Part shown: in pieces, positions 1-64,000 of the stretch | How positions within the stretch are numbered: the stretch's first letter is position 1 | Layout of the letters: each line of letters starts with the position of its first letter | From: Alphaproteobacteria bacterium | Lineage (GTDB): Bacteria; Pseudomonadota; Alphaproteobacteria; UBA9655 | DNA length: 64,000 nucleotides | Reading direction: 5' to 3' | NCBI GenBank assembly: GCA_019749915.1 | Contig: JAIEPE010000003.1 | Span: 1 to 64,000 of the forward strand | Made by a program: the position numbers and the translations under genes | The notes under the pieces: model-generated | The model's database searches: none | Seen by the model: only the letters and a program-made list of their open reading frames with translations | Told to the model about the DNA's origin: nothing

Positions 1-1831
1 CAAGCCATTGATCTGCATCCGCATCCTCTTGGTTTTTACTTAAATTCCTTTGTTGAGAAGATTGAATCTGTGGCTTTTGTTGTTTGTCCAACTTCTCATC
101 TCCTTTTTTATGCTGAGAGTCTCCTTGGTTCTCTTTTCCTGGAGTGTCAGAAGGATTCTGATCGTTTTTGTATTCGTCATTGAATTCCTTGCTTTCTTTC
201 TTTTCTTTTTCATCACCTGTTTTTTGCTCATTTTCTTTAGAAGATTGATTCTGACCCGTATCTTTATTTTCTTTAGATTTCTTTTGTGAGGAATCATTGT
301 TTTGAGAGGAATCCTTGCCCTGATTCTCTTTGTTATCTTGCTTTTGCTTTTCATCTGACGAAGAGTCATCTTTCCCCTTCTGGTCTTTGTTTTCAGCTTT
401 TTTATCTTGATCTTCTTTCTCTTGTTCTTTTTCCTTTTGTTTTTTCTGCTGTTCTAACATGGCTTTGAGAATTTCTAGGTTATGCTTGGCTTTGGCATGA
501 CTTGGGTTTTTTTGAAGAACCATCTCATAGGCCCCTATGGCTTCTTCAACCTTTTGTTGCTGAGCCAGGGCATTTCCAAGATTGTATAAGGCATCCATTG
601 CAACTTCTGGGCGTTGCGTTCCACGAAATAGTTTTTCAGCTTCATAAAAATGCCCAGCTTTATATTGAGCAACACCTTGACGGTAGGAATCCTTGAATTT
701 CTCTGTAGCCATTTCATAATCACCCCGCTCAAGAGCTTCCTTTCCGAGCTGATCCTCATTTTGAAAGAAGTCGTGAAAAGATGTGGCTTGTGTTTCTTGG
801 ATATTGAATGAGATCCATAATAAGAACAAAGGAAAAATAAATCCTCTTCTAAACCACAATAAGAGGAGAGCCATCGCGGGAAAAACAAACAAGTAAAAAT
901 CATCTTCCCAATGACGGATTTTTTGCTGTGTCTTTTCTTCTGAATTGACCTTTTCTTTAATCTGGTTGAGTAAAGCTTGAATATCTTCATCAGAATAGTG
1001 AGTATCAAAATACTGTCCATTCCCGGCTTGGCTTATCTCTTTCAATTTGTTTTTTTCTAACTTCGATAAAACGATCTCCCCATTTTTTTTAATAAAATTA
1101 CCATTGGAATCCTTCATGGGAGCCCCTTCTTCTGTCCCCATACCAAGGGTGTGAATCTTCAGGCCATCTTGAGCAAGTTTTCGAGTCGTGGCAATGGCAT
1201 CTGAATCTTCAAATCCACCATCGGAAATAACAAGAATAGATTTGTTATGTCCAGGAGCTGAGGTCAGCAAATGAGACGCCATTATCAGGGCCGGAGAAAG
1301 CCTGCTTCCTTGGACGTATACTAAATCTGTTCCAATAGATGATAGAAAATGTCGAGTTGTTTCTCGGTCATCTGTTAAGGGAGTAATCATATGAGGATCA
1401 GCCGCAAAGGCGATTAACCCAATTTTCACGCCTTGTGAAAGATTTAAAATATCCTCAATTTTCTGACGAGCCCGAATCAAGCGAGAAGGCTTTACATCAT
1501 CTGCGTCCATGGATTTAGATACATCTAAAAGAATGCAAAGACTTTGATCAGGAATAAAAGTATCCAAATCACGATACCTCCATAAAGGCCCAGCTAAAGC
1601 AACTATCAACAAAGTCCATAAGCTAGACCATAAAAGAAGTGATTTCCAATAGCGCTTTTCAACCTTATTGATAAGAAGATGAGGGAGAAGTTCTTTATCG
1701 ATAAATGATTCTAGACGTGATGTTGTTGCTCCGCGGTTATTAAAAAAATAATGAAGTAACCACACTAGAGGAATAAAAAGTAATCCCAAAAACCAAAGGC
1801 CATTTTCAAAATGAAAATGATTAAATTCCAT
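1..1831 (-). CDS. BatB/BatC-type protein: VWA domain plus TPR, 3' end outside window
   Basis: I translated this frame by hand; it is open from the ATG at 1831 to the left edge, so the C-terminus is missing. Two N-terminal membrane segments are followed by a von Willebrand factor A domain with a MIDAS motif DVSKSM near residue 102 and a later DGGFED. A further hydrophobic segment lies near residues 315-335. Tetratricopeptide-like helices follow (about 345-455, with GNALAQQQKVEEAIGAYEMV). The tail is very rich in K, E, Q, N, D and S and reads NQEDADADQWL at the edge. In other bacteria BatB (VWA) and BatC (TPR) are often separate; here they are one chain. The start overlaps the end of the preceding batA gene by 11 bases, indicating translational coupling. 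Family knowledge links Bat proteins to envelope stress or aerotolerance, but the exact role is unsettled. Confidence 0.85.
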   Translation of the reverse strand, partial: MEFNHFHFENGLWFLGLLFIPLVWLLHYFFNNRGATTSRLESFIDKELLPHLLINKVEKRYWKSLLLWSSLWTLLIVALAGPLWRYRDLDTFIPDQSLCILLDVSKSMDADDVKPSRLIRARQKIEDILNLSQGVKIGLIAFAADPHMITPLTDDRETTRHFLSSIGTDLVYVQGSRLSPALIMASHLLTSAPGHNKSILVISDGGFEDSDAIATTRKLAQDGLKIHTLGMGTEEGAPMKDSNGNFIKKNGEIVLSKLEKNKLKEISQAGNGQYFDTHYSDEDIQALLNQIKEKVNSEEKTQQKIRHWEDDFYLFVFPAMALLLLWFRRGFIFPLFLLWISFNIQETQATSFHDFFQNEDQLGKEALERGDYEMATEKFKDSYRQGVAQYKAGHFYEAEKLFRGTQRPEVAMDALYNLGNALAQQQKVEEAIGAYEMVLQKNPSHAKAKHNLEILKAMLEQQKKQKEKEQEKEDQDKKAENKDQKGKDDSSSDEKQKQDNKENQGKDSSQNNDSSQKKSKENKDTGQNQSSKENEQKTGDEKEKKESKEFNDEYKNDQNPSDTPGKENQGDSQHKKGDEKLDKQQKPQIQSSQQRNLSKNQEDADADQWL

Positions 1832-2834
1832 AGGTGATTCTCCTATAGAAAGGGAATAAGGATAAAATGAGCAACAGAACAACTGCAATGCCTAATGGAT
1901 AGCGGTAAAGTGGCTTTTGAATCAAATAGGTACGCACATTTGATTTTGTTTTTTCAAGTTGGTTAATTTTGTCATAAATATCTTGTAAAGCAAACTGATC
2001 CCTTGCTCGGAAGTACTTCCCATCCGTTATGGTGGCAATCTCTTTTAGTAGATCTTCATCCATGGGAACCTTAACTATTTGAATCCCCCCATGATTATCG
2101 GGAAAAGGAACGGGGCCATTTTTACCTGCTCCTATAGCGTAAATGCGGATCCCATATTGCTTGGCGAGCTTTGCAGCTTCTAGGGGAGGAATGGAACTCG
2201 CCGTATCCATCCCATCCGTAAGAAGGATAATGACACGCGATCCTTCTGGACGCTCTCTTAAGTTTCTCACCCCCAGGCCAATTGCATCACCAATTGCGGT
2301 GCCAAAGCCTGCTAACCCCGGAACAGCATGATTGAGCATGTAATCAACAGATAAGGTATCTAATGTAAGGGGGACTTGGAGAAACGCATTCTCTCCAAAC
2401 AAGATAAGTCCTATGCGGTCCCCTTGTCTCTCACGTATAAATTTTCCTACTACCTCTTTCGTAACGTCAAGGCGGCTTATTATTTTTGCTTTTGTAGAAA
2501 AATCAAGGGCCTGCATCGAGCCAGAAATATCAACGGCCAACATTAAGTCGTAGCCCTCATTTTGAATTTGACTGTATTGATCCACCAACTGAGGTCGCAT
2601 GACCGCAAGAACTAAAAAAAGCCAGGATAAGGAGATGATTACCAAAAACAACCAATCGGAAGGCCTCCCCTTTTGCTGATGCCCAGGAAATGCTTTTTGC
2701 AAAGGAGATAAGTCTGGAAAGCGCAGTTCAGGAGTTGTTTTCATTTCTGACTTCTTACTTTTTTGTAAAAGCAAACGCACAACCAGAGGAAGAGGAAGCA
2801 AGAGACAAAGCCAGGGCCAATGAAACATAAACAT
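1821..2834 (-). CDS. BatA-like VWA-domain membrane protein
   Basis: A 337-residue protein with an N-terminal membrane segment, a second one near residues 60-78, and a VWA domain whose metal-ion-dependent adhesion site DISGSM is near residue 102, with LLTDGMD further on. A C-terminal membrane segment lies at about 312-330. This is the BatA layout: a large periplasmic VWA domain between membrane anchors. I chose the ATG at 2834 because it overlaps the upstream stop codon as TAATG; a GTG four codons earlier is possible. It sits fourth in a MoxR-DUF58-DUF4381-BatA-BatB operon. VWA domains with intact MIDAS bind metal and protein partners, and MoxR ATPases are thought to act as chaperones for them. 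Confidence 0.88.
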   Translation of the reverse strand: MFMFHWPWLCLLLPLPLVVRLLLQKSKKSEMKTTPELRFPDLSPLQKAFPGHQQKGRPSDWLFLVIISLSWLFLVLAVMRPQLVDQYSQIQNEGYDLMLAVDISGSMQALDFSTKAKIISRLDVTKEVVGKFIRERQGDRIGLILFGENAFLQVPLTLDTLSVDYMLNHAVPGLAGFGTAIGDAIGLGVRNLRERPEGSRVIILLTDGMDTASSIPPLEAAKLAKQYGIRIYAIGAGKNGPVPFPDNHGGIQIVKVPMDEDLLKEIATITDGKYFRARDQFALQDIYDKINQLEKTKSNVRTYLIQKPLYRYPLGIAVVLLLILSLFPFYRRITYGI

Positions 2835-3304
2835 TATTTCACCCACCTTCTTATGGCTTTTATAAAATCAAGAACTTCCTCAAGAGAAACGGTTAGAGAT
2901 GAAGGAGAGTAGGGAGCTTCAACCAGAATCTTTCCTTTCGTTTCCCAATCAAATTGTTTGGGATCATGTTTCTTAAGCCAGGAAAGCCAAACTTTTCCTT
3001 CAAGACCAGCGCATTCAACACGAGAATATTGATGCATTGCAATACGTCTTAATAATTCAGAAAGTTGAACCACGGTTGCTTGAGTATTTTCTTCACACAG
3101 ATTTTTCTCAAAATCGGAGAGTTGGTTTAAAATTAAGTATTGCCAGCTTCGCTTAAGAGTTTGTTTTTTAAAATAGAGGATGAAAAGTCCTATAACAAAT
3201 ATGATAATAAGAATGAGAAGTAGCCACCACCCCGGGCCAAGCGGCCAGCAACTGATGGGATCAAGCCCCTCAATATCATAGAGCTTTTTGAGTGGATCAT
3301 TCAT
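2834..3304 (-). CDS. DUF4381 domain membrane protein
   Basis: A 156-residue protein with a short N-terminal segment containing the proline/glycine-rich stretch WPLGPGWW, one strong membrane helix at about residues 26-46, then a cytoplasmic helical domain. This matches DUF4381, which typically lies between DUF58 and BatA genes. The start ATG overlaps the stop of the DUF58 gene as ATGA, and its own stop overlaps the batA start, so all are probably translated from one message. The biochemical role is not known. Confidence 0.8.
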   Translation of the reverse strand: MNDPLKKLYDIEGLDPISCWPLGPGWWLLLILIIIFVIGLFILYFKKQTLKRSWQYLILNQLSDFEKNLCEENTQATVVQLSELLRRIAMHQYSRVECAGLEGKVWLSWLKKHDPKQFDWETKGKILVEAPYSPSSLTVSLEEVLDFIKAIRRWVK

Positions 3305-4218
3305 TTCTTAGGCCTTCTTACTTGGGTATGTTTTAAGCCTAAAAATAACACATTCCCCGCATCTACTTCTGTCCCAATTGGAATCATACCAATTTTAAGC
3401 TTAGAAGCAATTTTGTGGAGACTTTCTCTCTCTTTTAGCCATAGCGTTGTGTAGTGTTCTCTTCCTTCCTGACTCTCTGTATCAACTAAAAATCTTTCTG
3501 AATTGTTCGCAGAAAATAATAAAAGACCAACCGCAGGGATATCTTTATCTATAGGATCATCAATCGGGATGAGGATAATATCACAACGTTTACGAAGGGC
3601 ACTTAACTGCTTTTCTAACGCAGAATTTACGAGATTAAAGTTGCCGATAATATAAACAAGGGCTCCAGTAGGGGCTGCCTTATTCATATGGATGAGGGCT
3701 GCTTCTAATGGAATGTAGGGTGCATTATCATTTATATTTGTTTGACTGAGTTGTTTAAACATTTTCAACAAAGGTTTAGAAGAACGCTGTGGGGAGAAAA
3801 AATGAATACCCGCTGGTACATCACCAAAAAGACAAGCCCCAAGCCTGTCGTGATTGATGGTGGCTTGCCATCCCAACAAAGCAGCTACTCTTGCAGCTTG
3901 TATCGATTTGAAGGTTCCTTTTGTTCCAAAACGCATGGAAACATTTACATCCACACATAAGATAACACTGCGCTCACGTTCTTCTCGAAAAATTTTTGTA
4001 TGAGGTCTTCCTGTTCTGGCCGTGACTCTCCAATCAATGGCTCGAATATCATCCCCAGGTTCATAGGTGCGTACCTCTTCAAATTCCAACCCCTGACCTC
4101 GAAAAGGGGAATAATAACCTCCAGCAGCAACTGAAGAGACAGCCCGTTCAGACATATAACAGAGTTGGGAAACCTTATATTTTAGCGCAACTAAATCAGC
4201 AAAACTGGGGTATAACAT
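3301..4218 (-). CDS. DUF58 domain-containing protein
   Basis: A 305-residue soluble protein. The DUF58 signature is clear at about residues 45-80: E-VRTYEPGDD-RAIDWRVTAR. A VWA-like part follows, with VDVNVSM as a degenerate MIDAS-like stretch. There is no membrane segment. DUF58 proteins are encoded beside MoxR ATPases in a very wide range of bacteria and are thought to be their partners or clients. The gene starts 9 bases after moxR ends and runs into DUF4381 through an ATGA overlap. Length and motif order are normal. Confidence 0.88.
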   Translation of the reverse strand: MLYPSFADLVALKYKVSQLCYMSERAVSSVAAGGYYSPFRGQGLEFEEVRTYEPGDDIRAIDWRVTARTGRPHTKIFREERERSVILCVDVNVSMRFGTKGTFKSIQAARVAALLGWQATINHDRLGACLFGDVPAGIHFFSPQRSSKPLLKMFKQLSQTNINDNAPYIPLEAALIHMNKAAPTGALVYIIGNFNLVNSALEKQLSALRKRCDIILIPIDDPIDKDIPAVGLLLFSANNSERFLVDTESQEGREHYTTLWLKERESLHKIASKLKIGMIPIGTEVDAGNVLFLGLKHTQVRRPKK

Positions 4219-4227
4219 AGGATCACC

Positions 4228-5220
4228 TTAGGGGATGGCTACAGCCTCAAGCAATCTTTTGATAATTCTCTCGCGCCCAATGCCTTCCATAGCAGCTTCC
4301 GTAGAGGGAATAATCCGATGGCGAAGAACAGGCAGTGCTATCTTCTGTACATGATGAGGGGTCACATACTCATTCCCCCATAACCAAGCCAGAGCCTTTG
4401 CGCAGCGGATTATGGCCAATGTGGCTCTTGGTGAAGCGCCATAGGCAATCCATTGTGCGAGTTTTTCATCATACTGCGTTGGCATGCGTGTGGCAGTGAC
4501 AAGGGAAACCACGTAATCCTTTAATTTATTGTTCATGGGTATCTCGGAAGCTTCCTTACGGGCACTTATGATTTCTTCCTGTGTTGTTACGGATGGAAAT
4601 GAAGCTGTCTGTTCCTTTTCCATAAGATCAATAATTTGTCGTTCCTCTTCTGGGGTTGGGTAATCAACAACGATATGCATCAAAAAGCGATCCAACTGGG
4701 CTTCAGGAAGAGTGTAAGTCCCTTCTTGCTCAATCGGATTCTGGGTCGCAAGCACCATATAAAGCTCCGGAAGTTTATAAGTTTGGTGACCAACAGTGAT
4801 TTGCTTTTCTTCCATTGCTTCTAAAAGAGAAGACTGGACTTTAGCCGGTGCACGGTTAATTTCATCCGCTAAAAGGATATTGTTAAAAAGTGGCCCCTTG
4901 CGAAAAGTAAAATTGCTTTTCTCATGAACGTATATTTCTGTCCCAATAAGATCAGAAGGCAGCAAATCTGGCGTAAATTGGATACGATGAAAGTCAGCTT
5001 GAATTCCCTTTGCAATTGCTTTTGCAGCGGTTGTTTTTGCAAGCCCTGGCATACCTTCAATAAGGACATGTCCGTCAGCTAGAAGAGAAACCAAGAGATT
5101 TTCAATTAAGTCTTTTTGTCCAATAATATGACTATCGATAGATTCTTGAAGAGATTCTAATCCACGCATTTCATTTTTTGATGAGCTTCTTTCAAAAGTT
5201 TGCTTATTTTCTTTCCTCAT
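4228..5220 (-). CDS. MoxR-family AAA+ ATPase
   Basis: A 330-residue AAA+ ATPase. The Walker A motif is GMPGLAKTT (about residues 56-64), the Walker B is ILLADEINRAP (about 115-125), and the AAA lid at about 235-330 is rich in arginine and typical of the AAA_3/AAA_lid_2 pair. MoxR proteins couple ATP hydrolysis to the maturation of VWA-domain proteins, and the four following genes encode exactly such partners. It is the first gene of the operon. The next gene upstream (LysR) is also on the minus strand and ends 105 bases away, so the operon promoter should lie in that gap. Confidence 0.92.
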   Translation of the reverse strand: MRKENKQTFERSSSKNEMRGLESLQESIDSHIIGQKDLIENLLVSLLADGHVLIEGMPGLAKTTAAKAIAKGIQADFHRIQFTPDLLPSDLIGTEIYVHEKSNFTFRKGPLFNNILLADEINRAPAKVQSSLLEAMEEKQITVGHQTYKLPELYMVLATQNPIEQEGTYTLPEAQLDRFLMHIVVDYPTPEEERQIIDLMEKEQTASFPSVTTQEEIISARKEASEIPMNNKLKDYVVSLVTATRMPTQYDEKLAQWIAYGASPRATLAIIRCAKALAWLWGNEYVTPHHVQKIALPVLRHRIIPSTEAAMEGIGRERIIKRLLEAVAIP

Positions 5221-5325
5221 TTTTTATCTCTTAATTTAATAACTCTCTTTTTAAGAATTAGGTATGTTTTGTCGTTTTTTCAACGGGGATAAATGAGATT
5301 TTTTGGCAAAAACTCTTATATCTAC

Positions 5326-6189
5326 TCAATAACTTATATGGAAATCATCTAATTTCTTTAAAACAAATTTCTCAAAGCTATTTATAGAATTATTTTTTTC
5401 TGATTTCTTTAAAAAAGAAATATGAACTTTCTCAAGTTTTGGAAGAAGATTACTAATATAAGTGAGATTTTTTGGAATCATATTTTTTGGTAGCACAGTT
5501 ACCCCCAATCCAGCTTTAACAGCAGCTAAGGTGCCAGCATAACTTGAGCTCGTATAAACAATACGCCACTTAAACTCTGCAGTTTCTAAAGCTTGAAGAG
5601 AACGTGTTCGATAAATGCAGGGCTGGGGAGAGAGGACGAGCGGAAGAGGCTGTTCTTTATCAAGGGTATCTTTTAAGTTCTGGTTACAAACCCACTCTAA
5701 GGATTCTGTAAACAGATTAACGCCATAGGGGAAATCTTTAGGGCAAGCCATTTTCGTTAAAACAATATCAAATTCACCATTCTTGAATCGTTCCAAAAGA
5801 GTAAGAGTTAGGTCACATTCTACGTTTAGCAAAATGCCAGGATGAACTCGGGAAAAATCTGCAAGCACATCTGCCAAAAAAAAGGTGGCAAAATCTTCAG
5901 GAACTCCAAAACGGATTTCTCCTTTAAGGTGATGTTCTTTAAAACGAGAAATGACCTCGTAGTGTAAGGAGACGATTCGTTGTGCATAGTTGAAAAAAAT
6001 TTCTCCTTCGGTTGTTAAAGAAACAGTTTTTTCTCTTTTTAAAAGAGAAACTCCGAGGGTTTCCTCTAGCTTAGAAATTTGCTGACTAACTGCTGATTGT
6101 GTGCGCCCTACTCTTTCTCCTGCTTTTGTGAAACTGCCAGTTTCAGCTACTGATAAAAAGCATTGAAGAGCAAGATGATCAAACATCAT
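5326..6189 (-). CDS. LysR-family transcriptional regulator
   Basis: A 287-residue protein with an N-terminal winged helix-turn-helix (about residues 4-62; QCFLSVAETGSFTKAGERVG and SAVSQQISKLEETLG are typical LysR). A periplasmic-binding-protein-like effector domain covers about 88-280. It is transcribed away from the sbtA-like transporter, and a T-N11-A palindrome lies between the two start codons. LysR proteins usually regulate the divergent gene and themselves, so it probably controls the transporter in response to a small ligand. Which ligand cannot be read from the sequence. Confidence 0.92.
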   Translation of the reverse strand: MMFDHLALQCFLSVAETGSFTKAGERVGRTQSAVSQQISKLEETLGVSLLKREKTVSLTTEGEIFFNYAQRIVSLHYEVISRFKEHHLKGEIRFGVPEDFATFFLADVLADFSRVHPGILLNVECDLTLTLLERFKNGEFDIVLTKMACPKDFPYGVNLFTESLEWVCNQNLKDTLDKEQPLPLVLSPQPCIYRTRSLQALETAEFKWRIVYTSSSYAGTLAAVKAGLGVTVLPKNMIPKNLTYISNLLPKLEKVHISFLKKSEKNNSINSFEKFVLKKLDDFHISY

Positions 6190-6229
6190 AAGAATCTCTA
6201 ATTTATAAAATTAAAATTATTAACTTTCC

Positions 6230-6244
6230 TTATCATGAGGATAA
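6230..6244. promoter_or_regulatory. Candidate LysR-type operator (T-N11-A)
   Basis: TTATC-ATGAG-GATAA is a perfect 5-bp inverted repeat with a 5-bp spacer, which contains the T-N11-A pattern recognised by LysR proteins. It lies between the divergent LysR gene (start 6189) and the transporter (start 6288), about 44 bp from the transporter start. Confidence 0.5.
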
Positions 6245-6287
6245 ATGCATAGAATGTCTAGAGCAAATGATATTCTGAGAAAAGCTG

Positions 6288-7262
6288 ATGACAATTTTAA
6301 CATTATTTACTCAAAACCTGTTATCTCCAACAATTCTCTTTTTCTTATTAGGGATTTTTTCAGGATTTATAAAATCAGACCTTGTTATACCCGATAGCAT
6401 CGGTCGGTACCTTTCCATTTATTTAATGATGGCTATTGGTTTTAAAGGAGGTGTTGCCCTTACGAGCACACCAGAAATAAATGTTCAAGTCATATCCCTG
6501 CTTTTGGTTGGCTTTGGAATTGGGTTTCTTCAACCGTTTGTTGCATATACACTATTAAAAATAACAACAAAATTAGATCGCGCAACAGCTGCAGCAGTTT
6601 CTGCTCACTATGGATCTATTAGTGTTGTTACTTTTGCTACTGCTGTAAGTTTTTTACAAGAGGCACATATCCTCTATGCTGGTTATATTGTTGCGGTTCT
6701 TGCTCTTATGGAAGCCCCAGCAATTTTTTCGGGCTTAATGATTGCTAATCACCGCTTATCTAAGGAATTAGAAAGAAAGAAAAGTAATTTGAGAGAAATT
6801 TTTACAAATGGAGCTATATTGCTATTAATGGGATCATTTCTCATAGGTATTTTAACGGGAAAGGAAGGTTTAGAAAAAATGACAGGATTTCTTATTGATC
6901 CTTTTCAAGGCTTTTTAGGCCTTTTCCTTCTAGATATGGGGCTTTTAGTATCGAGGCAAGCTCATCACCTAAAAGAATTTAGTCCTAGCTTATTTGTCTT
7001 TGGTATCTACATGCCTTTGATTGGAGGGGTACTTGGTGCAGGGGTCAGCAAAACATTGGGATTAGATATTGGTACAAGTATGCTGTTTATGGTTCTTTGT
7101 TCCAGCGCCTCCTATATTGCGGTTCCTGCTGCAATGCGAACAGCTCTTCCCAACGCAAAAGCCGGGGTCTATATTCCTCTTTCTTTAGGAATTACATTTC
7201 CTTTTAATATATTATTTGGGATACCTTTTTATTTTTTAATTGCAGAACGCATTCTAAATTAG
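6288..7262 (+). CDS. SbtA-like sodium-dependent bicarbonate transporter
   Basis: A 324-residue polytopic membrane protein with about ten hydrophobic segments. The N-terminal half reads LLSPTILFFLLGIFSGFIKSD and later LMMAIGFKGG, and the C-terminal half has SSASYIAVPAAMRTALPNA. These are hallmarks of the SbtA/DUF897 family of high-affinity bicarbonate/sodium symporters first described in cyanobacteria. Heterotrophic homologues exist and their substrate is less certain. It is followed 12 bases later by a DUF6671 gene, with which it is probably co-transcribed, and it is divergent from a LysR regulator. No PII-like SbtB gene is next to it. Confidence 0.85.
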   Translation: MTILTLFTQNLLSPTILFFLLGIFSGFIKSDLVIPDSIGRYLSIYLMMAIGFKGGVALTSTPEINVQVISLLLVGFGIGFLQPFVAYTLLKITTKLDRATAAAVSAHYGSISVVTFATAVSFLQEAHILYAGYIVAVLALMEAPAIFSGLMIANHRLSKELERKKSNLREIFTNGAILLLMGSFLIGILTGKEGLEKMTGFLIDPFQGFLGLFLLDMGLLVSRQAHHLKEFSPSLFVFGIYMPLIGGVLGAGVSKTLGLDIGTSMLFMVLCSSASYIAVPAAMRTALPNAKAGVYIPLSLGITFPFNILFGIPFYFLIAERILN

Positions 7263-7274
7263 ATCCGTATTAAA

Positions 7275-8111
7275 ATGATTTATAAAGATAAATACTGCGT
7301 ACTCAATACACTCCATTCCAAGTCAGAAGCTATTTCTGAACCTTTTTTAAAAGAGTTAGGAATCAGAGTGATTGAGCAAAAAGTAGACACCGATCAACTT
7401 GGAACATTCTCAGGAGAAGTGGAACGTCCTGGTACGATGTTTGAGGTTTTAAAGAAGAAGTGTGAAATGGGACTTGAATTTAGTCGCTTTAGTCTTGGGA
7501 TTGCGAGTGAAGGAAGTTTTGGGCCCCATCCCAGCATTCCCTTTTTAGCCTGTGATTATGAAGCCCTTATATTCATGGACAGTGAAAAAGATTTTTTTGT
7601 TTATGAAGCCATTGTCTCTGAAAAAACAAACTATAGATCAAAAGATATAAATCAAGAAGATGAGTTTTTCGAATTTGCAGAGGCTGTAAAATTTCCTTCC
7701 CATGGAATTATCGTGCGACCTTTGGAATGGGAAGATAAATCTATTATCTTCAAAGGGATAAAGACATTAGAAAAATTTTATCATGCCTTTAAATTTTGTC
7801 AAAAATCATCATCGAGCAAAACTGTACGGCTTGAAACAGATATGAGAGCTCATATGAATCCTACTAGGATGATCGTTATTAGAGAAGTAGCTCAAAAATT
7901 ATGTGAGCGTCTAAAAGTGAAATGTCCAAAATGCAAAATGCCTGGGTGGGGAAAGGTGGGTGTTTTAAAAGGTCTTGAATGTAGTGAGTGTGGCTCACCA
8001 ACAGAATGGATAAAAGAAGAACTTTTTGGATGTGTGAAATGTCCTTATGAACAGCGTATTAAAAAAGAGGATAAAGTTGGCCCCGAGAATTGTGCCTATT
8101 GTAATCCTTAA
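7275..8111 (+). CDS. DUF6671 family protein with C-terminal zinc-ribbon cysteines
   Basis: A 278-residue soluble protein. The N-terminal two thirds contain the stretch GSFGPHPSIPFLACDYEAL, which I associate with DUF6671. The last 65 residues carry four CxxC pairs (CPKC, CSEC, CVKC, CAYC), consistent with two zinc-ribbon-like sites. It follows the transporter by 12 bases. The family has no established function. The cysteine pairs suggest metal or nucleic-acid binding, but that is inference. No membrane segment or signal peptide is visible. Confidence 0.72.
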   Translation: MIYKDKYCVLNTLHSKSEAISEPFLKELGIRVIEQKVDTDQLGTFSGEVERPGTMFEVLKKKCEMGLEFSRFSLGIASEGSFGPHPSIPFLACDYEALIFMDSEKDFFVYEAIVSEKTNYRSKDINQEDEFFEFAEAVKFPSHGIIVRPLEWEDKSIIFKGIKTLEKFYHAFKFCQKSSSSKTVRLETDMRAHMNPTRMIVIREVAQKLCERLKVKCPKCKMPGWGKVGVLKGLECSECGSPTEWIKEELFGCVKCPYEQRIKKEDKVGPENCAYCNP

Positions 8112-8159
8112 TTTATAATGCTGTCTTTTCAAAATTGAGTAACCCCTCTATCCCAGTTT

Positions 8160-8813
8160 TTAATATCCCGCTAGCATTGGAAACTCGTTCTTAATTCCCG
8201 TCATGATGAAGCTAATGCCAATAGATGCAACAATTAAGGCTGTGATTCGTGTAGATATATTAATCCCCGTTTTCCCAATTAATTTTTCAATTGGTAATGC
8301 AGCCCATAAAACAAGAGCTATTAAAAAGGCAACAATAATACTTGCAAAAATCAATAATATTTTATAGGACCAGGACTTAGCATCGCTGGCATATGTCATC
8401 AACATACTAAGCTCTGCTGGTCCGGCCAACATCGGAAAAGCAAGCGGTGTAATTGCAATTTCTTTTATATTTTCTTCTGCCTCTTCATTCTCTCCTTTTG
8501 TTTGGTTAACACGGCTGTATCGTGCTTGAAACATATTAAACGCGATAAAAAGCATAAGAAGGCCACCAGTAATACGAAAATCATTGAGACCAATGTTAAA
8601 AAAAATCAATATTTGCTTTCCGATTAATACTGCACTAATAAAGAAGATGGCAACAGCAATTGAGGCGGTAATAATAATCTTATGGCGCAAAGAAAAAGTT
8701 TCGCTTGAAGTAAGTGATAGGAATACAGGAATAACGCCAATCGGGTTAGCAATGGCAAATAAAAATAGCACTGTTCCAATAAATTTATTCAAATCTATGT
8801 CTATTAAAAACAT
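8160..8813 (-). CDS. MarC family (UPF0056) inner-membrane protein
   Basis: A 217-residue protein with six predicted membrane helices. Family features are the N-terminal FLFAIANPIGVIPVFLSLT, the central ITPLAFPMLAGPAELSMLM, and the C-terminal ASIGISFIMTGIK. Length is normal for MarC/UPF0056. Early links of MarC to multiple antibiotic resistance were not confirmed, and its function is unknown. A good Shine-Dalgarno-like AGGTGAG precedes the ATG at 8813. It lies downstream of the decayed hsp20 copy, so it may be read from the same heat-shock transcript. Confidence 0.88.
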   Translation of the reverse strand: MFLIDIDLNKFIGTVLFLFAIANPIGVIPVFLSLTSSETFSLRHKIIITASIAVAIFFISAVLIGKQILIFFNIGLNDFRITGGLLMLFIAFNMFQARYSRVNQTKGENEEAEENIKEIAITPLAFPMLAGPAELSMLMTYASDAKSWSYKILLIFASIIVAFLIALVLWAALPIEKLIGKTGINISTRITALIVASIGISFIMTGIKNEFPMLAGY

Positions 8814-8840
8814 TTCTCACCTATCAATTTTTTTTATCTA

Positions 8841-9063
8841 TTATAACTTTTTAATCTCTACGCCTTGGAATTTTGCTTTTTTAGGTTCCGCAGAAGCTCT
8901 TCTTATCAGGGAGAGTTCTAGCAAAAATTCTGCCAAATTCTTGATGTAATTGTGTCAAAAAGGCATGGTATTTTTCATTAACAGATTTCACTGGAATACG
9001 TTTAGATTCTGTAAAATCTATACCTTTAAACCAGTTCAGGAAAGAAAGTTTTTTTATGTACAT
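8841..9063 (-). pseudogene. hsp20 remnant with the alpha-crystallin core deleted
   Basis: The first frame starts at 9063 after a GGAG ribosome site and encodes about 50 residues that look like the N-terminus of an Hsp20: a hydrophobic basic start, then a segment ending HAFLTQLHQEFGRIFARTL, parallel to the family's PFLxLHREMNRLFDDFF. It then stops at 8881. In the next frame, reading LELSLIRRASAEPKKAKF and ending VEIKKL with a stop at 8841, comes what looks like the extreme C-terminus of an Hsp20 (typically PK..AKKVKRIEIK). The roughly 90-residue alpha-crystallin domain between is missing and the frames do not match. The simplest reading is an internal deletion in a second hsp20 copy beside the intact one. 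The 60-residue N-terminal piece might still be translated. Confidence 0.6.
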
Positions 9064-9186
9064 TGTTGATCTCCATATTAATTTTAATTACTTGGAAAAT
9101 ACCCTTTTTCATATGGATAATTCTGGGAAGGGTGGATTCGCTCAAAATAGAAAATCTTCTCTTTCTTAAACCCACCCTAAACTTAC

Positions 9187-9678
9187 TTACTTTGACTCCT
9201 TCTTAATATTTGGTTCAAACGTGTTCGCTGCAGCTAAAATTTTTCCATTTACATTCTTAATTGGAATTATGCGGGGCTTAGCTTCTTCAGGAATCTCCCG
9301 TACGAGAGAAATAGAGAGTACGCCGTCTTTGATTGTAGCGTCAGTGACCATCATATGATCTGCTAGGCTGAAGCTGTGTTCAAAAGGTGGGTTTGCTATG
9401 CCCCTATAGAGATACTCGACGTGCTCATCTTCCTTGTCTTCAATATAGCCTTTTATCGTTAATTTTCCATTTTGAACCATGATACTCAGATCGTCCACGC
9501 TGAATCCTGCTACCACCATGGTGATGGCGTAGTTTTCCTCGCCTCGTTTCTCAATATTATAAGGTGGATAAGAATTTGTTGATTCGTTAACTCTTGAAGC
9601 AGATTCAAAAAGATCATTAAAGCGCTCAAAACCTACGGATTGACGCAGTAAAGGGGATAATGATAATACAGCATTCAT
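9187..9678 (-). CDS. Hsp20/alpha-crystallin small heat-shock protein (IbpA-like)
   Basis: A 163-residue protein of the class A bacterial small heat-shock type. It starts SLSPLLRQSVGFERFNDLFE, then has the alpha-crystallin domain (about residues 38-135; YPPYNIEKRGEENYAITM at its entry and GVLSISLVREIPEE at its exit). The C-terminal extension carries the I-x-I/V-type anchor IIPI. It is an ATP-independent holdase that keeps unfolding proteins soluble. A strong AAGGAGG ribosome site precedes the ATG at 9678. The decayed hsp20 copy lies downstream in the same direction. Confidence 0.93.
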   Translation of the reverse strand: MNAVLSLSPLLRQSVGFERFNDLFESASRVNESTNSYPPYNIEKRGEENYAITMVVAGFSVDDLSIMVQNGKLTIKGYIEDKEDEHVEYLYRGIANPPFEHSFSLADHMMVTDATIKDGVLSISLVREIPEEAKPRIIPIKNVNGKILAAANTFEPNIKKESK

Positions 9679-9724
9679 AGTATACCTCCTTATATTAATC
9701 TATTCACAAAATTACATTTTTCAA

Positions 9725-9751
9725 GTGAGCTTAGTAAGATTAGAAGCTCAC
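9725..9751. promoter_or_regulatory. Inverted repeat in the hsp20 upstream region
   Basis: A perfect 8-bp inverted repeat, GTGAGCTT / AAGCTCAC with an 11-base spacer, sits 47 bp upstream of the hsp20 start codon. It is not followed by a T-run in the hsp20 direction, so it is more likely an operator or 5' UTR hairpin than a terminator. Further upstream on the minus strand a CTTGAA and CCAT pair (about 9764-9786) resembles a heat-shock sigma promoter but with short spacing. Confidence 0.35.
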
Positions 9752-9907
9752 TATTTTTATCTAAGAATGGAAAATTCATATTTCAAGTGGCATAAAAAAA
9801 TAAGAAAACAATCAATTAAATGATGATATCAAAGCAGTGTGAACACGTACTCCTTAGGTTAATATTGGAGATGAAGTGTTTTCTTTTGGAAGTCATTAGA
9901 CTAGGTG

Positions 9908-10384
9908 TTATATTCTAGAATAAAGCGAAGGATCAAATTCATTATTTTTCTTTATTCTGTTTTTCCTTTTTTCTGTTACTTTTTTAGAAATTTTTTTGTC
10001 GATACTTGGCTTTGAGATTTTTACCTCTAAAACATCTTTCATCGGATAGTACTCCTTTACAGCCGAGGAAAACTGAATATCATAAATATCTCTTGCTCGC
10101 TGATAGTCTCTCGTCAAAATATAAGTATAAGCTATGAATATGACGATTCCTATAGGATAAAACCCAATGTAATTAAGATAAAAAGCTCGTTCCAGAAATG
10201 CCTGAACTACTTCATCATGGTTTTCCAAAAGCTTAAAGTCTCCTCTCCTTACCTTTGGAGGCGCTGAAGATTTTCTTCTACTTGTTTTATGAAAGGAGAA
10301 GAGATTTCTTAAAAATTGGAGATGAGCTAACTTTGAAAAATACAGGGGTCGTGTCAGAGTGCTATGCGAGTAAAGACTGAGCAA
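9908..10384 (-). CDS. Unknown protein with one membrane segment
   Basis: A 158-residue open frame that I do not recognise. A basic N-terminal part is followed by a hydrophobic segment at about residues 72-92 (LNYIGFYPIGIVIFIAYTYI) and a C-terminal tail rich in lysine. The first in-frame start is a TTG at 10384, with no ATG until residue 115, so the start is uncertain and a GTG or TTG further in is possible. Two tandem GTATACCCGG repeats lie just upstream. It could be an inner-membrane protein with a basic cytoplasmic tail. Confidence 0.45.
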   Translation of the reverse strand: MLSLYSHSTLTRPLYFSKLAHLQFLRNLFSFHKTSRRKSSAPPKVRRGDFKLLENHDEVVQAFLERAFYLNYIGFYPIGIVIFIAYTYILTRDYQRARDIYDIQFSSAVKEYYPMKDVLEVKISKPSIDKKISKKVTEKRKNRIKKNNEFDPSLYSRI

Positions 10385-10414
10385 ACCGTACTCTTTAATC
10401 AGGAATAACCCAAA

Positions 10415-10435
10415 GTATACCCGGCGTATACCCGG
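10415..10435. repeat. Tandem 10-bp repeat with GTATAC cores
   Basis: GTATACCCGG occurs twice with a single C between, so the copies are 11 bp apart. Each has the palindromic core GTATAC. It lies 30-50 bp upstream of the TTG start of the minus-strand gene ending at 9908 and may be an operator or contain its -10 box (TATACT on the minus strand). Confidence 0.45.
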
Positions 10436-10479
10436 AGATTTTTAGCTTATATTGAGAATTGAAAAATTGAGGGAAACTC

Positions 10480-10555
10480 TGGTGCCGGATGTCGGAATCG
10501 AACCAACGACCTACTGATTACAAATCAGTTGCTCTACCAGCTGAGCTAATCCGGC
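10480..10555 (-). tRNA. tRNA-Thr (anticodon UGU)
   Basis: On the minus strand a full cloverleaf can be folded: acceptor GCCGGAT / ATCCGGC, D-arm GCTC...GAGC, anticodon stem ACTGA / TCAGT with loop TTTGTAA giving anticodon TGT, and T-arm with GGTTCGATTCC. The discriminator is A and CCA is encoded (10480-10482). Confidence 0.96.
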
Positions 10556-10604
10556 TTTCAATAGGTATATACCCTATGAAAAGAAGAAGGCCAAGAAAAA
10601 ATAT

Positions 10605-11228
10605 CTATTTTATACAGAACGTAGGGTATAAAGGGCATAAGGACGCAAGAACAGTATTCTTCTGACCACTTATAAGCGGTAGCATTTCATGATCAAAATC
10701 ACAGGAGGATATGAGTATTTCCGCTGACTGGGGTTGAAAGGTTTTTTTCTCCTGTTTTTTGTGATGGACCAGATGTTCGCCTCCTTCGTACTTACTTTCT
10801 AAGGTAATGGTTAGGAGGTGAGATGCATCCTTGATAAATTTTTTCATCCACTCAAGGGAGATAAAGTCGCCTTCCTCATAAATATGACATTCACAGCGTT
10901 GAACATTGAAATGAGTGAAAGATAAGATATTTTTTACAAGACTCCTCATTTGAATTGAATTCACAACGTCAAAAATAACCTCATCCGCAATGGTCTTTGA
11001 TTTGTGTTTTTTAATGGAGAAGGCTTTAAAGGAATGGGGAGTAGCTTTTGTCTGAAGGTGTTTTTCATAGGGTAACCGGCTTGCTTTATAATTTATGGTT
11101 TTCCATTGATCAGCGGCGAGAAACAAATATTTATCAGAAATAAGACAAGCGCCATCTTGCAAGAAGTTATTTCTTAATGCCTCTATGGCTTTTTTTTCCC
11201 TTTCCAATCTCATGAAGTGCTCTATCAA
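10605..11228 (-). CDS. Protein resembling a degenerate 2-oxoglutarate/Fe(II) oxygenase
   Basis: A 207-residue soluble protein. The second half follows the strand order of prolyl-hydroxylase-like 2OG oxygenases: CHIYEEGDF, then LLTITLESKYEGGEHLV, then FQPQSAEILIS, then DHEMLPLISGQKN. In active members the HxD metal pair follows the first block and an R follows the second His. Here the HxD position reads SLEW, and the R position is K, so only one histidine ligand (DHEML) is obvious. It may be a non-catalytic fold relative. I give this as inference only. A CCTATA-G-TATAGG palindrome lies 17 bp upstream of the ATG. The neighbours, tRNA-Thr downstream and a GNAT-like gene upstream, do not suggest a pathway. 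Confidence 0.5.
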   Translation of the reverse strand: MIEHFMRLEREKKAIEALRNNFLQDGACLISDKYLFLAADQWKTINYKASRLPYEKHLQTKATPHSFKAFSIKKHKSKTIADEVIFDVVNSIQMRSLVKNILSFTHFNVQRCECHIYEEGDFISLEWMKKFIKDASHLLTITLESKYEGGEHLVHHKKQEKKTFQPQSAEILISSCDFDHEMLPLISGQKNTVLASLCPLYPTFCIK

Positions 11229-11244
11229 CTTATTAAATTTTAAA

Positions 11245-11257
11245 CCTATAGTATAGG
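11245..11257. promoter_or_regulatory. Palindrome upstream of the oxygenase-like gene
   Basis: CCTATA-G-TATAGG is a 13-bp odd palindrome 17 bp before the ATG at 11228. It could be an operator overlapping a -10 element. A related palindrome, GGTATATACC, lies at 10564-10573 immediately upstream of the tRNA-Thr gene. Confidence 0.3.
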
Positions 11258-11286
11258 GTCAAACAGAGTCGTCAATGAAGAAAAAT

Positions 11287-11859
11287 TTATGCTGCGAGTC
11301 GATCGGTCAAAATTGGAGGTTTTAACGACGATGTCTTGACCGCGGGCCGTTCATTTGCAAGGGAGAGAAGGCCGTGGAAAAGCCCATCGATCGATTCTTG
11401 AGGTCTATTTTCGACCACATAGGGCCAGAATCCTAGAGCTTCTGTACACAGATACTCCCCTGGATCTAAAATCAAATAAAGAAAACTGACATCATTCGTT
11501 GTTCCAAACTTTACCAGTTCTTTGTAAAGCCGTTGATAAAAAATTTTCCCCGTGGCTTCGAAATCAAAAGCGGTGTTTTGAATTTGAAGGCTAATACTAC
11601 ACGTCCATACCTCTTCCTTATGACAGGAAAGGGTCATATCTCGGTATCCCATTTTTCGATGAAGAGAAGACATTTTGCTTTTAATAAGCAGAGCTCCGCC
11701 TACATATCCCTCAAGGGTATTCTCTTCAATAAGATAAGTTGCTTTTTCTTTGTCTTGAAATGGGGTGCTTAAATTGGGGTTATTATCAAATAATTTTTCG
11801 AAAAGGGTGATAGAGTCTCTATGAAGATCATGACTTTTCGGTAAAACAGTTACAAACAT
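11287..11859 (-). CDS. Unknown protein, possible GNAT-like (acyltransferase) fold
   Basis: I chose the ATG at 11859 because GAGGAG lies six bases before it; an earlier in-frame ATG at 11928 would add 23 residues without a ribosome site. The 190-residue protein starts MFVTVLPKSHDLHRDSITLF, has a central EGYVGGALLI strand, then VWTCSISLQI, a helix FYQRLYKELVKFG, and LYLILDPGEYLCTEALGFWP. The run from a helix to a strand ending in GFWPY is like the C-terminal part of GNAT acetyltransferases and AHL synthases. The match is too weak to name a substrate. It stands alone on the minus strand next to an AT-rich divergent intergenic region. Confidence 0.5.
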   Translation of the reverse strand: MFVTVLPKSHDLHRDSITLFEKLFDNNPNLSTPFQDKEKATYLIEENTLEGYVGGALLIKSKMSSLHRKMGYRDMTLSCHKEEVWTCSISLQIQNTAFDFEATGKIFYQRLYKELVKFGTTNDVSFLYLILDPGEYLCTEALGFWPYVVENRPQESIDGLFHGLLSLANERPAVKTSSLKPPILTDRLAA

Positions 11860-12229
11860 AAAATTCTCCTCATTTAACAAAATAAAAATATCATTTTTTA
11901 AGACTAAAACATGACTTCCATTATACATAAACCTTATTAAATATATATATTTAAAATTAGTCGGAAATGAGGGGTAAAATCGTTTCTGACCTTGTTTTTT
12001 TGAAGCATCACTTGGGGTGTAAGCTTTTTCATAAAAATAGTGCTCATAAAACTTTATACATAAAAATATTTTATACTAGACGTATGAACGAAACTTTTAT
12101 ATGGATAGCACATAAAAAAAATTGTCACAATATGATTTTATACGTTTGTGTCGTATTTTTTTTTGGATCTCTAAGTTTTGAGAGGTCTTTATCATCAATA
12201 ATATAGGAGTTAACTGAAGAAAATAGATT
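11860..12229. other. Divergent AT-rich intergenic region
   Basis: About 370 bp between two divergent genes. It holds AT-rich promoter-like stretches (TTTATACAT, TTTTATACTAG, TTTTATACG). A small inverted repeat ATACG-TTTGTGT-CGTAT at 12140-12156 could be an operator for the HTH/S24 regulator starting at 12230. A 79-codon open frame at 11967-12206 has no ribosome site and looks non-coding. Confidence 0.4.
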
Positions 12230-12877
12230 ATGGATGCAAGAAAAAAAACAGCAGAGCGAATTAAGGCTGCTCGGAGTATGGCAGGTTTCGCTGAAAGAAA
12301 AGCTTTCTGTTTGAAGTTTAATCTTCCTCTTGCAACGCTTGAAGCATGGGAGCGTGGAAAAAACCCTCTTACTTTAAAAGGGGCCAAGAGAATTGTTGAA
12401 GCTTTAAAATCAGTCAATATTTATTGTTCTGAAACATGGCTGATGGAAGGAAAGGGATTTTCTCCAAGAACCTTAGATGAAATTTCTGTAGAGCTCGATC
12501 TTTCGGCTCCTTACACTTTAAGTTCGATTGAAGACAATTTAAGAATCGCAAAGGAGATTTCTACCTTTAAAACCCTTAATGAAGGCGCTATTGTCACTAT
12601 TGTTAGTGACAGTGGACTTTCTCCCTTTTTTGAAGAAGGAGACTATGTGGGTGGAGTTAAGTATACGGGAGCTTCCTTAGATAAAGCGCTCGGAAAACGA
12701 TGCATTGTTGAGCTTATGGGCGGTACTATGATTGTGCGTTTATTAGTTAAAGGGGCTCATGGAACATACACCCTTCAACGAACAAATTCTGCTCTTAAAA
12801 CTCCACCTCAAGCAGAAGAAAATATTGCAATTCTTTCTGCAGCTCCTATTATTTGGCATAGATCATTTTTACAATAG
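12230..12877 (+). CDS. HTH regulator with S24 (LexA/CI-like) C-terminal domain
   Basis: A 215-residue protein. The N-terminal XRE-like helix-turn-helix covers about residues 5-62 (LPLATLEAWERGKNP). The C-terminal part is an S24 peptidase-like dimerisation domain with SDSGLSPFFEEGDYVGG near residues 126-142, parallel to the GDSMxPxxxxGD motif of CI and LexA. The region that should hold the catalytic lysine reads MIVRLLVKG, with an arginine where LexA has the VKR lysine, so self-cleavage is doubtful. It precedes a peptide deformylase gene by 10 bases and is probably its operon partner. The type is common in phage repressors and in chromosomal regulators of intracellular bacteria. Confidence 0.78.
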   Translation: MDARKKTAERIKAARSMAGFAERKAFCLKFNLPLATLEAWERGKNPLTLKGAKRIVEALKSVNIYCSETWLMEGKGFSPRTLDEISVELDLSAPYTLSSIEDNLRIAKEISTFKTLNEGAIVTIVSDSGLSPFFEEGDYVGGVKYTGASLDKALGKRCIVELMGGTMIVRLLVKGAHGTYTLQRTNSALKTPPQAEENIAILSAAPIIWHRSFLQ

Positions 12878-12887
12878 GAGGTTTTTG

Positions 12888-13439
12888 ATGGGAGGTCGGA
12901 TACTAAAAATTGCTACCATGGGCCAGCCCATCCTGCAGAGACCTGCAGAATTTGTTAAAAATTACAATGATCCACAAGTTGTTCAGCTCATTAAGGATAT
13001 GGAGACCACTGTTCATTACATGAATTGTTCGGGTCTTGCAGCACCGCAAGTCTTTGTTCCTTTGCGGATCGTTATTTTTCGGGTATTAACGAAGACGAGT
13101 AATCCTGCCTATGAACTGACACCCCAGTATGATCCTGAGGGGGTTCCTTGGACAGTGATGATCAACCCAACGATTACTCCTCTCTCTGATGAAGTGACAC
13201 TGGGATGGGAACAATGTCTTTCTCTTCCGGGTTTAATGGGGCGGGTATCCCGCTATCATTCCATAGAATACAAATTTCTTAATAAAAATGGACAGGAAGA
13301 AAAACGCACGGCCCATGGCTTTCATGCGCGTGTAGTACAGCATGAGTGTGATCATTTAGAGGGCATTCTCTACCTCCAAAAAATCAAGAATATGAGAGAG
13401 TTTGGTTTTACGGATGAAATTTTAAAAAGTTGGAATTAA
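12888..13439 (+). CDS. def: Peptide deformylase
   Basis: A 183-residue metalloenzyme that removes the formyl group from the N-terminal methionine of new proteins. All three motifs are present: GLAAPQ (family GxGxAAPQ, here SGLAAPQ), EQCLS (usually EGCLS, one substitution) and HECDH (HExxH). I chose the ATG at 12888, six bases after AGGAGG; a longer frame from 12759 overlaps the upstream gene and lacks a ribosome site. It follows the HTH/S24 regulator directly. Its position next to an accessory regulator instead of fmt suggests it may be an extra def copy, but the rest of the genome is not visible. Confidence 0.92.
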   Translation: MGGRILKIATMGQPILQRPAEFVKNYNDPQVVQLIKDMETTVHYMNCSGLAAPQVFVPLRIVIFRVLTKTSNPAYELTPQYDPEGVPWTVMINPTITPLSDEVTLGWEQCLSLPGLMGRVSRYHSIEYKFLNKNGQEEKRTAHGFHARVVQHECDHLEGILYLQKIKNMREFGFTDEILKSWN

Positions 13440-13901
13440 TTAATCTTTAAAGGCTGCATAAAAGCATTTAATGATGTGGTGAATTTCACTTAAATATTGC
13501 TCTTCTTTTAAAAGTTCATAAAATTCTTTAGGAGAGGCCTCTGCCCCTAAGGCAATGATTTCTCTTGTGTTTTTCCCAAACAAGCCAATAGTTAATCCTG
13601 ACTTAATTTTACAAACCTCATTACGCTCCATCATAACTTTTTTTGCCTCTCCCTCAGAGTGCAGAGCGTCCCACATAATGAGAGGAAAGCTTGAGTGCAT
13701 AACACCGCGTAAAAGGGGATCAACGTTATGATAGTTGTTTTTTTTGTAAAGGTCTCCCCATTCTTTGTTGGAAAAACAAGATACTAAAACTTTGTTTTTT
13801 TGGATAAGACCATAGCTGAAATAGTTAACACCTACTCTTTTAAAAGCATCATATGTTAAACGTAGGTGTTCATTTTTTGTTTCCAAAAGTTCCCATCTCA
13901 T
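13440..13901 (-). CDS. Stand-alone autoinducer-binding-like domain protein
   Basis: A 153-residue soluble protein. The pattern FKRVGVNYFSYGLIQ, then NNYHNVDPLLRGVMHSSFPL with MWD immediately after, resembles the ligand-binding half of LuxR-type receptors (family pattern: Y..DP.......P..W). There is no C-terminal LuxR helix-turn-helix, so it cannot bind DNA in the usual way. It may be an unpaired sensor, a competitor of a full receptor, or a shortened LuxR. It is convergent with def, whose stop codon it abuts. The call rests on spacing of a few residues, so it is moderate. Confidence 0.55.
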   Translation of the reverse strand: MRWELLETKNEHLRLTYDAFKRVGVNYFSYGLIQKNKVLVSCFSNKEWGDLYKKNNYHNVDPLLRGVMHSSFPLIMWDALHSEGEAKKVMMERNEVCKIKSGLTIGLFGKNTREIIALGAEASPKEFYELLKEEQYLSEIHHIIKCFYAAFKD

Positions 13902-13942
13902 TTATCACACTCCTCAATTATCAAGTTAAATATTTGATTTCT

Positions 13943-15238
13943 TTAAGTGGCAGGGGTCAATATTTCACCTTCGTGAACTTTCTTCCGAGAAAGAGCGCTC
14001 AAGCATAAAATAAAAACTGCTGCTAAAAGCATCAAATAAAAAGCTGGTGCATATAAACTGGCTTGTTTGACTTCAAGCCAATAAGTCATTAGCAAGGGAG
14101 CTGTGCCTCCGCAAGCTGCCATCCCTAAACAAAAGTTAATGGAAACACCGCGATAACGGGCTTGAGTGGGAAAAAGGGTTTGCATATATCCATGGCCTGA
14201 TCCCGCAATGCTTGCGACGAGAATGCCGAGAAGCGATTGTCCAAGTAATATAAGAATAGGGTTGAGGGTTTGTAACAAAAAGAAAGCAGGATAGGCGCCT
14301 ATAAGAACGACACTTCCAGCAATAATCATCGCTTTGTTGCCGCCAACTTTATCAAAGAAATATCCTGCGAGAGGAGAGCCAAACATAAAAAAAGAAAGGC
14401 CTAGGAGATTATATTGCATAGCAGTAGCTGGATCCAAGCCTAGATATTTCGACATATAAACATTTAAAAATCCAAAAAGAGTATAGGACAGAGCTCCATT
14501 AAGGGATCCCACAACAAAAGAAATAAATGAGCTGAGAGGAAAGGAGGAATAAAGTTGGATAAGTCCTATGTGCTTTTTAACCTTTTTTTCCTTGAGAGCT
14601 GAAAACTCAGGCGTTTCAGTCATATAAAAACGGATAAAAAAGCCAATAACGCTAATGAAAGCCCCAAAAATAAATGGTAGTCGCCACATCCACTCCATCC
14701 CATAGTTAGAGATTAAATAGCCAGAAAAAGTGGCTGTAAAAGCACCGATGACACACGAAGCTGTGATTATACCTCCCACAGTTCCTGGTTTCATTTTTCC
14801 AACGTGCTCAAGGGCAAAAATAGCAGCTCCATTATATTCTCCTCCTGTACACAAACCTTGTAAGAGGCGGCAAAAAATAAGAATAAGCGGCGCTAAAATG
14901 CCTAATTGATCATATCCAGGCAGAATACCGATCACCAGCGTGGGAAGTCCTGTCAGAAGAACAGTTGTGCTTAAAGCCATTTTGCGACCAAACTTGTCTC
15001 CAAGGTAACCGAAAACTAAAGCTCCTAAGGGCCGCATAATAAATCCAACAGCAAAAACACCCCAACTTGCGATTAAAGAAGCTGTGGGATCTTCAAGAGG
15101 AAAGAAAATTCGTCCAATTGTGGCTGCAAAAATTCCATAGATTGTAAAATCAAAAAATTCAAGAGCATTGCCCATAACGGTTGCGGGGAGGATTTTAAAA
15201 TATAACGTATTTTTCTGTGCACTTACTGGCATATTCAT
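13943..15238 (-). CDS. MFS transporter, metabolite:H+ symporter (ProP-like) type
   Basis: A 431-residue protein with twelve membrane helices. The motif between helices 2 and 3, GYLGDKFGRKMAL, and RLLQGLCTGGEYNGAAIFALEH in helix 4 are typical of the MHS family (proline/betaine, citrate, alpha-ketoglutarate symporters). The N-terminus LEFFDFTIYGIFA also fits. The substrate cannot be decided from sequence. ProP of E. coli is about 500 residues with a coiled-coil tail that is missing here. It is monocistronic, divergent from ridA. Confidence 0.88.
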   Translation of the reverse strand: MNMPVSAQKNTLYFKILPATVMGNALEFFDFTIYGIFAATIGRIFFPLEDPTASLIASWGVFAVGFIMRPLGALVFGYLGDKFGRKMALSTTVLLTGLPTLVIGILPGYDQLGILAPLILIFCRLLQGLCTGGEYNGAAIFALEHVGKMKPGTVGGIITASCVIGAFTATFSGYLISNYGMEWMWRLPFIFGAFISVIGFFIRFYMTETPEFSALKEKKVKKHIGLIQLYSSFPLSSFISFVVGSLNGALSYTLFGFLNVYMSKYLGLDPATAMQYNLLGLSFFMFGSPLAGYFFDKVGGNKAMIIAGSVVLIGAYPAFFLLQTLNPILILLGQSLLGILVASIAGSGHGYMQTLFPTQARYRGVSINFCLGMAACGGTAPLLMTYWLEVKQASLYAPAFYLMLLAAVFILCLSALSRKKVHEGEILTPAT

Positions 15239-15431
15239 AGGTCCTCTCTTTTCTTATTTTTTAGAATTTAGGTTATTAGTCTCAACCCATATAAATGCGC
15301 TGACCAATTCAATTATTGCATATCGGGAATGCGAATAAAAAACCTTTTCTTTGAAAAGAGATAATTAATCATTTTCTCCTTATAAAAAATCAACTATGCT
15401 CTCTTCATATAAGTCCAGAGAGTTCTGTTTC

Positions 15432-15890
15432 ATGATTGAAGCCCGTCTAAAAGAGTTAAAAATCGACCTTCCGGCTCCAACGCCGCCTGCTGCCAATTAT
15501 GTTCCTTTTGTGAAAACGGGATCTATTCTTTTGATTTCTGGCCAACTTCCTCTTTTAAATGGAGAGGTTCACTACAAAGGAAAAATAGGCCAAGAGTTTT
15601 CTCTTAAAGAAGGGCAGGAAGCCGCGCGTCTTTGTTGTTTGCAAATTATAGCCCAAGTCAAGGAAGCATGTGAGGGTGACCTTAATCGTGTTCATCAATG
15701 TCTACGTCTTGGAGGTTTTATCAATTCGGCGAAAGATTTTATGGATCATCACAAAGTGATGAATGGAGCCTCTGATTTAATGATTGCCATTTTTGGAGAG
15801 AAAGGACAACACGTCCGCGTGGCTATGGGGGCCGCGGCCCTTCCTCTAAATGCAGCTGTAGAAATTGAAGCTCTGTTTGAAATGGCTTGA
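15432..15890 (+). CDS. RidA/YjgF family protein
   Basis: A 152-residue protein when started at the ATG at 15432 (MIEARLKELKIDLP), which gives the usual family length; an upstream in-frame ATG at 15396 would add 12 residues. Family features are TGSILLISGQLP, KGKIGQEFSLKEGQEAARLC and HVRVAMGAAALPLNAAVEIEA near the end. RidA proteins are trimeric and hydrolyse reactive enamine/imine intermediates from PLP enzymes; this belongs to the longer YjgF-like group where that activity has been less tested. The next gene (rlmB-like) begins three bases after the stop, so the two are probably co-transcribed. Confidence 0.88.
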   Translation: MIEARLKELKIDLPAPTPPAANYVPFVKTGSILLISGQLPLLNGEVHYKGKIGQEFSLKEGQEAARLCCLQIIAQVKEACEGDLNRVHQCLRLGGFINSAKDFMDHHKVMNGASDLMIAIFGEKGQHVRVAMGAAALPLNAAVEIEALFEMA

Positions 15891-15893
15891 GCG

Positions 15894-16622
15894 ATGAAAA
15901 AACGTTTCCCAAAATCGTCTCAAGATTCTTGCCGTCTTTGGCTTTGGGGCACGCATGCATGTCTTGCTGCTCTTCAGAATCCAAAACGTCAGTGCTATCG
16001 TCTTTTTCTGACAGAAGGCGCTACTAAAGAGTTTCCACCTTCGCCTAAGGCTCAAATTGTAGACCCTGTTTCCCTTTCGCGGATGCTTCCTGAAAGTGCT
16101 GTTCATCAAGGTGTGGCAATGGAAGTGGCTCCCCTTTCGGAACCACCTTTCCACGAGTTAAGAAAAAAAGAAAAGGGCGTTCTTATTATTTTAGATCAAG
16201 TGACGGATCCCTATAACGTAGGGGCGATTATAAGAACAGCGCGTGCTTTAGGTGCTTTAGGGGTTATCATGACCGATCGCCACGCTCCCCCTTTGGGAGG
16301 GGTTTTAGCCAAGGCAGCCTCCGGCGCTTTGGATCAATTACCTCTATGGAAAGTTACTAATCTTGCGCGCACCTTAGATGAATTGAAAGACTTTGGATTT
16401 TGGACCGTAGGGCTGGATGAGCGGGGAGATCAAATCCTCTCCCACTCCATCCTTCCTGAGCGAGTGGCATTGATTATGGGAGCAGAAGGGGAAGGGCTTC
16501 GGCGTCTTACCCAAGAGAAATGCGACTATCTGGTAAAGCTGCCCACGGATTCAGCTTTTTCTACCTTAAACGTTTCTGTTGCAACTGCCCTTGCTCTCTA
16601 TGAATTGACAAGACCGTGTTAA
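15894..16622 (+). CDS. rlmB: TrmH/SpoU-family 23S rRNA 2'-O-methyltransferase (RlmB-like)
   Basis: A 242-residue protein with a short N-terminal substrate-binding domain (about 1-85) and a SPOUT methyltransferase domain. The three SpoU motifs are visible: DPYNVGAIIRTARALG (motif 1, catalytic N and R), IMGAEGEGLRRL (motif 2), and LPTDSAFSTLNVSVATALAL (motif 3). RlmB uses S-adenosylmethionine to methylate the 2'-O of G2251 in 23S rRNA. Specificity against other TrmH-family members is inferred from length and layout. It follows ridA by three bases. Confidence 0.87.
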   Translation: MKKRFPKSSQDSCRLWLWGTHACLAALQNPKRQCYRLFLTEGATKEFPPSPKAQIVDPVSLSRMLPESAVHQGVAMEVAPLSEPPFHELRKKEKGVLIILDQVTDPYNVGAIIRTARALGALGVIMTDRHAPPLGGVLAKAASGALDQLPLWKVTNLARTLDELKDFGFWTVGLDERGDQILSHSILPERVALIMGAEGEGLRRLTQEKCDYLVKLPTDSAFSTLNVSVATALALYELTRPC

Positions 16623-16788
16623 TTTTGCCTCACCTGCGTCCTTTTTTAAGAGGGATAAAACTTTTTTGTGTTCATCTCTAAATTAAGTGATAAAAAACTT
16701 GAAAAGGTATTGTTTTCGTTAATTAGAAATAAAGTTTTAGGGCTGGGATTTTCCTAAATTATAGAACGTTATAGAAAGGGAATTAAGA

Positions 16789-17631
16789 ATGAGAAGTCGT
16801 CAATTAGCAACCTGTTTTAAGCTAACTTCGGTTCTGGCTTTGTTGCTTGTCAGTGGTTGTGCGGAAATAAACAAAAGAATTTTAGATGACACCCTTCCTT
16901 CCGGAATTGAATTTAACGATACCTTAGCCAGAGAGTATGAGGTTCTAGGAGATACAGAGCAATCCATTATGTATGATGAAATCTCTGCGAATTATTATTA
17001 TAAAAAAGCAATCCTCTCTAAGGATGGTAATATCGTTTTACCGACCTGTTTAAGATACTGGGACATTCCAGAAGATAAACTCCCTGAACTTGAAAAAGCC
17101 CGTGCCCGCTTGATGAGAGCTCTTGAATATGGAGCTCGGGTGGAAGCGCCTAAGATGGCAGCCTATGCTCAGTCCCACTTTGATTGTTGGGTTGAACAAC
17201 AAGCTGAAGGGTGGCAAAAAGCAGATATCGCCAAATGCCGCAGTGAGTTTTACACGTCGATTGCAGAAGTTGAAATGATGCTCATGGGAGGCTATGTCAA
17301 CGTCGCTCCGACGAACATGATTTTCTTTGATTTAGAAAGTTCAAGAATTAGTCGTGAAGCCAGAGAAACGATTGAAGACATTGCAAAGATAGCTTTAGCT
17401 GAACAAAATCGAGTTGAGCATATCTTATTGGTTGGTAGGACTGATAAGGTAGGCGATGCAAAGCATAATAAAAAGCTTGCAGGTCAACGGGCTATGAACG
17501 TTAAAAAAGAATTGATTCGCAGGGGTGTAGCTCCGCAACGCATAGCTATCAAAGCCGCTGGTGAAGCTCCTGGGCCCAATGTTGATTCCCATAATCGTCG
17601 CGTTGATATCATCTTTTTAGAGTATAAATAG
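16789..17631 (+). CDS. OmpA-family outer-membrane lipoprotein
   Basis: A 280-residue protein. The signal peptide ends in the lipobox LLVSGC, so the mature protein begins at Cys25 and is lipid-anchored. A middle part of about 120 residues is not recognisable. The C-terminal OmpA peptidoglycan-binding domain (about 180-279) has ILLVGRTDKVGD, NKKLAGQRAMNVKKELIRRG and the closing SHNRRVDIIF with conserved arginines. It probably ties the outer membrane to the cell wall. It is longer than a standard Pal and is not next to tolB, so I do not call it pal. A good terminator follows at 17691. Confidence 0.86.
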   Translation: MRSRQLATCFKLTSVLALLLVSGCAEINKRILDDTLPSGIEFNDTLAREYEVLGDTEQSIMYDEISANYYYKKAILSKDGNIVLPTCLRYWDIPEDKLPELEKARARLMRALEYGARVEAPKMAAYAQSHFDCWVEQQAEGWQKADIAKCRSEFYTSIAEVEMMLMGGYVNVAPTNMIFFDLESSRISREARETIEDIAKIALAEQNRVEHILLVGRTDKVGDAKHNKKLAGQRAMNVKKELIRRGVAPQRIAIKAAGEAPGPNVDSHNRRVDIIFLEYK

Positions 17632-17690
17632 GCCAGGCTCACTTTCCAGCTGAAAAGCTGGGATGGATAACAAGAGAGGTCATCAAACTA

Positions 17691-17717
17691 AAGGGCGCTC
17701 AACCAGCGCCCTTTTTG
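17691..17717 (+). terminator. Rho-independent terminator
   Basis: A 9-bp stem AAGGGCGCT / AGCGCCCTT with loop CAACC, followed by TTTTTGTTG. It ends the OmpA lipoprotein transcript about 60 bp after its stop codon. Confidence 0.85.
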
Positions 17718-17818
17718 TTGTGCTTTATGGTTTTGAGGAAACGACTTTGTGGATACGAGATATGTGTGGATTTTATTTCCCTTGCCACGTTCTCTTTTTT
17801 ATAATAATAGATAAATCA

Positions 17819-17897
17819 CTCATCGGGGTGCTTTTATTGGAAGAGCTGAGATTATACCCGTGTACCTGATCCAGATTATGCTGGCGGAGGAAATGAG
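17819..17897 (+). promoter_or_regulatory. TPP (thiamine pyrophosphate) riboswitch
   Basis: The conserved THI-box elements are present in order: GGGGTGC, then GAGCTGAGATTATACCC, then ACCTGATCCAGATTATGC, then TGGCGGAGGAAA. The flanking CTCAT (17819-17823) and ATGAG (17893-17897) pair to close helix P1. The thiB start codon begins at the very next base (17898), and the only ribosome site, GGAGGA at 17886-17891, lies inside the aptamer. No intrinsic terminator follows. Binding of TPP should therefore hide the ribosome site and shut off translation of the transporter. Confidence 0.95.
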
Positions 17898-18824
17898 ATG
17901 AAACGATTCCTATTCCTATTCCTGCTGTGTTGCAGCGCAACTTCAGTCTATGGAAAAAATCTTCTAACGATTCATACCTATACGTCTTTTGTCTCCCCGC
18001 TTTATGGCCCGGGAACTCAGCTTAAGGAAGCCTTTGAAAAACAAAATCCTGATGTTGAAGTTAAGTATGTTGCTATTGATACACTCCCCGTCCTTTTAAA
18101 CCGCTTGCGATTGGAAGGGAAAAGAACGAAGGCTGATCTTGTTCTTGGGCTGGAAGATTTGGTCATGGATCCCGCTTTGTTCGAAAAAACGGTACCCTAT
18201 GCCTCTTGTTGTTTGGCCTTTACTTATGATTCAGAAAAAATTCCTCAGCCGCCTCAATCATTGGAAGCGCTGATTCAATCACCCCATAAAATTATTCTCC
18301 AAGATCCCCGCACTAGCATTACGGGGTTTGGATTTCTTGTGTGGATGAAGAAAGCCTACGGTGAAAAGGCCACAGAGAAATGGAAAACTCTTGCTTCCCA
18401 TGTCCTGACCTTTACAAAAGGATGGAGTGATTCTGCACTTCTTTTTAAAAAGGGAGAAGCGCCCATTCTTTTGAGCTATACCACAGATGCCCTATATCAT
18501 GAACTTACGGAGGGGAACCCCCAGTTTAAGGCCATGGTTTTTCCTGAGGGGCACCTTTGTTCCCAAATTTATGCTGCCAAAATAAAAGTGACCAAAAATA
18601 GCGTTCTTGTGGATAAGTTTATAAACTTTCTCTTAACGTCCGAAGCGCAAAACCTTATAGTCGTGAAGGGATGGGGATATCCAGTCTCAGGAGAGATACC
18701 TGACTCTTGGCTCAAAGCCGAAAATTATTTGCCAACTCCAAGGGTAATTCCCTTTACTTCCGAGGAAGTTGCAGCCTCGAGTAAGGAATGGCTTCAAGAA
18801 TGGATTGACGGGCTCATCAAATGA
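17898..18824 (+). CDS. thiB: Thiamine ABC transporter, periplasmic binding protein
   Basis: A 308-residue exported protein. The signal peptide (LFLFLLCCSATSVYG) is cleaved near residue 20. The mature part resembles ThiB/TbpA: LLTIHTYTSF at the start, the early strand KADLVLGLED, SITGFGFLVWMKKAYGE, and GWSDSALLFKKGEAPILLSYTT near the middle, which forms the ligand pocket. It binds thiamine or its phosphates for import. A TPP riboswitch directly precedes it. It overlaps thiP by four bases (ATGA). Confidence 0.93.
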   Translation: MKRFLFLFLLCCSATSVYGKNLLTIHTYTSFVSPLYGPGTQLKEAFEKQNPDVEVKYVAIDTLPVLLNRLRLEGKRTKADLVLGLEDLVMDPALFEKTVPYASCCLAFTYDSEKIPQPPQSLEALIQSPHKIILQDPRTSITGFGFLVWMKKAYGEKATEKWKTLASHVLTFTKGWSDSALLFKKGEAPILLSYTTDALYHELTEGNPQFKAMVFPEGHLCSQIYAAKIKVTKNSVLVDKFINFLLTSEAQNLIVVKGWGYPVSGEIPDSWLKAENYLPTPRVIPFTSEEVAASSKEWLQEWIDGLIK

Positions 18825-20185
18825 GTTATCCCCTTTATGTTTTTCTTTTTACGTTTAAGCAGGCTTTTTTCTCCGTTCTTTTAACGGTTCCTTTGGGCAT
18901 CCTGATGGCCCGGGCCCTTGTGTGGAATCGAGAGTGGGCGCCCACCCAATTTTGTCTGAAGCTTTTAGGAATTCCCTTAATCACACCAGCTCTCGTAGGG
19001 CTCTTGGGATTTATAACTCTTGCGGGATATTTGTTTAATGTTTACAGCTTTGCTGGAATTCTCTTAGCACATCTTGTTTTTTACAGCCCCTTTGTAGCGT
19101 TATTTATGATTAACTCCTGGCGTTTTATTCCTGAAGAACACTATAAATTAGCTGCCCAACTTCAATTTTCTCCGTGGCAAATTTTTGCGCTGGTGGAAGC
19201 TCCGCAGTTGCGTAAGCCTATGATAGAAATCACCTGGATTACCTTTTGTCTTTTTTTAAATAGCTTTACCACCATCATGATTTTAGGAGGAGGCCCCCAT
19301 CGCACTACTCTCAGTCTGGCTTTATATCAGTCTTTGTTCTTTTTTTATGATCCGGTACAAGGATTTAATTATGCCGGGATGCAGCTTCTTTTAAGTCTTG
19401 GCCTTGCTGTAGGGACCGTATTATTTAAGAGTCTCCCCCATGGCTCTTCTTTAAAAATGCCGGCTCTTCCATCCTTAAAGTCAAATCCCCAAAAACCTCT
19501 TGTGATTTTTTCCCTTTTTCTCATTCTCGCGCCTCTTATGGTGGTAGCAGGATTTTCCTTTTTTTCCCTTCCCAAAACCCTTTCTAATCCTATGCTTTGG
19601 CAAGCGCTCTCTAGAAGTCTTTTGATAAGCCTTTCTGTTGGACCTTTAAGTCTTCTGCTAACCCTTATTTTTGTAAAATATGAAACTCTTTTTTCAAAGT
19701 CGGTGGCTTCCCTTTATCTTTTGTTGCCGCCGGCCTTGCTAGGGGCTTTTTTGTTTTATATTTCCCTGAAATGGGATTTTCTTCCGCCTGAAGTTTTTCT
19801 CTTCCTAATGCAATTTTTCATTGTGCTGCCTTTTTCTTTGCGTCTTTTAAGAGGCCCTTATCAAATTCTTCAAATGACCTACCATCACACATCTCATAGT
19901 CTTGGGTTGTCGTCCTTTCAGCTTTTTTTTCTGATCGAATGGCCGCTCCTGAAAAAGCCGCTCGCAACAGCCTTAGGCTTATCGTTGGCTCTTTCTCTAG
20001 GAGATTTTCAATCTCTCGCTTTTTTTGCATCCCCAGATATACCTGGGCTTTCCAGTCTTCTTTATATGCAAATGGGAAAATACAATTTCGAAGAAAGTAT
20101 GGGAACAGCTCTCATTCTTCTTCTTTTGTGCTATTTTCTTTACCAACTCCCCCAATGGATTTTGAGAACAAATGTCAGGACTTGA
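18821..20185 (+). CDS. thiP: Thiamine ABC transporter, permease
   Basis: A 454-residue membrane protein with about twelve helices in two homologous halves, each with a binding-protein-dependent permease loop (first half EEHYKLAAQLQFSPWQIF, second half YHHTSHSLGLSSFQLFFLIE), as in ThiP. It is shorter than the E. coli protein (about 536) mainly at the N-terminus and between the halves. It is flanked by thiB and thiQ in the canonical order and overlaps thiQ by 14 bases. Confidence 0.92.
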   Translation: MSYPLYVFLFTFKQAFFSVLLTVPLGILMARALVWNREWAPTQFCLKLLGIPLITPALVGLLGFITLAGYLFNVYSFAGILLAHLVFYSPFVALFMINSWRFIPEEHYKLAAQLQFSPWQIFALVEAPQLRKPMIEITWITFCLFLNSFTTIMILGGGPHRTTLSLALYQSLFFFYDPVQGFNYAGMQLLLSLGLAVGTVLFKSLPHGSSLKMPALPSLKSNPQKPLVIFSLFLILAPLMVVAGFSFFSLPKTLSNPMLWQALSRSLLISLSVGPLSLLLTLIFVKYETLFSKSVASLYLLLPPALLGAFLFYISLKWDFLPPEVFLFLMQFFIVLPFSLRLLRGPYQILQMTYHHTSHSLGLSSFQLFFLIEWPLLKKPLATALGLSLALSLGDFQSLAFFASPDIPGLSSLLYMQMGKYNFEESMGTALILLLLCYFLYQLPQWILRTNVRT

Positions 20186-20876
20186 ACTTAATAACCTAAA
20201 CTTTTTACGCGATGACTTTTCACTTAGCCTTTCGGCTGTCTTGCCTCAAGGGTCAAAAACTCTTCTTGTGGGCGCGAGTGGAGCTGGGAAGAGTACTCTT
20301 CTTTCTCTCATAGCCGGTTTTTTATATCCGAAAATGGGTAAAATCATGTGGATGGGAGAGGACATCACCTCTCTTCCTGCCCAAGGTCGTCCTTTGACCT
20401 TATTGTTTCAAGAGCACAATCTTTTCCCTCACCTGACTTTGGAGAAGAATGTGGCTTTAGGCCTTCAGCCTTCCTTAAGACTTAATGTGGAAGAAAAAGA
20501 AAAAATTCAAGAAATGCTCAAAAAAATGGGGATTTCTCACCTGCAAACGAAATATCCTTTTGAACTTTCCGGCGGTGAGAGACAAAGAGGAGCCCTTGCG
20601 CGAAGTCTTCTGCGCCAGAAGCCTCTTTTGCTTTTGGATGAACCCCTAGGGCCTTTAGGGCCGGGGTTGAGGAAAGAAATGCTGGATCTTTTAAACTTTG
20701 TTGCTGATGAATTTAAATTGACCCTTTTAATTACAACCCATCAACCGGAAGAAGCCCTTTCTCTTGCTGATCATATGCTTTTTCTTGAAGAGGGGAGAAT
20801 TATAGAATCTGGCTCCCCTAAAGTACTCTTAAGCGCGCCAGACTGCCCAGAGCTAAGAAAATACTTGGGTTGTTAA
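20172..20876 (+). CDS. thiQ: Thiamine ABC transporter, ATP-binding subunit
   Basis: A 234-residue ABC ATPase. Walker A is GASGAGKS (residues 34-41), the signature is LSGGERQRGALARSL (about 127), and the Walker B is PLLLLDEP. It energises thiamine uptake with ThiP. One oddity stands out: the D-loop after Walker B is usually SALD, but here the sequence reads LDEPLGPLGPGLR, so the conserved aspartate is a glycine. The D-loop normally contacts the other subunit across the dimer, so activity could be reduced. The rest of the protein, including the switch histidine (TTHQPEEAL), is intact. Confidence 0.92.
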   Translation: MSGLELNNLNFLRDDFSLSLSAVLPQGSKTLLVGASGAGKSTLLSLIAGFLYPKMGKIMWMGEDITSLPAQGRPLTLLFQEHNLFPHLTLEKNVALGLQPSLRLNVEEKEKIQEMLKKMGISHLQTKYPFELSGGERQRGALARSLLRQKPLLLLDEPLGPLGPGLRKEMLDLLNFVADEFKLTLLITTHQPEEALSLADHMLFLEEGRIIESGSPKVLLSAPDCPELRKYLGC

Positions 20877-20942
20877 GGAGGGGTTGCATCTCTAAAAGCT
20901 TGTGTTAAGGTTAGGTATTAACTTTAACAAAAGAGTGATTTT

Positions 20943-21419
20943 ATGGAAAAACTGCCGATGACAGCTGGGGGCCTTAAGGGTCTTCAAGACGAACTGAAGC
21001 ACTTAAAGAATGTTGAACGTCATGCTGTGATAAAAGCTATCTCTGAAGCTCGTGAACATGGGGATCTTTCTGAAAATGCGGAATACCATGCCGCAAGAGA
21101 ACGTCAAGGATTTATCGAAGGGCGCATCAAGGAACTCGAAGATAAAGTCGCCCGCGCGGAGGTCATCGATATCTCAAAGCTTTCGGGCCAGGATGTTAAA
21201 TTTGGCGCCACAGTGACACTTATTGATGAAGATACGGATGAAAAAACGACTTATCAAATTGTAGGCATTGATGAAGCGGATATTAAAAAAGGCCTTCTTT
21301 CTATAGGATCTCCTCTCGCGCGCGCCTTAATTGGAAAATCTATTGGCGATGTTTGTGATATTTCCACACCCGCTAAGGGCCATAAGTCCTACGAGATTCT
21401 TGAAGTAAGTTATAAATAG
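20943..21419 (+). CDS. greA: Transcription elongation factor GreA
   Basis: A 158-residue protein of normal length. The N-terminal coiled-coil has the two acidic tip residues within [17 protein letters not shown], which reach into the RNA polymerase secondary channel and stimulate cleavage of backtracked RNA. The C-terminal FKBP-like domain ends with [17 protein letters not shown]. It stands alone between thiQ and a HIT gene, with the ATG at 20943. Confidence 0.96.
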
Positions 21420-21591
21420 AGCCAATTGTAAGATTCATAATACTTTGTCATTCCCGCCTCCGCGAGGATAACAACATCTGGAATTTTGCAATTAGTTCCT
21501 AGATGATTCTTTTTTGTTTTATCTAGACATTACCTTTTTAATTGAATATCTCTTAATAAGAGGTTAACTGCTGTCCGGTAAGTGCATTATT
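21420..21591. other. Intergenic region with a degenerate CATTCCCGC repeat fragment
   Basis: A stretch around 21449-21474 reads GTCATTCCCGCCTCCGCGAGGA. It recalls the half of a widespread intergenic palindrome GTCATTCCCGCG...GCGGGAATGAC, but the other half is lost. No terminator with a clear T-run is seen after greA. Confidence 0.3.
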
Positions 21592-22011
21592 ATGTATCTA
21601 GATCCTAGACTTGAATTTGATTCTACTTTTCTTCTTGATCTAAATCTATGTCAAGTCCGCCTTCACCATAATGCAGCTTTTCCTTGGATTCTTCTCATAC
21701 CGCAAAGAGAATTGGTCGTGGAAGTTATCGATTTAACTCCAGCCGATCAACAGACTCTCATGAAAGAAATTTCTCTTTCTAGTCACGTAATGCGTGATCT
21801 ATTTCGTCCAACAAAACTTAATGTTGCTAATCTTGGAAATATTGTCTCCCAACTCCATATTCATATTGTAGCTCGATACGATAAGGACAAAGCTTGGCCG
21901 GGACCTATATGGAACTGTGGTGTTGAAGAGAATTATGATAACGCTAAACAAGAAAAAAGAGTGGCAGCCCTTATAGATACTTTTTATTCATATATGAAGG
22001 AGTTCAACTGA
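21592..22011 (+). CDS. HIT domain-containing protein
   Basis: A 139-residue protein of the HIT superfamily, nucleotide hydrolases or transferases. The active-site stretch is SQLHIHIVARYDKDKAWPGP, which matches the alphaproteobacterial HIT subgroup (QLHxHxxAR...AWP.P.W) in which glutamine replaces the first histidine of the triad. The substrate is not predictable. Its stop codon overlaps the ATG of the following HAD gene (TGATG), so the two are translationally coupled. Confidence 0.88.
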   Translation: MYLDPRLEFDSTFLLDLNLCQVRLHHNAAFPWILLIPQRELVVEVIDLTPADQQTLMKEISLSSHVMRDLFRPTKLNVANLGNIVSQLHIHIVARYDKDKAWPGPIWNCGVEENYDNAKQEKRVAALIDTFYSYMKEFN

Positions 22012-22733
22012 TGACACAAAGCTGGCTTCTTTTAGACTTTGATAATTGTCAAATGGCAACGGAACATTTGGCTGTTCCCTCTCTCATTAAGCGTTTTAAC
22101 GAATTATATGCAGAAAAAATTGGCCGTGATCTTACCTATGAGGAATTTAAACAGCATTTTCATGGCCAATCACGTGAGACCTTATGTGCTAATTTATCCG
22201 AGTATTTCGGCATTTTAATCGAGTATCCGATCCTCTATAAAGATAGAGAGTGGCATGTTTTGCAAATGCTTAAAGAAACAAAAGTTGAAATGGCTCCCCA
22301 TCTTGTGGAAAGCTTAGAAATCCTCAAAAAGGAAGGATATAAATTTGCTTATGTTTCGAATAATCCTATTCAACGGGGCTTAACAGCTATGCGAAACGCA
22401 ACAAATGGGAAAGGAGAGCAATTGGCACGTTTTTTTGGTACTGCCTTTTTTGAAGCAGGAGATGTGCAAAAACCAAAACCCGACGTTTACAAGCGAACGA
22501 TGGAGCAATTAGACATTACCCCTAATTGTTGTTATGCAGTAGAGGATAGTGTTTCAGGTGTGTGTTCAGCTGTAGGGGCTGGTGTCACGACCTTTGGTTA
22601 CTTAGCTTTTGCAGATCATCCAAGAGAAATGGCCAAAAATCTGGAAGAGAAGGGGGCTGTTGCGTGCTTCGAGCACTGGCAAGAATTTCCACAATTACTT
22701 AAACAGTATTCCCATCATAAAAAATTCGGTTAG
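22011..22733 (+). CDS. HAD-superfamily hydrolase
   Basis: A 240-residue Rossmann-like phosphatase. Motif I is LLDFDNC (D9 nucleophile, D11 acid/base), motif II is FAYVSNNP, motif III is KPKPDVY and motif IV is AVEDSVSG. A helical cap is inserted after motif I (about 20-90). It fits the beta-phosphoglucomutase/phosphoglycolate-like branch of the HAD family; the substrate is unknown. It is coupled to the HIT gene upstream, hinting at a common role in phosphate-ester or nucleotide turnover. Confidence 0.85.
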   Translation: MTQSWLLLDFDNCQMATEHLAVPSLIKRFNELYAEKIGRDLTYEEFKQHFHGQSRETLCANLSEYFGILIEYPILYKDREWHVLQMLKETKVEMAPHLVESLEILKKEGYKFAYVSNNPIQRGLTAMRNATNGKGEQLARFFGTAFFEAGDVQKPKPDVYKRTMEQLDITPNCCYAVEDSVSGVCSAVGAGVTTFGYLAFADHPREMAKNLEEKGAVACFEHWQEFPQLLKQYSHHKKFG

Positions 22734-22935
22734 TTTTCTATCTCACCAGATAAATCAGGCTCTGTCATTAAAAAAAGATTGAAAATTTTCATGGGTAACC
22801 CTAATCTCAAGATCTAAGTTCCAGAAAGAGTACTTTATTAGATTAACATCTCCTTCAATGAGAAATTACGAACGCTTGAATTAGATTTTCAAGATAAACT
22901 CTTGCCCTCTAGGGATAAAACACCCTATTTTGTCC

Positions 22936-22941
22936 TATAAT
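22936..22941 (+). promoter_or_regulatory. Candidate -10 element of the yebC-ruv operon
   Basis: A perfect TATAAT lies 24 bp before the yebC start codon. A convincing -35 hexamer at 17 bp spacing is not seen, so this rests on the -10 alone. Confidence 0.35.
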
Positions 22942-22965
22942 AAAGTCAATTTTGAAGGAAACGTT

Positions 22966-23718
22966 ATGGCAGGTCATTCTCAGTTTAAAAACATTATGTA
23001 TCGCAAAGGCGCGCAGGATGCAAAGCGCGCTAAAGTCTTCACAAAAATCATTCGTGAGTTGACGACCTCCGCTCGTATTAACCCCGATGCGGAAGCCAAT
23101 CCCCGCCTTCGTCAAGCGATCATTGCAGCCCGTGGTGCGAATATGCCGAAAGATACGATGGAGCGCGCTATCAAACGCGGTGCTGGGGGAGAAGATACGG
23201 CAGATTATGTAGAAGTGCGCTATGAAGGTTATGGCCCTGCCGGGGTGGCTGTGATTGTAGAAGCCTTAACGGATAACCGCAACCGTACAGCGGCAGAAGT
23301 GAGAGCTGCTTTTACAAAGTATGGCGGAAATATGGGTGAAACCAATAGCGTTAGCTTTATGTTTGATCGTACGGGGGTGATTCGCTATCCCAAAGGCAAA
23401 ATTGATTTTGATACGCTTTTTGAAGAGGCCCTTGAAGTCGGCGCCCAAAATTTGGAAGAAACGGAAAAAGGCTATGAGATTGAATGTAGCTTGGAAAATT
23501 TTGCAGCAGTGCGTGATGGGCTTATCGCCAAATTTGGAGATCCTGAAGGGGCCGAGCTTATTTGGAAGCCCCAAACAACAACGTCTGTAGATGAGGAAAA
23601 GGCAGCTTCCTTGATGAAGTTGATTGATGTTTTAGAAGATAATGACGATGTGCAGGCTGTCTTTGCTAATTTTGAAGTCTCTGATGAGGTTTTGGAAAAG
23701 TTGGCGAGCGGAAAATGA
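22966..23718 (+). CDS. yebC: YebC/PmpR family protein
   Basis: A 250-residue protein starting at the ATG at 22966 ([19 protein letters not shown]), six bases after GAAGGAA. The family N-terminus MAGHSxxxN and the block [26 protein letters not shown] are present. YebC proteins are described as DNA-binding regulators, and recent work in related families points to help for ribosomes at proline stretches. It precedes ruvC with a four-base overlap (TGA/ATG), a common arrangement. Confidence 0.94.
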
Positions 23719-24224
23719 CTCCAACGTCTACCCGCATTTTAGGCCTTGATCCTGGTTTGCGAATTGTAGGCTGGGGGATTATTGACATTTTGGGTTCGAG
23801 TCTTTCTCATGTGGCTCATGGAATTGCGACCTCAAAGGAGGGAGAAGATCTTCCCACACGTCTTCGAAATCTGTACACTCAGCTGATCGAAATTATTCAG
23901 CTTTATGCTCCCCATGAAGCCGCCGTTGAGGAGACCTTTGTGAATAATAATCCTTTATCAACTTTAAAGCTTGGGATGGCTCGTGGAGTGGTGATGCTTG
24001 CCCCTGCTCAGGCCGGCCTTTATGTGTCGGAATACGCCGCTAATAAGGTCAAGAAAAGTGTCGTTGGCGTGGGACACGCGGATAAAGGACAGGTAGCCAT
24101 GATGGTGGGACGCTTACTCCCCAAAAGCCAAGGCGTCACAAAAGACGCTGCTGATGCCTTGGCGGTGGCCATATGTCACGCCCACTACCGCAGCTTTGAA
24201 CAAAAAATAAGGGCCGCCTCATGA
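23715..24224 (+). CDS. ruvC: Holliday junction resolvase RuvC
   Basis: A 169-residue endonuclease with an RNase H-like fold. Catalytic acids are visible: [13 protein letters not shown] (first Asp), AAVEETF (Glu) and [13 protein letters not shown] (the two C-terminal Asp). It cuts four-way junctions held by RuvA and RuvB. It overlaps yebC and ruvA by four bases on each side. Confidence 0.97.
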
Positions 24225-24832
24225 TTGCAAAACTCACCGGCATTATTGATACCCTTGGAGATACCTTTGCCGTTCTTGATGTGAATGGGGTGGGCTACCT
24301 GGTCTCTTGCTCAAGTCGTACCCTAAATCAGCTCGGCTCTAAAGGAGATAAAGCGGTTCTTTATATTGAAACGGTGATGCGCGCCGAAAGTCTTCAATTG
24401 TATGGTTTTGCCAGTGTGGAAGAGCAGAGCTGCTTTCGTCTTCTCACCACCGTCCAGGGAGTGGGTATGAAAATGGGGCTCGCCCTTTTGTCAGCTCTTG
24501 CGCCATCTGATCTCTATCAAGCTATTGCTTCCCAAGATAAGGAAACTTTAACCCGTGCCGATGGTGTGGGGCCTAAGCTTGCCAGTCGTATGATAACTGA
24601 ACTGAAAGATAAAATTCCTTCCGAAAGTGGTTTTTCAGCGACCCTTTATTCGTACCCCTCTTCTCTGGCTCCTGTGGTGGAGGAAGCCGTTTCTGCTCTT
24701 GTAAACCTGGGATACCGCCGCATTGAAGCGGTCACGGCGGTTAGTAAGGCTCAGCAGCACTGTGGAGCAAATGCCTCCTTAAATGATCTTATCCGCCAAG
24801 GACTCAGTCTTATGTCGAGGACCGGTACATGA
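24221..24832 (+). CDS. ruvA: Holliday junction DNA helicase subunit RuvA
   Basis: A 203-residue protein with the N-terminal OB domain ([13 protein letters not shown]), the helix-hairpin-helix middle ([19 protein letters not shown] and [20 protein letters not shown]) and the C-terminal RuvB-binding domain ([16 protein letters not shown]). It recognises the junction and loads RuvB. Order ruvC-ruvA-ruvB with four-base overlaps. Confidence 0.97.
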
Positions 24833-25863
24833 ATCACCCTGCACGTCTTGTTGCTTCGGAAGAGACGACAGAAACAGTCGAAATTTCCTTGCGTCCTCAA
24901 CTTCTTGAGGAGTTTGTGGGACAATTTCAAGCCCGGAAAAATTTAAAGGTCTTTATTGAAGCGGCCCGCACGCGGAAAGAAGCCATGGACCATGTCCTGT
25001 TTTATGGCCCACCGGGTCTTGGAAAAACAACCTTGTCTCAAATTATGGCCCGGGAGTTAGGAGTAGGTTTTCGGTCAACATCGGGTCCTGTGATTGCGCG
25101 CGCGGGGGATTTGGCAGCCCTTTTAACCAACCTTCAACCTTTTGATGTTCTTTTTATTGATGAAATTCATCGCTTAAACCCAGCGGTTGAGGAAATCCTC
25201 TATCCCGCGATGGAAGATTACAAGTTGGATTTGATGATTGGGGAAGGGCCAGCTGCCCGCTCAGTCCAAATTGATTTGCCTCCCTTTACCCTTGTGGGGG
25301 CAACAACACGCTCGGGCCTTATTTCCTCCCCCTTGAGGGATCGTTTTGGCATTCCCGTGCGCTTAAATTTCTATACGCCAGAAGAGCTTCAAAGTGTTCT
25401 TTTAAGGGGGGCTCAGGCTCTACAGGTTTCCATGTCTGATGATGGCGCCTTAGAAATTGCGCGTCGTTCCCGGGGAACGCCCCGCATTGCCTTACGCCTT
25501 TTAAAGCGTATCCGGGATTTCATCCTTGTAGAAGGGGCAAACCAAATTACAGCAGAAGGTGCCGACCGGGCTCTGTCTCATTTGGAGGTTGACGGTTTTG
25601 GTTTAGATGCTATGGATCACCGGTATTTAAAACATATTCTGAACCATTTTGATGGGGGTCCCGTAGGCATTGAAACCTTGGCGGCTGCTCTTGCTGAACA
25701 AAAGGATAATCTTGAAGATGTTATTGAACCCTATCTTCTTCAGCAAGGGTATATTCAACGCACTCCCCGGGGACGCATGTTAACCTCCCGCGCCTATGAA
25801 ATCCTTGGCATGAAAGTGCCTTCCCATTTGCAATCTCCTCTTTCTGAGGAAAAAGATGAATAA
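24829..25863 (+). CDS. ruvB: Holliday junction branch migration ATPase RuvB
   Basis: A 344-residue AAA+ motor with Walker [10 protein letters not shown], Walker [11 protein letters not shown], sensor 1 [20 protein letters not shown] and the C-terminal winged helix [17 protein letters not shown]. It drives branch migration. It overlaps ybgC by eight bases. Confidence 0.98.
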
Positions 25864-26269
25864 GACGCACAGTTTTTCATTTCGTGTTTATATTGAAGAC
25901 ACGGATTTGGGTGGCATTGTTTATCATTCTAATTACCTTAAATTTGCAGAGCGTGCGCGTACAGAATGCTTGCGTTCCATTGGAGTGAGTTATGAAGATT
26001 TAATGAAAAAGGGAGGAGCGACATTTATTGTACGTTCTTGCCATTTAAACTGCCTTGCATTTAGTCGTCTAGATGATGTATTAGAGGTACAAACTCACTT
26101 TAAAAAGCTTGGTGGCGTCAAGCTGGAAGTTTTTCAAGCCATTAGGCGAGGAGACCAATTGATTGCAACCCTTGAGGTTGTTTTAGCGTGCATCAATTCT
26201 TCTGGTAAACCATTAAGACTTGATGCAAATTTAGCCACTAAACTACGGATTTACTTTGGAGAACATTGA
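25856..26269 (+). CDS. ybgC: YbgC-family acyl-CoA thioesterase of the Tol-Pal cluster
   Basis: A 137-residue hot-dog-fold thioesterase. The catalytic stretch is [22 protein letters not shown], with the aspartate at the start of the long helix. Its place directly before tolQ is the standard one. It hydrolyses acyl-CoA and is linked to phospholipid metabolism near the Tol machinery. Confidence 0.93.
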
Positions 26270-26271
26270 CG

Positions 26272-27003
26272 ATGGAAACACCTACCCAACTCCCTGATTT
26301 GACTGGCGTTGCCACAACAGCTCAAGTTATGGCTCATGACTTGTCCCTTTGGGGCCTTTTTATGTCAGCTGATTTTATCGTAAAAATAGTGATGATTGGT
26401 CTTTTGGCGGCCTCTTTTTGGTCCTGGACCATTATTTTTAATAAGGCCATGCGTTTAAAATCCCTTTTTTCCGCGGCTAACCATTTTGAGGATTCCTTTT
26501 GGTCTGGCGGATCCTTGGATGCTCTTTATGAGCGTGTAGGTAAAAAAGTTGGCGATCCCATGAGTGCTGTCTTTTCAGCCGCCATGCGCGAGTGGAAAAG
26601 AAGTACAGGCTCAACCCGTCCTTCTTCTGTGACTGTTCAAGAACGTATTGAAAGGGCCATGCAAGTTGTCTCTAACCGTGAAATGGATAAGTTAGAGCGT
26701 CACATGGGTTTTTTGGCATCCCTCGGCTCTACAGCAACCTTCGTCGGTCTTTTTGGAACCGTATGGGGCATTATGAACAGTTTCCAATCCATTGCAGCCG
26801 CTCAAAACACAAGTCTTGCTGTGGTGGCGCCTGGTATTGCAGAAGCGCTTTTTGCAACCGCTATTGGTCTTGTGGCCGCCATTCCAGCGGTTATTGCCTA
26901 TCAAAAATTTGCCCTTGAATTAAACCGTTATGCCAATCGTTTGGATTCTTTTTCCAGCGAGTTTGGCGCAATCATTTCTCGTCAGCTAGAAGAGGGACGT
27001 TAG
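26272..27003 (+). CDS. tolQ: Tol-Pal system proton channel subunit TolQ
   Basis: A protein of 243 residues if started at the ATG at 26272; a TTG at 26266, overlapping the ybgC stop, would add two. Three membrane helices are visible: VKIVMIGLLAASFWSWTIIF, HMGFLASLGSTATFVGLFGTV and ALFATAIGLVAAIPAVIAY. With TolR it forms the proton-driven motor that pulls TolA. The MotA/TolQ/ExbB domain covers about residues 80-235. Confidence 0.94.
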   Translation: METPTQLPDLTGVATTAQVMAHDLSLWGLFMSADFIVKIVMIGLLAASFWSWTIIFNKAMRLKSLFSAANHFEDSFWSGGSLDALYERVGKKVGDPMSAVFSAAMREWKRSTGSTRPSSVTVQERIERAMQVVSNREMDKLERHMGFLASLGSTATFVGLFGTVWGIMNSFQSIAAAQNTSLAVVAPGIAEALFATAIGLVAAIPAVIAYQKFALELNRYANRLDSFSSEFGAIISRQLEEGR

Positions 27004-27483
27004 ATGGGTTTTTCCTTAGGTCAATCAAAGAGAGCAGGCACCCGGCGTAAGGCGGCCATCACCGCTGAAATCAATGTCACGCCTATGGTTGACGTGATGT
27101 TGGTGTTGCTGGTGATTTTCATGATTACGGCGCCTTTACTCACAGCCGGAATTCCCGTGGACTTGCCAAAGACGGAAGCTTCTGCTCTTCAAGAAAAGGA
27201 AGACCCCTTAACGGTGACCGTTGATGCACAAGGAAATCTTTATCTTCAGGAAACTCCTCTTGAACTTGCTGTTCTTGTGCCACGGCTTGTGGCTATTACG
27301 GGATCGAATCCTGAGGCGCGTATTTATGTGCGTGGCGACAAGGGGATTTCCTATGGCCGGGTTATGGAAGTCATGGGTGCGATTAGTGCGGGTGGTTTTA
27401 AAAAGGTGGCTCTTATCTCTGAAATTCCTACAGCAGGAGATTCAAAACCAGCTGATCTACAACCGGCTAAAAGTATAAAGTGA
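27004..27483 (+). CDS. tolR: Tol-Pal system protein TolR
   Basis: A 159-residue protein with a short cytoplasmic N-terminus, one membrane helix with the proton-path aspartate (EINVTPMVDVMLVLLVIFMI), and a periplasmic ExbD/TolR domain. It immediately follows tolQ (stop TAG, ATG next) and overlaps tolA. Confidence 0.95.
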   Translation: MGFSLGQSKRAGTRRKAAITAEINVTPMVDVMLVLLVIFMITAPLLTAGIPVDLPKTEASALQEKEDPLTVTVDAQGNLYLQETPLELAVLVPRLVAITGSNPEARIYVRGDKGISYGRVMEVMGAISAGGFKKVALISEIPTAGDSKPADLQPAKSIK

Positions 27484-28343
27484 AAGTAGATTTCATGCGG
27501 AAAGGGGCGATACTTTCAGGTTTGTTACATGGCGGTGTTATCCTTCTTCTTTTGGTGGGACTTCCCGAACTTTTTCGCCGTGAACTTGAACCACCACCTG
27601 TCATTCCCATTGAAATTGTGAATATTGCTGATATTACACAAGCCCCTGACCTTAAGGTTAAGCCAAAAGTGGATGGGCCTGAAACTAAGAAAGAGGAAAA
27701 GCCTGAGCCTCCAAAGCCCACCCCTGTTGTTGAAAAACCACCAGTACCTGAGCCAGAACCAGAAAAAGCTCCTGACCCTATTCCTGAGCCTGAAGCGATG
27801 CCAGAGGTGACCATGGATGATTTGTTGGCTCCTATTGAAGAAGAGAAAAAGAAGGAAGAAAAGCCCAAAGAGAAACCAAAGGAAAAGCCCAAAGAAAAGA
27901 AGAAAAAGGCCAAGCCTAAGAAGGACTTCATGAAGCTTTTGAATAATATTGAAAAAACAGAGGCTTCATCGGATGCTCCTGCTCAGCAGGAACAAGATGA
28001 AAATTCAACCTCTGATCATGCGGCCAATAACATTAGTGCTGTTTTGTCGATCACTGAACTGGATCTTATTCGACGTCAGTTGGCGGCTTGTTGGAACGTG
28101 CCTGCAGGTGCACGAGATGCCAAGGGTCTTTATGTGGATGTTCGGGTTGAAATGAACCCTGATGCGACAGTACAATCAGCCGTTGTAACAGCAAGCGGCG
28201 GTGGAAGTTATAAGCAGGCAGCAGAAGATAGTGCTTTACGGGCCGTTAGAAATCCGAAGTGCAGTCCTTTGAAGCTGCCCCTTCATCGCTATGATCAATG
28301 GAAAACCATCACCATTCGCTTTGATCCGCAACATATTTTGTAG
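27480..28343 (+). CDS. tolA: Cell envelope integrity protein TolA
   Basis: A 287-residue protein: one N-terminal membrane helix (ILSGLLHGGVILLLLVGL), a long proline/glutamate/lysine-rich rod (about 40-155; several KPKEKPKEK-like repeats), then a C-terminal TonB/TolA domain (about 190-285; DLIRRQLAACWNVPAGARDA, then VDVRVEMNPDATV). It spans the periplasm to the outer membrane. tolB and pal, which usually follow, are absent here; the next gene is a convergent ABC ATPase. Confidence 0.94.
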   Translation: MKVDFMRKGAILSGLLHGGVILLLLVGLPELFRRELEPPPVIPIEIVNIADITQAPDLKVKPKVDGPETKKEEKPEPPKPTPVVEKPPVPEPEPEKAPDPIPEPEAMPEVTMDDLLAPIEEEKKKEEKPKEKPKEKPKEKKKKAKPKKDFMKLLNNIEKTEASSDAPAQQEQDENSTSDHAANNISAVLSITELDLIRRQLAACWNVPAGARDAKGLYVDVRVEMNPDATVQSAVVTASGGGSYKQAAEDSALRAVRNPKCSPLKLPLHRYDQWKTITIRFDPQHIL

Positions 28344-28556
28344 ATCACTAAAAGAATGAGATTTTGTTTATAAGGGATTCTTTACAAAAAACCACGATTG
28401 GAATACACTCCATATATAAATCAAAAACTCTGGAGTACAGTCTTGAAAATCACCTGTTTGCGTGAAATATGTCGCGGGTTGCTTGAAGATGTATCCTAGC
28501 CAAAGACACTACCACTTTATCTGTTTGGTTTCCTTTATTAAATTTAGGTATGTTAC
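28344..28556. other. Intergenic region between tolA and the convergent ABC operon
   Basis: Both neighbours converge on this 213-bp AT-rich stretch. An imperfect inverted pair ACTCCA...TGGAGT (about 28407-28436) is the only structure I see, and no clear U-run terminator. No trace of tolB or pal coding sequence is visible. Confidence 0.4.
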
Positions 28557-29279
28557 TTACAGCACCTTCTCAAGAAATGCTTTTGCTCGTTTTGTTTTAG
28601 GGGATTTGAAGAACTTTTGACTCATGGAATCTTCAACTAAATGGCCTTCATCCAAAAACCAAATGCGGTCGGCAATTTCACGAGCAAAGCCCATTTCATG
28701 GGTAACGATGACCATGGTAATGCCTGTGTGAGCAAGGCTTTTGATGACCTCGAGAACTTCCTTGACCATTTCAGGGTCAAGAGCAGAGGTAGGCTCATCA
28801 AAAAGGATGACTTCCGGCTCCATGGCAAGAGCTCTCGCGATGGCAGCGCGCTGCTTTTGACCCCCTGAAAGGTTGGGGGGATAGATTTGAGCCTTATCCT
28901 TAAGGCCTACCTTTTCTAAAAGCTTTTTTCCTAAGATTTCCGCGTCTTTGCGCGCCATCTTTTTGACTTTCAGCGGCGCATAAATAACATTTTCAAGGGT
29001 GGTCATATGAGGGAAGAGGTTAAACTGTTGGAACACCATCCCTACTTTTGTCCGCAGCTTTCCAATGTTTGCGCCCTTGTCGCTAATACAAATATTATCG
29101 ACAAAAACCTTGCCCGATGTGGGAGTTTCTAAAAGGTTGATTGATCTTAAAAGGGTAGATTTTCCCGAACCAGAAGGGCCAATGATGGCCAAGACTTCAC
29201 CCCGCGGAATGCGCCCAGAAATGCCCTTTAGAACTTCAAGAGAGCCGAATGATTTATGAATGTTTTCCAGTAAGATCAT
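28557..29279 (-). CDS. Polar amino-acid ABC transporter, ATP-binding protein
   Basis: A 240-residue ATPase of the GlnQ/HisP/ArtP group. Walker [11 protein letters not shown] (about 33-42), signature [15 protein letters not shown], Walker [16 protein letters not shown] and the switch [14 protein letters not shown] are all intact. It is the last gene of a binding-protein, permease, ATPase operon on the minus strand and overlaps the permease by four bases. Substrate probably a polar amino acid. Confidence 0.94.
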
Positions 29280-29947
29280 GACGTTTTTAACTTCTTTTCT
29301 AAAATTCGCGCACCCATAGTGAGGATCATCACCAGCACATAGTATAAGCCGCCAGCAATCAATAGGGGCTCAAAATAAAGGTATGTTTCGCTTGCCACAA
29401 TATTGGCCCGCCGCAAGATATCAGCACCTGTTATAACGGAGATAAGAGATGATTCTTTAAGCAAATCAATAGATTCATTCACAAGAGAAGGAAGAATCGT
29501 CCGTAAAGCTTGGGGTAAAATAATATCCTTCATGGCAAAGGGATAAGAAATGCCCAACGAAAGGGCAGCTTCCATCTGTCCTTTATCCACGGCATTAATG
29601 CCCCCTCGAATAATTTCAGAGATGTATGCTCCTGAATTCAGGGTAAAAGTCAGAATACCCGCTTCCCAAACAGAAATGGTATACCCTGTGAGTTGAGGTA
29701 TAGCATGGTAAATCAACATAAGTTGAAGTAACAAAGGCGTACCACGAAAAACGGATGTGTAAAAACTGGAAAACCATTTCAGAACTGCAACATGGCTGAC
29801 TTTAAAGAGGGCAAGAAATGTGCCCCACAAAAAACCCAAAAACAAGGAAACGCCTGTGTAAACCAGGGTAACTTGAACACCTTCAAGGATATAAGGAACC
29901 GAAGGCCATATGCGTTCAAAGTCTAAAAGCATTACTGAGTTATCCAC
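29276..29947 (-). CDS. Polar amino-acid ABC transporter, permease
   Basis: A 223-residue permease of the HisM/GlnP type with five membrane helices and the EAA-like loop [20 protein letters not shown]. The start ATG overlaps the end of the binding-protein gene by 16 bases. It forms the membrane pore with a single permease type. Confidence 0.93.
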
Positions 29948-30693
29948 TTTGTTTCAATGTTTTTAATGTCATCTTGCATTTCTTTAAGGGCTTCATTGAC
30001 AGGAGCCACAAGGGGAGATCCTTTAGGAAAAGCAATAGCGATTTCACCGCTGGAGACGTCTACGGAAACAACTTTAAATCCCGGGGTCGATTTTGCAATT
30101 TTGTGAGCCACTGCGCTCCCAATAAGGGCCGCTTGAATTCTCCCATTCTTAAGTTCTTGAACAAGGTCTCCCACTTTATTTAAAGCAACAAGGGTCAAAT
30201 TAGGAATGCTCTCTGCCAACTTCCGACCAATCGTTTCATTAGAACTTCCCAACTGCACACCTAATTTTTGCCCCCCTAAATCTTTTTCTGAAATCAGAGA
30301 AGATGTCTCTAAGACAAGGAACTCAGATTTATTATTATAATAAGGGTTTGAAAAATCTACGCTTTTACGCCTTTCTTCTGTTGGAGAGAGTTCAGCAATC
30401 GCCATATCTGCTCGACCCGACTGAAGAGAAGGAACAAGAGAAGAAAAGTCAGCTTCAACAATCTTTACGGGACGGCCCAAATGCTCACCTAATTTGTGGA
30501 CGACATCTATATCAAAGCCAATCACCTTATCTCCACTCTGGGTTGTATCCTTAAATTCGTAAGGAGGGTTGTCAGGAGAGGTAATAACAACAAGAGGCTT
30601 TACGGCTCCATCTTCTCTCTTCTCTCCACAAGAGACCAGAAAAAGCAGGCAAAGACATGCGGAGATAATTTTTTTGACCATTTCGAGCTTCAT
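29932..30693 (-). CDS. Amino-acid ABC transporter, substrate-binding lipoprotein
   Basis: A 253-residue SBP_bac_3 protein. The signal peptide ends in LLFLVSC, a lipobox, so it is tethered to the membrane as a lipoprotein. Mature motifs NPPYEFKD, VIGFDIDVVHKLGEHLGR and GRADMAIAELSPTEERRKSVDFSNPYY are typical of lysine/arginine/ornithine-type or glutamine-type binding proteins. The ligand cannot be fixed. First gene of the importer operon. Confidence 0.93.
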   Translation of the reverse strand: MKLEMVKKIISACLCLLFLVSCGEKREDGAVKPLVVITSPDNPPYEFKDTTQSGDKVIGFDIDVVHKLGEHLGRPVKIVEADFSSLVPSLQSGRADMAIAELSPTEERRKSVDFSNPYYNNKSEFLVLETSSLISEKDLGGQKLGVQLGSSNETIGRKLAESIPNLTLVALNKVGDLVQELKNGRIQAALIGSAVAHKIAKSTPGFKVVSVDVSSGEIAIAFPKGSPLVAPVNEALKEMQDDIKNIETKWITQ

Positions 30694-30828
30694 TTTAGGA
30701 GATCCTTATTTTAAAGAACAAAGAATAACCTTCTCATCAGAAAAGGTCAATTTGAAGATTCTTTTTTGAATGGTGAACTAACAGTTGCAATTGTTGTGAA
30801 TTATTTTTATGTTACACACAACTTTCCT

Positions 30829-30903
30829 TGGGGCGTAGCCAAGCGGTAAGGCAGCGGTTTTTGGTACCGCCATTCGTAGGTTCGATTCCTACCGCCCCAG
30901 CCA
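30829..30903 (+). tRNA. tRNA-Gln (anticodon UUG)
   Basis: Acceptor TGGGGCG / CGCCCCA, D-arm AGCCAAGCGGTAAGGC, anticodon stem GCGGT / ACCGC with loop TTTTGGT (anticodon TTG), T-arm TAGGTTCGATTCCTA, discriminator G and encoded CCA at 30901-30903. The antisense MFS gene ends inside it. Confidence 0.96.
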
Positions 30904-32118
30904 TCTTTTCCTTGCAATAATAGTGCTTATTATAAGACTTAAGAACATCAGGCTTGTTAAAACAATGGCGAGAATAAGAGGTGTTATCGGAAGAAAGCTT
31001 GCAAGGATACTTCCTATAAATCCTGAACCAATTTGAACAGATCCCACCATGGCGGAGGCTATACCTGCAATTTTAGGAAATAAATTCATAGCCGCTGTCG
31101 ATGCATTAACGACGGCTAGAGCAGAGGCAGCATAAAACCCAGTGCTATAAAGAATTACAATCAATGCAGTTGCAGGGAATAAAAGACAAAGTCCTAGAAA
31201 AATTACACTTAAACACAAACCTAGGAAGCTTCCTATAAGAATTCCTTGATGAAACTGAATGCGATGTGCCAGATATCGTGCAAAGTTAAATCCTGAAATA
31301 TTGCCAAAGGCACCGACAATCCCTAAGGCGCCATACTCTTCAGGGCTAAAATTAAAGTGCGTGATGAAAAGATAGGGTGAGAAAGTAACATAGCAAAAAA
31401 TTGATCCCATCTGCAGGCCAATAACAAGACAAAAAAGGATATAAGAAGGGTCCTTAAATAAGGTAACGTAATTTTTAAGAATTGAAGAAAGGGGGATTTT
31501 TTCTTCTGACGAAGGTTTTGTTTCAGGAAGCCATTTCCAAACCATTACAGCAATCATTATCCCAAAACCCATCAAAAAATAAAAATTATATTTCCAGCCA
31601 AAGGCCGATTGAAGGAATCCTCCCAAAGTAGGGGCAATGGCAGGTGAAAAGGAAGCAATCATCATCGTCGTCGCTGAAAAACGCGTTAAATCGGCCCCTT
31701 CATAAAGATCACGACCCATGGTGCGCACAACCAGCGGACCGGCTCCTGCTGCAAATCCTTGAAGAAGGCGAGCAGCTTGAAGGCTAAAAATATCATGCGC
31801 TTCGGCGCACCAAAAACTCGTAAGAATAAAGAGAACAATTCCCCCTTTAGCAACAACAAGTCGTCCCAATCGATCAGCAAGGGGGCCGAGGATTAAACTT
31901 CCCACTGCTGATCCTAAAAAGAAAAGAGCAAGAGTTTTTTGGACCTGTTCAGGACTTGCATATAGTGCTTTTCCGATGGCTGGGAAAGAAGGAAGATAAA
32001 TTGCCGTTGAAAAAAAGCCTAAGGCCATGAGCAGGCATAAAATGGGCAAAAGAAGCCGCGAGGGCTGTGTTGAACTCATGGGGTAAGGATCCATTTTTTT
32101 ATTAAGGTGATTCAACAT
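30889..32118 (-). CDS. Bcr/CflA-family multidrug efflux MFS transporter
   Basis: A 409-residue, twelve-helix transporter. The N-terminal YLPSFPAIGKAL, the loop-2/3 motif GPLADRLGRL and RLLQGFAAGAGPLVVRTMGRDLY in helix 4-5 are typical of Bcr/CflA drug:H+ antiporters. The stop codon lies inside the tRNA-Gln gene on the other strand, so the last few codons (RWLGR) are complementary to the tRNA acceptor and T-arm. The start may be the ATG at 32118 or one of the in-frame ATGs at codons 9 and 14. Confidence 0.88.
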   Translation of the reverse strand: MLNHLNKKMDPYPMSSTQPSRLLLPILCLLMALGFFSTAIYLPSFPAIGKALYASPEQVQKTLALFFLGSAVGSLILGPLADRLGRLVVAKGGIVLFILTSFWCAEAHDIFSLQAARLLQGFAAGAGPLVVRTMGRDLYEGADLTRFSATTMMIASFSPAIAPTLGGFLQSAFGWKYNFYFLMGFGIMIAVMVWKWLPETKPSSEEKIPLSSILKNYVTLFKDPSYILFCLVIGLQMGSIFCYVTFSPYLFITHFNFSPEEYGALGIVGAFGNISGFNFARYLAHRIQFHQGILIGSFLGLCLSVIFLGLCLLFPATALIVILYSTGFYAASALAVVNASTAAMNLFPKIAGIASAMVGSVQIGSGFIGSILASFLPITPLILAIVLTSLMFLSLIISTIIARKRWLGR

Positions 32119-32184
32119 ATAATAGGAGAGGGGAGATTTCTAGGGGAATGTTTTGTATTTCAACTTAGAACTTAGCGTATCTCT

Positions 32185-33417
32185 TTAAATCCAACCTACG
32201 GGAATTTGGATTATTTTAGGTGTTATCCATTCAATTGACTCACTCTGATTAATAACAATTCCAAAAGAGAGATCGTGTTCCTCAATAAATTGTATGAGGG
32301 CTGTTAATTGCTTAAGCCTTACGGATGTTCCATACTTTATTTCTATAGGTAAAAGGCCAAAAGGACCATCTAAAATAAGGTCGATTTCTGCCCCGTTTCT
32401 TGTTCGGTAATAGTAGGGATACCAATTTGTTACAAAGGTTGCCTGTAATCCTTTGATGATCTCTTCAATAACGAAGCTTTCAAAAGAAGAGCCAATTAAA
32501 GTATCTTCGAACAATTCTTCAAAGGTTCCGATTCGTGTAAGATAATGAAGTAATCCCGTATCGCGAATATAGCCTTTTGGCATTTTGATGACGGATTTGA
32601 CAATGTTTCTTTCAAAGCTTGGCAAAGATCTCCATAAATAAGTTCCTTCGACAATTGTAATATATTCCCTTATCGTTCCTTCCGAGACTTCGATGGCTCG
32701 TGCAAGGTCATGTTTGTTAATGATCGTTCCGGATAATTTGGAAAGGGTTGTTAGAAAACGTCGATAGGCAACCGTATTAAGACGAGGAAATAATCTCGCG
32801 ATATCACGATTAATATAGGTATTACGGTAGTTTTCCATCCATTGTTGATAAAAAATAGGATTGCCTTCTAAAAGAGGCTCTGGATACCCCCCCTTAAACC
32901 ATAGTAGTTGCATTTCTGAGTTTGAAAGAGGTGCCGGCCCTGAAATGAGACTTTGAGTGTTTAATTTTCCAGAAAACAACTCATAAAAAGGACTTAGTGG
33001 TTTTTGATAATATTCATTAGCCTTCAAAGTTCCTAATTCAATCAACCCGATCCTTCCTGCCAGTGTTTCTGAAATTTGGGATAGAAGTTCAGGGCTGCTG
33101 GATCCTGTAATGATAAATCTTCCCTTTTCAGTGCGCTGAAGGTCAACGATGCCGCGTAATATAGGAAATAGTTCAGGATATACTTGTGCTTCATCAATGA
33201 TAACATGATGGGGATATTGTCTAAAAAAAAGTTTTGGATTGCGCGTTATTAAATCAAAATCATCTGGATCTTCTAGGTCTAGATATTTCCAGTCTGAAAC
33301 CAAATTCCTCGCTAAGGTAGTTTTCCCAACTTGCCGTGCTCCTAAAATCGCTACAACAGGAAATAATTCCAGTAATTTAGCGGCTTTATTCGCAAGATTT
33401 CTTTTTATACCACTCAT
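32185..33417 (-). CDS. ATPase with C-terminal DUF4143 domain
   Basis: A 410-residue protein: an AAA-like ATPase domain with Walker A GARQVGKTTLARNL (about 26-39) and Walker B HVIIDEAQ, a middle helical part, then DUF4143 (about 210-370) with AEIDLILD...PIEIKYG, a PD-(D/E)xK-like pattern. Such proteins are scattered widely in prokaryotes, vary strongly between strains, and have no settled function; some are tied to mobile DNA. It stands alone on the minus strand, before rpsI in transcription direction it is downstream of the ribosomal terminator. Confidence 0.88.
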   Translation of the reverse strand: MSGIKRNLANKAAKLLELFPVVAILGARQVGKTTLARNLVSDWKYLDLEDPDDFDLITRNPKLFFRQYPHHVIIDEAQVYPELFPILRGIVDLQRTEKGRFIITGSSSPELLSQISETLAGRIGLIELGTLKANEYYQKPLSPFYELFSGKLNTQSLISGPAPLSNSEMQLLWFKGGYPEPLLEGNPIFYQQWMENYRNTYINRDIARLFPRLNTVAYRRFLTTLSKLSGTIINKHDLARAIEVSEGTIREYITIVEGTYLWRSLPSFERNIVKSVIKMPKGYIRDTGLLHYLTRIGTFEELFEDTLIGSSFESFVIEEIIKGLQATFVTNWYPYYYRTRNGAEIDLILDGPFGLLPIEIKYGTSVRLKQLTALIQFIEEHDLSFGIVINQSESIEWITPKIIQIPVGWI

Positions 33418-33463
33418 ATCCGTAGTCTACCTACGTATTTGATTGGTATAAAGAGTTTTTTTC

Positions 33464-33492
33464 AAAAAAAAGGAGGCCGAAGCCCCCTTTTT
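33464..33492 (-). terminator. Rho-independent terminator after rpsI
   Basis: On the minus strand, GGGGGC-TTCG-GCCTCC is followed by eight T. The UUCG tetraloop is a very stable one. It ends the rplM-rpsI transcript 15 bases beyond the stop. Confidence 0.9.
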
Positions 33493-33506
33493 CAAAGAAA
33501 TAAGAT

Positions 33507-34007
33507 TTAACGTTTGGAGAACTGGAAGCTCCGACGAGCTTTTTTGTGACCGTACTTTTTACGTTCAACAACACGCGCATCTCTTGTAAGGAAACCTTCT
33601 TTCTTCAAGATAGTTCTTAATGCAGGTTCATAAAGTGTCAGAGCTTTGCTGATACCATGACGAACAGCGCCGGCTTGACCAGAAAGGCCTCCTCCGGAAA
33701 CGGTACAAACGACATCATACTGTTCTTGGCGATTTGCAGTTACAAAGGGTTGATTGATCAACATACGCAAAACGGGACGTGCAAAGTAAACTGTATCTTC
33801 ACGATTGTTCACTTTAATTTTTCCTTTGCCTGGTTTGATCCATACGCGGGCGATGGCATCTTTCCTTTTACCGGTAGCATAAGATCTCCCTTGAGCGTCA
33901 ATTTTTGGCTCGGGAAGAGGAGCGTCCTTTGAAGGTGTGACTCCTGTTGCAGCGGCTGCTTTTTCGGACACCGCAGACTTTAGTGTTTCAAGACTGACTT
34001 TATCCAT
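33507..34007 (-). CDS. rpsI: 30S ribosomal protein S9
   Basis: A 166-residue protein. The S9 core begins near residue 40 with [20 protein letters not shown] and ends [17 protein letters not shown], the basic C-terminal tail that contacts P-site tRNA. The 35-residue N-terminal extension (rich in A, P, K) is typical of alphaproteobacterial S9. It follows rplM by two bases. Confidence 0.97.
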
Positions 34008-34009
34008 GA

Positions 34010-34474
34010 TCAGTCACTCCTTTTATTTTTAGGGTTCATTGAAGCTACATCCAAGGGCTGAGGCGTTTGAGCCTCATGGGGATGGGCGGGGCCAGCATAG
34101 ATTTTTAAAGCACCCATTTGTTTGCGCCCTAAAGGACCGCGGGTGATCATACGCTCAACGGCCTTGAAAACAACGCGCTCTGGATATTTTCCTTCCAAAA
34201 GCTGACTCATTGTTCTTTCTTTGATTCCACCAGGATGGCCAGTGTGCCAATAAAACTTTTTATCCTTAAGTTTATTGCCCGTAAGACGTACTTTTTCTGC
34301 ATTCACAATAATAATATTATCGCCGCAATCCATGTGAGGAGTGAAAGTTGGCTTGTGCTTGCCGCGCAAATAGTTTGCAACAATAGAAGCTAAGCGTCCT
34401 AACACAAGATCCGTGGCATCAATAACATACCACTTCTTATCAATCTCACTGGCTTTCATTGAGTAGGTTTTCAT
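34010..34474 (-). CDS. rplM: 50S ribosomal protein L13
   Basis: A 154-residue protein of normal length. [16 protein letters not shown] at the start and [15 protein letters not shown], then [20 protein letters not shown] are classic L13. It forms the conserved rplM-rpsI pair. Confidence 0.97.
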
Positions 34475-34600
34475 TTTCCTTCACCTCTAATTTAAAGTCC
34501 AATGAAGGGTTAATAATCTGCAACCGTCAAAATGTCAAGGGAATTTAATGAAAAACGAGTGTGGTATTATATTACCCCATGGGAGAGTGGGACATTTGAC

Positions 34601-34677
34601 TGGTCGGAGCGGCGGGATTTGAACCCACGACCCCCACACCCCCAGCGTGGTGCGCTACCAGCCTGCGCTACGCTCCG
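34601..34677 (-). tRNA. tRNA-Pro (anticodon GGG)
   Basis: Minus strand: acceptor CGGAGCG / CGCTCCG, D-arm GCGCAGGCTGGTAGCGC, anticodon stem CCACG / TGTGG with loop CTGGGGG (anticodon GGG), T-arm GTGGGTTCAAATCCCGC, discriminator A and encoded CCA at 34601-34603. Confidence 0.95.
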
Positions 34678-34763
34678 AACAGGGAGACTATAGACAGACT
34701 AAGAGGATGAAGCAATAAAGAATTTCAAAGAGTATAGGTCATTGCCTGCACGGTGATGTGAAA

Positions 34764-34785
34764 GTAGGGGGCGTAAGCCCCCTAC
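34764..34785 (-). terminator. Strong hairpin downstream of the secreted protein gene
   Basis: GTAGGGGGC-GTAA-GCCCCCTAC is a perfect 9-bp stem, extended outward by GTGAT/ATCAC. There is no T-run on either strand, so it may be a processing or pausing structure. It lies 64 bp after the stop of the minus-strand gene 34849-35391. Confidence 0.45.
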
Positions 34786-34848
34786 TCGATCACTGTTAAA
34801 TTAAAAATTTGGAGTTTTCGCTCCAGGAGATCCTATTCCCACCTAGGA

Positions 34849-35391
34849 TTAGAGCGTAACTATACTTAGAAACAAATCAATTGAATTCCCATTTACGGTT
34901 AAAGTAGCCTTTCGTTTGCTGGGGGACCCTGGGATTTTTTCAAAAAGCACACTTGCATCTATATAATAATTCATTAAAAGAGTGTAGTTTTGTTCAGAAA
35001 GCGGCGCAGATGCATCTGCAGAAGAGCTTATGCTATAATACGTCTCTCCCAATACAATACCCTCTTCAGGGCTTTTGGGAGTCAAACCGATAGAATAACG
35101 CTTTTCTCTGGTAACGGTATTCTCAAGAAAATCAACATACGTATCAACTAACGTATAACTTGAATGTTTTAATAATCCTTCAGATGGATTCTTTGCAGCT
35201 TTAAATATATCATGTGGCGCTGTCCCTAGTATTTCTGGATAAACAGGTATTTCAGATACTACAGGGGGTACAGGTGCCACTTGTATAGATGGCCCCTCAT
35301 CATCATCATCATCATTGGTTTGCTTTGCAAACGCAGTAGAACAATGCAGCATTGATGAAGAAAGCAAAAGAGATAACAATAATTTTTTCAT
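34849..35391 (-). CDS. Unknown secreted protein
   Basis: A 180-residue protein. The signal peptide KKLLLSLLLSSSMLHCSTAFA is cleaved near residue 22; the cysteine at 17 is not in a good lipobox. It is followed by an acidic run NDDDDDEG and a proline/valine-rich linker, then a compact domain to the end (VDFLENTVTREKRYSIGL, then TYYSISSSADASAPLS). I do not recognise the family. It is monocistronic. Confidence 0.65.
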   Translation of the reverse strand: MKKLLLSLLLSSSMLHCSTAFAKQTNDDDDDEGPSIQVAPVPPVVSEIPVYPEILGTAPHDIFKAAKNPSEGLLKHSSYTLVDTYVDFLENTVTREKRYSIGLTPKSPEEGIVLGETYYSISSSADASAPLSEQNYTLLMNYYIDASVLFEKIPGSPSKRKATLTVNGNSIDLFLSIVTL

Positions 35392-35478
35392 AATAAGCTC
35401 CTTAAAAAATTTACATCTTTACATTACTTTTGCATTTTATATTTTGTCAAGCGCTTTATAATTCATCTGTATTTATAA

Positions 35479-35508
35479 AATACCCCGTCGGTAAACCGAC
35501 GAGGTATT
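35479..35508 (-). terminator. Hairpin terminator of the ABC binding-protein gene
   Basis: Minus strand AATACCTCGTCGG-TTTA-CCGACGGGGTATT, a 13-bp stem with one G-T pair, followed by TTATAAAT. It lies 10 bases after the stop codon. Confidence 0.75.
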
Positions 35509-35517
35509 AAATATCCT

Positions 35518-36435
35518 TCAAATTTCTTTATTAATATACTCCTCTGTTTTCTGGGGGAGTTCAACGGGGGGAAGCGGTTTATCAGGATTTTTTAAAATAA
35601 AATCCACCATCCGCGCCGTTTGACGTCCTACCTCACGCTGATCAGGACCAAGGGCCGCAAGAGCTCCTTGATCAGCAATATCGATATCGCTGACAAAAGC
35701 AGGAATACCACAGGCTTGCGCTGCTTTCACCACACTTTTAAAGGCACTCAAGGCCGTGCTATCGTTGTTAACGAATACCGCATCCACTTTGTCACAAAGG
35801 CTGCGCGTTGCTGTCATCACGTCACTTGTTTTAGAAGCTACCGCCATCATCAAAGTCAAATCAAAGGAAGGCGCCGCTTTTTCCATCATGGCATTTAATG
35901 CTATAGAGTTCGCTTCCCCAGGGTTATAAATAATCCCCAAGGTTTTCAGGGTGGGGAGAACACGTTTAAAGAGCTTGAATTGCGACTCAACGGACACAAA
36001 ATTAGACACACCCGTGACAGGTTTCCCTGGGTCCTCCAAACTGGTGACGAGCTTTGCGCCGATGGGGTCGGTCACCGAACTAAAGACCACAGGAATATCT
36101 GTATCTTTCGTTGCAGCCATGGCGGCTTGAGCTGCAATTGTGGCTATCCCTATAATCACATCCGGCTTATCTGACATGAATTTTTGAGCGATTTGAGCCG
36201 CCAAAGTAGGGTTTCCTTGAGCAGATTGGAACTCTATAATAAGATTGTCTCCTTCTCGATACCCCAGTTTATTCAACTCTTCGAGAAAACCTTCTCGCGT
36301 GACATCTAAGGCAGGGTGTTCAACAAGTTGAAGAATGGAAATTTTTGTGGGAGAACTTTGAGCAGAAGAAAAGGAGAGTAAGAAAAATACAAAAGTGAGT
36401 TTTATAAGTTGAAATAAATTTTTATAGTATAACAT
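35518..36435 (-). CDS. ABC transporter substrate-binding protein (PF04392 type)
   Basis: A 305-residue exported protein with an N-terminal signal (LIKLTFVFFLLSFSSAQSS). The mature part is a two-lobed type I periplasmic binding domain: ISILQLVEHPALDVTREGFLEEL, then PDVIIGIATIAAQAAMAAT, then PVVFSSVTDPIGAKLV, then VDAVFVNNDSTALSAF and GRQTARMVDFILKN. This is the TrpX/ABC_sub_bind family. Members usually sit next to a permease and an ATPase, but none follows here, and a terminator lies just after the stop. The ligand may be an aromatic or other amino acid in relatives, unknown here. Confidence 0.87.
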   Translation of the reverse strand: MLYYKNLFQLIKLTFVFFLLSFSSAQSSPTKISILQLVEHPALDVTREGFLEELNKLGYREGDNLIIEFQSAQGNPTLAAQIAQKFMSDKPDVIIGIATIAAQAAMAATKDTDIPVVFSSVTDPIGAKLVTSLEDPGKPVTGVSNFVSVESQFKLFKRVLPTLKTLGIIYNPGEANSIALNAMMEKAAPSFDLTLMMAVASKTSDVMTATRSLCDKVDAVFVNNDSTALSAFKSVVKAAQACGIPAFVSDIDIADQGALAALGPDQREVGRQTARMVDFILKNPDKPLPPVELPQKTEEYINKEI

Positions 36436-36714
36436 TTTAAGGTCCTCATTCGTTTAAGTCGTTGAATTATTTCAGCAAATAAAAAGTTTTTATGATGATG
36501 GTGATGCATAATCAGTCTCCATTGATTGAGTTGCCCCCTTTCACCATGAAAGGGATGCTTAAGCTTATTCACTTTAAATGAAAAAAGGAAGGAGAAATTT
36601 GGATTTTTAGTAACTCTCGACCAAGAACTTTTATATAACTATTATGTAACTTGATAATTTATTTTAAATTTTCTAATATATAAATTGATTAAAATTTTTA
36701 ATATGGATGTAACT
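36436..36714. other. Divergent intergenic region
   Basis: About 280 bp between divergent secreted-protein genes. It is AT-rich with a TTGATTAAAATTTTTAATATGG stretch before the plus-strand gene. No operator, repeat or RNA gene was recognised. Confidence 0.4.
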
Positions 36715-37080
36715 ATGACAAAAAAATTAATGTTTGTTCTACTGATGTCTGGAGTCGTACTCTTTTCTATGGGAACTTATGCTATGGATGGTGAAAGAGA
36801 AATGCCTGGAAGTTCAATTTCTAGGCCAGTTTCATCCGCCCTTGTTACTAAAATAGAGTTAACACCAGAAGAAAAAAACTTAATAATAGAACATGACAAG
36901 AGGACTGCAGAGCGGGAGCATCTCGCGCTAAAGCCCCCTAGCTGGGTTGAATGGCAATCGCGTACACCAGAGGGAGTTCAAAAAATGAAAGAAAGGGCGG
37001 CCCTAATACGGGAATATGGCGATCGTATTCAGTTTAATCTAGAAGAAAACCCTGACACGATCTTGCCTCGTTTTAAATAA
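36715..37080 (+). CDS. Unknown small secreted protein
   Basis: A 121-residue protein if started at the ATG at 36715 (TKKLMFVLLMSGVVLFSMGTYA forms the signal peptide). An in-frame ATG at 36685 would add ten residues. The signal ends TYA-MDGERE; the same YAM-acidic end is used by two other secreted proteins in this window (59082 and 60408). The mature protein is short, charged and probably helical (ELTPEEKNLIIEHDKRTAER). No family is recognised. A good terminator follows. Confidence 0.6.
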   Translation: MTKKLMFVLLMSGVVLFSMGTYAMDGEREMPGSSISRPVSSALVTKIELTPEEKNLIIEHDKRTAEREHLALKPPSWVEWQSRTPEGVQKMKERAALIREYGDRIQFNLEENPDTILPRFK

Positions 37081-37099
37081 ATCAATTTTGCATTCATTA

Positions 37100-37139
37100 A
37101 ACACCCTGTTGGCTTTTACCGCAGGGTGTTTTCTTTTTA
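37100..37139 (+). terminator. Rho-independent terminator
   Basis: AACACCCTG / CAGGGTGTT, a 9-bp stem with a 13-base loop, followed by TTCTTTTTAG. It is 20 bp after the stop of the secreted protein gene. Confidence 0.8.
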
Positions 37140-37447
37140 GTACGCTACTTCATAGCTATTTTCTCGGAAATTCTTAATTAGCCATATGAGGCCATTTCTT
37201 TGACTTTTTCTTTTCATGATGAGATTATTGGAAGTGGAGAAAGTGAACACTTTTTACCTAGAGGGTTCTCACAAGAGGCGCTCACATGGGCAGGAGACGA
37301 GTGATCATGGACTCCCTTAGAGGTAGAGCCTGAGGAAGGTGAAATCGAATGAGAAGATTTGAAACTAGCTAGAATCTTCGAGGGATCCTACCGATCTTTA
37401 TCTTTAAGTAAAACTGCCGCCCATAAGGTTAAGCTGTCCCGGGACAC
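37140..37447. other. Gene-free region ending in a 12-bp palindrome
   Basis: About 300 bp without a believable open frame. The only clear feature is TGTCCC-GGGACA (37435-37446), a perfect palindrome touching the stop codon of the flavin reductase gene. The base composition of the middle part (GAGGTAGAGCCTGAGGAAGG) is richer in G than the surroundings, so a decayed gene is possible. Confidence 0.35.
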
Positions 37448-37954
37448 TTAATTGATTTTTGAAGAAAGAGTTAGATCTCCCGTTGTATGATACTTTCCCC
37501 GTTGTCGAATAAGGGGAAAGTGATCGGGACTTGCTGTCAGATCAATCACTTTACCCACGATGATGTCGTGGTCGCCTCCATCATAGACAGCACTTTTTTC
37601 ACAGATAATATGGCCCATAGTTTCACCTATAAGAAGACAACCGGATTTTTCATGAAGTGAAGTTGAAATTTCCTCCAACTTTAAGGGAGTATGGTTGGCA
37701 AACCCTTCGGAAAGGTGAACTTGGTCTTTATTAAGGATATTCACAATAAAATAAGAAGAGTCCTTAAAAGTCGGATGAGTTCTGGATTTGCGTGATAGAC
37801 AAAACAGAATTTGTGGCGGCGTTAAGGAAACAGAGGTAAAGGAGCTGATAGTAATGCCAATATGTCCTTTTGACTCATTCCAGGTCGTCACCACCGTTAC
37901 CCCTGTGGGAAAAAGGCCGAGTGTTTTGCGAAACTGATCATCCGTAATATTCAT
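37448..37954 (-). CDS. Flavin reductase family (FMN-binding) protein
   Basis: A 168-residue split-barrel flavoprotein. The N-terminus FRKTLGLFPTGVTVVTTW, the block GITISSFTSVSLTPPQILFC and HDIIVGKVIDL are typical. It supplies reduced FMN or FAD to a partner monooxygenase or acts as a flavin reductase. The partner is not next to it. It is divergent from tkt. Confidence 0.9.
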   Translation of the reverse strand: MNITDDQFRKTLGLFPTGVTVVTTWNESKGHIGITISSFTSVSLTPPQILFCLSRKSRTHPTFKDSSYFIVNILNKDQVHLSEGFANHTPLKLEEISTSLHEKSGCLLIGETMGHIICEKSAVYDGGDHDIIVGKVIDLTASPDHFPLIRQRGKYHTTGDLTLSSKIN

Positions 37955-38092
37955 GCCCTTCTTTTAAGGGAAAAAAGAGCTTGTGAAAACTATTAAATGA
38001 AAAGGTTCACTTTTTCTTTGCGCTTCCCTGTTGACGTGCGTTTCAGAGAAAGGCATCCTGCAAAGATGAATCAACAAATCAATAGAGTTTAC

Positions 38093-40075
38093 ATGAACGA
38101 AAATTCCTCTGCCGTGTCTTTAGAGATGATGGCTAGTGCCATCCGTACCCTTTCAATGGATGCTGTAGAACGCGCGAAATCAGGTCACCCAGGAATGCCC
38201 ATGGGAATGGCTGATGTGGCCACCGTTCTTTTTACAAAATATTTGAAATTTGATGCTGCCTCCCCTCATTGGCCTGATCGGGATCGCTTTGTCCTGTCTG
38301 CAGGTCATGGGTCCATGTTGCTTTACTCCCTCCTTTATTTAACGGGCTATCAGGATATGACCCTTGAGGAGCTCAAGAACTTTCGTCAATGGGACAGCCG
38401 AACGGCAGGACACCCTGAATATGGTTTTGCTGCTGGTATTGAGACCACCACTGGCCCCTTGGGCCAAGGTCTTGGAAATGCTGTTGGTATGGCGATGGCT
38501 GAGAAAATGCTGAAAGCTGGGTTTGGAAAAGAACTTGTTGACCATAAAACCTATGTGATTGTTGGAGATGGTTGCCTGATGGAGGGGATTTCCCATGAAG
38601 CCATTTCAATGGCGGGCCATTTGCAATTGGATAACCTTGTGGTTTTGTTTGATGACAACCACATCTCCATCGATGGCTCGACGGATCTTTCTGTCTCCGA
38701 CGATCAATTGGCGCGCTTTAAAGCCTCTGGCTGGGATACCATGGCCATTGATGGGCATAACTTCAAAGAAATTGATGAAGCCCTTGCCAAAGCTCAATCA
38801 GCCACAAAACCTTTCCTCATTGCTTGCAAAACAAAAATTGCTCAAGGGTCTCCCCATAAAGCAGGAACATCAGCCGCCCACGGCTCTCCCTTAGGGGAAG
38901 AAGAAATTAAGGCCACACGGGAAAACATTGGATGGCCTTATCCTCCCTTTGAGATTCCTGAACCCCTTCTTTCAACTTGGCGACAAGCAGGAAAGCGTCA
39001 TCAATCAACCGTCAATGATTGGACAGAGCGTCTTGCCAAAAGTGAGAAGAAAGCCGAATTTGAACGGCGTCTCCAAGGCACCTTGCCTCAAGGATGGACG
39101 GCTCCCCTTAAAGAGCTTTGTAAAAAATTTGTGGCCGAAAAAACAGCTGTTGCGACGCGTCAATCGTCTCAAATGGTGTTGGATGTAATTTCTCCCAAAC
39201 TTCCCGAATTAGTGGGAGGATCGGCGGACCTTACAGGATCAAACAATACAAAAGCCAAAGATATGATTGGGATTGAACCCCATAACTTTGGAGGCCGCTA
39301 TATTTATTACGGTGTGCGTGAACATGGCATGGCAGCAGCGATGAACGGAATCGCTCTTCATGGCGGATTTATCCCCTATGGAGGTACCTTCTTAACTTTC
39401 ACCGATTATTGTCGTCCATCCATCCGCCTTTCTGCATTAATGGGAATTCGGGTTGTTTATGTGATGACTCACGATTCCATTGGCCTTGGCGAAGACGGCC
39501 CTACCCACCAACCTATTGAACATCTGGCTTCCTTAAGAGCCATTCCAAACCTTCAAGTTTTTCGCCCTTGTGATGCGGTGGAAGTCGCTGAATGTTGGCA
39601 GCTTTCCCTTGAATCAAAAACCTCTCCCTCCATCCTGGCTTTGACGCGCCAAAAGCTTCCTCTTTTACGGGAAGATGTTTCAGAAAACTTTTCCGCCCGT
39701 GGTGCATATGTTTTAAAACCATCCTCGGGGCCTCGAAAAGTCACTCTGTTGGCCACCGGCTCTGAAGTAGAAATTGCCCTTAAAGCTCAAGGTCTTTTAG
39801 AAGCAAAAGGAATACCGACGGCTGTTGTTTCCATGCCTTGTTGGGAGTTATTTGATAAACAAGATCAAACTTATAAAAATGAGGTTTTAGGCGTAAATAC
39901 ATTTCGTCTGGCCATTGAAGCCGCTTCTCCCTTTGGATGGGAAAAGTACGTGAGAGACAATGGGGCCATCGTGGGTCTTGATCATTTTGGCGCATCAGCG
40001 CCTCAGGAAATCTTGTATGAAAAGTTTGGCCTGACCGCTGAGCATATTGTTAACATTATTGAAGGAAAAGAATGA
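38093..40075 (+). CDS. tkt: Transketolase
   Basis: A 660-residue enzyme when started at the ATG at 38093 ([20 protein letters not shown]), close to the E. coli length. Two earlier in-frame ATGs at 37997 and 38066 would add 32 or 9 residues. The thiamine-diphosphate signature [13 protein letters not shown], the histidines in [10 protein letters not shown] and [21 protein letters not shown], and the C-terminal pyrimidine domain ([12 protein letters not shown]) are intact. It moves two-carbon units in the pentose phosphate pathway. It overlaps gap by four bases, the tkt-gap order common in alphaproteobacteria. Its cofactor depends on the thiamine imported by thiBPQ. Confidence 0.97.
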
Positions 40076-41079
40076 TGACATGCAAAGTTGCTATTAATGG
40101 ATTTGGCCGTATTGGGCGCCTTATTCTTAGAGCTATTATGGAAAATCGCCGCTCTGACATTGAAGTTGTAGCCATCAATGATTTGGGATCCATTGCAGAT
40201 AATGCTCATCTTTTTAAGTATGATTCTGTCCATGGCGCTTTTCCCGGCACGGTGGAAGCCGTTGAAGATGGCCTTAAAATCAATGGGCATCACATTAAAG
40301 TATTTGCTATTCCCGACCCCGCTCAACTCCCCTGGAAGGACGTAAATATTGATGTGGCCATGGAATGTTCTGGGCGCTTTACAAAGCGTGAAGATGCGGC
40401 AAAGCACCTCTCTGCCGGCGCTAAAAAAGTTTTGATTTCAGCTCCTGCAGAAGGTGCTGATTTAACCGTTGTTTGGGGGGTTAATAATAAGGAATTAAAG
40501 CCAGAACATAAAGTTGTCTCCAATGCGTCCTGTACCACCAACTGTTTAGCGCCAGTTGCTTATGTTCTTAATAAAGCCATAGGTATCAAACACGGCTTCA
40601 TGACAACCATTCATTCTTATACGGGCGACCAACGGCTGGTGGATACGATTCATCCAGACCTTCGCCGTGCTCGTGCAGCGGCTGTCTCCCTTATTCCTGC
40701 CTCTACGGGGGCTGCAAAGGCCGTGGGACTTGTTTTACCGGAACTTAAGGGAAAGTTGGATGGCACTGCCGTTCGTGTTCCAACGCCAAATGTCTCCCTT
40801 GTAGATTTAAACTTTACAGCAGGACGGCCTACAACTAAGGAAGAAATTAATGGCCTGATGGCAGGGGCCGCTGAAGGGGAGCTTCAAGGCATTTTGGCTG
40901 TGAATGATGAACCCTTGGTGTCCGTTGATTTTAATCATAATCCTGCCAGCTCTATTTTTGACCTAAGGGAAACCCACGTGGTGGATGGCACTTTCTGCCG
41001 CATCTTGTCCTGGTACGATAACGAGTGGGGCTTTTCCAACCGTATGGCCGATACAGCAGTTGCGATGAGTGAGCTTTAG
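40072..41079 (+). CDS. gap: Glyceraldehyde-3-phosphate dehydrogenase, type I
   Basis: A 335-residue enzyme. The Rossmann motif INGFGRIGR and the active site [12 protein letters not shown] with the catalytic cysteine are present, followed by [13 protein letters not shown] and [22 protein letters not shown]. It makes 1,3-bisphosphoglycerate. It overlaps tkt; pgk, which often follows, is not here. Confidence 0.98.
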
Positions 41080-41106
41080 GGAAAGATTTATATTCTCATA
41101 CTAAGA

Positions 41107-41859
41107 TCAGATATTCTGCCCCACATAGACGATGCCCTTGGGATTTTGAGAAAAATTCACGTCATAGAGCTCAACGTTCTTAAATCCGGCTTTTTCAAGA
41201 AAATACACCATTTCATACCGGTAATACCAATTCACATAAAGCTCTTCTTCCTCGGATTGGATGGTTTTTACTTGATGGATCTTTTTGTAGAAATTTTTAG
41301 ATTTGATAAATTGGTAAAACTTATCGGCGTGACTAACTGAACGCAGGTGAATTTTTGTATGAGAATTTTTCTCAACTTCCCGTTCTTCTTCCTCATATTC
41401 ATTGTTTTCATAAAGAGCCTCCCACGGAATGAAAGTCTCTATAAAAATCTGTCCTCCTGGGTTCAAAAATGTCTTCATTTTTGTAAGGACCTTAAGAGCT
41501 GTCTCTCGTGGATGAAGGAGTTGAAAAGATCCAATGGCAATAATGATGGCATCATACTGATGAGGAAGATCAATTTTCTCAATGTCTTGTTCATAAAGGG
41601 TTGAGGTGAGATTTTCTTCTTTCAATCGTTCTTGGCAGTGAGCCAGCATTTCTGAAGAGTAATCCAAACCACCAACCTTTAACCCTACCTTTAAGAGAGG
41701 AATAAGCAAACGTCCCGATCCACACATAGCCTCAAGGACTGTTTTATTGCCCAGCTTTTCCTTGTAAAAATTGACTTCTTCACCAGAGGCTAAGGGTTTT
41801 GTCAAATCATAAAACTCTGTACAAAGGGATTTATAGGCTCGGGCTTCTTCTTTACTCAT
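41107..41859 (-). CDS. Class I SAM-dependent methyltransferase
   Basis: A 250-residue enzyme. The SAM-binding motif VLEAMCGSGRLLIPLLKVG is at about residues 39-57, followed by VGGLDYSSEMLAHCQERL and DAIIIAIGSFQLLHP. The substrate is not known; small-molecule methyltransferases of this size are common. It is convergent with gap. Confidence 0.87.
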   Translation of the reverse strand: MSKEEARAYKSLCTEFYDLTKPLASGEEVNFYKEKLGNKTVLEAMCGSGRLLIPLLKVGLKVGGLDYSSEMLAHCQERLKEENLTSTLYEQDIEKIDLPHQYDAIIIAIGSFQLLHPRETALKVLTKMKTFLNPGGQIFIETFIPWEALYENNEYEEEEREVEKNSHTKIHLRSVSHADKFYQFIKSKNFYKKIHQVKTIQSEEEELYVNWYYRYEMVYFLEKAGFKNVELYDVNFSQNPKGIVYVGQNI

Positions 41860-42210
41860 GCTGATTGCTTTCCTGTGCTTAATTCATAAAGGTTCTATCT
41901 CATAAACATGATTGATTCAACAAAACAACCATTTCAAGGTTATCCGGTTGGTTTTATCCGTTGCGTAGGTTCCGTTTATATCTAAACCGCACTTCACAGG
42001 TAGTATCACCAAAATTTATACAGGATTGAGGGGATCAAATTAAATATTTTAAAAAACCTCTTGCCCCTGACCTTACGTCATCATCTACTTCTAATTACTA
42101 TGGTTATCAATTTTCAAACTTTTAGGGAGTATACTCCTAGAAAAGACAACTTTTAGGGAGTATACTCTGGATAAGTTTTGATGTTAAAGGCCATAAGTGA
42201 GAGAAAATCT
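41860..42210. other. Intergenic region upstream of ygfZ
   Basis: About 350 bp. Its left half shows nothing beyond AT-rich sequence with TTATCCGGTTGG. Its right end holds two near-identical palindromic repeats 31 bp apart, listed separately. Confidence 0.4.
42117..42167. repeat. Paired 20-bp repeats with a GGAGTATACTC palindrome
   Basis: The 20-mer AACTTTTAGGGAGTATACTC occurs exactly at 42117-42136 and 42148-42167, 31 bp start to start, about three helical turns. Each carries the palindromic core GAGTATACTC, extended to GGAGTATACTCC in the first copy. It is 44 bp upstream of the ygfZ start. This is the arrangement of tandem operator sites for a dimeric repressor. Confidence 0.7.
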
Positions 42211-43017
42211 ATGTTTATTGCTGAACTTCCTCATCGTGGGGTCATTGAAATTGAGGGCGAAGATAAAGCGGCCTTCCTTCAGGGGCTGATTTCCAATGAT
42301 ATAAGCCTTGTCACAGCTACTCAGGCGATCTATGCCGCCCTCCTCACGCCGCAAGGACGGTTTTTGTTTGATTTCTTTATCATAGAAAAAGACGGAACAT
42401 TTTTTCTGGACGTTGAGTCGGTGCGCCATGAAGAGCTTCTCAAAAAACTGAACCTCTTTAAACTGCGCTCAAAGGTAACATTAAAGATGCGACCTGATTT
42501 AAAGGTATATGCTCTCTGGGGGGAGGAAAATCTTCCCATGGAAGCTTATCCAGACCCACGATTAAAAACCCTTGGCGCACGTCTTATAGGACAGACGGAT
42601 CCCAATGCCTCAGCAGAGGAGTATGACCTTCACCGCTTGAAGTTAGGTGTTCCTGAAGGAGGGATTGATCTGCTTCCCGAAAAAGCGATTTTGCTGGAAT
42701 CCGGCCTTGATGAACTCAATGCCATCAGCTGGACTAAAGGATGCTATATGGGGCAAGAGCTGACAGCCCGTACAAAATACCGCGGTCTTGTTCGGAAACG
42801 TCTTTTCCCTGTTAAGATAGAGGGGGGTTCTCCAGAAAATGGAGCTGAGGTTCTCCTTGGAGACACCCCTGTGGGTGAAATGCGCTCAAGCCGTAATAGT
42901 TATGGCTTGGCTTTGTTGCGTATTGAGGCTGCAAAAAGTGGCGACTCTCTTACTTGTGGAGAGGCCAGTCTTAAACCCTACATTCCCGATTGGATGGTTG
43001 TTGAAGAGCCATCCTGA
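42211..43017 (+). CDS. ygfZ: YgfZ family folate-binding protein (Fe-S protein repair)
   Basis: A 268-residue protein from the ATG at 42211; an in-frame ATG at 42178 would add 11. The family signature is WTKGCYMGQELTARTKYRG (K-G-C-Y-x-G-Q-E), and the N-terminal GCVT-like fold begins RGVIEIEGEDKAAFLQGLISND. YgfZ uses folate and helps to maintain iron-sulphur enzymes such as MiaB. Its end overlaps the convergent cdd gene by 40 bp. Confidence 0.93.
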   Translation: MFIAELPHRGVIEIEGEDKAAFLQGLISNDISLVTATQAIYAALLTPQGRFLFDFFIIEKDGTFFLDVESVRHEELLKKLNLFKLRSKVTLKMRPDLKVYALWGEENLPMEAYPDPRLKTLGARLIGQTDPNASAEEYDLHRLKLGVPEGGIDLLPEKAILLESGLDELNAISWTKGCYMGQELTARTKYRGLVRKRLFPVKIEGGSPENGAEVLLGDTPVGEMRSSRNSYGLALLRIEAAKSGDSLTCGEASLKPYIPDWMVVEEPS

Positions 43018-43421
43018 TTCATAGCTTTGAACTCTGTAAAGGCGCCAGGTAAAAGATCTTTTACTGCGTAAGATACATAACCGCTTTTACCCTTAAAAAA
43101 AACAACAGTCTCCGGCGTGCTAAATTCCTGAATCACTTGACGGCATGCCCCACAAGGAGAGCAAGGAATATCAGCTTTTGTAGAAACAGCTAATGCCTTG
43201 ATTTTTTCGAGCGGCCCCTTTTCCGAAATCATCTTGAAAATAGCATTTCTTTCTCCGCAACAGGAGAGCCCATAGGAAATATTTTCTACATTGCAGCCTG
43301 TAAAAATGGACCCATCTTGGGTCATTAATGCCGCTCCCACAGCAAATTTCGAATAGGGGGAATAGGATTTTTCTTGGGCCTCTTTTGCAAGGTCAATCAG
43401 CTTGGTTTGTATTTCATTCAT
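42978..43421 (-). CDS. cdd: Cytidine deaminase
   Basis: A 147-residue zinc enzyme of the tetrameric type. The zinc and proton-shuttle motifs are SCCGERNAIF (usually CAE, here CGE) and PCGACRQVIQEF. SYSPYSKFAVGAALMT and GCNVENISYG are present too. It converts cytidine and deoxycytidine to uridine forms for salvage. It overlaps ygfZ at the 3' end and starts just after glyS on the same strand. Confidence 0.93.
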   Translation of the reverse strand: MNEIQTKLIDLAKEAQEKSYSPYSKFAVGAALMTQDGSIFTGCNVENISYGLSCCGERNAIFKMISEKGPLEKIKALAVSTKADIPCSPCGACRQVIQEFSTPETVVFFKGKSGYVSYAVKDLLPGAFTEFKAMNQDGSSTTIQSGM

Positions 43422-43442
43422 TGTATGTACTCCTTTAATAAA

Positions 43443-45524
43443 TTAACCTTCTATCTTAGAAAAGTCCGCCACCTGGTAGAGGGTTTTTCTAAAATAGGCT
43501 AGCAAATGCAAGCGATTGACGCGTTTATTTTTATCCTCTGTATTCACCACAACCTTATCAAAGAACTGGTCAACAACAAGTCTCAAGGTCGCCAAGTCTT
43601 GTACTGCTTTTACAAATTCACCTTTTTTCACAAAATCTTCAATTTCTGGCAATTTTTGTGACAGGCTTTTGAAAAGCTCATTTTCTTCATCAAGATCAAA
43701 GAGCTCTTTCTTTACCTGACCTCCATAGAGGCATTTATCCTTTTCTTCCTCAATTTTCAGAATATTAGAGGCACGCTTATAGGCTATCAATAGATTCTTT
43801 CCATCCTCAACATCCATGAGTTGATCCAGAGCTTTGACCCGTAGGGACAGATCAAAAAGATTGGGATTCTGATCTGCCACACTGAGAACTGCATCTACAT
43901 GGTCATAGGGGCTTCCTTGAACGTCTCTAAGAGAAAATTTAAAGCGTTCAAGTAAAAACTTCCAAAGATTGCTCAGGGTTTCCTCTTTGCTTTTCAATTG
44001 AGGAACAGTGAGCTCATCCCAAGGATAAGCGTCATAGGCCCATCCTAAAGCTTCTAACATGGAAAGAGAGAAACGAGGATTAAGCGCCAAAGCAATGAGG
44101 CCAAGTCCGGTGCGCCTTAAGGCAAAGGGATCCTTTGATCCTGTAGGCGTTATTCCGATGGCGAAAAAGCCAACAAGAGTATCCAGACGGTCGGCCATGG
44201 CAAGGATGAGGCTGGGAAGAGCGTCAGGGGTTTTTTCTCCTGAAGCTTTTGGCCAGTATTGTTCCTCAAGGGCTCGTGCTACTTCTGGATTTTCCTTTTG
44301 GTTTTGCGCATAATAGCGGCCCATGATGCCTTGAACTTCAGGAAACTCATTCACCATTTGGGAAGCTAAATCTGCCTTCGATAAAAAGGCTGCTCTTGCC
44401 ACAATTTTAGAGTCTGTCTCTGCCTTTTCAGCCATCCGAGTTGAAAGAGCCACGAGTCTCTCTACCTTCGCAAAAACACTTCCTAGATGTTGATGAAACA
44501 GCCGTGTTTTAAGAGAAACGTTAAAGTGCTCAAGGGGGTGTTTTTGATCCTGCTTCCAAAAAAACTGAGCATCTGCAAGGCGGGCTCTTAAAACCCGTTC
44601 ATTGCCGATGACAATCGTTCTTCCCTGATCAGGTGCTTCAACATTAGCAACGACACCAAAATAGGGGGCCAGTTTTCCCTGCTCATCTATTAAAGGAAAA
44701 TAACGTTGATGAACCCGCATAGGCGTTGTAATGACTTCAAGAGGAAGATTCATAAAATGTTCATCCACCTTTCCTTTTAAAGCCACAGGCCATTCAACAA
44801 GCCCTGTGACCTCATCGAAAAGCGATTCATCTTTTAACGGGGTTAACTCTCCCGCAACCTTAGCAACATCTGCTTTGATAATTTGTCGTCGTTCTTGCCA
44901 ATCTAAGATCACAAAATGATCCCGAAGTTTTTTTTCATAGTCCTTAAAATTTTGAACTTCAAAAGGCGTTGGCGCCAGAAACCGATGACCTTGAGTACTA
45001 TTGGAGGCGTCTAGGCCCGCATAAGACAAGTGAACAATCTTCTCATCAAAGACACATAGAAGGCCGCGCAATGGTCTTATCCAGGTGATAGAAGATGAAC
45101 CCCAACGCATGGATTTTGGCCACCGAAACTTCTCTAAAAGCGAAAGAGCCACCTTTGAAAGGATTTGTTCTGTAAGTTGACCAGGCTGTTTAATTGTCAC
45201 ACTTAAGAATTGCCCTTTAGGGGTATCGAGAATATCACATGCCTCTCGGTTCACGCCGGTAGTTTTTAAAAAACCTTCGATGGCTTGAGCGGGCGCATCA
45301 ACCCGTGGACCTTTTTTTTCTTCAACCCTCTCAGGAGTGTGAAGAGGAAGTCCTTCAACTACCAATGTTAACCGCCGCGGGGTTACAAAAGTTCTTATGG
45401 TGTCAAAGTCAAGTCCCTCTACCTGAAGTTCAGCCTCTGCGAGGCTCTTTAGCTGCTCCTGAGCCATCCCTTGCATGCGGGAGGGGATTTCCTCCGATAA
45501 AATTTCAAAAAGCCACTCAGCCAC
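43443..45524 (-). CDS. glyS: Glycyl-tRNA synthetase beta subunit
   Basis: A 693-residue subunit when started at the GTG at 45524 ([19 protein letters not shown]), which follows a GGAG ribosome site and gives the normal length. A longer frame to 45605 runs into glyQ. The core ([10 protein letters not shown], then [41 protein letters not shown]) and the C-terminal anticodon-binding helices are present. It works with GlyQ as an alpha2beta2 enzyme. It overlaps glyQ by eight bases. Confidence 0.96.
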
Positions 45525-46383
45525 AAGTATTCTCCATCCAAAGGGTACAACACGCATGGGCCAAAGCGCGAACTCGTCCGATATAATTGGCCCGCTCCGT
45601 GACACTTAAAGCGCCGCATGCATCTAAAAGGTTGAATAAATGGCTTGCCTTCAAACAATATTCATAGGCGGGAAGAACCAGTTTATTGGCTATTAATTGC
45701 GTGCACATGGACTCGGCATCTTCAAAGTGGCGGAACACCATGGAGGCATCAAGATGCTCAAAACTAAAGGCAGAAAACTCCCGTTCCATTTGCTGTGCCA
45801 CGTCCCCATAGGTCATGGGGGACGGTCCTTTTGGATCGTTCCAGGCTAAACCATAAACATTTTCGATGCCTTGAAGGATCATGATCAAACGCTCTAGACC
45901 ATAGGTCAATTCAACGGAGACGGGCTCGCAAGGAAATCCTCCGACCTGTTGAAAGTAGGTAAACTGGGTCACTTCCTGACCGCCAGCCCACACTTCCCAA
46001 CCCAGGCCAGCCGCTCCTAACGTGGGGCTTTCCCAGTCATCTTCAACAAAACGCACATCATGCAAAATGGGATCAAGGCCAATGTATCTTAAACTATCAA
46101 GGTAAATGTCTTGGATGTCATTGGGAGAAGGCTTTAAAATAACTTGATATTGATGATGGCGATAAAGCCGATTCGGGTTTTCCCCATACCGCCCATCTCC
46201 TGGACGACGCGAAGGTTGAACATAGGCGGCACGCCAAGGTTTAGAGCCTAAAGCCTTCAATGTTGTTGCGGGATGAAACGTTCCCGCCCCCACTTCCGCA
46301 TCATAAGGTTGAAGAATAACACAGCCCTTTTGGGACCAGAATTCTTGAAGTTTTAAAATAACGGTTTGAAAATCAGTTTTCAT
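45517..46383 (-). CDS. glyQ: Glycyl-tRNA synthetase alpha subunit
   Basis: A 288-residue catalytic subunit starting at the ATG at 46383 ([20 protein letters not shown]). Motifs [39 protein letters not shown] and [18 protein letters not shown]-like stretches are standard. It activates glycine. It is first in the glyQ-glyS operon. Confidence 0.97.
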
Positions 46384-46618
46384 GAAAAATATCACTGTCT
46401 ATCTATTTTGCCTAACCTACTCAGCAAGTCCTAATCACGTCAAGAGAGCTAATCAAGTATGTCAGAGTCTACGCATGAAAGGTACTTAAATTCTATACAA
46501 GCATTTTTTTGTCAGTGGAGAGAAGCAAGTTTTTTGTGCATAATGTATGTGGGCACTCCCTAGGATACATGGAAGAATTAAAAATAGACCACATTATTGT
46601 AGGAAGTCGGAGGAAAGT

Positions 46619-47794
46619 GTGATTGGGCAAAGAGATATTTCCAAAGCGGTTGCACTTAAATTTATCATTCTCTTAGGTCTCACGAGTCTCTTTGCTGATA
46701 TGACTTATGAAGCTGCACGCAGTATTACAGGGCCTTTCCTTGCAACCTTAGGAGCGAGTGCAGCCATCGTTGGATTTGTGGCTGGATTTGGGGAGTTCTT
46801 AGGGTATTCTATTCGCCTGGTTTCAGGATACCTTGCTGACAAGACTCAGCGCTATTGGATGATCACAATCGTTGGATATGCCATTAATATGGCAGCTGTT
46901 CCAGCTCTCGCTCTTGCTGAAAGTTGGTATGTTGCGTCTATTCTCATTATTTTAGAACGCACTGGTAAAGCCATTCGAACCCCTGCACGTGATGCCATGT
47001 TATCCCATGCAGGAAGTCAAATTGGTGTTGGATGGGCCTTTGGCCTTCATGAAGCCCTTGATCAATGGGGGGCAATGATTGGACCCTTAATTGTTGCTGC
47101 TGTTCTTTATTATAAAGGAAGTTATCAAGAGGGGTTTGCTCTATTGGTTGTTCCTGCTTTGTTAGCTTTAATTGTCTTAATAATTGCCTTTAAACTTTAC
47201 CCCCACCCGCATCATCTTGAAATCAAGCTTAAGGGATTAGAATCGAAGGGAATGACACTCCCGTTTTGGATTTACCTTGTGGGAGCTGGTCTTATTGCTG
47301 CGGGTTACGCGGATTTTTCCCTTATTGCCTATCATTTTGAAAAAAAATCCATTTTTAGTCCCGTTTGGATTCCCCTTGTTTATTCATTAGCCATGGGGAT
47401 GATTACAATTTCTGCCCCTCTCTTAGGGTATCTCTATGATAAAAAAGGATTCAGGGTCTTAATTTTGGTAAGCATACTTTCAATTTTATTTGCCCCATTT
47501 GTATTTTTAGGAGGATTCTATTTAGTTCTCGTCGGGATTGCTCTTTGGAGCATTGGGATAGGAGCTCATGAATCCCTGATGCGTGCCATTATCGCAAATA
47601 TGATTTCATCAAAAAAACGAGCCTCTGCCTATGGAATTTTTAATGCAGGGTTTGGGACCTTCTGGTTTTTAGGAAGCGTCATGATTGGCGTTCTTTATGA
47701 TTTCTCTGTTCTAGCCGTTGTTATCTTTTCAGTTATCATCCAACTTCTTGCCGTTCCCATCCTGGTGTGGGTAAAGAGAAGAATAGAGGGCTGA
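46619..47794 (+). CDS. MFS transporter of unknown substrate
   Basis: A 391-residue, twelve-helix protein. I chose the GTG at 46619 because GGAGGAAA lies just before it; an ATG at 46547 would add 24 residues without a ribosome site. Motifs are TSLFADMTYEAARSITGPFLA, RLVSGYLADKTQRYW and RTGKAIRTPARDAMLSHA, the last typical of a group of MFS proteins of uncharacterised role. Convergent with the PAP2 gene. Confidence 0.85.
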   Translation: MIGQRDISKAVALKFIILLGLTSLFADMTYEAARSITGPFLATLGASAAIVGFVAGFGEFLGYSIRLVSGYLADKTQRYWMITIVGYAINMAAVPALALAESWYVASILIILERTGKAIRTPARDAMLSHAGSQIGVGWAFGLHEALDQWGAMIGPLIVAAVLYYKGSYQEGFALLVVPALLALIVLIIAFKLYPHPHHLEIKLKGLESKGMTLPFWIYLVGAGLIAAGYADFSLIAYHFEKKSIFSPVWIPLVYSLAMGMITISAPLLGYLYDKKGFRVLILVSILSILFAPFVFLGGFYLVLVGIALWSIGIGAHESLMRAIIANMISSKKRASAYGIFNAGFGTFWFLGSVMIGVLYDFSVLAVVIFSVIIQLLAVPILVWVKRRIEG

Positions 47795-47809
47795 CTAAGA
47801 AGAGTTGAA

Positions 47810-48643
47810 TCAGTTGTTTCTTTTCACCTGTTTTAAAGCCATTGTAGCCATAAAACAAAGAGAAAGCCAAGCAAGACTAATTGCAATAGCTGCAAGCGTA
47901 TCGCTGAGATAATGATATCCCAAATAGATGCGGCTTAATGCAACCAAGAGAATAAAAAGAGTCGCAAAAAGAATTACAAAAACTTGCCATTTCCATTCTT
48001 TGATGATCTGTACTGTAAATATAGCCATAATGCCATAGAGAAGGGTGGCATTCATCACATGTCCACTTGGAAAGCTATAATCTAGAGAAGAAACAAAAAA
48101 TTGGTGCAATAAAGGCCTGGGACGGTGAAAAGCAACTTTCATTATATGATTTAAAAGCATTCCTCCAGGAATGGAAAGACTAAGAAAAACAAGCCCATAC
48201 CAAATCCTTTTCCATGCTAAAATGAGAATCAAAAACAAGTACAAAATAATCATAGCGTTAAAAGAGGCTAAGTCGCTTATAATGACCATGAATTTTGTGA
48301 GAGAGGGAGAAGTTCTGAAATAAAACCATCGATTAATATAATCATCAGCTAAGGTTAATGGATCTCTTGAAATTATATCCTCTGCGATAACACCAAATAT
48401 CCAACTAGAAATAACAAGAATAAAGGCTCCTCCTATAAGTGGTAATCCAAAAACCCAAGAAGGAGGGACCTTAAGATGGAAAAGTTTAAATAAGCTTGTA
48501 AGATAAAATTGATGTGTTTGCAGTTTTTTGAGAAAAACAGATATTTTTTTCAATCTCTTTTTAATTTGATGTTCACATCTTGCTAGCCATGCCCAAAGCC
48601 CAAGAAAAAAAGTAAATAGTAGAAATATTCCCAGAGTAATCAT
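47810..48643 (-). CDS. PAP2-superfamily membrane phosphatase
   Basis: A 277-residue protein with about six to seven membrane helices. The three PAP2 catalytic blocks are KVAFHRPRPLLH, SFPSGHVMN and SRIYLGYHYLSDTL. It removes phosphate from lipid phosphates such as undecaprenyl diphosphate or phosphatidate; the substrate is uncertain. An N-terminal extension of about 60 residues is less usual. Confidence 0.88.
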   Translation of the reverse strand: MITLGIFLLFTFFLGLWAWLARCEHQIKKRLKKISVFLKKLQTHQFYLTSLFKLFHLKVPPSWVFGLPLIGGAFILVISSWIFGVIAEDIISRDPLTLADDYINRWFYFRTSPSLTKFMVIISDLASFNAMIILYLFLILILAWKRIWYGLVFLSLSIPGGMLLNHIMKVAFHRPRPLLHQFFVSSLDYSFPSGHVMNATLLYGIMAIFTVQIIKEWKWQVFVILFATLFILLVALSRIYLGYHYLSDTLAAIAISLAWLSLCFMATMALKQVKRNN

Positions 48644-48958
48644 CAGATTAGAGTGTCTCCTTAACTCGTTTTAAGTGTTTTCGTGCTTCTTTTCTATTGA
48701 GGCGATTTTTGCTTCATCTACAAGACATCTGTTTTTGTTTTCTAAGTATTTTTCCAGAATTATTTTATTCATCAGAATATATCTAATAAGATTAAAATTT
48801 ACTTAATAAAATGGAGATAACTGCTGGCTTAGCCTTGATAGGAGCGGAAATGATTGCAATATATTTCATTTATTGCGAATTAACAGAAAATATTACTTTG
48901 TATTAAATAAAATTTAACGCTTTTTTTGCTATATTTATAGATAGGAAGATAATCATTT
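48644..48958. other. Divergent intergenic region
   Basis: 315 bp between the PAP2 gene and the MarR gene. It is very AT-rich, with a TATATTTATAG promoter-like stretch at about 48930-48940. A 31-codon frame starting at 48811 lacks a ribosome site. Nothing else is recognised. Confidence 0.4.
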
Positions 48959-49429
48959 GTGAGATGTGCCATGAAAGCTTTATATTTTGAATCCATAACG
49001 TTAATTGAGCGCCTTCATTTTTTGTTTTTAGATGTGATGAAGACAGAACTCGACCGTTTGCGTATTTTTGATATCAATAACGTACAATGCTTTATCTTGT
49101 ATAATGTTGGTAAAAATGAGATGACCGTGGGTGAACTTTCGAACCGGGGTTATTATTTGGGCTCGAATGTATCCTATAATCTGAAAAAACTCGTGGAAAA
49201 CGGCTATTTTGTTCAGGAAAAGGCCAAACACGATAAGAGATCTAGTAAAGTACGCCTGTCCGATAAAGGCTTGAAGCTGTATGACAAGCTAGACAAGATT
49301 TTTACGCAACAAGCTACAAACCTTAAATATAATGGGATTGTAGACCAGAACCTAACCGAAACCCTTAAGCTTATGCGTAAGATTGAATCTTATTGGAATT
49401 TCATCATTTCCCATGGGTTAGTGGAGTAA
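48959..49429 (+). CDS. MarR-family winged-helix regulator (LdtR-like)
   Basis: A 156-residue protein, or 152 if started at the ATG at 48971 (MKALYFESITLIERLHFLFL). The winged helix covers about residues 50-110: VGELSNRGYYLGSNVSYNLKKL is the DNA-reading part and AKHDKRSSKVRLSDKGLKL is the wing. This layout, with RLRIFDINNVQCFILYNVG before it, matches the LdtR/MarR group of alphaproteobacteria that regulates envelope and stress genes. It stands alone. Its neighbour at 49808 may be a target, but nothing shows it. Confidence 0.87.
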   Translation: MRCAMKALYFESITLIERLHFLFLDVMKTELDRLRIFDINNVQCFILYNVGKNEMTVGELSNRGYYLGSNVSYNLKKLVENGYFVQEKAKHDKRSSKVRLSDKGLKLYDKLDKIFTQQATNLKYNGIVDQNLTETLKLMRKIESYWNFIISHGLVE

Positions 49430-49807
49430 AAGAAAGTTTTTTCATAGTGAATCTAATTAATTAATATTTCGACTAACGTCGATTCTGTAACGGTTCTTAA
49501 ATCAAGAGATGTCCCATTAAATTTGATAATCCAGAAGCTTATTAGTCCTTTCATTTATATTATTAAAAAGGTAGGTTGCTTATGCTCTTGCACAGATAGA
49601 ATACTTAATGACATAAAACCAAATTGATGAGCAACGGTGATGTCAAACTTACAGGCAAAACTCGAAAAAGTTCATCCGAGAAATCTTCTTAAGAGTATGA
49701 TTAAGGAAAATATACTTAAGCCTTTAACCGAAGAGGAAAATACGCTAGCTTATGAGAAACATTAAAAAATAGAGGTTCTTTTCAGAAGGAATCATTCAAA
49801 AAATTAT
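49430..49807. other. Intergenic region before the STAND gene
   Basis: About 378 bp, AT-rich. A 41-codon open frame at 49640-49765 (MSNLQAKLEKVHPRNLLKSM and then KENILKPLTEEE) is the only candidate gene; see the separate entry. No terminator is seen after the MarR gene. Confidence 0.35.
49640..49765 (+). CDS. Possible small protein of 41 residues
   Basis: A short open frame beginning MSNLQAKLEKVHPRNLL, with an amphipathic charged composition. It lacks a good ribosome site (only ACGGTG before the ATG), so translation is uncertain. It lies 42 bp before the 1107-residue STAND protein and could be its leader gene or a decayed fragment. Confidence 0.25.
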   Translation: MSNLQAKLEKVHPRNLLKSMIKENILKPLTEEENTLAYEKH

Positions 49808-52800
49808 ATGCAAGAAAGCAATCTCTTTTTTCCTCAAGAAATTTATTCTTCATATTTAACTACCATCAATAGCATAAAACTTTCTAAAAGAGAGATAGAT
49901 ATTATTTCCTGCATCCTTAACGGGCGATCTGCCAAAGGGATTGCTCAGCTTTTATCCATTGCACCTAAAACAGTAGAGACTCACACTTATAATATGATGA
50001 AAAAATTAGATTGTCCTTCACGGGAAAGTCTTATCTCGCTCGCTGAAAAATCAGATAAGCTCCTGCTTCTTAAGGAATATTATCTCAGATTATTGAGTCA
50101 TTTAGCTTTCGAGCAAACTTTAAAAGATATCTCCAAATTAGGCGGTGATGAAGAAAAGAGTTGTATAATTATTTGTTGGAAGGGGGAGGAGATGATTGCC
50201 CTTCTTTTTCAGATTAAAGCTCATCTGGAATTAGTAGGGGTTAAAGTTTCTTTAGAAATTAGAGAAGAATGGCAATCTCTTATGCATTTAATTTCTGATT
50301 CTCAATCTGTTTATTTTACACTCTACGCTCTTCCACAGGAATTAGGGAATAAAAAGAGTGGGGGGGAACTCTTTGAAACAAAAAACCTTTTCTCATCTAA
50401 CGTTTTGTTCCTTGGTTTTGAAAAAGAAACGTTTAGCTATATCTCCGCATCCATTGATGATAATAGATATATAAATTTTTCAGAAAAGAAAGATTATTAT
50501 TTTTCTATTTTTACTCTTTTGAAGAGACTCTTTTCTCAGAGAAACTTTGATTCTCTTATGGAGGAATTTAAGAAAAAGCATCAGTTTATGACGCGTCCTT
50601 CTGAAGTGCCTTCTCAACCATGTCAGCTAACTCCAAAAAAAGGACTCATTTCTTCTCATCTGACGAGATATCTAAAACAAAGAAAATGGTTTTTTGCCGC
50701 TCTATTAGTCATTTGTGGTGGAGCTCTTATTTATCAAGGTTTGTATTTACATTCAAAAGGGAAGGAAGTCCTAGGAGCCAATAATCAGCGCTTTGAAATA
50801 TCACGAGAAATTATTGTTCGTTCTGACCTTAATCTTCCCAATGAGAGAATACTTCTGAAGAGACCTGAACTCATGAGTCAGATTAATGATAAATTAAAAA
50901 GCCAATCTGGGATTCAGACGATAGCTCTTATAGGTATGGGAGGAGCCGGAAAGACGACCCTTGCGCGTTATTATGCTCATCAGCAGAAAGCAAGTGTTAT
51001 TTGGGAGATTAATGCTGAAACGCATGAAAGTCTTCAAGCATCATTTGATCATTTAGCGCAGGCTCTTGCTAAAACAGAAGAAGATCAAGAGAGGTTAAGA
51101 GAACTGCAAGGAATTAAGAACTCGGTAGAAAGAGAAAAGAAAGTGGTTCAGTTTGTCAAAGAGCATCTGAAAGCCCACTCAAATTGGTTTCTTCTCTATG
51201 ATAACGTTGAAAAATTCATCGATATCCAGAGTTATTTTCCACAAGATATTGCGACATGGGGGCAAGGAAAGGTTATTCTTACAACCCGCAATAGCAACAT
51301 TCAAAATAATAAACATGTTAACTTTAGCCTTTTCGTTGGGGAACTTGATCCTGTCCAAAAGCTGAATCTTTTTTCTTATATTATGAGTAATGGAGGCTCC
51401 TCTTTCTTTACCCCTCAACAAACGGCAGAAGCAAAAGCATTTTTAGAAAATCTACCGTCTTTCCCTTTGGATATCTCTATTGCGGCTTATTATTTGAAAA
51501 GTTCTAACGTTTCTTATGATCAATTTCTAAAACAAATATATAAATATAATCAGGAATTTGAAAATGTCCAAGTGGATCTTCTAAAGGAGGCAGGGGATTA
51601 TACAAAAACCCGTTATGCTATTATTACCTTATCTTTACAGCAATTAATAGAATCACATGAGGAATTTAGAGATCTTTTGCTTTTTATAAGCCTTATTGAT
51701 TCTCAAAATATTCCTAGAGAATTGCTGGAGAGGTATAAGAGCTCGACTACTATAGATAATTTTATTCACCATTTAAAAAAGTATTCTCTCATCACCCATG
51801 AGTCTTCTCCCTCTTTAATCTCTACTTTTTCTATCCATCGTAGCACGCAAGCAATAATTTTAATGTATCTTTCTAATATGTTAAATTTAAAGGAAAATAG
51901 AAAGATTCTCCTCCCTATTGTAACAACTTTAGATAATTATATGGCTAATTTAGTACATAGAGAAGACGTTCCAAAAATGAAAATTATAGTGAGTCATTGT
52001 AATTCGTTATTAACTCATAATCTTTTATTAAATCAAGTTGTTAAAGGGTCTATAAACGCTATTTTAGGAGGGATATATTCTTATTTAGGAGATTATGTAA
52101 AAGCTCAAGATCTTCTTAAAGAAGGGTTATTAAATTTAAAAAACAGTAAGGACAATAAGAAAGAAAATTTTAAAATCGCTTGGGTTTTAGAGCAGTTAGG
52201 TAGCGTTTATGGTGAATTAGGAAATTATAAACAAGCTAAGGATATTTTTGAACAAAACATTCTGCTTTACAAAAGTTCTTCTAAAGTTCATTTAGGACTT
52301 ATCCGTACTACAGCTGAGTTAGGATATGTATATAAAGAACTCGGTTATTACAGAAAAGCCGCAGATCTCTTCCAACACAGCCTTACCCTGTATAAGGAAT
52401 ATTTTCCTGAAGATTACGTTGGAATTGCTTGGTCTTTATTATATCTTGGATATCTTTATCAAGACTTAGGCAACTATGAGAATGCAAAAAATTACTATAA
52501 GAAAAGCCTGTTAATCTGTAAAACCTACCTTCCTGAAAATCATATTGTCACGGCTTGGGTTCTAAGTCATTTAGGAAATATAGAGAGAAAACTTGGAAAC
52601 TATGAAACTGCTAAAAATTTAGTCGAACACGCTCTCAGAATTTGCCAAGCACACTTTCCTGATAATCATGTTGGACTTGCAGTCATTTTAGTGCACTTAG
52701 GAAAAATATATATGAATAAAAACAATTATAAGGAAGCTAAGCTACTTTTTAACAAGAGTTTGACCATCTTTGAAAATCATTATTCTGGAAACCACGTAAG

Positions 52801-53131
52801 AATTGCTCTTGTTCTAAGAGAGTTAGCCGCAATTTATCTTTTAGAAAACCAATTAAAAAAAGCTGAGGATTTTCTTAATAAGGCTAATTATATATTTCAA
52901 GAAAATAATCATCCACAGGGTTTTGTGATTCTAAAAGATTTAGCAGAACTTCAGCTTACAAAGCTCAACCGTCTTAATAATAAAGAAAAGACTCAACAAT
53001 CTGAAATCTTAAAAAATCAAGCAATAACTTATTTTAATCAAGCCTTAAAGATTATAAATACACGTTTTCCAGAAGACTCACCCCATGCCAAAAGAATTCA
53101 ACTTAAGCTTAAAGAATTAGAAAAAAATTAA
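49808..53131 (+). CDS. LuxR-HTH / membrane anchor / NB-ARC / TPR STAND protein
   Basis: A 1107-residue multidomain protein. Residues 25-69 are a LuxR/GerE-type helix-turn-helix (LSKREIDIISCILNGRSAKG). Residues about 118-265 alternate strands and helices (CIIICW, GVKVSLEI, SVYFTLYAL, NVLFLGF), like a TIR or SEFIR module, but I see no certain catalytic residue. Residues 294-314 are a membrane helix (WFFAALLVICGGALIYQG). The NB-ARC NTPase follows: P-loop GMGGAGKTT (376-384), Walker B FLLYDN (461-466), KVILTTRN (about 488). From about 745 to 1095 come TPR repeats of about 42 residues in the kinesin-light-chain style (GNYETAKNLVEHALRICQ). STAND proteins act as ligand-gated switches, often in immunity or signalling. 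The start has only a weak ribosome site (AGAAGG 17 bases away). Confidence 0.85.
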   Translation: MQESNLFFPQEIYSSYLTTINSIKLSKREIDIISCILNGRSAKGIAQLLSIAPKTVETHTYNMMKKLDCPSRESLISLAEKSDKLLLLKEYYLRLLSHLAFEQTLKDISKLGGDEEKSCIIICWKGEEMIALLFQIKAHLELVGVKVSLEIREEWQSLMHLISDSQSVYFTLYALPQELGNKKSGGELFETKNLFSSNVLFLGFEKETFSYISASIDDNRYINFSEKKDYYFSIFTLLKRLFSQRNFDSLMEEFKKKHQFMTRPSEVPSQPCQLTPKKGLISSHLTRYLKQRKWFFAALLVICGGALIYQGLYLHSKGKEVLGANNQRFEISREIIVRSDLNLPNERILLKRPELMSQINDKLKSQSGIQTIALIGMGGAGKTTLARYYAHQQKASVIWEINAETHESLQASFDHLAQALAKTEEDQERLRELQGIKNSVEREKKVVQFVKEHLKAHSNWFLLYDNVEKFIDIQSYFPQDIATWGQGKVILTTRNSNIQNNKHVNFSLFVGELDPVQKLNLFSYIMSNGGSSFFTPQQTAEAKAFLENLPSFPLDISIAAYYLKSSNVSYDQFLKQIYKYNQEFENVQVDLLKEAGDYTKTRYAIITLSLQQLIESHEEFRDLLLFISLIDSQNIPRELLERYKSSTTIDNFIHHLKKYSLITHESSPSLISTFSIHRSTQAIILMYLSNMLNLKENRKILLPIVTTLDNYMANLVHREDVPKMKIIVSHCNSLLTHNLLLNQVVKGSINAILGGIYSYLGDYVKAQDLLKEGLLNLKNSKDNKKENFKIAWVLEQLGSVYGELGNYKQAKDIFEQNILLYKSSSKVHLGLIRTTAELGYVYKELGYYRKAADLFQHSLTLYKEYFPEDYVGIAWSLLYLGYLYQDLGNYENAKNYYKKSLLICKTYLPENHIVTAWVLSHLGNIERKLGNYETAKNLVEHALRICQAHFPDNHVGLAVILVHLGKIYMNKNNYKEAKLLFNKSLTIFENHYSGNHVRIALVLRELAAIYLLENQLKKAEDFLNKANYIFQENNHPQGFVILKDLAELQLTKLNRLNNKEKTQQSEILKNQAITYFNQALKIINTRFPEDSPHAKRIQLKLKELEKN

Positions 53132-53154
53132 ATAGGATCTTTCAATTAAGGGCA

Positions 53155-53183
53155 TAAAAAAGGGGGGCAAGCCCCCCTTATTT
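53155..53183. terminator. Bidirectional rho-independent terminator
   Basis: GGGGGG-CAAG-CCCCCC is a 6-bp GC stem extended by AA/TT. It is followed by six T on the minus strand and TTATTTG on the plus strand, so it can end both the STAND gene and the convergent His-rich protein gene. Confidence 0.85.
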
Positions 53184-53200
53184 GTAGCCTCTTTTGTATT

Positions 53201-53959
53201 TTAGTTTGCTTGTCCTGGCTGCATTTCAGGAGCAGATTCCCACTTTTTACGCATTGGCGCAGTCTGTGCTCTATACATCACACTGTCGCTTGGGAGCGGC
53301 CTGTTTAACATATAAGGCATTGTGTAAGCGATAGCTGCCCTTTGCGTATATACCGAATAAGGATGCATATAGCTTGGGTACCAGTACATTCCACGTAGAC
53401 GTGCTGGAGTGTAACCATTCAACAAAGTTGCATTAACATGTGGATACCAGAAGTAACCTCCGTGATAAGCATAAGGGCATTCTGTTCTTCCTTCATAGAA
53501 TTCAGGTCTATAAGTATCACCCAAATTCATGGGAGGGAAGGTTACAAAAACGCCGCCAATGTCAGCTTCGTTCGGATACTGAGGGTAACCCATATAAGCG
53601 TGGTGCTTAGCATGATGCCCGTGATGCTTGGCATGATGTCCATGGTGCTTAGCATGATGTTCATGATGTTTAGCATGATGCCCGTGGTGTGCGTGATGGG
53701 CTCCATGATGTTGAGCGGTAGGTTTCTTCATTTGTGAAGAACCAGTGCTTGAACTTGCACTTGGTGCTGTAGCCTCGGTTGACCCCGTGGTTGAAGAGGA
53801 AGTTGTCCCCGTTGATTGGTGGGCGCCATCAGCAGCAAGTGATGAACTTTGAGATTCTGTTTGTGAACTCTTATCGTTCATATTATTTGCTGGTTCAGCT
53901 TGAACAGCAAAAGCTGAAAGGGCTAGAACTGAAACTGTTGTTAAAATTAAATTTTTCAT
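53201..53959 (-). CDS. Secreted histidine-rich repeat protein
   Basis: A 252-residue exported protein with signal peptide KNLILTTVSVLALSAFAVQA. A Ser/Thr-rich linker (about 28-75) leads to a His-rich block (about 83-120) made of repeats of the type HHAKHHGHHAKHHG. The C-terminal half is rich in Tyr, Pro and Met (YPHVNATLLNGY, MYWYPSYMHPYSVY) and probably forms a small beta domain. The His block could bind zinc, nickel or copper. I do not know the family. Clear terminator at 53155. Confidence 0.75.
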   Translation of the reverse strand: MKNLILTTVSVLALSAFAVQAEPANNMNDKSSQTESQSSSLAADGAHQSTGTTSSSTTGSTEATAPSASSSTGSSQMKKPTAQHHGAHHAHHGHHAKHHEHHAKHHGHHAKHHGHHAKHHAYMGYPQYPNEADIGGVFVTFPPMNLGDTYRPEFYEGRTECPYAYHGGYFWYPHVNATLLNGYTPARLRGMYWYPSYMHPYSVYTQRAAIAYTMPYMLNRPLPSDSVMYRAQTAPMRKKWESAPEMQPGQAN

Positions 53960-54091
53960 TAATCCTTCTCCTGTTTTTTTCTTACGAAGATACGCGAATG
54001 CTTTCTTCTACGGTCACATCATAACAAAAAAAAAGTTAAAAATTAATGAAAATCATATCTTATTAACCCTATGCTTCTTAAGTTATTGTTT

Positions 54092-55483
54092 TTAAATCAA
54101 AAAAAACCAAGCCAGCCCTAAGAAGATTGCAAAACCCAGAAGATCTGTTGTTGTTGTTAAAAAAGGACCCGCACTAATAGCTGGATCCATTCCCATTTTT
54201 TCAATGAGAATTGGCAAAATAACGCCCCAAACAGCTGCCCAGATCATATTAAAGACCAAAGCTCCCCCCAAAACCATTCCCAAAGCAGGGTCGGAGAACC
54301 AAAAGGCTGCAATGGTTCCCATGATACCGCCAAAAACGATGCCATTGATGAAACCCACAAGAACTTCTTTCCGGATGGCGCGGCTCATATTAGCCATTCC
54401 GAGTTCACGGGTCGCGAGGGCTCTGACGGTGACTGTCACCACCTGCATTCCTGCATTTCCTCCCATAGCTGTGGTTATGGGCATCAGAACCGCAAGGGCG
54501 ACCATTTTTTGAATGGTTGGTTGAAATTGAGAAATAACTGTGGCGGCTAAAAGCGTATTAATTAAGGTGATAAGAAGCCAGCGAATGCGTGAATACGAAG
54601 TGCTAAGAAGGGGTTCATAAAAGTCAGATTCCGTAACACGCAAGAGATGCATAATATCTTTTTCAGCTTCTTCCTCGATAACATCAACAACGTCATCTAC
54701 AGTGATCATTCCAATAATGCGTCCTGCTGAATCCACAACAGGGGCTGAAACAAGTCCATATTTTTGAAAGAGAAGTGCCACATCTTCTTGATCCATGGTT
54801 GCAGGGATTTTTTTAATATCAAGCAACATAATATCCATAATCTTTATAGAAGGTGGTTGACGTAATAAAAGACTGAGAGGGACTCCCCCAATAGGGACAT
54901 GTTTAGGATCCACAACAAAGAGATCATAAAACTTTTCCGGTAAATTCCTTTCTTCTGTCATATATTTCAAGGCTTCTTCAACAGTCCAGAAATTGGGGAC
55001 GCAGACGATTTCTCTCTGCATTAAACGGGCGGCACTATCTTCCGGATAGGTCAACACCTCTTCTAAAATGACTCGATCACTTAGGGGAATGTGTTCTAAG
55101 ATTTTTCTTTGCTGGTCTTCTTCCAAATCCTCAATCAGTGCAACCGCATCATCACTTTTAAGGCGCCCTATGGCCTCTGCCACATCGCGGGTTCCAAGTT
55201 GTTCAATAACCTCTTCGCGAACGATTTCATTAAGATGGATAAAAACATAAGGGTCAAACTGAGGTCTTAGAATCTCAATAAGAGAATCCCTCAGTTGGGA
55301 GGAAATATATTCGATAACAACAGCAACGTCAGCTGCATGAAGGGGGGCAATGAGATGTTGAACTGCGTCTTTATTGTCCTCTTCTAGGGCCTCTTCCAGT
55401 TTACGAATGGTTTCTTGGGAAACTCCATAAAGGGGTTCGTGGTTTTCATTTTCCCGATTCAAATGAGAATCTTTTTCAACCAT
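54092..55483 (-). CDS. mgtE: Magnesium transporter MgtE
   Basis: A 463-residue protein: N-terminal helical domain (about 20-140; LIAPLHAADVAVVIEYI), a pair of CBS domains (about 155-275; LFQKYGLVSAPVVDSAGRIIGMITVDDVVDV) and five membrane helices with the pore segment MPITTAMGGNAGMQVVTVTVRAL. It is a channel gated by internal Mg2+. It starts three bases after maeB ends, on the same strand. Confidence 0.95.
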   Translation of the reverse strand: MVEKDSHLNRENENHEPLYGVSQETIRKLEEALEEDNKDAVQHLIAPLHAADVAVVIEYISSQLRDSLIEILRPQFDPYVFIHLNEIVREEVIEQLGTRDVAEAIGRLKSDDAVALIEDLEEDQQRKILEHIPLSDRVILEEVLTYPEDSAARLMQREIVCVPNFWTVEEALKYMTEERNLPEKFYDLFVVDPKHVPIGGVPLSLLLRQPPSIKIMDIMLLDIKKIPATMDQEDVALLFQKYGLVSAPVVDSAGRIIGMITVDDVVDVIEEEAEKDIMHLLRVTESDFYEPLLSTSYSRIRWLLITLINTLLAATVISQFQPTIQKMVALAVLMPITTAMGGNAGMQVVTVTVRALATRELGMANMSRAIRKEVLVGFINGIVFGGIMGTIAAFWFSDPALGMVLGGALVFNMIWAAVWGVILPILIEKMGMDPAISAGPFLTTTTDLLGFAIFLGLAWFFLI

Positions 55484-55486
55484 CTA

Positions 55487-57763
55487 TTATTTTTCCCGTT
55501 TTTCTTTTTGTGCATCAACGACGGCCAATGCTGCCATATTGAAAATTCCTCGAACGGTGACGGAGGGCGTTAGTATATGAATTGGCTTGTTCGGCCCTAA
55601 TAAAATCGGACCTATAGGTTGTCCATCAGCTAAAATTTTTATCATGTTAAAGGCAGTATTTGCTGTGTCTAAGTTTGACATAACAAGTAAATTAGCCTGT
55701 CCGGAAAGGGTGGAACTTGGGAAAGTTCTTGAACGGATGATCTCACTTAGCGCGGCATCGGCATGCATCTCTCCGTCAACTTCTAATTTAGGTGCAATTT
55801 CGCGAATCTTTAAAAGCGCCTTACGCATTTTAAGAGCAGATTCATCTTGATAGGTTCCAAAATTAGAATGGGAGAGAAGAGCAACCTTAGGAGCAATGCC
55901 AAACTGCCGTATTTGTTCGGCAGCAATAACCGCTATTTCAGCAATTTGACAAGCTGTTGGATCGATATTTACATAAGGATCGCAAAAGAAAAAAGAGCCC
56001 TTATCCAAAACCATGATGCCCATAGAAGCCGCTACCTCTAAACCTGGTTTTAAACCAACAATATCAAGGATAGAACAAAGATGCTGGCCATAACGTCCCG
56101 CAGGCCCACAAAGAGCTGTGTCGGCTTCACCAAAGTGTACCATGAGACATGCAATGACTGAGGAATTTGTTCGTAAAACAAGCTTGGCTAAATCAGGAGA
56201 AACGCCTTTACGTTCCATTAATCGGTGATACTCAGTCCAATATTGGATGTAGCGGCTGTCATTTTGAGGATCGACCAATTCAAAGTCTCGATCCATTTCC
56301 ATGCGCAAATTAAGTCGTTTAATCCGGGCGGCCACAACGCCGCGTCGGCCAATAATGATGGGATAAGCGATGTTTTCTTCAACAACACGTTGGGCCGCTT
56401 GCAAAACTCTTTCATCTTCACCCTCAGCAAAAGCAAGACGCAAAGGATTAGCTTTTGCGAGAGAAAAAATGGGCTTCATAACAAGACTGGAGCGGTAGAC
56501 AAATTCAGAAAGCTTTTGTTTATAAGCTCCTAGGTCGGAAATAGGTCGTGTGGCAACGCCTGTTTTCATAGCTGCCTCTGCAACAGCTGGAGGAAGTTCC
56601 GTGATAAGGCGGGGATCAAAGGGTTTAGGAATGATATAATTTTGACCAAACTGCACGTCTTCATGGGTATATATAGCGGTTACAACATCGGAAGGGTCTT
56701 GGTGCGTCAAGTCAGCAAGCGCCTTCACACACGCTAGTTTCATTTCTTCATTAATTGTGGTTGCGCCCACGTCAAGGGCCCCTCTAAAAATAAAGGGAAA
56801 ACATAAAACATTGTTCACTTGGTTAGGATAGTCAGACCGGCCAGTCGCTATAATGGCATCGACGCGGACTTCTTTTACTTCTTCCGGTAGAATTTCAGGA
56901 ATAGGATTTGCTAGAGCAAAAATGATCGGATGATCAGCCATTGTGGCAACCATCTCTCCTTTCAAAATCCCTCCTGCAGAAAGTCCTAAAAAGAGATCCG
57001 CTCCTTTAATGGCTTCAGCTAAGGTACGGACTTTCTTTTCGGTCGCATATCGTGCCTTATTCGGATCAAGATTCTCCCGGCCTTTATAAATAACACCTGC
57101 TTGGTCTGTGGCAATTATATTTTCTTTTTTAAGCCCCAAGCTTACAAGAATGTCTAAGCACGCAATCGCCGCTGCGCCCGCACCAGAGGTGACGAGCTTC
57201 ACCTCTTCAATCTTCTTTTTGACAAGTTTGATGGCATTTAAGGCTGCTGCACCAACAATAATAGCCGTTCCATGCTGATCATCATGAAAGACAGGAATTT
57301 TAAGCCGCTTTTTTAACTCCTTTTCAACTTGGAAACATTCAGGGGCTTTAATATCTTCAAGATTAATGCCGCCAAAAGTGGGTTCAAGACTGGCAATGAT
57401 TTCTATTAATTTCTCAGGATTTGATTCATTCACTTCAATGTCGAATACATCAATGCCTGCAAATTTTTTAAAGAGAACGGCCTTTCCTTCCATTACGGGC
57501 TTTGCAGCTAAGGGGCCAATATTTCCAAGGCCAAGGACGGCTGTCCCATTGCTGATGACAGCGACAAGGTTAGCTCTGCCCGTTAAATAGGCGGCCTCTT
57601 GCGGATCTTTCTCAATAGCTGTACTTATAGCAGCGACACCAGGAGAATAAGCTAAGGCCAGATCATCTTGGGTCGACAAGGGCTTTGTCGCCACAATCTT
57701 TAGCTTTCCAGGAGGATTTTGGCGATGATACTCAAGTGCTCGCTGATAAAGAGTTTCTTCCAC
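55487..57763 (-). CDS. maeB: NADP-dependent malic enzyme with C-terminal PTA-like domain
   Basis: A 758-residue protein from the GTG at 57763, six bases after AGGGGAGAG; a longer frame reaches 57787. The N-terminal malic enzyme domain (about 1-430) has [28 protein letters not shown] and [18 protein letters not shown]. The C-terminal phosphotransacetylase-like domain (about 430-758) has [19 protein letters not shown]. This fusion is standard for MaeB. It converts malate to pyruvate, feeding NADPH and pyruvate. Normal length. Confidence 0.95.
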
Positions 57764-57821
57764 GTTACGCTCTCCCCTTATGAACACTCAAGTATATACT
57801 ACTTAGAGATAATTAGCACTA

Positions 57822-57908
57822 TGGTGCGGTCGAGAAGACTCGAACTTCCACGGGATCTCTCCCACAGCGACCTCAACGCTGCGCGTCTACCAATTCCGCC
57901 ACGACCGC
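57822..57908 (-). tRNA. tRNA-Leu (anticodon GAG)
   Basis: Minus strand: acceptor GCGGTCG / CGACCGC, anticodon stem CAGCG / CGCTG with loop TTGAGGT (anticodon GAG), a long class II variable arm (TGGGAGAGATCCCG), T-arm GTTCGAGTC, discriminator A and encoded CCA at 57822-57824. Confidence 0.95.
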
Positions 57909-57996
57909 ATTCAGTTTTGACTTCCCCCTTTTAAGAGAGGGTGGTACACCTGGAATAACAAATCTATCCAGTTGCTGCAAGCGTGTTTACACGGAA

Positions 57997-58653
57997 ATGA
58001 ATATGAGAACAAGCCCAAAGAATTCAAATATTTTCGAATGGAAATCTCAAGAGGAATTAATTCCTTATCCTAAGGCTATAAAATGGATGGAAAATCGAGT
58101 TCAAGACTTACAAAAAGGAGAGGCTCCCCCTTGTGCATGGTTTTTAGAACATCCTCCTCTTTATACATTGGGAAGTCGAGGAAAAGACGAAGATATTTTT
58201 TCCTCAGCAAAGCTTCCTGTTTTTAAAACAGGCCGTGGGGGCCAAGTCACCTACCATGGCCCTGGCCAGCGAATTGTTTATCTGATGATTGATTTAAAAA
58301 ACCATTACGAAGATATAAGGCGTTACGTCTATGAACTGGAAGGATGGATTATTGACGCGCTTCACCATTTTGGCGTCAAAGGAGAGCGGCGAGAGGGGCG
58401 TGTGGGTATTTGGGTTCAAAAGGCAGGAAAAGATTTTAAAATAGCTGCTCTGGGGGTCCGAGTTCAAAAGTGGGTAACTTCCCATGGTTTTGCTTTAAAT
58501 ATCAATCCTGACCTTAAGGCCTATGATGACATCATTCCTTGCGGATTGAGTCAATATGGCGTGACGTCTCTTCAAGATCTTGGAATTGTCACATCTATGG
58601 AGGAGGTCGATGCCATCCTTCGTCAAACCTGTCCCTTTGCTCCATGCGCATAA
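57997..58653 (+). CDS. lipB: Octanoyl-[ACP]:protein N-octanoyltransferase LipB
   Basis: A 218-residue enzyme. The motifs GRGGQVTYHGPGQ, IAALGVRVQKWVTSHGFALNI and the catalytic cysteine in IIPCGLSQYGVTSL are present. It attaches octanoate to lipoyl domains, the first step of lipoic acid synthesis. The start could also be the ATG at 58003 (MRTSPKNSN). Its end overlaps yggU by ten bases. Confidence 0.96.
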   Translation: MNMRTSPKNSNIFEWKSQEELIPYPKAIKWMENRVQDLQKGEAPPCAWFLEHPPLYTLGSRGKDEDIFSSAKLPVFKTGRGGQVTYHGPGQRIVYLMIDLKNHYEDIRRYVYELEGWIIDALHHFGVKGERREGRVGIWVQKAGKDFKIAALGVRVQKWVTSHGFALNINPDLKAYDDIIPCGLSQYGVTSLQDLGIVTSMEEVDAILRQTCPFAPCA

Positions 58654-58886
58654 TTGTTCACCTCACCCCAAAGGCCTCCCAAAATAAGGTTGAGGGTTGG
58701 ACCGAAGATGTTAAGGGAGAGAAGATTTTACGCGTCAAAGTGACCGCCGTTCCGGAAAGTGGCAAAGCCAATGACGCCTTGATAAAGCTTTTAAGTGCCT
58801 TTTTTAAGGTCCCTAAATCCAAAATTTCTCTCATTAGGGGCGCGACTTCGCGCGTAAAACACCTTGATATTCAAGAGGATGGATAA
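58644..58886 (+). CDS. yggU: DUF167/YggU family protein
   Basis: An 80-residue protein beginning at the ATG at 58644. The family features are LTPKASQNKVEG, LRVKVTAVPESGKANDALI and KSKISLIRGATSRVKHLDI. Normal length. An in-frame extension upstream to 58539 lies inside lipB. Function unknown. A partial diverged copy of its 3' end lies at 62053-62119. Confidence 0.9.
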   Translation: MRIIVHLTPKASQNKVEGWTEDVKGEKILRVKVTAVPESGKANDALIKLLSAFFKVPKSKISLIRGATSRVKHLDIQEDG

Positions 58887-58956
58887 GTTTTTTCATGGTT
58901 TCTGTAGATTATTACCGATATACGTACAAACTTAAATAAAGGAGAATAAATTCCTC

Positions 58957-59032
58957 TGCATCATTTCTAATGCTTTAGATTTCAATAAGATATAGAAATA
59001 CGATGAGTAGAGAGTTGCTTTTTTGACTAAGA
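58957..59032 (+). promoter_or_regulatory. Upstream block shared by the two paralogous secreted-protein genes, copy 1
   Basis: A 26-mer beginning TGCATCATTTCTAATGC (58957-58982) and a 31-mer beginning GATGAGTAGAGAGTTGC (59002-59032) recur before the second gene. The 31-mer is identical in both and holds TTGACT, a good -35 hexamer. It is 50 bp before the ATG at 59082. Confidence 0.6.
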
Positions 59033-59081
59033 TCACATATCTAAAAATTATTGTGACTGTTTTTTTATTAAGAGAATTATT

Positions 59082-60209
59082 ATGAGTGTTCAAGTGTGTA
59101 GTTTTTTAAGAATTTTAAGAACTACAGCGTTAATTTCCTTTGTCTGTTTCTCTTCTTCTGCTGTTTATGCCATGGATGATGGAGATGATATTTTAGATAG
59201 GGTACTATGCCGAACAACAGGCTCTAATCTTTATGCTTCAGCTTCTGCATTACGAGGAATAACATACCGAACAACAGGCTCTAATCCTGATGCCGTTCAC
59301 AAGCGCTCATTTATTTTTTTTGAATTGGAAAAAGCTGGCTATGATCCTACAAAGCTTTTAGAAATTAATATTAATCACCGCACTCCGGATGAGAAATTCA
59401 GTCCCAAGATAGCTTTCTTTGATGATAGTACTAACAAATACTGTCCAATAGGAAAGTTGCCGGAGTCTGAGGATTTTACAAGCACATCTTATTTTGTAGA
59501 TTTATCTCCATTGTATTCTTACCTGCTTACTTACGAGAAACCGAAGGTGTTAAAACTAAGTTTTATAAGTGGTGTAAGTGACATTCATTCTGTTACGCTT
59601 CAACAAGACGAGATGGACAAAAAAGTTCTGCAATCCGTAGTTTTGGGAGACATAAGAAGCGAGAATCAACCAACAAAACTCGTTGTAACTTCGCCTGAAC
59701 GGTCTAATTCTAATGAATGGTCAACAAGTCACAGGGTAATACCTAGACCTAGCTTTGCTTTTTCTGAGCTACCAAGCATAATAACGTCACTGACTCCAGC
59801 TATTGTTGAGGCTCTTTTACAAACAGGAGAAACTCAAATGGAGACCTTTAAAAGACTTATTGAAAGGACAGATCTTCCCTTTTCTCATCGCCTGAAAATT
59901 GCTCACTCTCTGGGAGAGCGTGCCTTATTTACATTAGCTACAGATGAGCGGAATAAACTTGAAGATCGGGTATCCGCTACTCAATATTTAGAAGGAGCTA
60001 TGAAAATTATTGCCGATCGTAAGATGCAAAGGCTTTTGGAAGGCATGTCTAATAAGGATCCTTCAATTTCTGCATTACGAGGAATAACTTTGCCTGAAGG
60101 GTATAATTCTAATGAATGGTCAAAAATTCACTGCGAAATCACTATGCCAGAGCGTCTCTTACTTAAATATGAGATACATCAATCGAATAAATCGCGTATC
60201 TACGACTAA
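59082..60209 (+). CDS. Secreted paralog 1 of unknown family
   Basis: A 375-residue protein with a signal peptide (about 1-30, ending FSSSAVYA). It shares the N-terminal domain and a KKVLQSVVLGD block with the gene at 60408. A short repeat RTTGSN occurs twice near the mature N-terminus. The C-terminal part (from about residue 325) reuses earlier stretches: SALRGIT and NSNEWS occur twice, and the DNA repeats exactly (59243-59263 with 60068-60088, 59705-59724 with 60104-60123). It lacks the C-terminal domain seen in the second paralog. No known family. Confidence 0.65.
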   Translation: MSVQVCSFLRILRTTALISFVCFSSSAVYAMDDGDDILDRVLCRTTGSNLYASASALRGITYRTTGSNPDAVHKRSFIFFELEKAGYDPTKLLEININHRTPDEKFSPKIAFFDDSTNKYCPIGKLPESEDFTSTSYFVDLSPLYSYLLTYEKPKVLKLSFISGVSDIHSVTLQQDEMDKKVLQSVVLGDIRSENQPTKLVVTSPERSNSNEWSTSHRVIPRPSFAFSELPSIITSLTPAIVEALLQTGETQMETFKRLIERTDLPFSHRLKIAHSLGERALFTLATDERNKLEDRVSATQYLEGAMKIIADRKMQRLLEGMSNKDPSISALRGITLPEGYNSNEWSKIHCEITMPERLLLKYEIHQSNKSRIYD

Positions 60210-60227
60210 ACACCTAGAAAATCCCGC

Positions 60228-60364
60228 TGCATCACTTCTAATGCTTTAGATTTAGACGGCTATACCACACGGAGGGGATTATTTGTTGTGCAAACTACTT
60301 TTTTCTTTATTTTTTAACAAGATGCTAAAATATGATGAGTAGAGAGTTGCTTTTTTGACTAAGA
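60228..60364 (+). promoter_or_regulatory. Upstream block shared by the two paralogous genes, copy 2
   Basis: The 26-mer (60228-60253, one mismatch to copy 1) and the identical 31-mer (60334-60364) are present, but 80 bp apart instead of 19, so about 60 bp were inserted here or lost in copy 1. The 31-mer is 44 bp before the ATG at 60408. Confidence 0.6.
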
Positions 60365-60407
60365 ATACGTATGTTACAACTGTAAGTTTATTGTCAATTT
60401 TTTTATT

Positions 60408-61988
60408 ATGAGTGTTCAAATGTATAATTTTTTAAGAACTACAGCCTTAACATCCCTTATTTGCTTCTCTTCTTCTGCAGTTTATGCAATGGCTGAGGAT
60501 CCTTCAGCTTCATCAGGAACAATATACCGAACAACAGGCTCTAAATCCGAGCTCTCTTTTAAACTCGAACTAGCTGAAGTTGATCCTGCCCTTCCTCTAA
60601 AAGTTAAAATTAATCACCGTAGTCCGGGTAGGGAAAAGACTCACGTAATGTTGTTTGATCCAAACGATAATAAATACGTTAAGTTAGCAAAGATGGAAAG
60701 GTCTTATGATTTTATAACAACATCTTATCGGCTAGATCTGGAGGATACAGAAAAACTGTATTCTTATTTTGATCATTTAAAACAACCAATAATGTTAAAA
60801 TTAAGCTTTCAAGGTGGTGAAAGTGATATTCATTCTATCAAGCTGATACAACATAGAAGCTCTGAAAAAAAAGTTCTGCAGTCCGTAGTTTTGGGAGACA
60901 CAAAAAGCGAGGGACGACCAGAAGTCTTGATGCTTTTTCCTGAAATGCCTAATCAATGGTCAGCACCTGAAACATTAACACCTAGATCTAGCTTTTCTTC
61001 TTCTGATGTGCCAATCTTCACAATGACTTCGGCTATTTCTGAAGCACTTCAACTAGAAAGAAGAGATAAAAAACAGGCCCTCAGGAAACTTATTAGCGAT
61101 CAAACAGTTCCCTTTTCTGATCGTTTAAATGTTGCACTTGCAGTTGCCAAAGATGCAGTTGAGAAGGATCTAGGAATAGAAACAGCTACATTTCTACTCT
61201 CCTACCTTATGGATGAAAAAAATATTTCTTCTTCTGATCGTTTAAAAGTTGCGAAGGTTGCTGAAAGCATGGAAGAAGGACAAGGGATATCTTTGCTCTC
61301 CCAGTTTATTAAAAATGCTACACTTTCCTTTTCTGATCGTTTTGCAGTTGCCAGATTCGTGGGAGAGGCTGCCTTCTTTAAATTAGCTAAGGATCAATTT
61401 AATGGATCCGAAAATCGTGCATCAGCTGTTGAGCATTTAAAAGGAGCTATGAAAATTATTGCCGATCGTAGGCTGCAAGAAGATGGAGGTTACAAGATTA
61501 TAAGCAGCGGACAGATTGTTTCTTCAGCTCCATCGTCTTCAAGCTCAAGCTCAACTCCAGCTGTACCTGCTTCGAGATTAGACGCTCTCAGCTGCTATAT
61601 GGGACAACCAAGTTTTCCCTACGCAACACGTGGATTTTCCGCCTTTGAGGGTACACATAGATGGACTGAAGGAACGGAAGCTGAAATAATTTTTCCTTTA
61701 AAAACAATGAGTCCGCGCCCTTTCCGCGTTTCTTTTTTGAATACGAGAGCTCTTGTAACTGGTAGTTACAAACAACATCTCCTCGTAAAGTTGAATGGGA
61801 GGATGGTTGGTCACTATACTTATACACTTAGCGATAACAATAAAACAATTGAGTTCCCTCTTGAACATGATGACTCAGCAACAATTACATTTGAAACCCT
61901 CAATGCGATAAGTCCTTTTGACTTAGAGATAAATGCTGACAAAAGAAAACTTGGCATATCATTTAGAGAGGCCAAGCTTCAATATTAA
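60408..61988 (+). CDS. Secreted paralog 2 with C-terminal carbohydrate-binding-like domain
   Basis: A 526-residue protein with signal peptide ending FSSSAVYA. It shares its N-terminal domain (IYRTTGS to KKVLQSVVLGD) with the upstream gene. The middle (about 195-345) has three imperfect helical repeats built on FSDRLxVAxxV. A Ser-rich linker (PSSSSSSSTP) precedes a C-terminal domain from about residue 395 to the end: YMGQPSFPYATRGFSAFEGT, then WTEGTEAEIIFPL, then SPFDLEINADKRKLGISF. That order (W..G..A...F; later SP...D.R.LGI) is like a beta-sandwich found at the C-terminus of some cell-surface glycosyltransferases and related proteins. Binding to sugar is inferred only. Confidence 0.65.
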   Translation: MSVQMYNFLRTTALTSLICFSSSAVYAMAEDPSASSGTIYRTTGSKSELSFKLELAEVDPALPLKVKINHRSPGREKTHVMLFDPNDNKYVKLAKMERSYDFITTSYRLDLEDTEKLYSYFDHLKQPIMLKLSFQGGESDIHSIKLIQHRSSEKKVLQSVVLGDTKSEGRPEVLMLFPEMPNQWSAPETLTPRSSFSSSDVPIFTMTSAISEALQLERRDKKQALRKLISDQTVPFSDRLNVALAVAKDAVEKDLGIETATFLLSYLMDEKNISSSDRLKVAKVAESMEEGQGISLLSQFIKNATLSFSDRFAVARFVGEAAFFKLAKDQFNGSENRASAVEHLKGAMKIIADRRLQEDGGYKIISSGQIVSSAPSSSSSSSTPAVPASRLDALSCYMGQPSFPYATRGFSAFEGTHRWTEGTEAEIIFPLKTMSPRPFRVSFLNTRALVTGSYKQHLLVKLNGRMVGHYTYTLSDNNKTIEFPLEHDDSATITFETLNAISPFDLEINADKRKLGISFREAKLQY

Positions 61989-61996
61989 TCAGGTAA

Positions 61997-62034
61997 AGGC
62001 TCTCATCGCAAGCAGCGGAATATTCAGAGAGCCT
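61997..62034 (+). terminator. Hairpin after the second paralog
   Basis: AGGCTCTC / GAGAGCCT forms an 8-bp stem with a 22-base loop, 9 bases after the stop. No T-run follows, so termination is not certain. Confidence 0.4.
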
Positions 62035-62052
62035 CAGCTAGCGGTTGACTTA

Positions 62053-62119
62053 TAAGCGCATACCCTTTCTCGTGCTTCGGGGTACGACTTCGCATATAAA
62101 ACACCTTGAGATTCTGTAA
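62053..62119 (+). pseudogene. Diverged copy of the 3' end of yggU
   Basis: Read in one frame this gives KRIPFLVLRGTTSHIKHLEIL and a stop, against KSKISLIRGATSRVKHLDI of yggU. At the DNA level 62079-62114 matches 58837-58872 without gaps at 30 of 36 bases. It has no start of its own. With the intact yggU end at 58886 it brackets the two secreted-protein genes. Confidence 0.65.
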
Positions 62120-62164
62120 AATTCAGATTAATACTTTTAGACTTAAGACATTACGGAGAAATGA

Positions 62165-62302
62165 ATGACCGTTGTTCGCGTTTTATGGGTCATTATGGGC
62201 CTTTTACTTTTAACAGGAATTGCTGTGCTCTCCATGTGGGGCATTCCGGCTCCTTCTGTCCGTATCGAGAAAATAATTCCGAATGATAAACTCCCTCAAT
62301 AA
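62165..62302 (+). CDS. Small single-pass membrane protein of 45 residues
   Basis: From the ATG at 62165, six bases after CGGAG, to the stop at 62300-62302: a hydrophobic helix (about 5-24, LWVIMGLLLLTGIAVLSMWG), then IPAPSVRIEKIIPNDKLPQ. I believe a similar small gene with IPAP...VEK.IP precedes a larger exported protein in several alphaproteobacteria. It overlaps the next gene by 20 bases in another frame. The overlap, ribosome site and conserved-looking end argue that it is real. Confidence 0.65.
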   Translation: MTVVRVLWVIMGLLLLTGIAVLSMWGIPAPSVRIEKIIPNDKLPQ

Positions 62303-63407
62303 GCCTTTTCTATTTCTTCTGGTTTCTTCTCTTTTGATAAGCCCCTCTGTCTGGGCTCTTCCTGTGCAGCTTCTTCCAAATAAGGAAGGGGGAAGGGCTC
62401 CTTCTTATGACTTTCCTGTTGAGCTTCAAACTAATGGTTTTTGGGAAGGAACTTCCTCCACCGTTATAGAACAATACTTTTCAAAAATTCCGCTTCGTCT
62501 TACCTCTCCTACCTTAAGGGCCTTGAGGGAGGAGGTTTTAAAAGAAAAATTTGAGCTACTTCTTACAAATTCCTCTTATCAAGAAAAGTTTTTTGAGTTG
62601 CTAGCGGAGAGTGGGGAGCTGGTAAGTGCTGAGAATTTCTTGATTAACTCAACTCTTCCTCATAAAGACAATAATTTTCTTAACCTTTTCTATTGGGCTG
62701 GAAAATCAGAAAAAGCCTGCGAAAAGGTGGCTAACTTGATGCGTATGTCTCCCAGCTTGGAGATAAGGGCACAAAATGTTTATTGCCTTTATTTTAATGG
62801 AGAGAAAGAGCGGGCAAAAATTGCCTTTGAACTTTTAAATGAATCGGATAAGGCCGTTCCACCACTTTTAAATGCCCTCTTTGATCCTTCCCTCACGCCC
62901 ACTTTTGAAGACGCCATGGGACGTTCTCCCTTTCTTCTCACCCTTTGGTGTGCTTTGCAAAAGAACATTCCAGAGAAAAACCTTAAAGCTCTTTCTCCAG
63001 CAGCTTTGATGTTGATTGCGAATGCTGAAAAAATGCCCCAGGAAACACGACTTTTAGCGGCTCAGTTTGCCTTAGAGCATGGTTTGACAACGCGTCCTGA
63101 CGTTCAGTTGCCAAAACAGCGAGAGCCTCAAAACTCGGCACTAATACAAGAACTTCTGGAAGGGCGTGAGGAATGTGCTGACAAAGATTTAGAACTCTTA
63201 AAGGATGCAGCAAAGAATAAACGAAAGGGAGAGGTTTTGCTTCTAACCCTCAGTCTTTTAGGCGAGACTCCTTTGGAAGATATCCCTCCCACAAGGCTGA
63301 CGAGTTTATTAAAAGCCCTTACCAACGTAGGATATGATCAGCAAGCAAAGGCTTTAGCTGCTGAGTATCTTGTGGCCAAAACAGAGCCTGCGCATGAAAA
63401 TTTTTGA
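62283..63407 (+). CDS. Exported helical protein of unknown function
   Basis: A 374-residue protein with signal peptide (NKPFLFLLVSSLLISPSVWA, cleaved near 25). The rest is almost all helical with leucine-rich pairs, like a TPR/Sel1-type or HEAT-like solenoid (KEKFELLLTNSSYQEKFFEL, KACEKVANLMRMS). It overlaps the small membrane protein. I do not recognise a named family; related alphaproteobacterial proteins are probably longer, so this copy may be shortened. Confidence 0.65.
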   Translation: MINSLNKPFLFLLVSSLLISPSVWALPVQLLPNKEGGRAPSYDFPVELQTNGFWEGTSSTVIEQYFSKIPLRLTSPTLRALREEVLKEKFELLLTNSSYQEKFFELLAESGELVSAENFLINSTLPHKDNNFLNLFYWAGKSEKACEKVANLMRMSPSLEIRAQNVYCLYFNGEKERAKIAFELLNESDKAVPPLLNALFDPSLTPTFEDAMGRSPFLLTLWCALQKNIPEKNLKALSPAALMLIANAEKMPQETRLLAAQFALEHGLTTRPDVQLPKQREPQNSALIQELLEGREECADKDLELLKDAAKNKRKGEVLLLTLSLLGETPLEDIPPTRLTSLLKALTNVGYDQQAKALAAEYLVAKTEPAHENF

Positions 63408-63451
63408 TCCTTTCTTAATGACAGAGCTGATCTTTCAGGTGATATAGAATT

Positions 63452-63475
63452 ACCTCTCCCACAAAGGGGAGAGGT
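63452..63475. other. Hairpin in the convergent intergenic region
   Basis: ACCTCTCCC / GGGAGAGGT is a 9-bp perfect stem with a 6-base loop between the convergent 62283 and sppA genes. No U-run follows on either strand. The sequence resembles a common intergenic palindrome. Confidence 0.45.
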
Positions 63476-63531
63476 GAAACAGATTGATTTTACTCACAAA
63501 TCTTCATGCGTAGGTCTTGGTGGTCAAAGAT

Positions 63532-64000
63532 TTATAGTTTTACTTCAGCTAATGGCGCTTCTAAAATTTCGGGTGAGGATGTAAGAAGGGTCCAAACGCC
63601 CATGAGTTTCTTGAGGGGCTGAATGAAGGTTCCCAAAATTCCGACTTGATGAAAAGAATCGTCTTCTGAGTCATCCACAAGAGAAGCGAGCCCTTCAAGT
63701 AAAGTTTTAGATGGCGGATAAATAGCAATGCCGGCAGTGGGGGAAAGGCCTGCTTCTTTCTTTGCTAAAGCAATCGCCGTGGGAAGGCCTCCCAACTGAT
63801 CCACGAGGCCTAAGGCTAAGGCTTGCTCTCCCGTCCATACACGGCCGCGAGCCACCTTTTCCACTTGTTCGGGAGTCATATGACGGTTTTGGGCAACACG
63901 GGTTGTGAAGACCTGATAAATATCATCCATCATGGCATTAAGTTTCATCCATTGAGCTGGATTAAAAGGTTGTGTAAAGCTCCACATGGTTGCATTGTCG
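63532..64000 (-). CDS. sppA: Signal peptide peptidase SppA, C-terminal part (S49)
   Basis: The frame stays open to the right edge, so the N-terminal part is outside. The visible piece has NATMWSFTQPFNPAQWMKL, then RGRVWTGEQALALGLVDQLGG, the hallmark near the end of S49 peptidases, and YPPSKTLLEGLASL. SppA cleaves leftover signal peptides in the inner membrane. Only the C-terminal part is present; the catalytic Ser lies upstream of the window edge. Confidence 0.85.
   Translation of the reverse strand, partial: DNATMWSFTQPFNPAQWMKLNAMMDDIYQVFTTRVAQNRHMTPEQVEKVARGRVWTGEQALALGLVDQLGGLPTAIALAKKEAGLSPTAGIAIYPPSKTLLEGLASLVDDSEDDSFHQVGILGTFIQPLKKLMGVWTLLTSSPEILEAPLAEVKL

What the first reader, a model, noticed from the sequence alone, without database searches (positions are those of the whole stretch)
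49808..53131. A STAND protein with a LuxR DNA-binding head, membrane anchor, NB-ARC NTPase and TPR sensor
The order HTH (25-69), alpha/beta module (about 118-265), membrane helix (294-314), NB-ARC (about 360-640) and TPR (about 745-1095) is seen directly. Known STAND regulators such as MalT have the HTH at the C-terminus and no membrane anchor; immune STAND proteins carry an effector at the N-terminus. Here a DNA-binding domain is at the effector end and is tied to the membrane. The alpha/beta module has the strand/helix alternation of TIR or SEFIR domains. Possible roles are a membrane-bound transcription switch released by ligand binding, a defence protein sensing phage, or a host-signal sensor. 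This is the best candidate in the window for an undescribed system.
Basis: partly seen in the sequence, partly recalled or inferred. Interest (0 to 1): 0.8.

Follow-up and report, generated by a model that had tools for sequence, protein, structure and literature searches.

The report
Membrane-anchored LuxR–STAND receptor controlling secreted proteases
A symbiotic alphaproteobacterium carries about eleven copies of a large predicted membrane-bound gene switch with exchangeable sensor ends, and a shared DNA control element ties this gene family to its own copies and to genes for secreted enzymes such as proteases, suggesting a previously undescribed system for sensing the surroundings (probably the host cell).

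Summary
The 1107-aa ORF at 49808-53131 is GerE/LuxR HTH – alpha/beta module – hydrophobic helix – NB-ARC – TPR. It is a lineage-specific multigene family: 11 copies in its own 2.08-Mb genome, present in 16 of 17 genomes of its order and in a scattering of small-genome alphaproteobacteria. All 49 full-length members share the layout.

New here: a ~50-bp double dyad (window 49672-49720) lies upstream of roughly 60-70% of family genes. A model of it finds further sites in front of genes for secreted proteins (papain-like, trypsin-like, thermolysin-like and C26 peptidases and unknowns), always in inverted orientation. Its presence follows the HTH recognition-helix type. The TPR sensor is swapped between paralogs while the N-terminal half stays conserved; a tandem pair shares a 1253-bp identical tract.

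Best reading: a ToxR-like membrane-bound one-component regulator with a STAND switch, controlling itself and a secretome. Charge bias puts the N-terminus in the cytoplasm, so NB-ARC–TPR would face the periplasm. These bacteria encode ATP/ADP translocases (16/17 genomes), so host ATP could be available there; this is inferred. DNA binding, topology and ligand are untested. New variant of known kinds.

The parts
49672..49693 (+). Operator site S1 (TCATCCGAGAAATCTTCTTAAG), distal half of the shared element (family consensus cTATCCtGGAAATnCCCTWAG)
   Evidence: EM motif search in upstream regions; real log-likelihood 236 vs 107-127 in six shuffles on 36 upstream regions chosen to leave out close orthologs; coordinates
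49700..49720 (+). Operator site S2 (ATTAAGGAAAATATACTTAAG), proximal dyad (family consensus CTAAGGGAAAATCCCTTAG)
   Evidence: model R1 hit 49674-49719, E 2e-7 (the window site is in the training set)
49723..49751 (+). Possible promoter: TTTAAC (49723-49728), 17 bp, TAGCTT (49746-49751). Weak and tentative; same spacing in two close homologs, and a better TTGAAC-17-TAATAA follows the operator in L065 and L058
   Evidence: Read from sequence
49808..53131 (+). Gene for the LuxR–alpha/beta–TM–NB-ARC–TPR protein (1107 aa)
49880..50044 (+). GerE/LuxR-type HTH, residues 25-79; recognition helix PKTVETHTYNMMKKL
   Evidence: PF00196 4e-16; matched in all 48 members scanned
50159..50593 (+). Alpha/beta module, residues 118-262, TIR-like at profile level, fast-evolving
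50687..50749 (+). Predicted membrane helix, residues 294-314 (WFFAALLVICGGALIYQGLYL)
50870..51373 (+). NB-ARC NTPase, residues 355-522; P-loop GMGGAGKTT 376-384, Walker B WFLLYDNVE 460-468, TTR 492-494
   Evidence: PF00931 6e-11; motif conservation; coordinates
51374..51907 (+). Rest of the NOD: FPLDIS 552-557 (STAND GxP position), winged-helix-like part, FSIHRSTQ 674-681 (MHD-like)
   Evidence: Conservation; coordinates; assignment from known STAND motifs
52028..53107 (+). TPR sensor, about residues 741-1100; exchanged between paralogs

Best explanation
This is one of about eleven paralogous membrane-anchored one-component transcription regulators of an obligate intracellular alphaproteobacterium. 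The LuxR-type HTH lies in the cytoplasm and binds a paired-dyad operator in front of the regulator genes themselves and of genes for secreted hydrolases and other exported proteins. The NB-ARC domain is a STAND nucleotide switch, and the TPR array, exchanged between paralogs by recombination, supplies ligand specificity. Ligand binding would open the switch, multimerise the protein and bring HTH pairs together on the double operator, turning the secretome genes on (or releasing repression). Shown: architecture, family, conserved NTPase and HTH motifs, shared upstream element, its place before secreted-protein genes, sensor swapping. Inferred: that these HTHs bind the element, the sign of regulation, the ligand, multimerisation, and that the NB-ARC–TPR part faces the periplasm.
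For: Family and conservation. Shared upstream element well above shuffled controls. The model built from family genes finds non-family sites in the order: 14 lie 11-196 bp upstream of genes for exported or probably exported proteins; by a simple signal-peptide rule 12 of 17 target genes score positive against 24% of 371 background ORFs, p 1e-4. 12 of 22 non-family sites are upstream of such a gene against 11.7% of intergenic positions within 250 bp of one, p 1e-6 (orthologs not removed). Site and target stay together across genomes for the papain-like, trypsin-like, 454/464-aa and 643/656-aa proteins. Orientation is opposite to the target gene in all 14 and the same as the gene in family genes. 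In other families of the class, four of six hits lie 22-132 bp upstream of family genes (G258, G149, two in G297), and none occur in ten genomes with no NB-ARC family protein detected. Operator presence follows HTH recognition-helix type: 28/31 vs 2/17, p 8e-8. Membrane helix flanks: net charge +3.4 before, +0.7 after; 45 of 49 higher before, none lower.
Against: No binding or expression data. HTH type and operator are both inherited, so the covariation p-value is inflated by shared descent. Non-family sites were found with a family-derived model, so their resemblance to family sites is partly by selection. A single N-in membrane helix would put the NTPase in the periplasm, where ATP is normally absent; the ATP/ADP translocases make host ATP there plausible but do not prove it. 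TPR cysteine content is near background (0.97% vs 1.12%), unlike the cysteine-poor NB-ARC. Seven of eleven distant family-positive genomes gave no operator hit with this model.
Confidence: 0.66

Rival explanations
1. Same regulator, but the hydrophobic segment is a monotopic or hairpin anchor, so NB-ARC and TPR stay in the cytoplasm and sense an internal ligand.
For: NB-ARC proteins normally work in the cytoplasm; TPR cysteine content is near background; the segment is barely long enough to span and often rich in glycine.
Against: Strong one-sided charge bias typical of a spanning N-in helix (45/49); no second hydrophobic segment in nearly all members; NB-ARC and winged part are cysteine-poor (0.2%).
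Confidence: 0.4
2. The upstream element is bound by another, unrelated regulator (for example one of the short C-terminal-HTH LuxR proteins), and the STAND proteins are merely members of that regulon.
For: Short LuxR proteins exist in these genomes and one sits beside an operator site.
Against: Operator presence follows the family's own HTH type; no operator hits in G016, which has HTH-only matches and no NB-ARC family member; operator adjacent to family genes even in distant families of the class.
Confidence: 0.22
3. Anti-phage STAND receptor (Avs-like) with the HTH as an unusual effector; TPR swapping reflects an arms race with phages.
For: NB-ARC plus variable TPR sensors and a TIR-like module are typical of immune STANDs; strong sensor diversification.
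Against: No specific PADLOC match; conserved DNA-binding head with its own operator and secreted-enzyme targets; no viral relatives; no obvious defence-island context in the neighbourhoods read.
Confidence: 0.08
4. The dyads are transcription terminators or a mobile repeat rather than an operator.
For: Inverted repeats; S1-like palindromes also occur beyond the 3' ends of repeated S9-peptidase-like sequences.
Against: Two spaced sites kept across paralogs and families, upstream of starts, often followed by a promoter-like sequence, with consistent orientation rules.
Confidence: 0.07

Closest known systems
MalT and other LuxR-type STAND regulators (LAL); PMC6468293, PMC4381067, PMC10427625
   Same: LuxR-type HTH, STAND NTPase, TPR-type sensor (PF17874 TPR_MalT matches at 2e-18), probable ligand-driven multimerisation on repeated sites
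   Different: HTH is N-terminal instead of C-terminal, an alpha/beta module and a membrane helix are inserted, many paralogs with swapped sensors, secreted-enzyme candidate regulon
ToxR/CadC-type transmembrane transcription regulators (PMC10269533)
   Same: N-terminal DNA-binding domain, single predicted membrane helix, C-terminal sensor, control of genes at the bacterial surface or host interface
   Different: GerE-type HTH in place of the ToxR winged helix; sensor is an NB-ARC–TPR STAND unit with intact NTPase motifs
FxSxx-COOH system TPR protein (NF040586) and actinobacterial NB-ARC–TPR proteins
   Same: NB-ARC–TPR half aligns over residues 352-1048 (180 bits)
   Different: Below the family cut-off of 300 bits; the match does not cover the LuxR head or membrane helix
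Bacterial immune STANDs (Avs and bacterial NLRs)
   Same: STAND core, repeat sensor, possible TIR-like module, diversification of the sensor
   Different: N-terminal part is a DNA-binding regulator with an operator, not a nuclease/protease effector
Rhs polymorphic toxins with C-terminal displacement
   Same: Conserved N-terminal part with exchanged C-terminal part between copies
   Different: A receptor sensor is exchanged, not a toxin; comparison from general knowledge and a reference listed in PMC8163844

Membership tests
STAND NTPases (NB-ARC clade) | P-loop, Walker B, TTR/sensor 1, GxP-type and MHD-like motifs in one NOD | tested here: met
   PF00931 6e-11; ALvG.GGaGKTTLAR, LIyDNVe, TTRd, IPpFPLDvS and SIHrSTQ conserved in 49 members
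STAND NTPases (NB-ARC clade) | Nucleotide-dependent multimerisation | not testable with these tools
   Needs biochemistry
MalT/LAL regulators | LuxR HTH at the C-terminus | tested here: not met
   GerE at residues 25-79 of 1107
MalT/LAL regulators | Full-length MalT family model above cut-off | tested here: not met
   NF003420 37 bits against cut-off 537
ToxR-like transmembrane transcription regulators | N-terminal cytoplasmic DNA-binding domain followed by one membrane helix | tested here: met
   (predicted, not measured)
ToxR-like transmembrane transcription regulators | Trans_reg_C type winged helix | tested here: not met
   GerE HTH instead
ToxR-like transmembrane transcription regulators | Periplasmic C-terminal sensor | tested here: inconclusive
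   Charge bias supports it; cysteine content is mixed
LuxR/NarL-type DNA-binding proteins | Canonical GerE HTH with conserved recognition helix in homologs | tested here: met
   All 48 members match PF00196; the significant PDB profile hits are all HTHs of this type
TIR/SEFIR domains (residues 118-262) | Sequence-profile match | tested here: inconclusive
   No TIR or SEFIR Pfam match listed; hhalign to TIR_2 E 4e-5 to 1e-4, controls 0.03 or worse; other flavodoxin-like folds not compared; SEFIR too rare in the sampled class for a comparison set
TIR/SEFIR domains (residues 118-262) | Fold match | tested here: inconclusive
   Model pLDDT 46, so the fold search was uninformative
FxSxx-COOH TPR proteins (NF040586) | Score above cut-off 300 bits | tested here: not met
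   180 bits
Anti-phage STAND (Avs-like) | Match to a known defence model beyond single generic domains | tested here: not met
   PADLOC matches are partial and domain-level only: generic TPR, HTH parts of CARF/CasR models, P-loop part of VakA

The most novel reading that the evidence does not exclude
A STAND (NB-ARC) switch that works outside the cytoplasm: the NB-ARC–TPR half is in the periplasm of an intracellular bacterium and uses host ATP that reaches the periplasm (the same pool its ATP/ADP translocases import), so that host-cell contact is converted directly, through one membrane protein, into transcription of a secretome. Recombination between paralogs supplies new sensor ends, giving the bacterium an NLR-like receptor repertoire pointed at its host.
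Probability: 0.3. Interest if true: 0.92.

Novelty: new variant of a known kind. Interest (0 to 1): 0.77.

Why it matters
Nothing in the papers searched describes STAND regulators anchored in a membrane by their DNA-binding half, nor a large paralogous receptor family in Holosporales-like symbionts (open-access literature only). If right, it offers (1) a directly testable operator and target list in uncultured symbionts that cannot be manipulated easily, because the HTH and operator can be tested in a laboratory E. coli; (2) candidate secreted enzymes of these symbionts, found by their operator; (3) a bacterial system where receptor specificity changes by swapping sensor cassettes while the output half stays fixed, comparable to NLR repertoires; and (4) a test of whether a STAND ATPase can work in the periplasm on host ATP.

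Tried and rejected
A Pfam match of two members to ElaD/SseL-like_C (5e-6) was not found again in ten members scanned one by one and was left unexplained. A 20-mer pattern search gave as many hits as its reversed control except at 2 mismatches or fewer, so the profile model was used. Viral contigs hold no relative. The idea that one site (L190) marks a target was dropped: its sequence is nearly that of a family-gene operator near a contig end. Weak R1 hits in L205 and L206 have no gene start nearby and were not counted as targets. The neighbouring ~195-aa proteins were considered as LuxI-like synthases, but Pfam, NCBIfam and PDB give no support. The window protein is not placed in any named defence family.

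Full report
What was checked. The ORF at 49808-53131 is real and intact, with GerE at residues 25-79, NB-ARC at 355-522 and TPRs to about 1054. The best NCBIfam match is the FxSxx TPR protein (180 bits, cut-off 300), covering only the NB-ARC–TPR half. PADLOC offers only generic or partial, domain-level matches.

A gene family. The own genome (2.08 Mb, 73 contigs) has eleven copies of this architecture, one of them broken. Of 17 genomes of the order 16 have a match to the N-terminal third, up to 17 matches per genome (one of them, G016, only to the HTH). In a sample of 385 genomes of the class 15 do, mostly of 0.9-2.6 Mb; in a sample of 399 of the phylum only the own genome and one other alphaproteobacterium do. 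Forty-nine full-length proteins were aligned: HTH, NB-ARC motifs and the winged part are strongly conserved, the alpha/beta module and the linker are not. A hydrophobic segment lies at the same place in all 49.

Organism. An orthologous locus (57% identical) is labelled Alphaproteobacteria MAG. All but one of the 17 genomes have ATP/ADP translocases, and a copy in the own genome is followed by two genes that look like type VI secretion genes tssF/tssG (read from sequence), as expected of Holosporales-like obligate intracellular symbionts, which typically carry a non-standard type VI system (PMC11909080) and, in a Paracaedibacter-like relative, many Sec-secreted enzymes including proteases (PMC8163844). 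The assignment is an inference.

Sensor swapping. Against its nearest paralog on contig C69 the window protein is mostly 61-90% identical over residues 1-700 (36% in one alpha/beta stretch) and then drops at once to 24-50% in the TPR part. Orthologs in other genomes keep similar identity in NB-ARC and TPR (80/73, 88/91, 91/93%), whereas close paralogs in one genome have 65-78% in NB-ARC and 36-40% in TPR. The two tandem genes on C69 are identical over 1253 bp (nt 223-1475 of the gene), with some differences before and about 40% identity after, the mark of recent gene conversion of the output half between genes with different sensors. The assembly is fragmented and this repeat should be confirmed with long reads.

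A shared upstream element. An unbiased motif search of upstream regions found a two-site dyad, ctATCCtGGAAATnCCCTWAG–N6–CTAAGGGAAAATCCCTTAG. On 36 upstream regions chosen to leave out close orthologs the likelihood is 236 against 107-127 in six shuffles. In the window the two sites are 49672-49693 and 49700-49720, followed by a possible weak promoter. A sequence-only model (R1) was built from family genes only; in the own genome it finds the elements before nine of eleven family genes (seven at E below 0.01; most are training sites) and additional sites.

Candidate regulon. In the order, R1 finds about twenty sites not in front of family genes. Reading the neighbours, fourteen stand 11-196 bp before genes whose products look exported: papain-like peptidase (two genomes), trypsin-like peptidase (three genomes), a thermolysin-like protein with HETGH (two genomes, plus a relative in a third), a C26 peptidase, a 643/656-aa protein (two genomes), and several unknowns (Pfam; the thermolysin-like match is below its cut-off and rests also on the HExxH motif). 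Signal-peptide-positive targets are 12 of 17 against 24% background, p 1e-4; location before such genes is far above random intergenic positions. These p-values treat orthologs as independent and use a simple home-made signal-peptide rule. The element is inverted relative to the gene in all fourteen, but has the gene's direction in family genes. A likely reason is visible: 22 of 31 operator-bearing family genes have a divergent neighbour, and in G149 that neighbour is a relative of an operator-bearing thermolysin-like target elsewhere (30% identity, 9e-40), so the ancestral unit may be regulator – operator – secreted gene.

Who binds it. A weight matrix made only from target sites scores above the 99% null in 31 of 50 family upstream regions; members with recognition helix [KR][TS]x[ED] have it (28 of 31), the others mostly lack it (2 of 17), p 8e-8. 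Descent is not corrected for, and target sites were found with a family-derived model, so this is supportive, not proof. In distant families of the class, R1 hits are few, but four of six lie 22-132 bp before family genes, and ten genomes with no NB-ARC family protein detected have none.

Topology. Flanking charge is +3.4 before and +0.7 after the helix; higher before in 45 of 49 and never lower. By the positive-inside rule the HTH side is cytoplasmic, and with no second helix the NB-ARC–TPR side is periplasmic. NB-ARC and the winged part are poor in cysteine (0.2% against 1.1% background), the TPR part is not. A periplasmic NTPase normally lacks ATP; in bacteria that import host ATP through inner-membrane translocases, host ATP must cross the periplasm (established physiology of such translocases), which weakens the main objection. 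A monotopic anchor remains possible.

The middle module. Residues 118-262 are predicted, at low confidence, as alternating strands and helices and align end to end with TIR_2 profiles better than all controls. No receiver or flavodoxin control was compared, so the statement is TIR-like, not TIR.

Verdict.

Noticed in passing
L190:3178-3780, L082:7846-8427, L072:4017-4685, L057:7992-8657 and others (alignment A5): A conserved 176-222-aa protein (IEPKDH...YGGAxLLK...PGEYLCTE) lies next to family genes at many loci, often divergent from them; no Pfam, NCBIfam or PDB relative. Possible partner of the regulator.
   Followed up: partly
window 53201-53959 (-): Secreted His-rich protein with HHAKHH-type tandem repeats (TRF 53599-53689), convergent with the STAND gene; no operator found near it.
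   Followed up: no
window 48959-49429 (+): MarR-type regulator (PF13463, PF12802) directly upstream of the gene; not seen as the upstream neighbour of the other family copies examined.
   Followed up: partly
L055 (G000:C44) 5991-9329: Broken paralog: two ORFs of 598 and 456 aa, beside transposase-like ORFs; it keeps its operator.
   Followed up: no
G000:C72:46904, C43:18050, C72:101933 (L160, L159, L156): S1-like palindrome CTACCCTGGAAATTCCCCTAGGTAG beyond the 3' end of repeated S9-peptidase-like sequences; may be a repeat family or relocated operators.
   Followed up: partly
L062, L073, L085, L089, L091, L098, L101 and relatives: Subfamily with HTH of type RGT[SN]KIAS..P.TV.TH lacks the operator; TTTACAG words recur upstream of some, perhaps a second operator or promoter class.
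   Followed up: no
L052 (JALEGO010000490.1): A relative of the C-terminal half (query residues 463-1098) in a contig binned as Flavobacteriales MAG; probably mis-binned rather than transfer.
   Followed up: no
L061:5290-6105, L102:4401-5249, L064:12243-13088: Family of about 270-290-aa proteins with a C-terminal LuxR HTH in the same genomes; one gene neighbours an operator site (L142).
   Followed up: no
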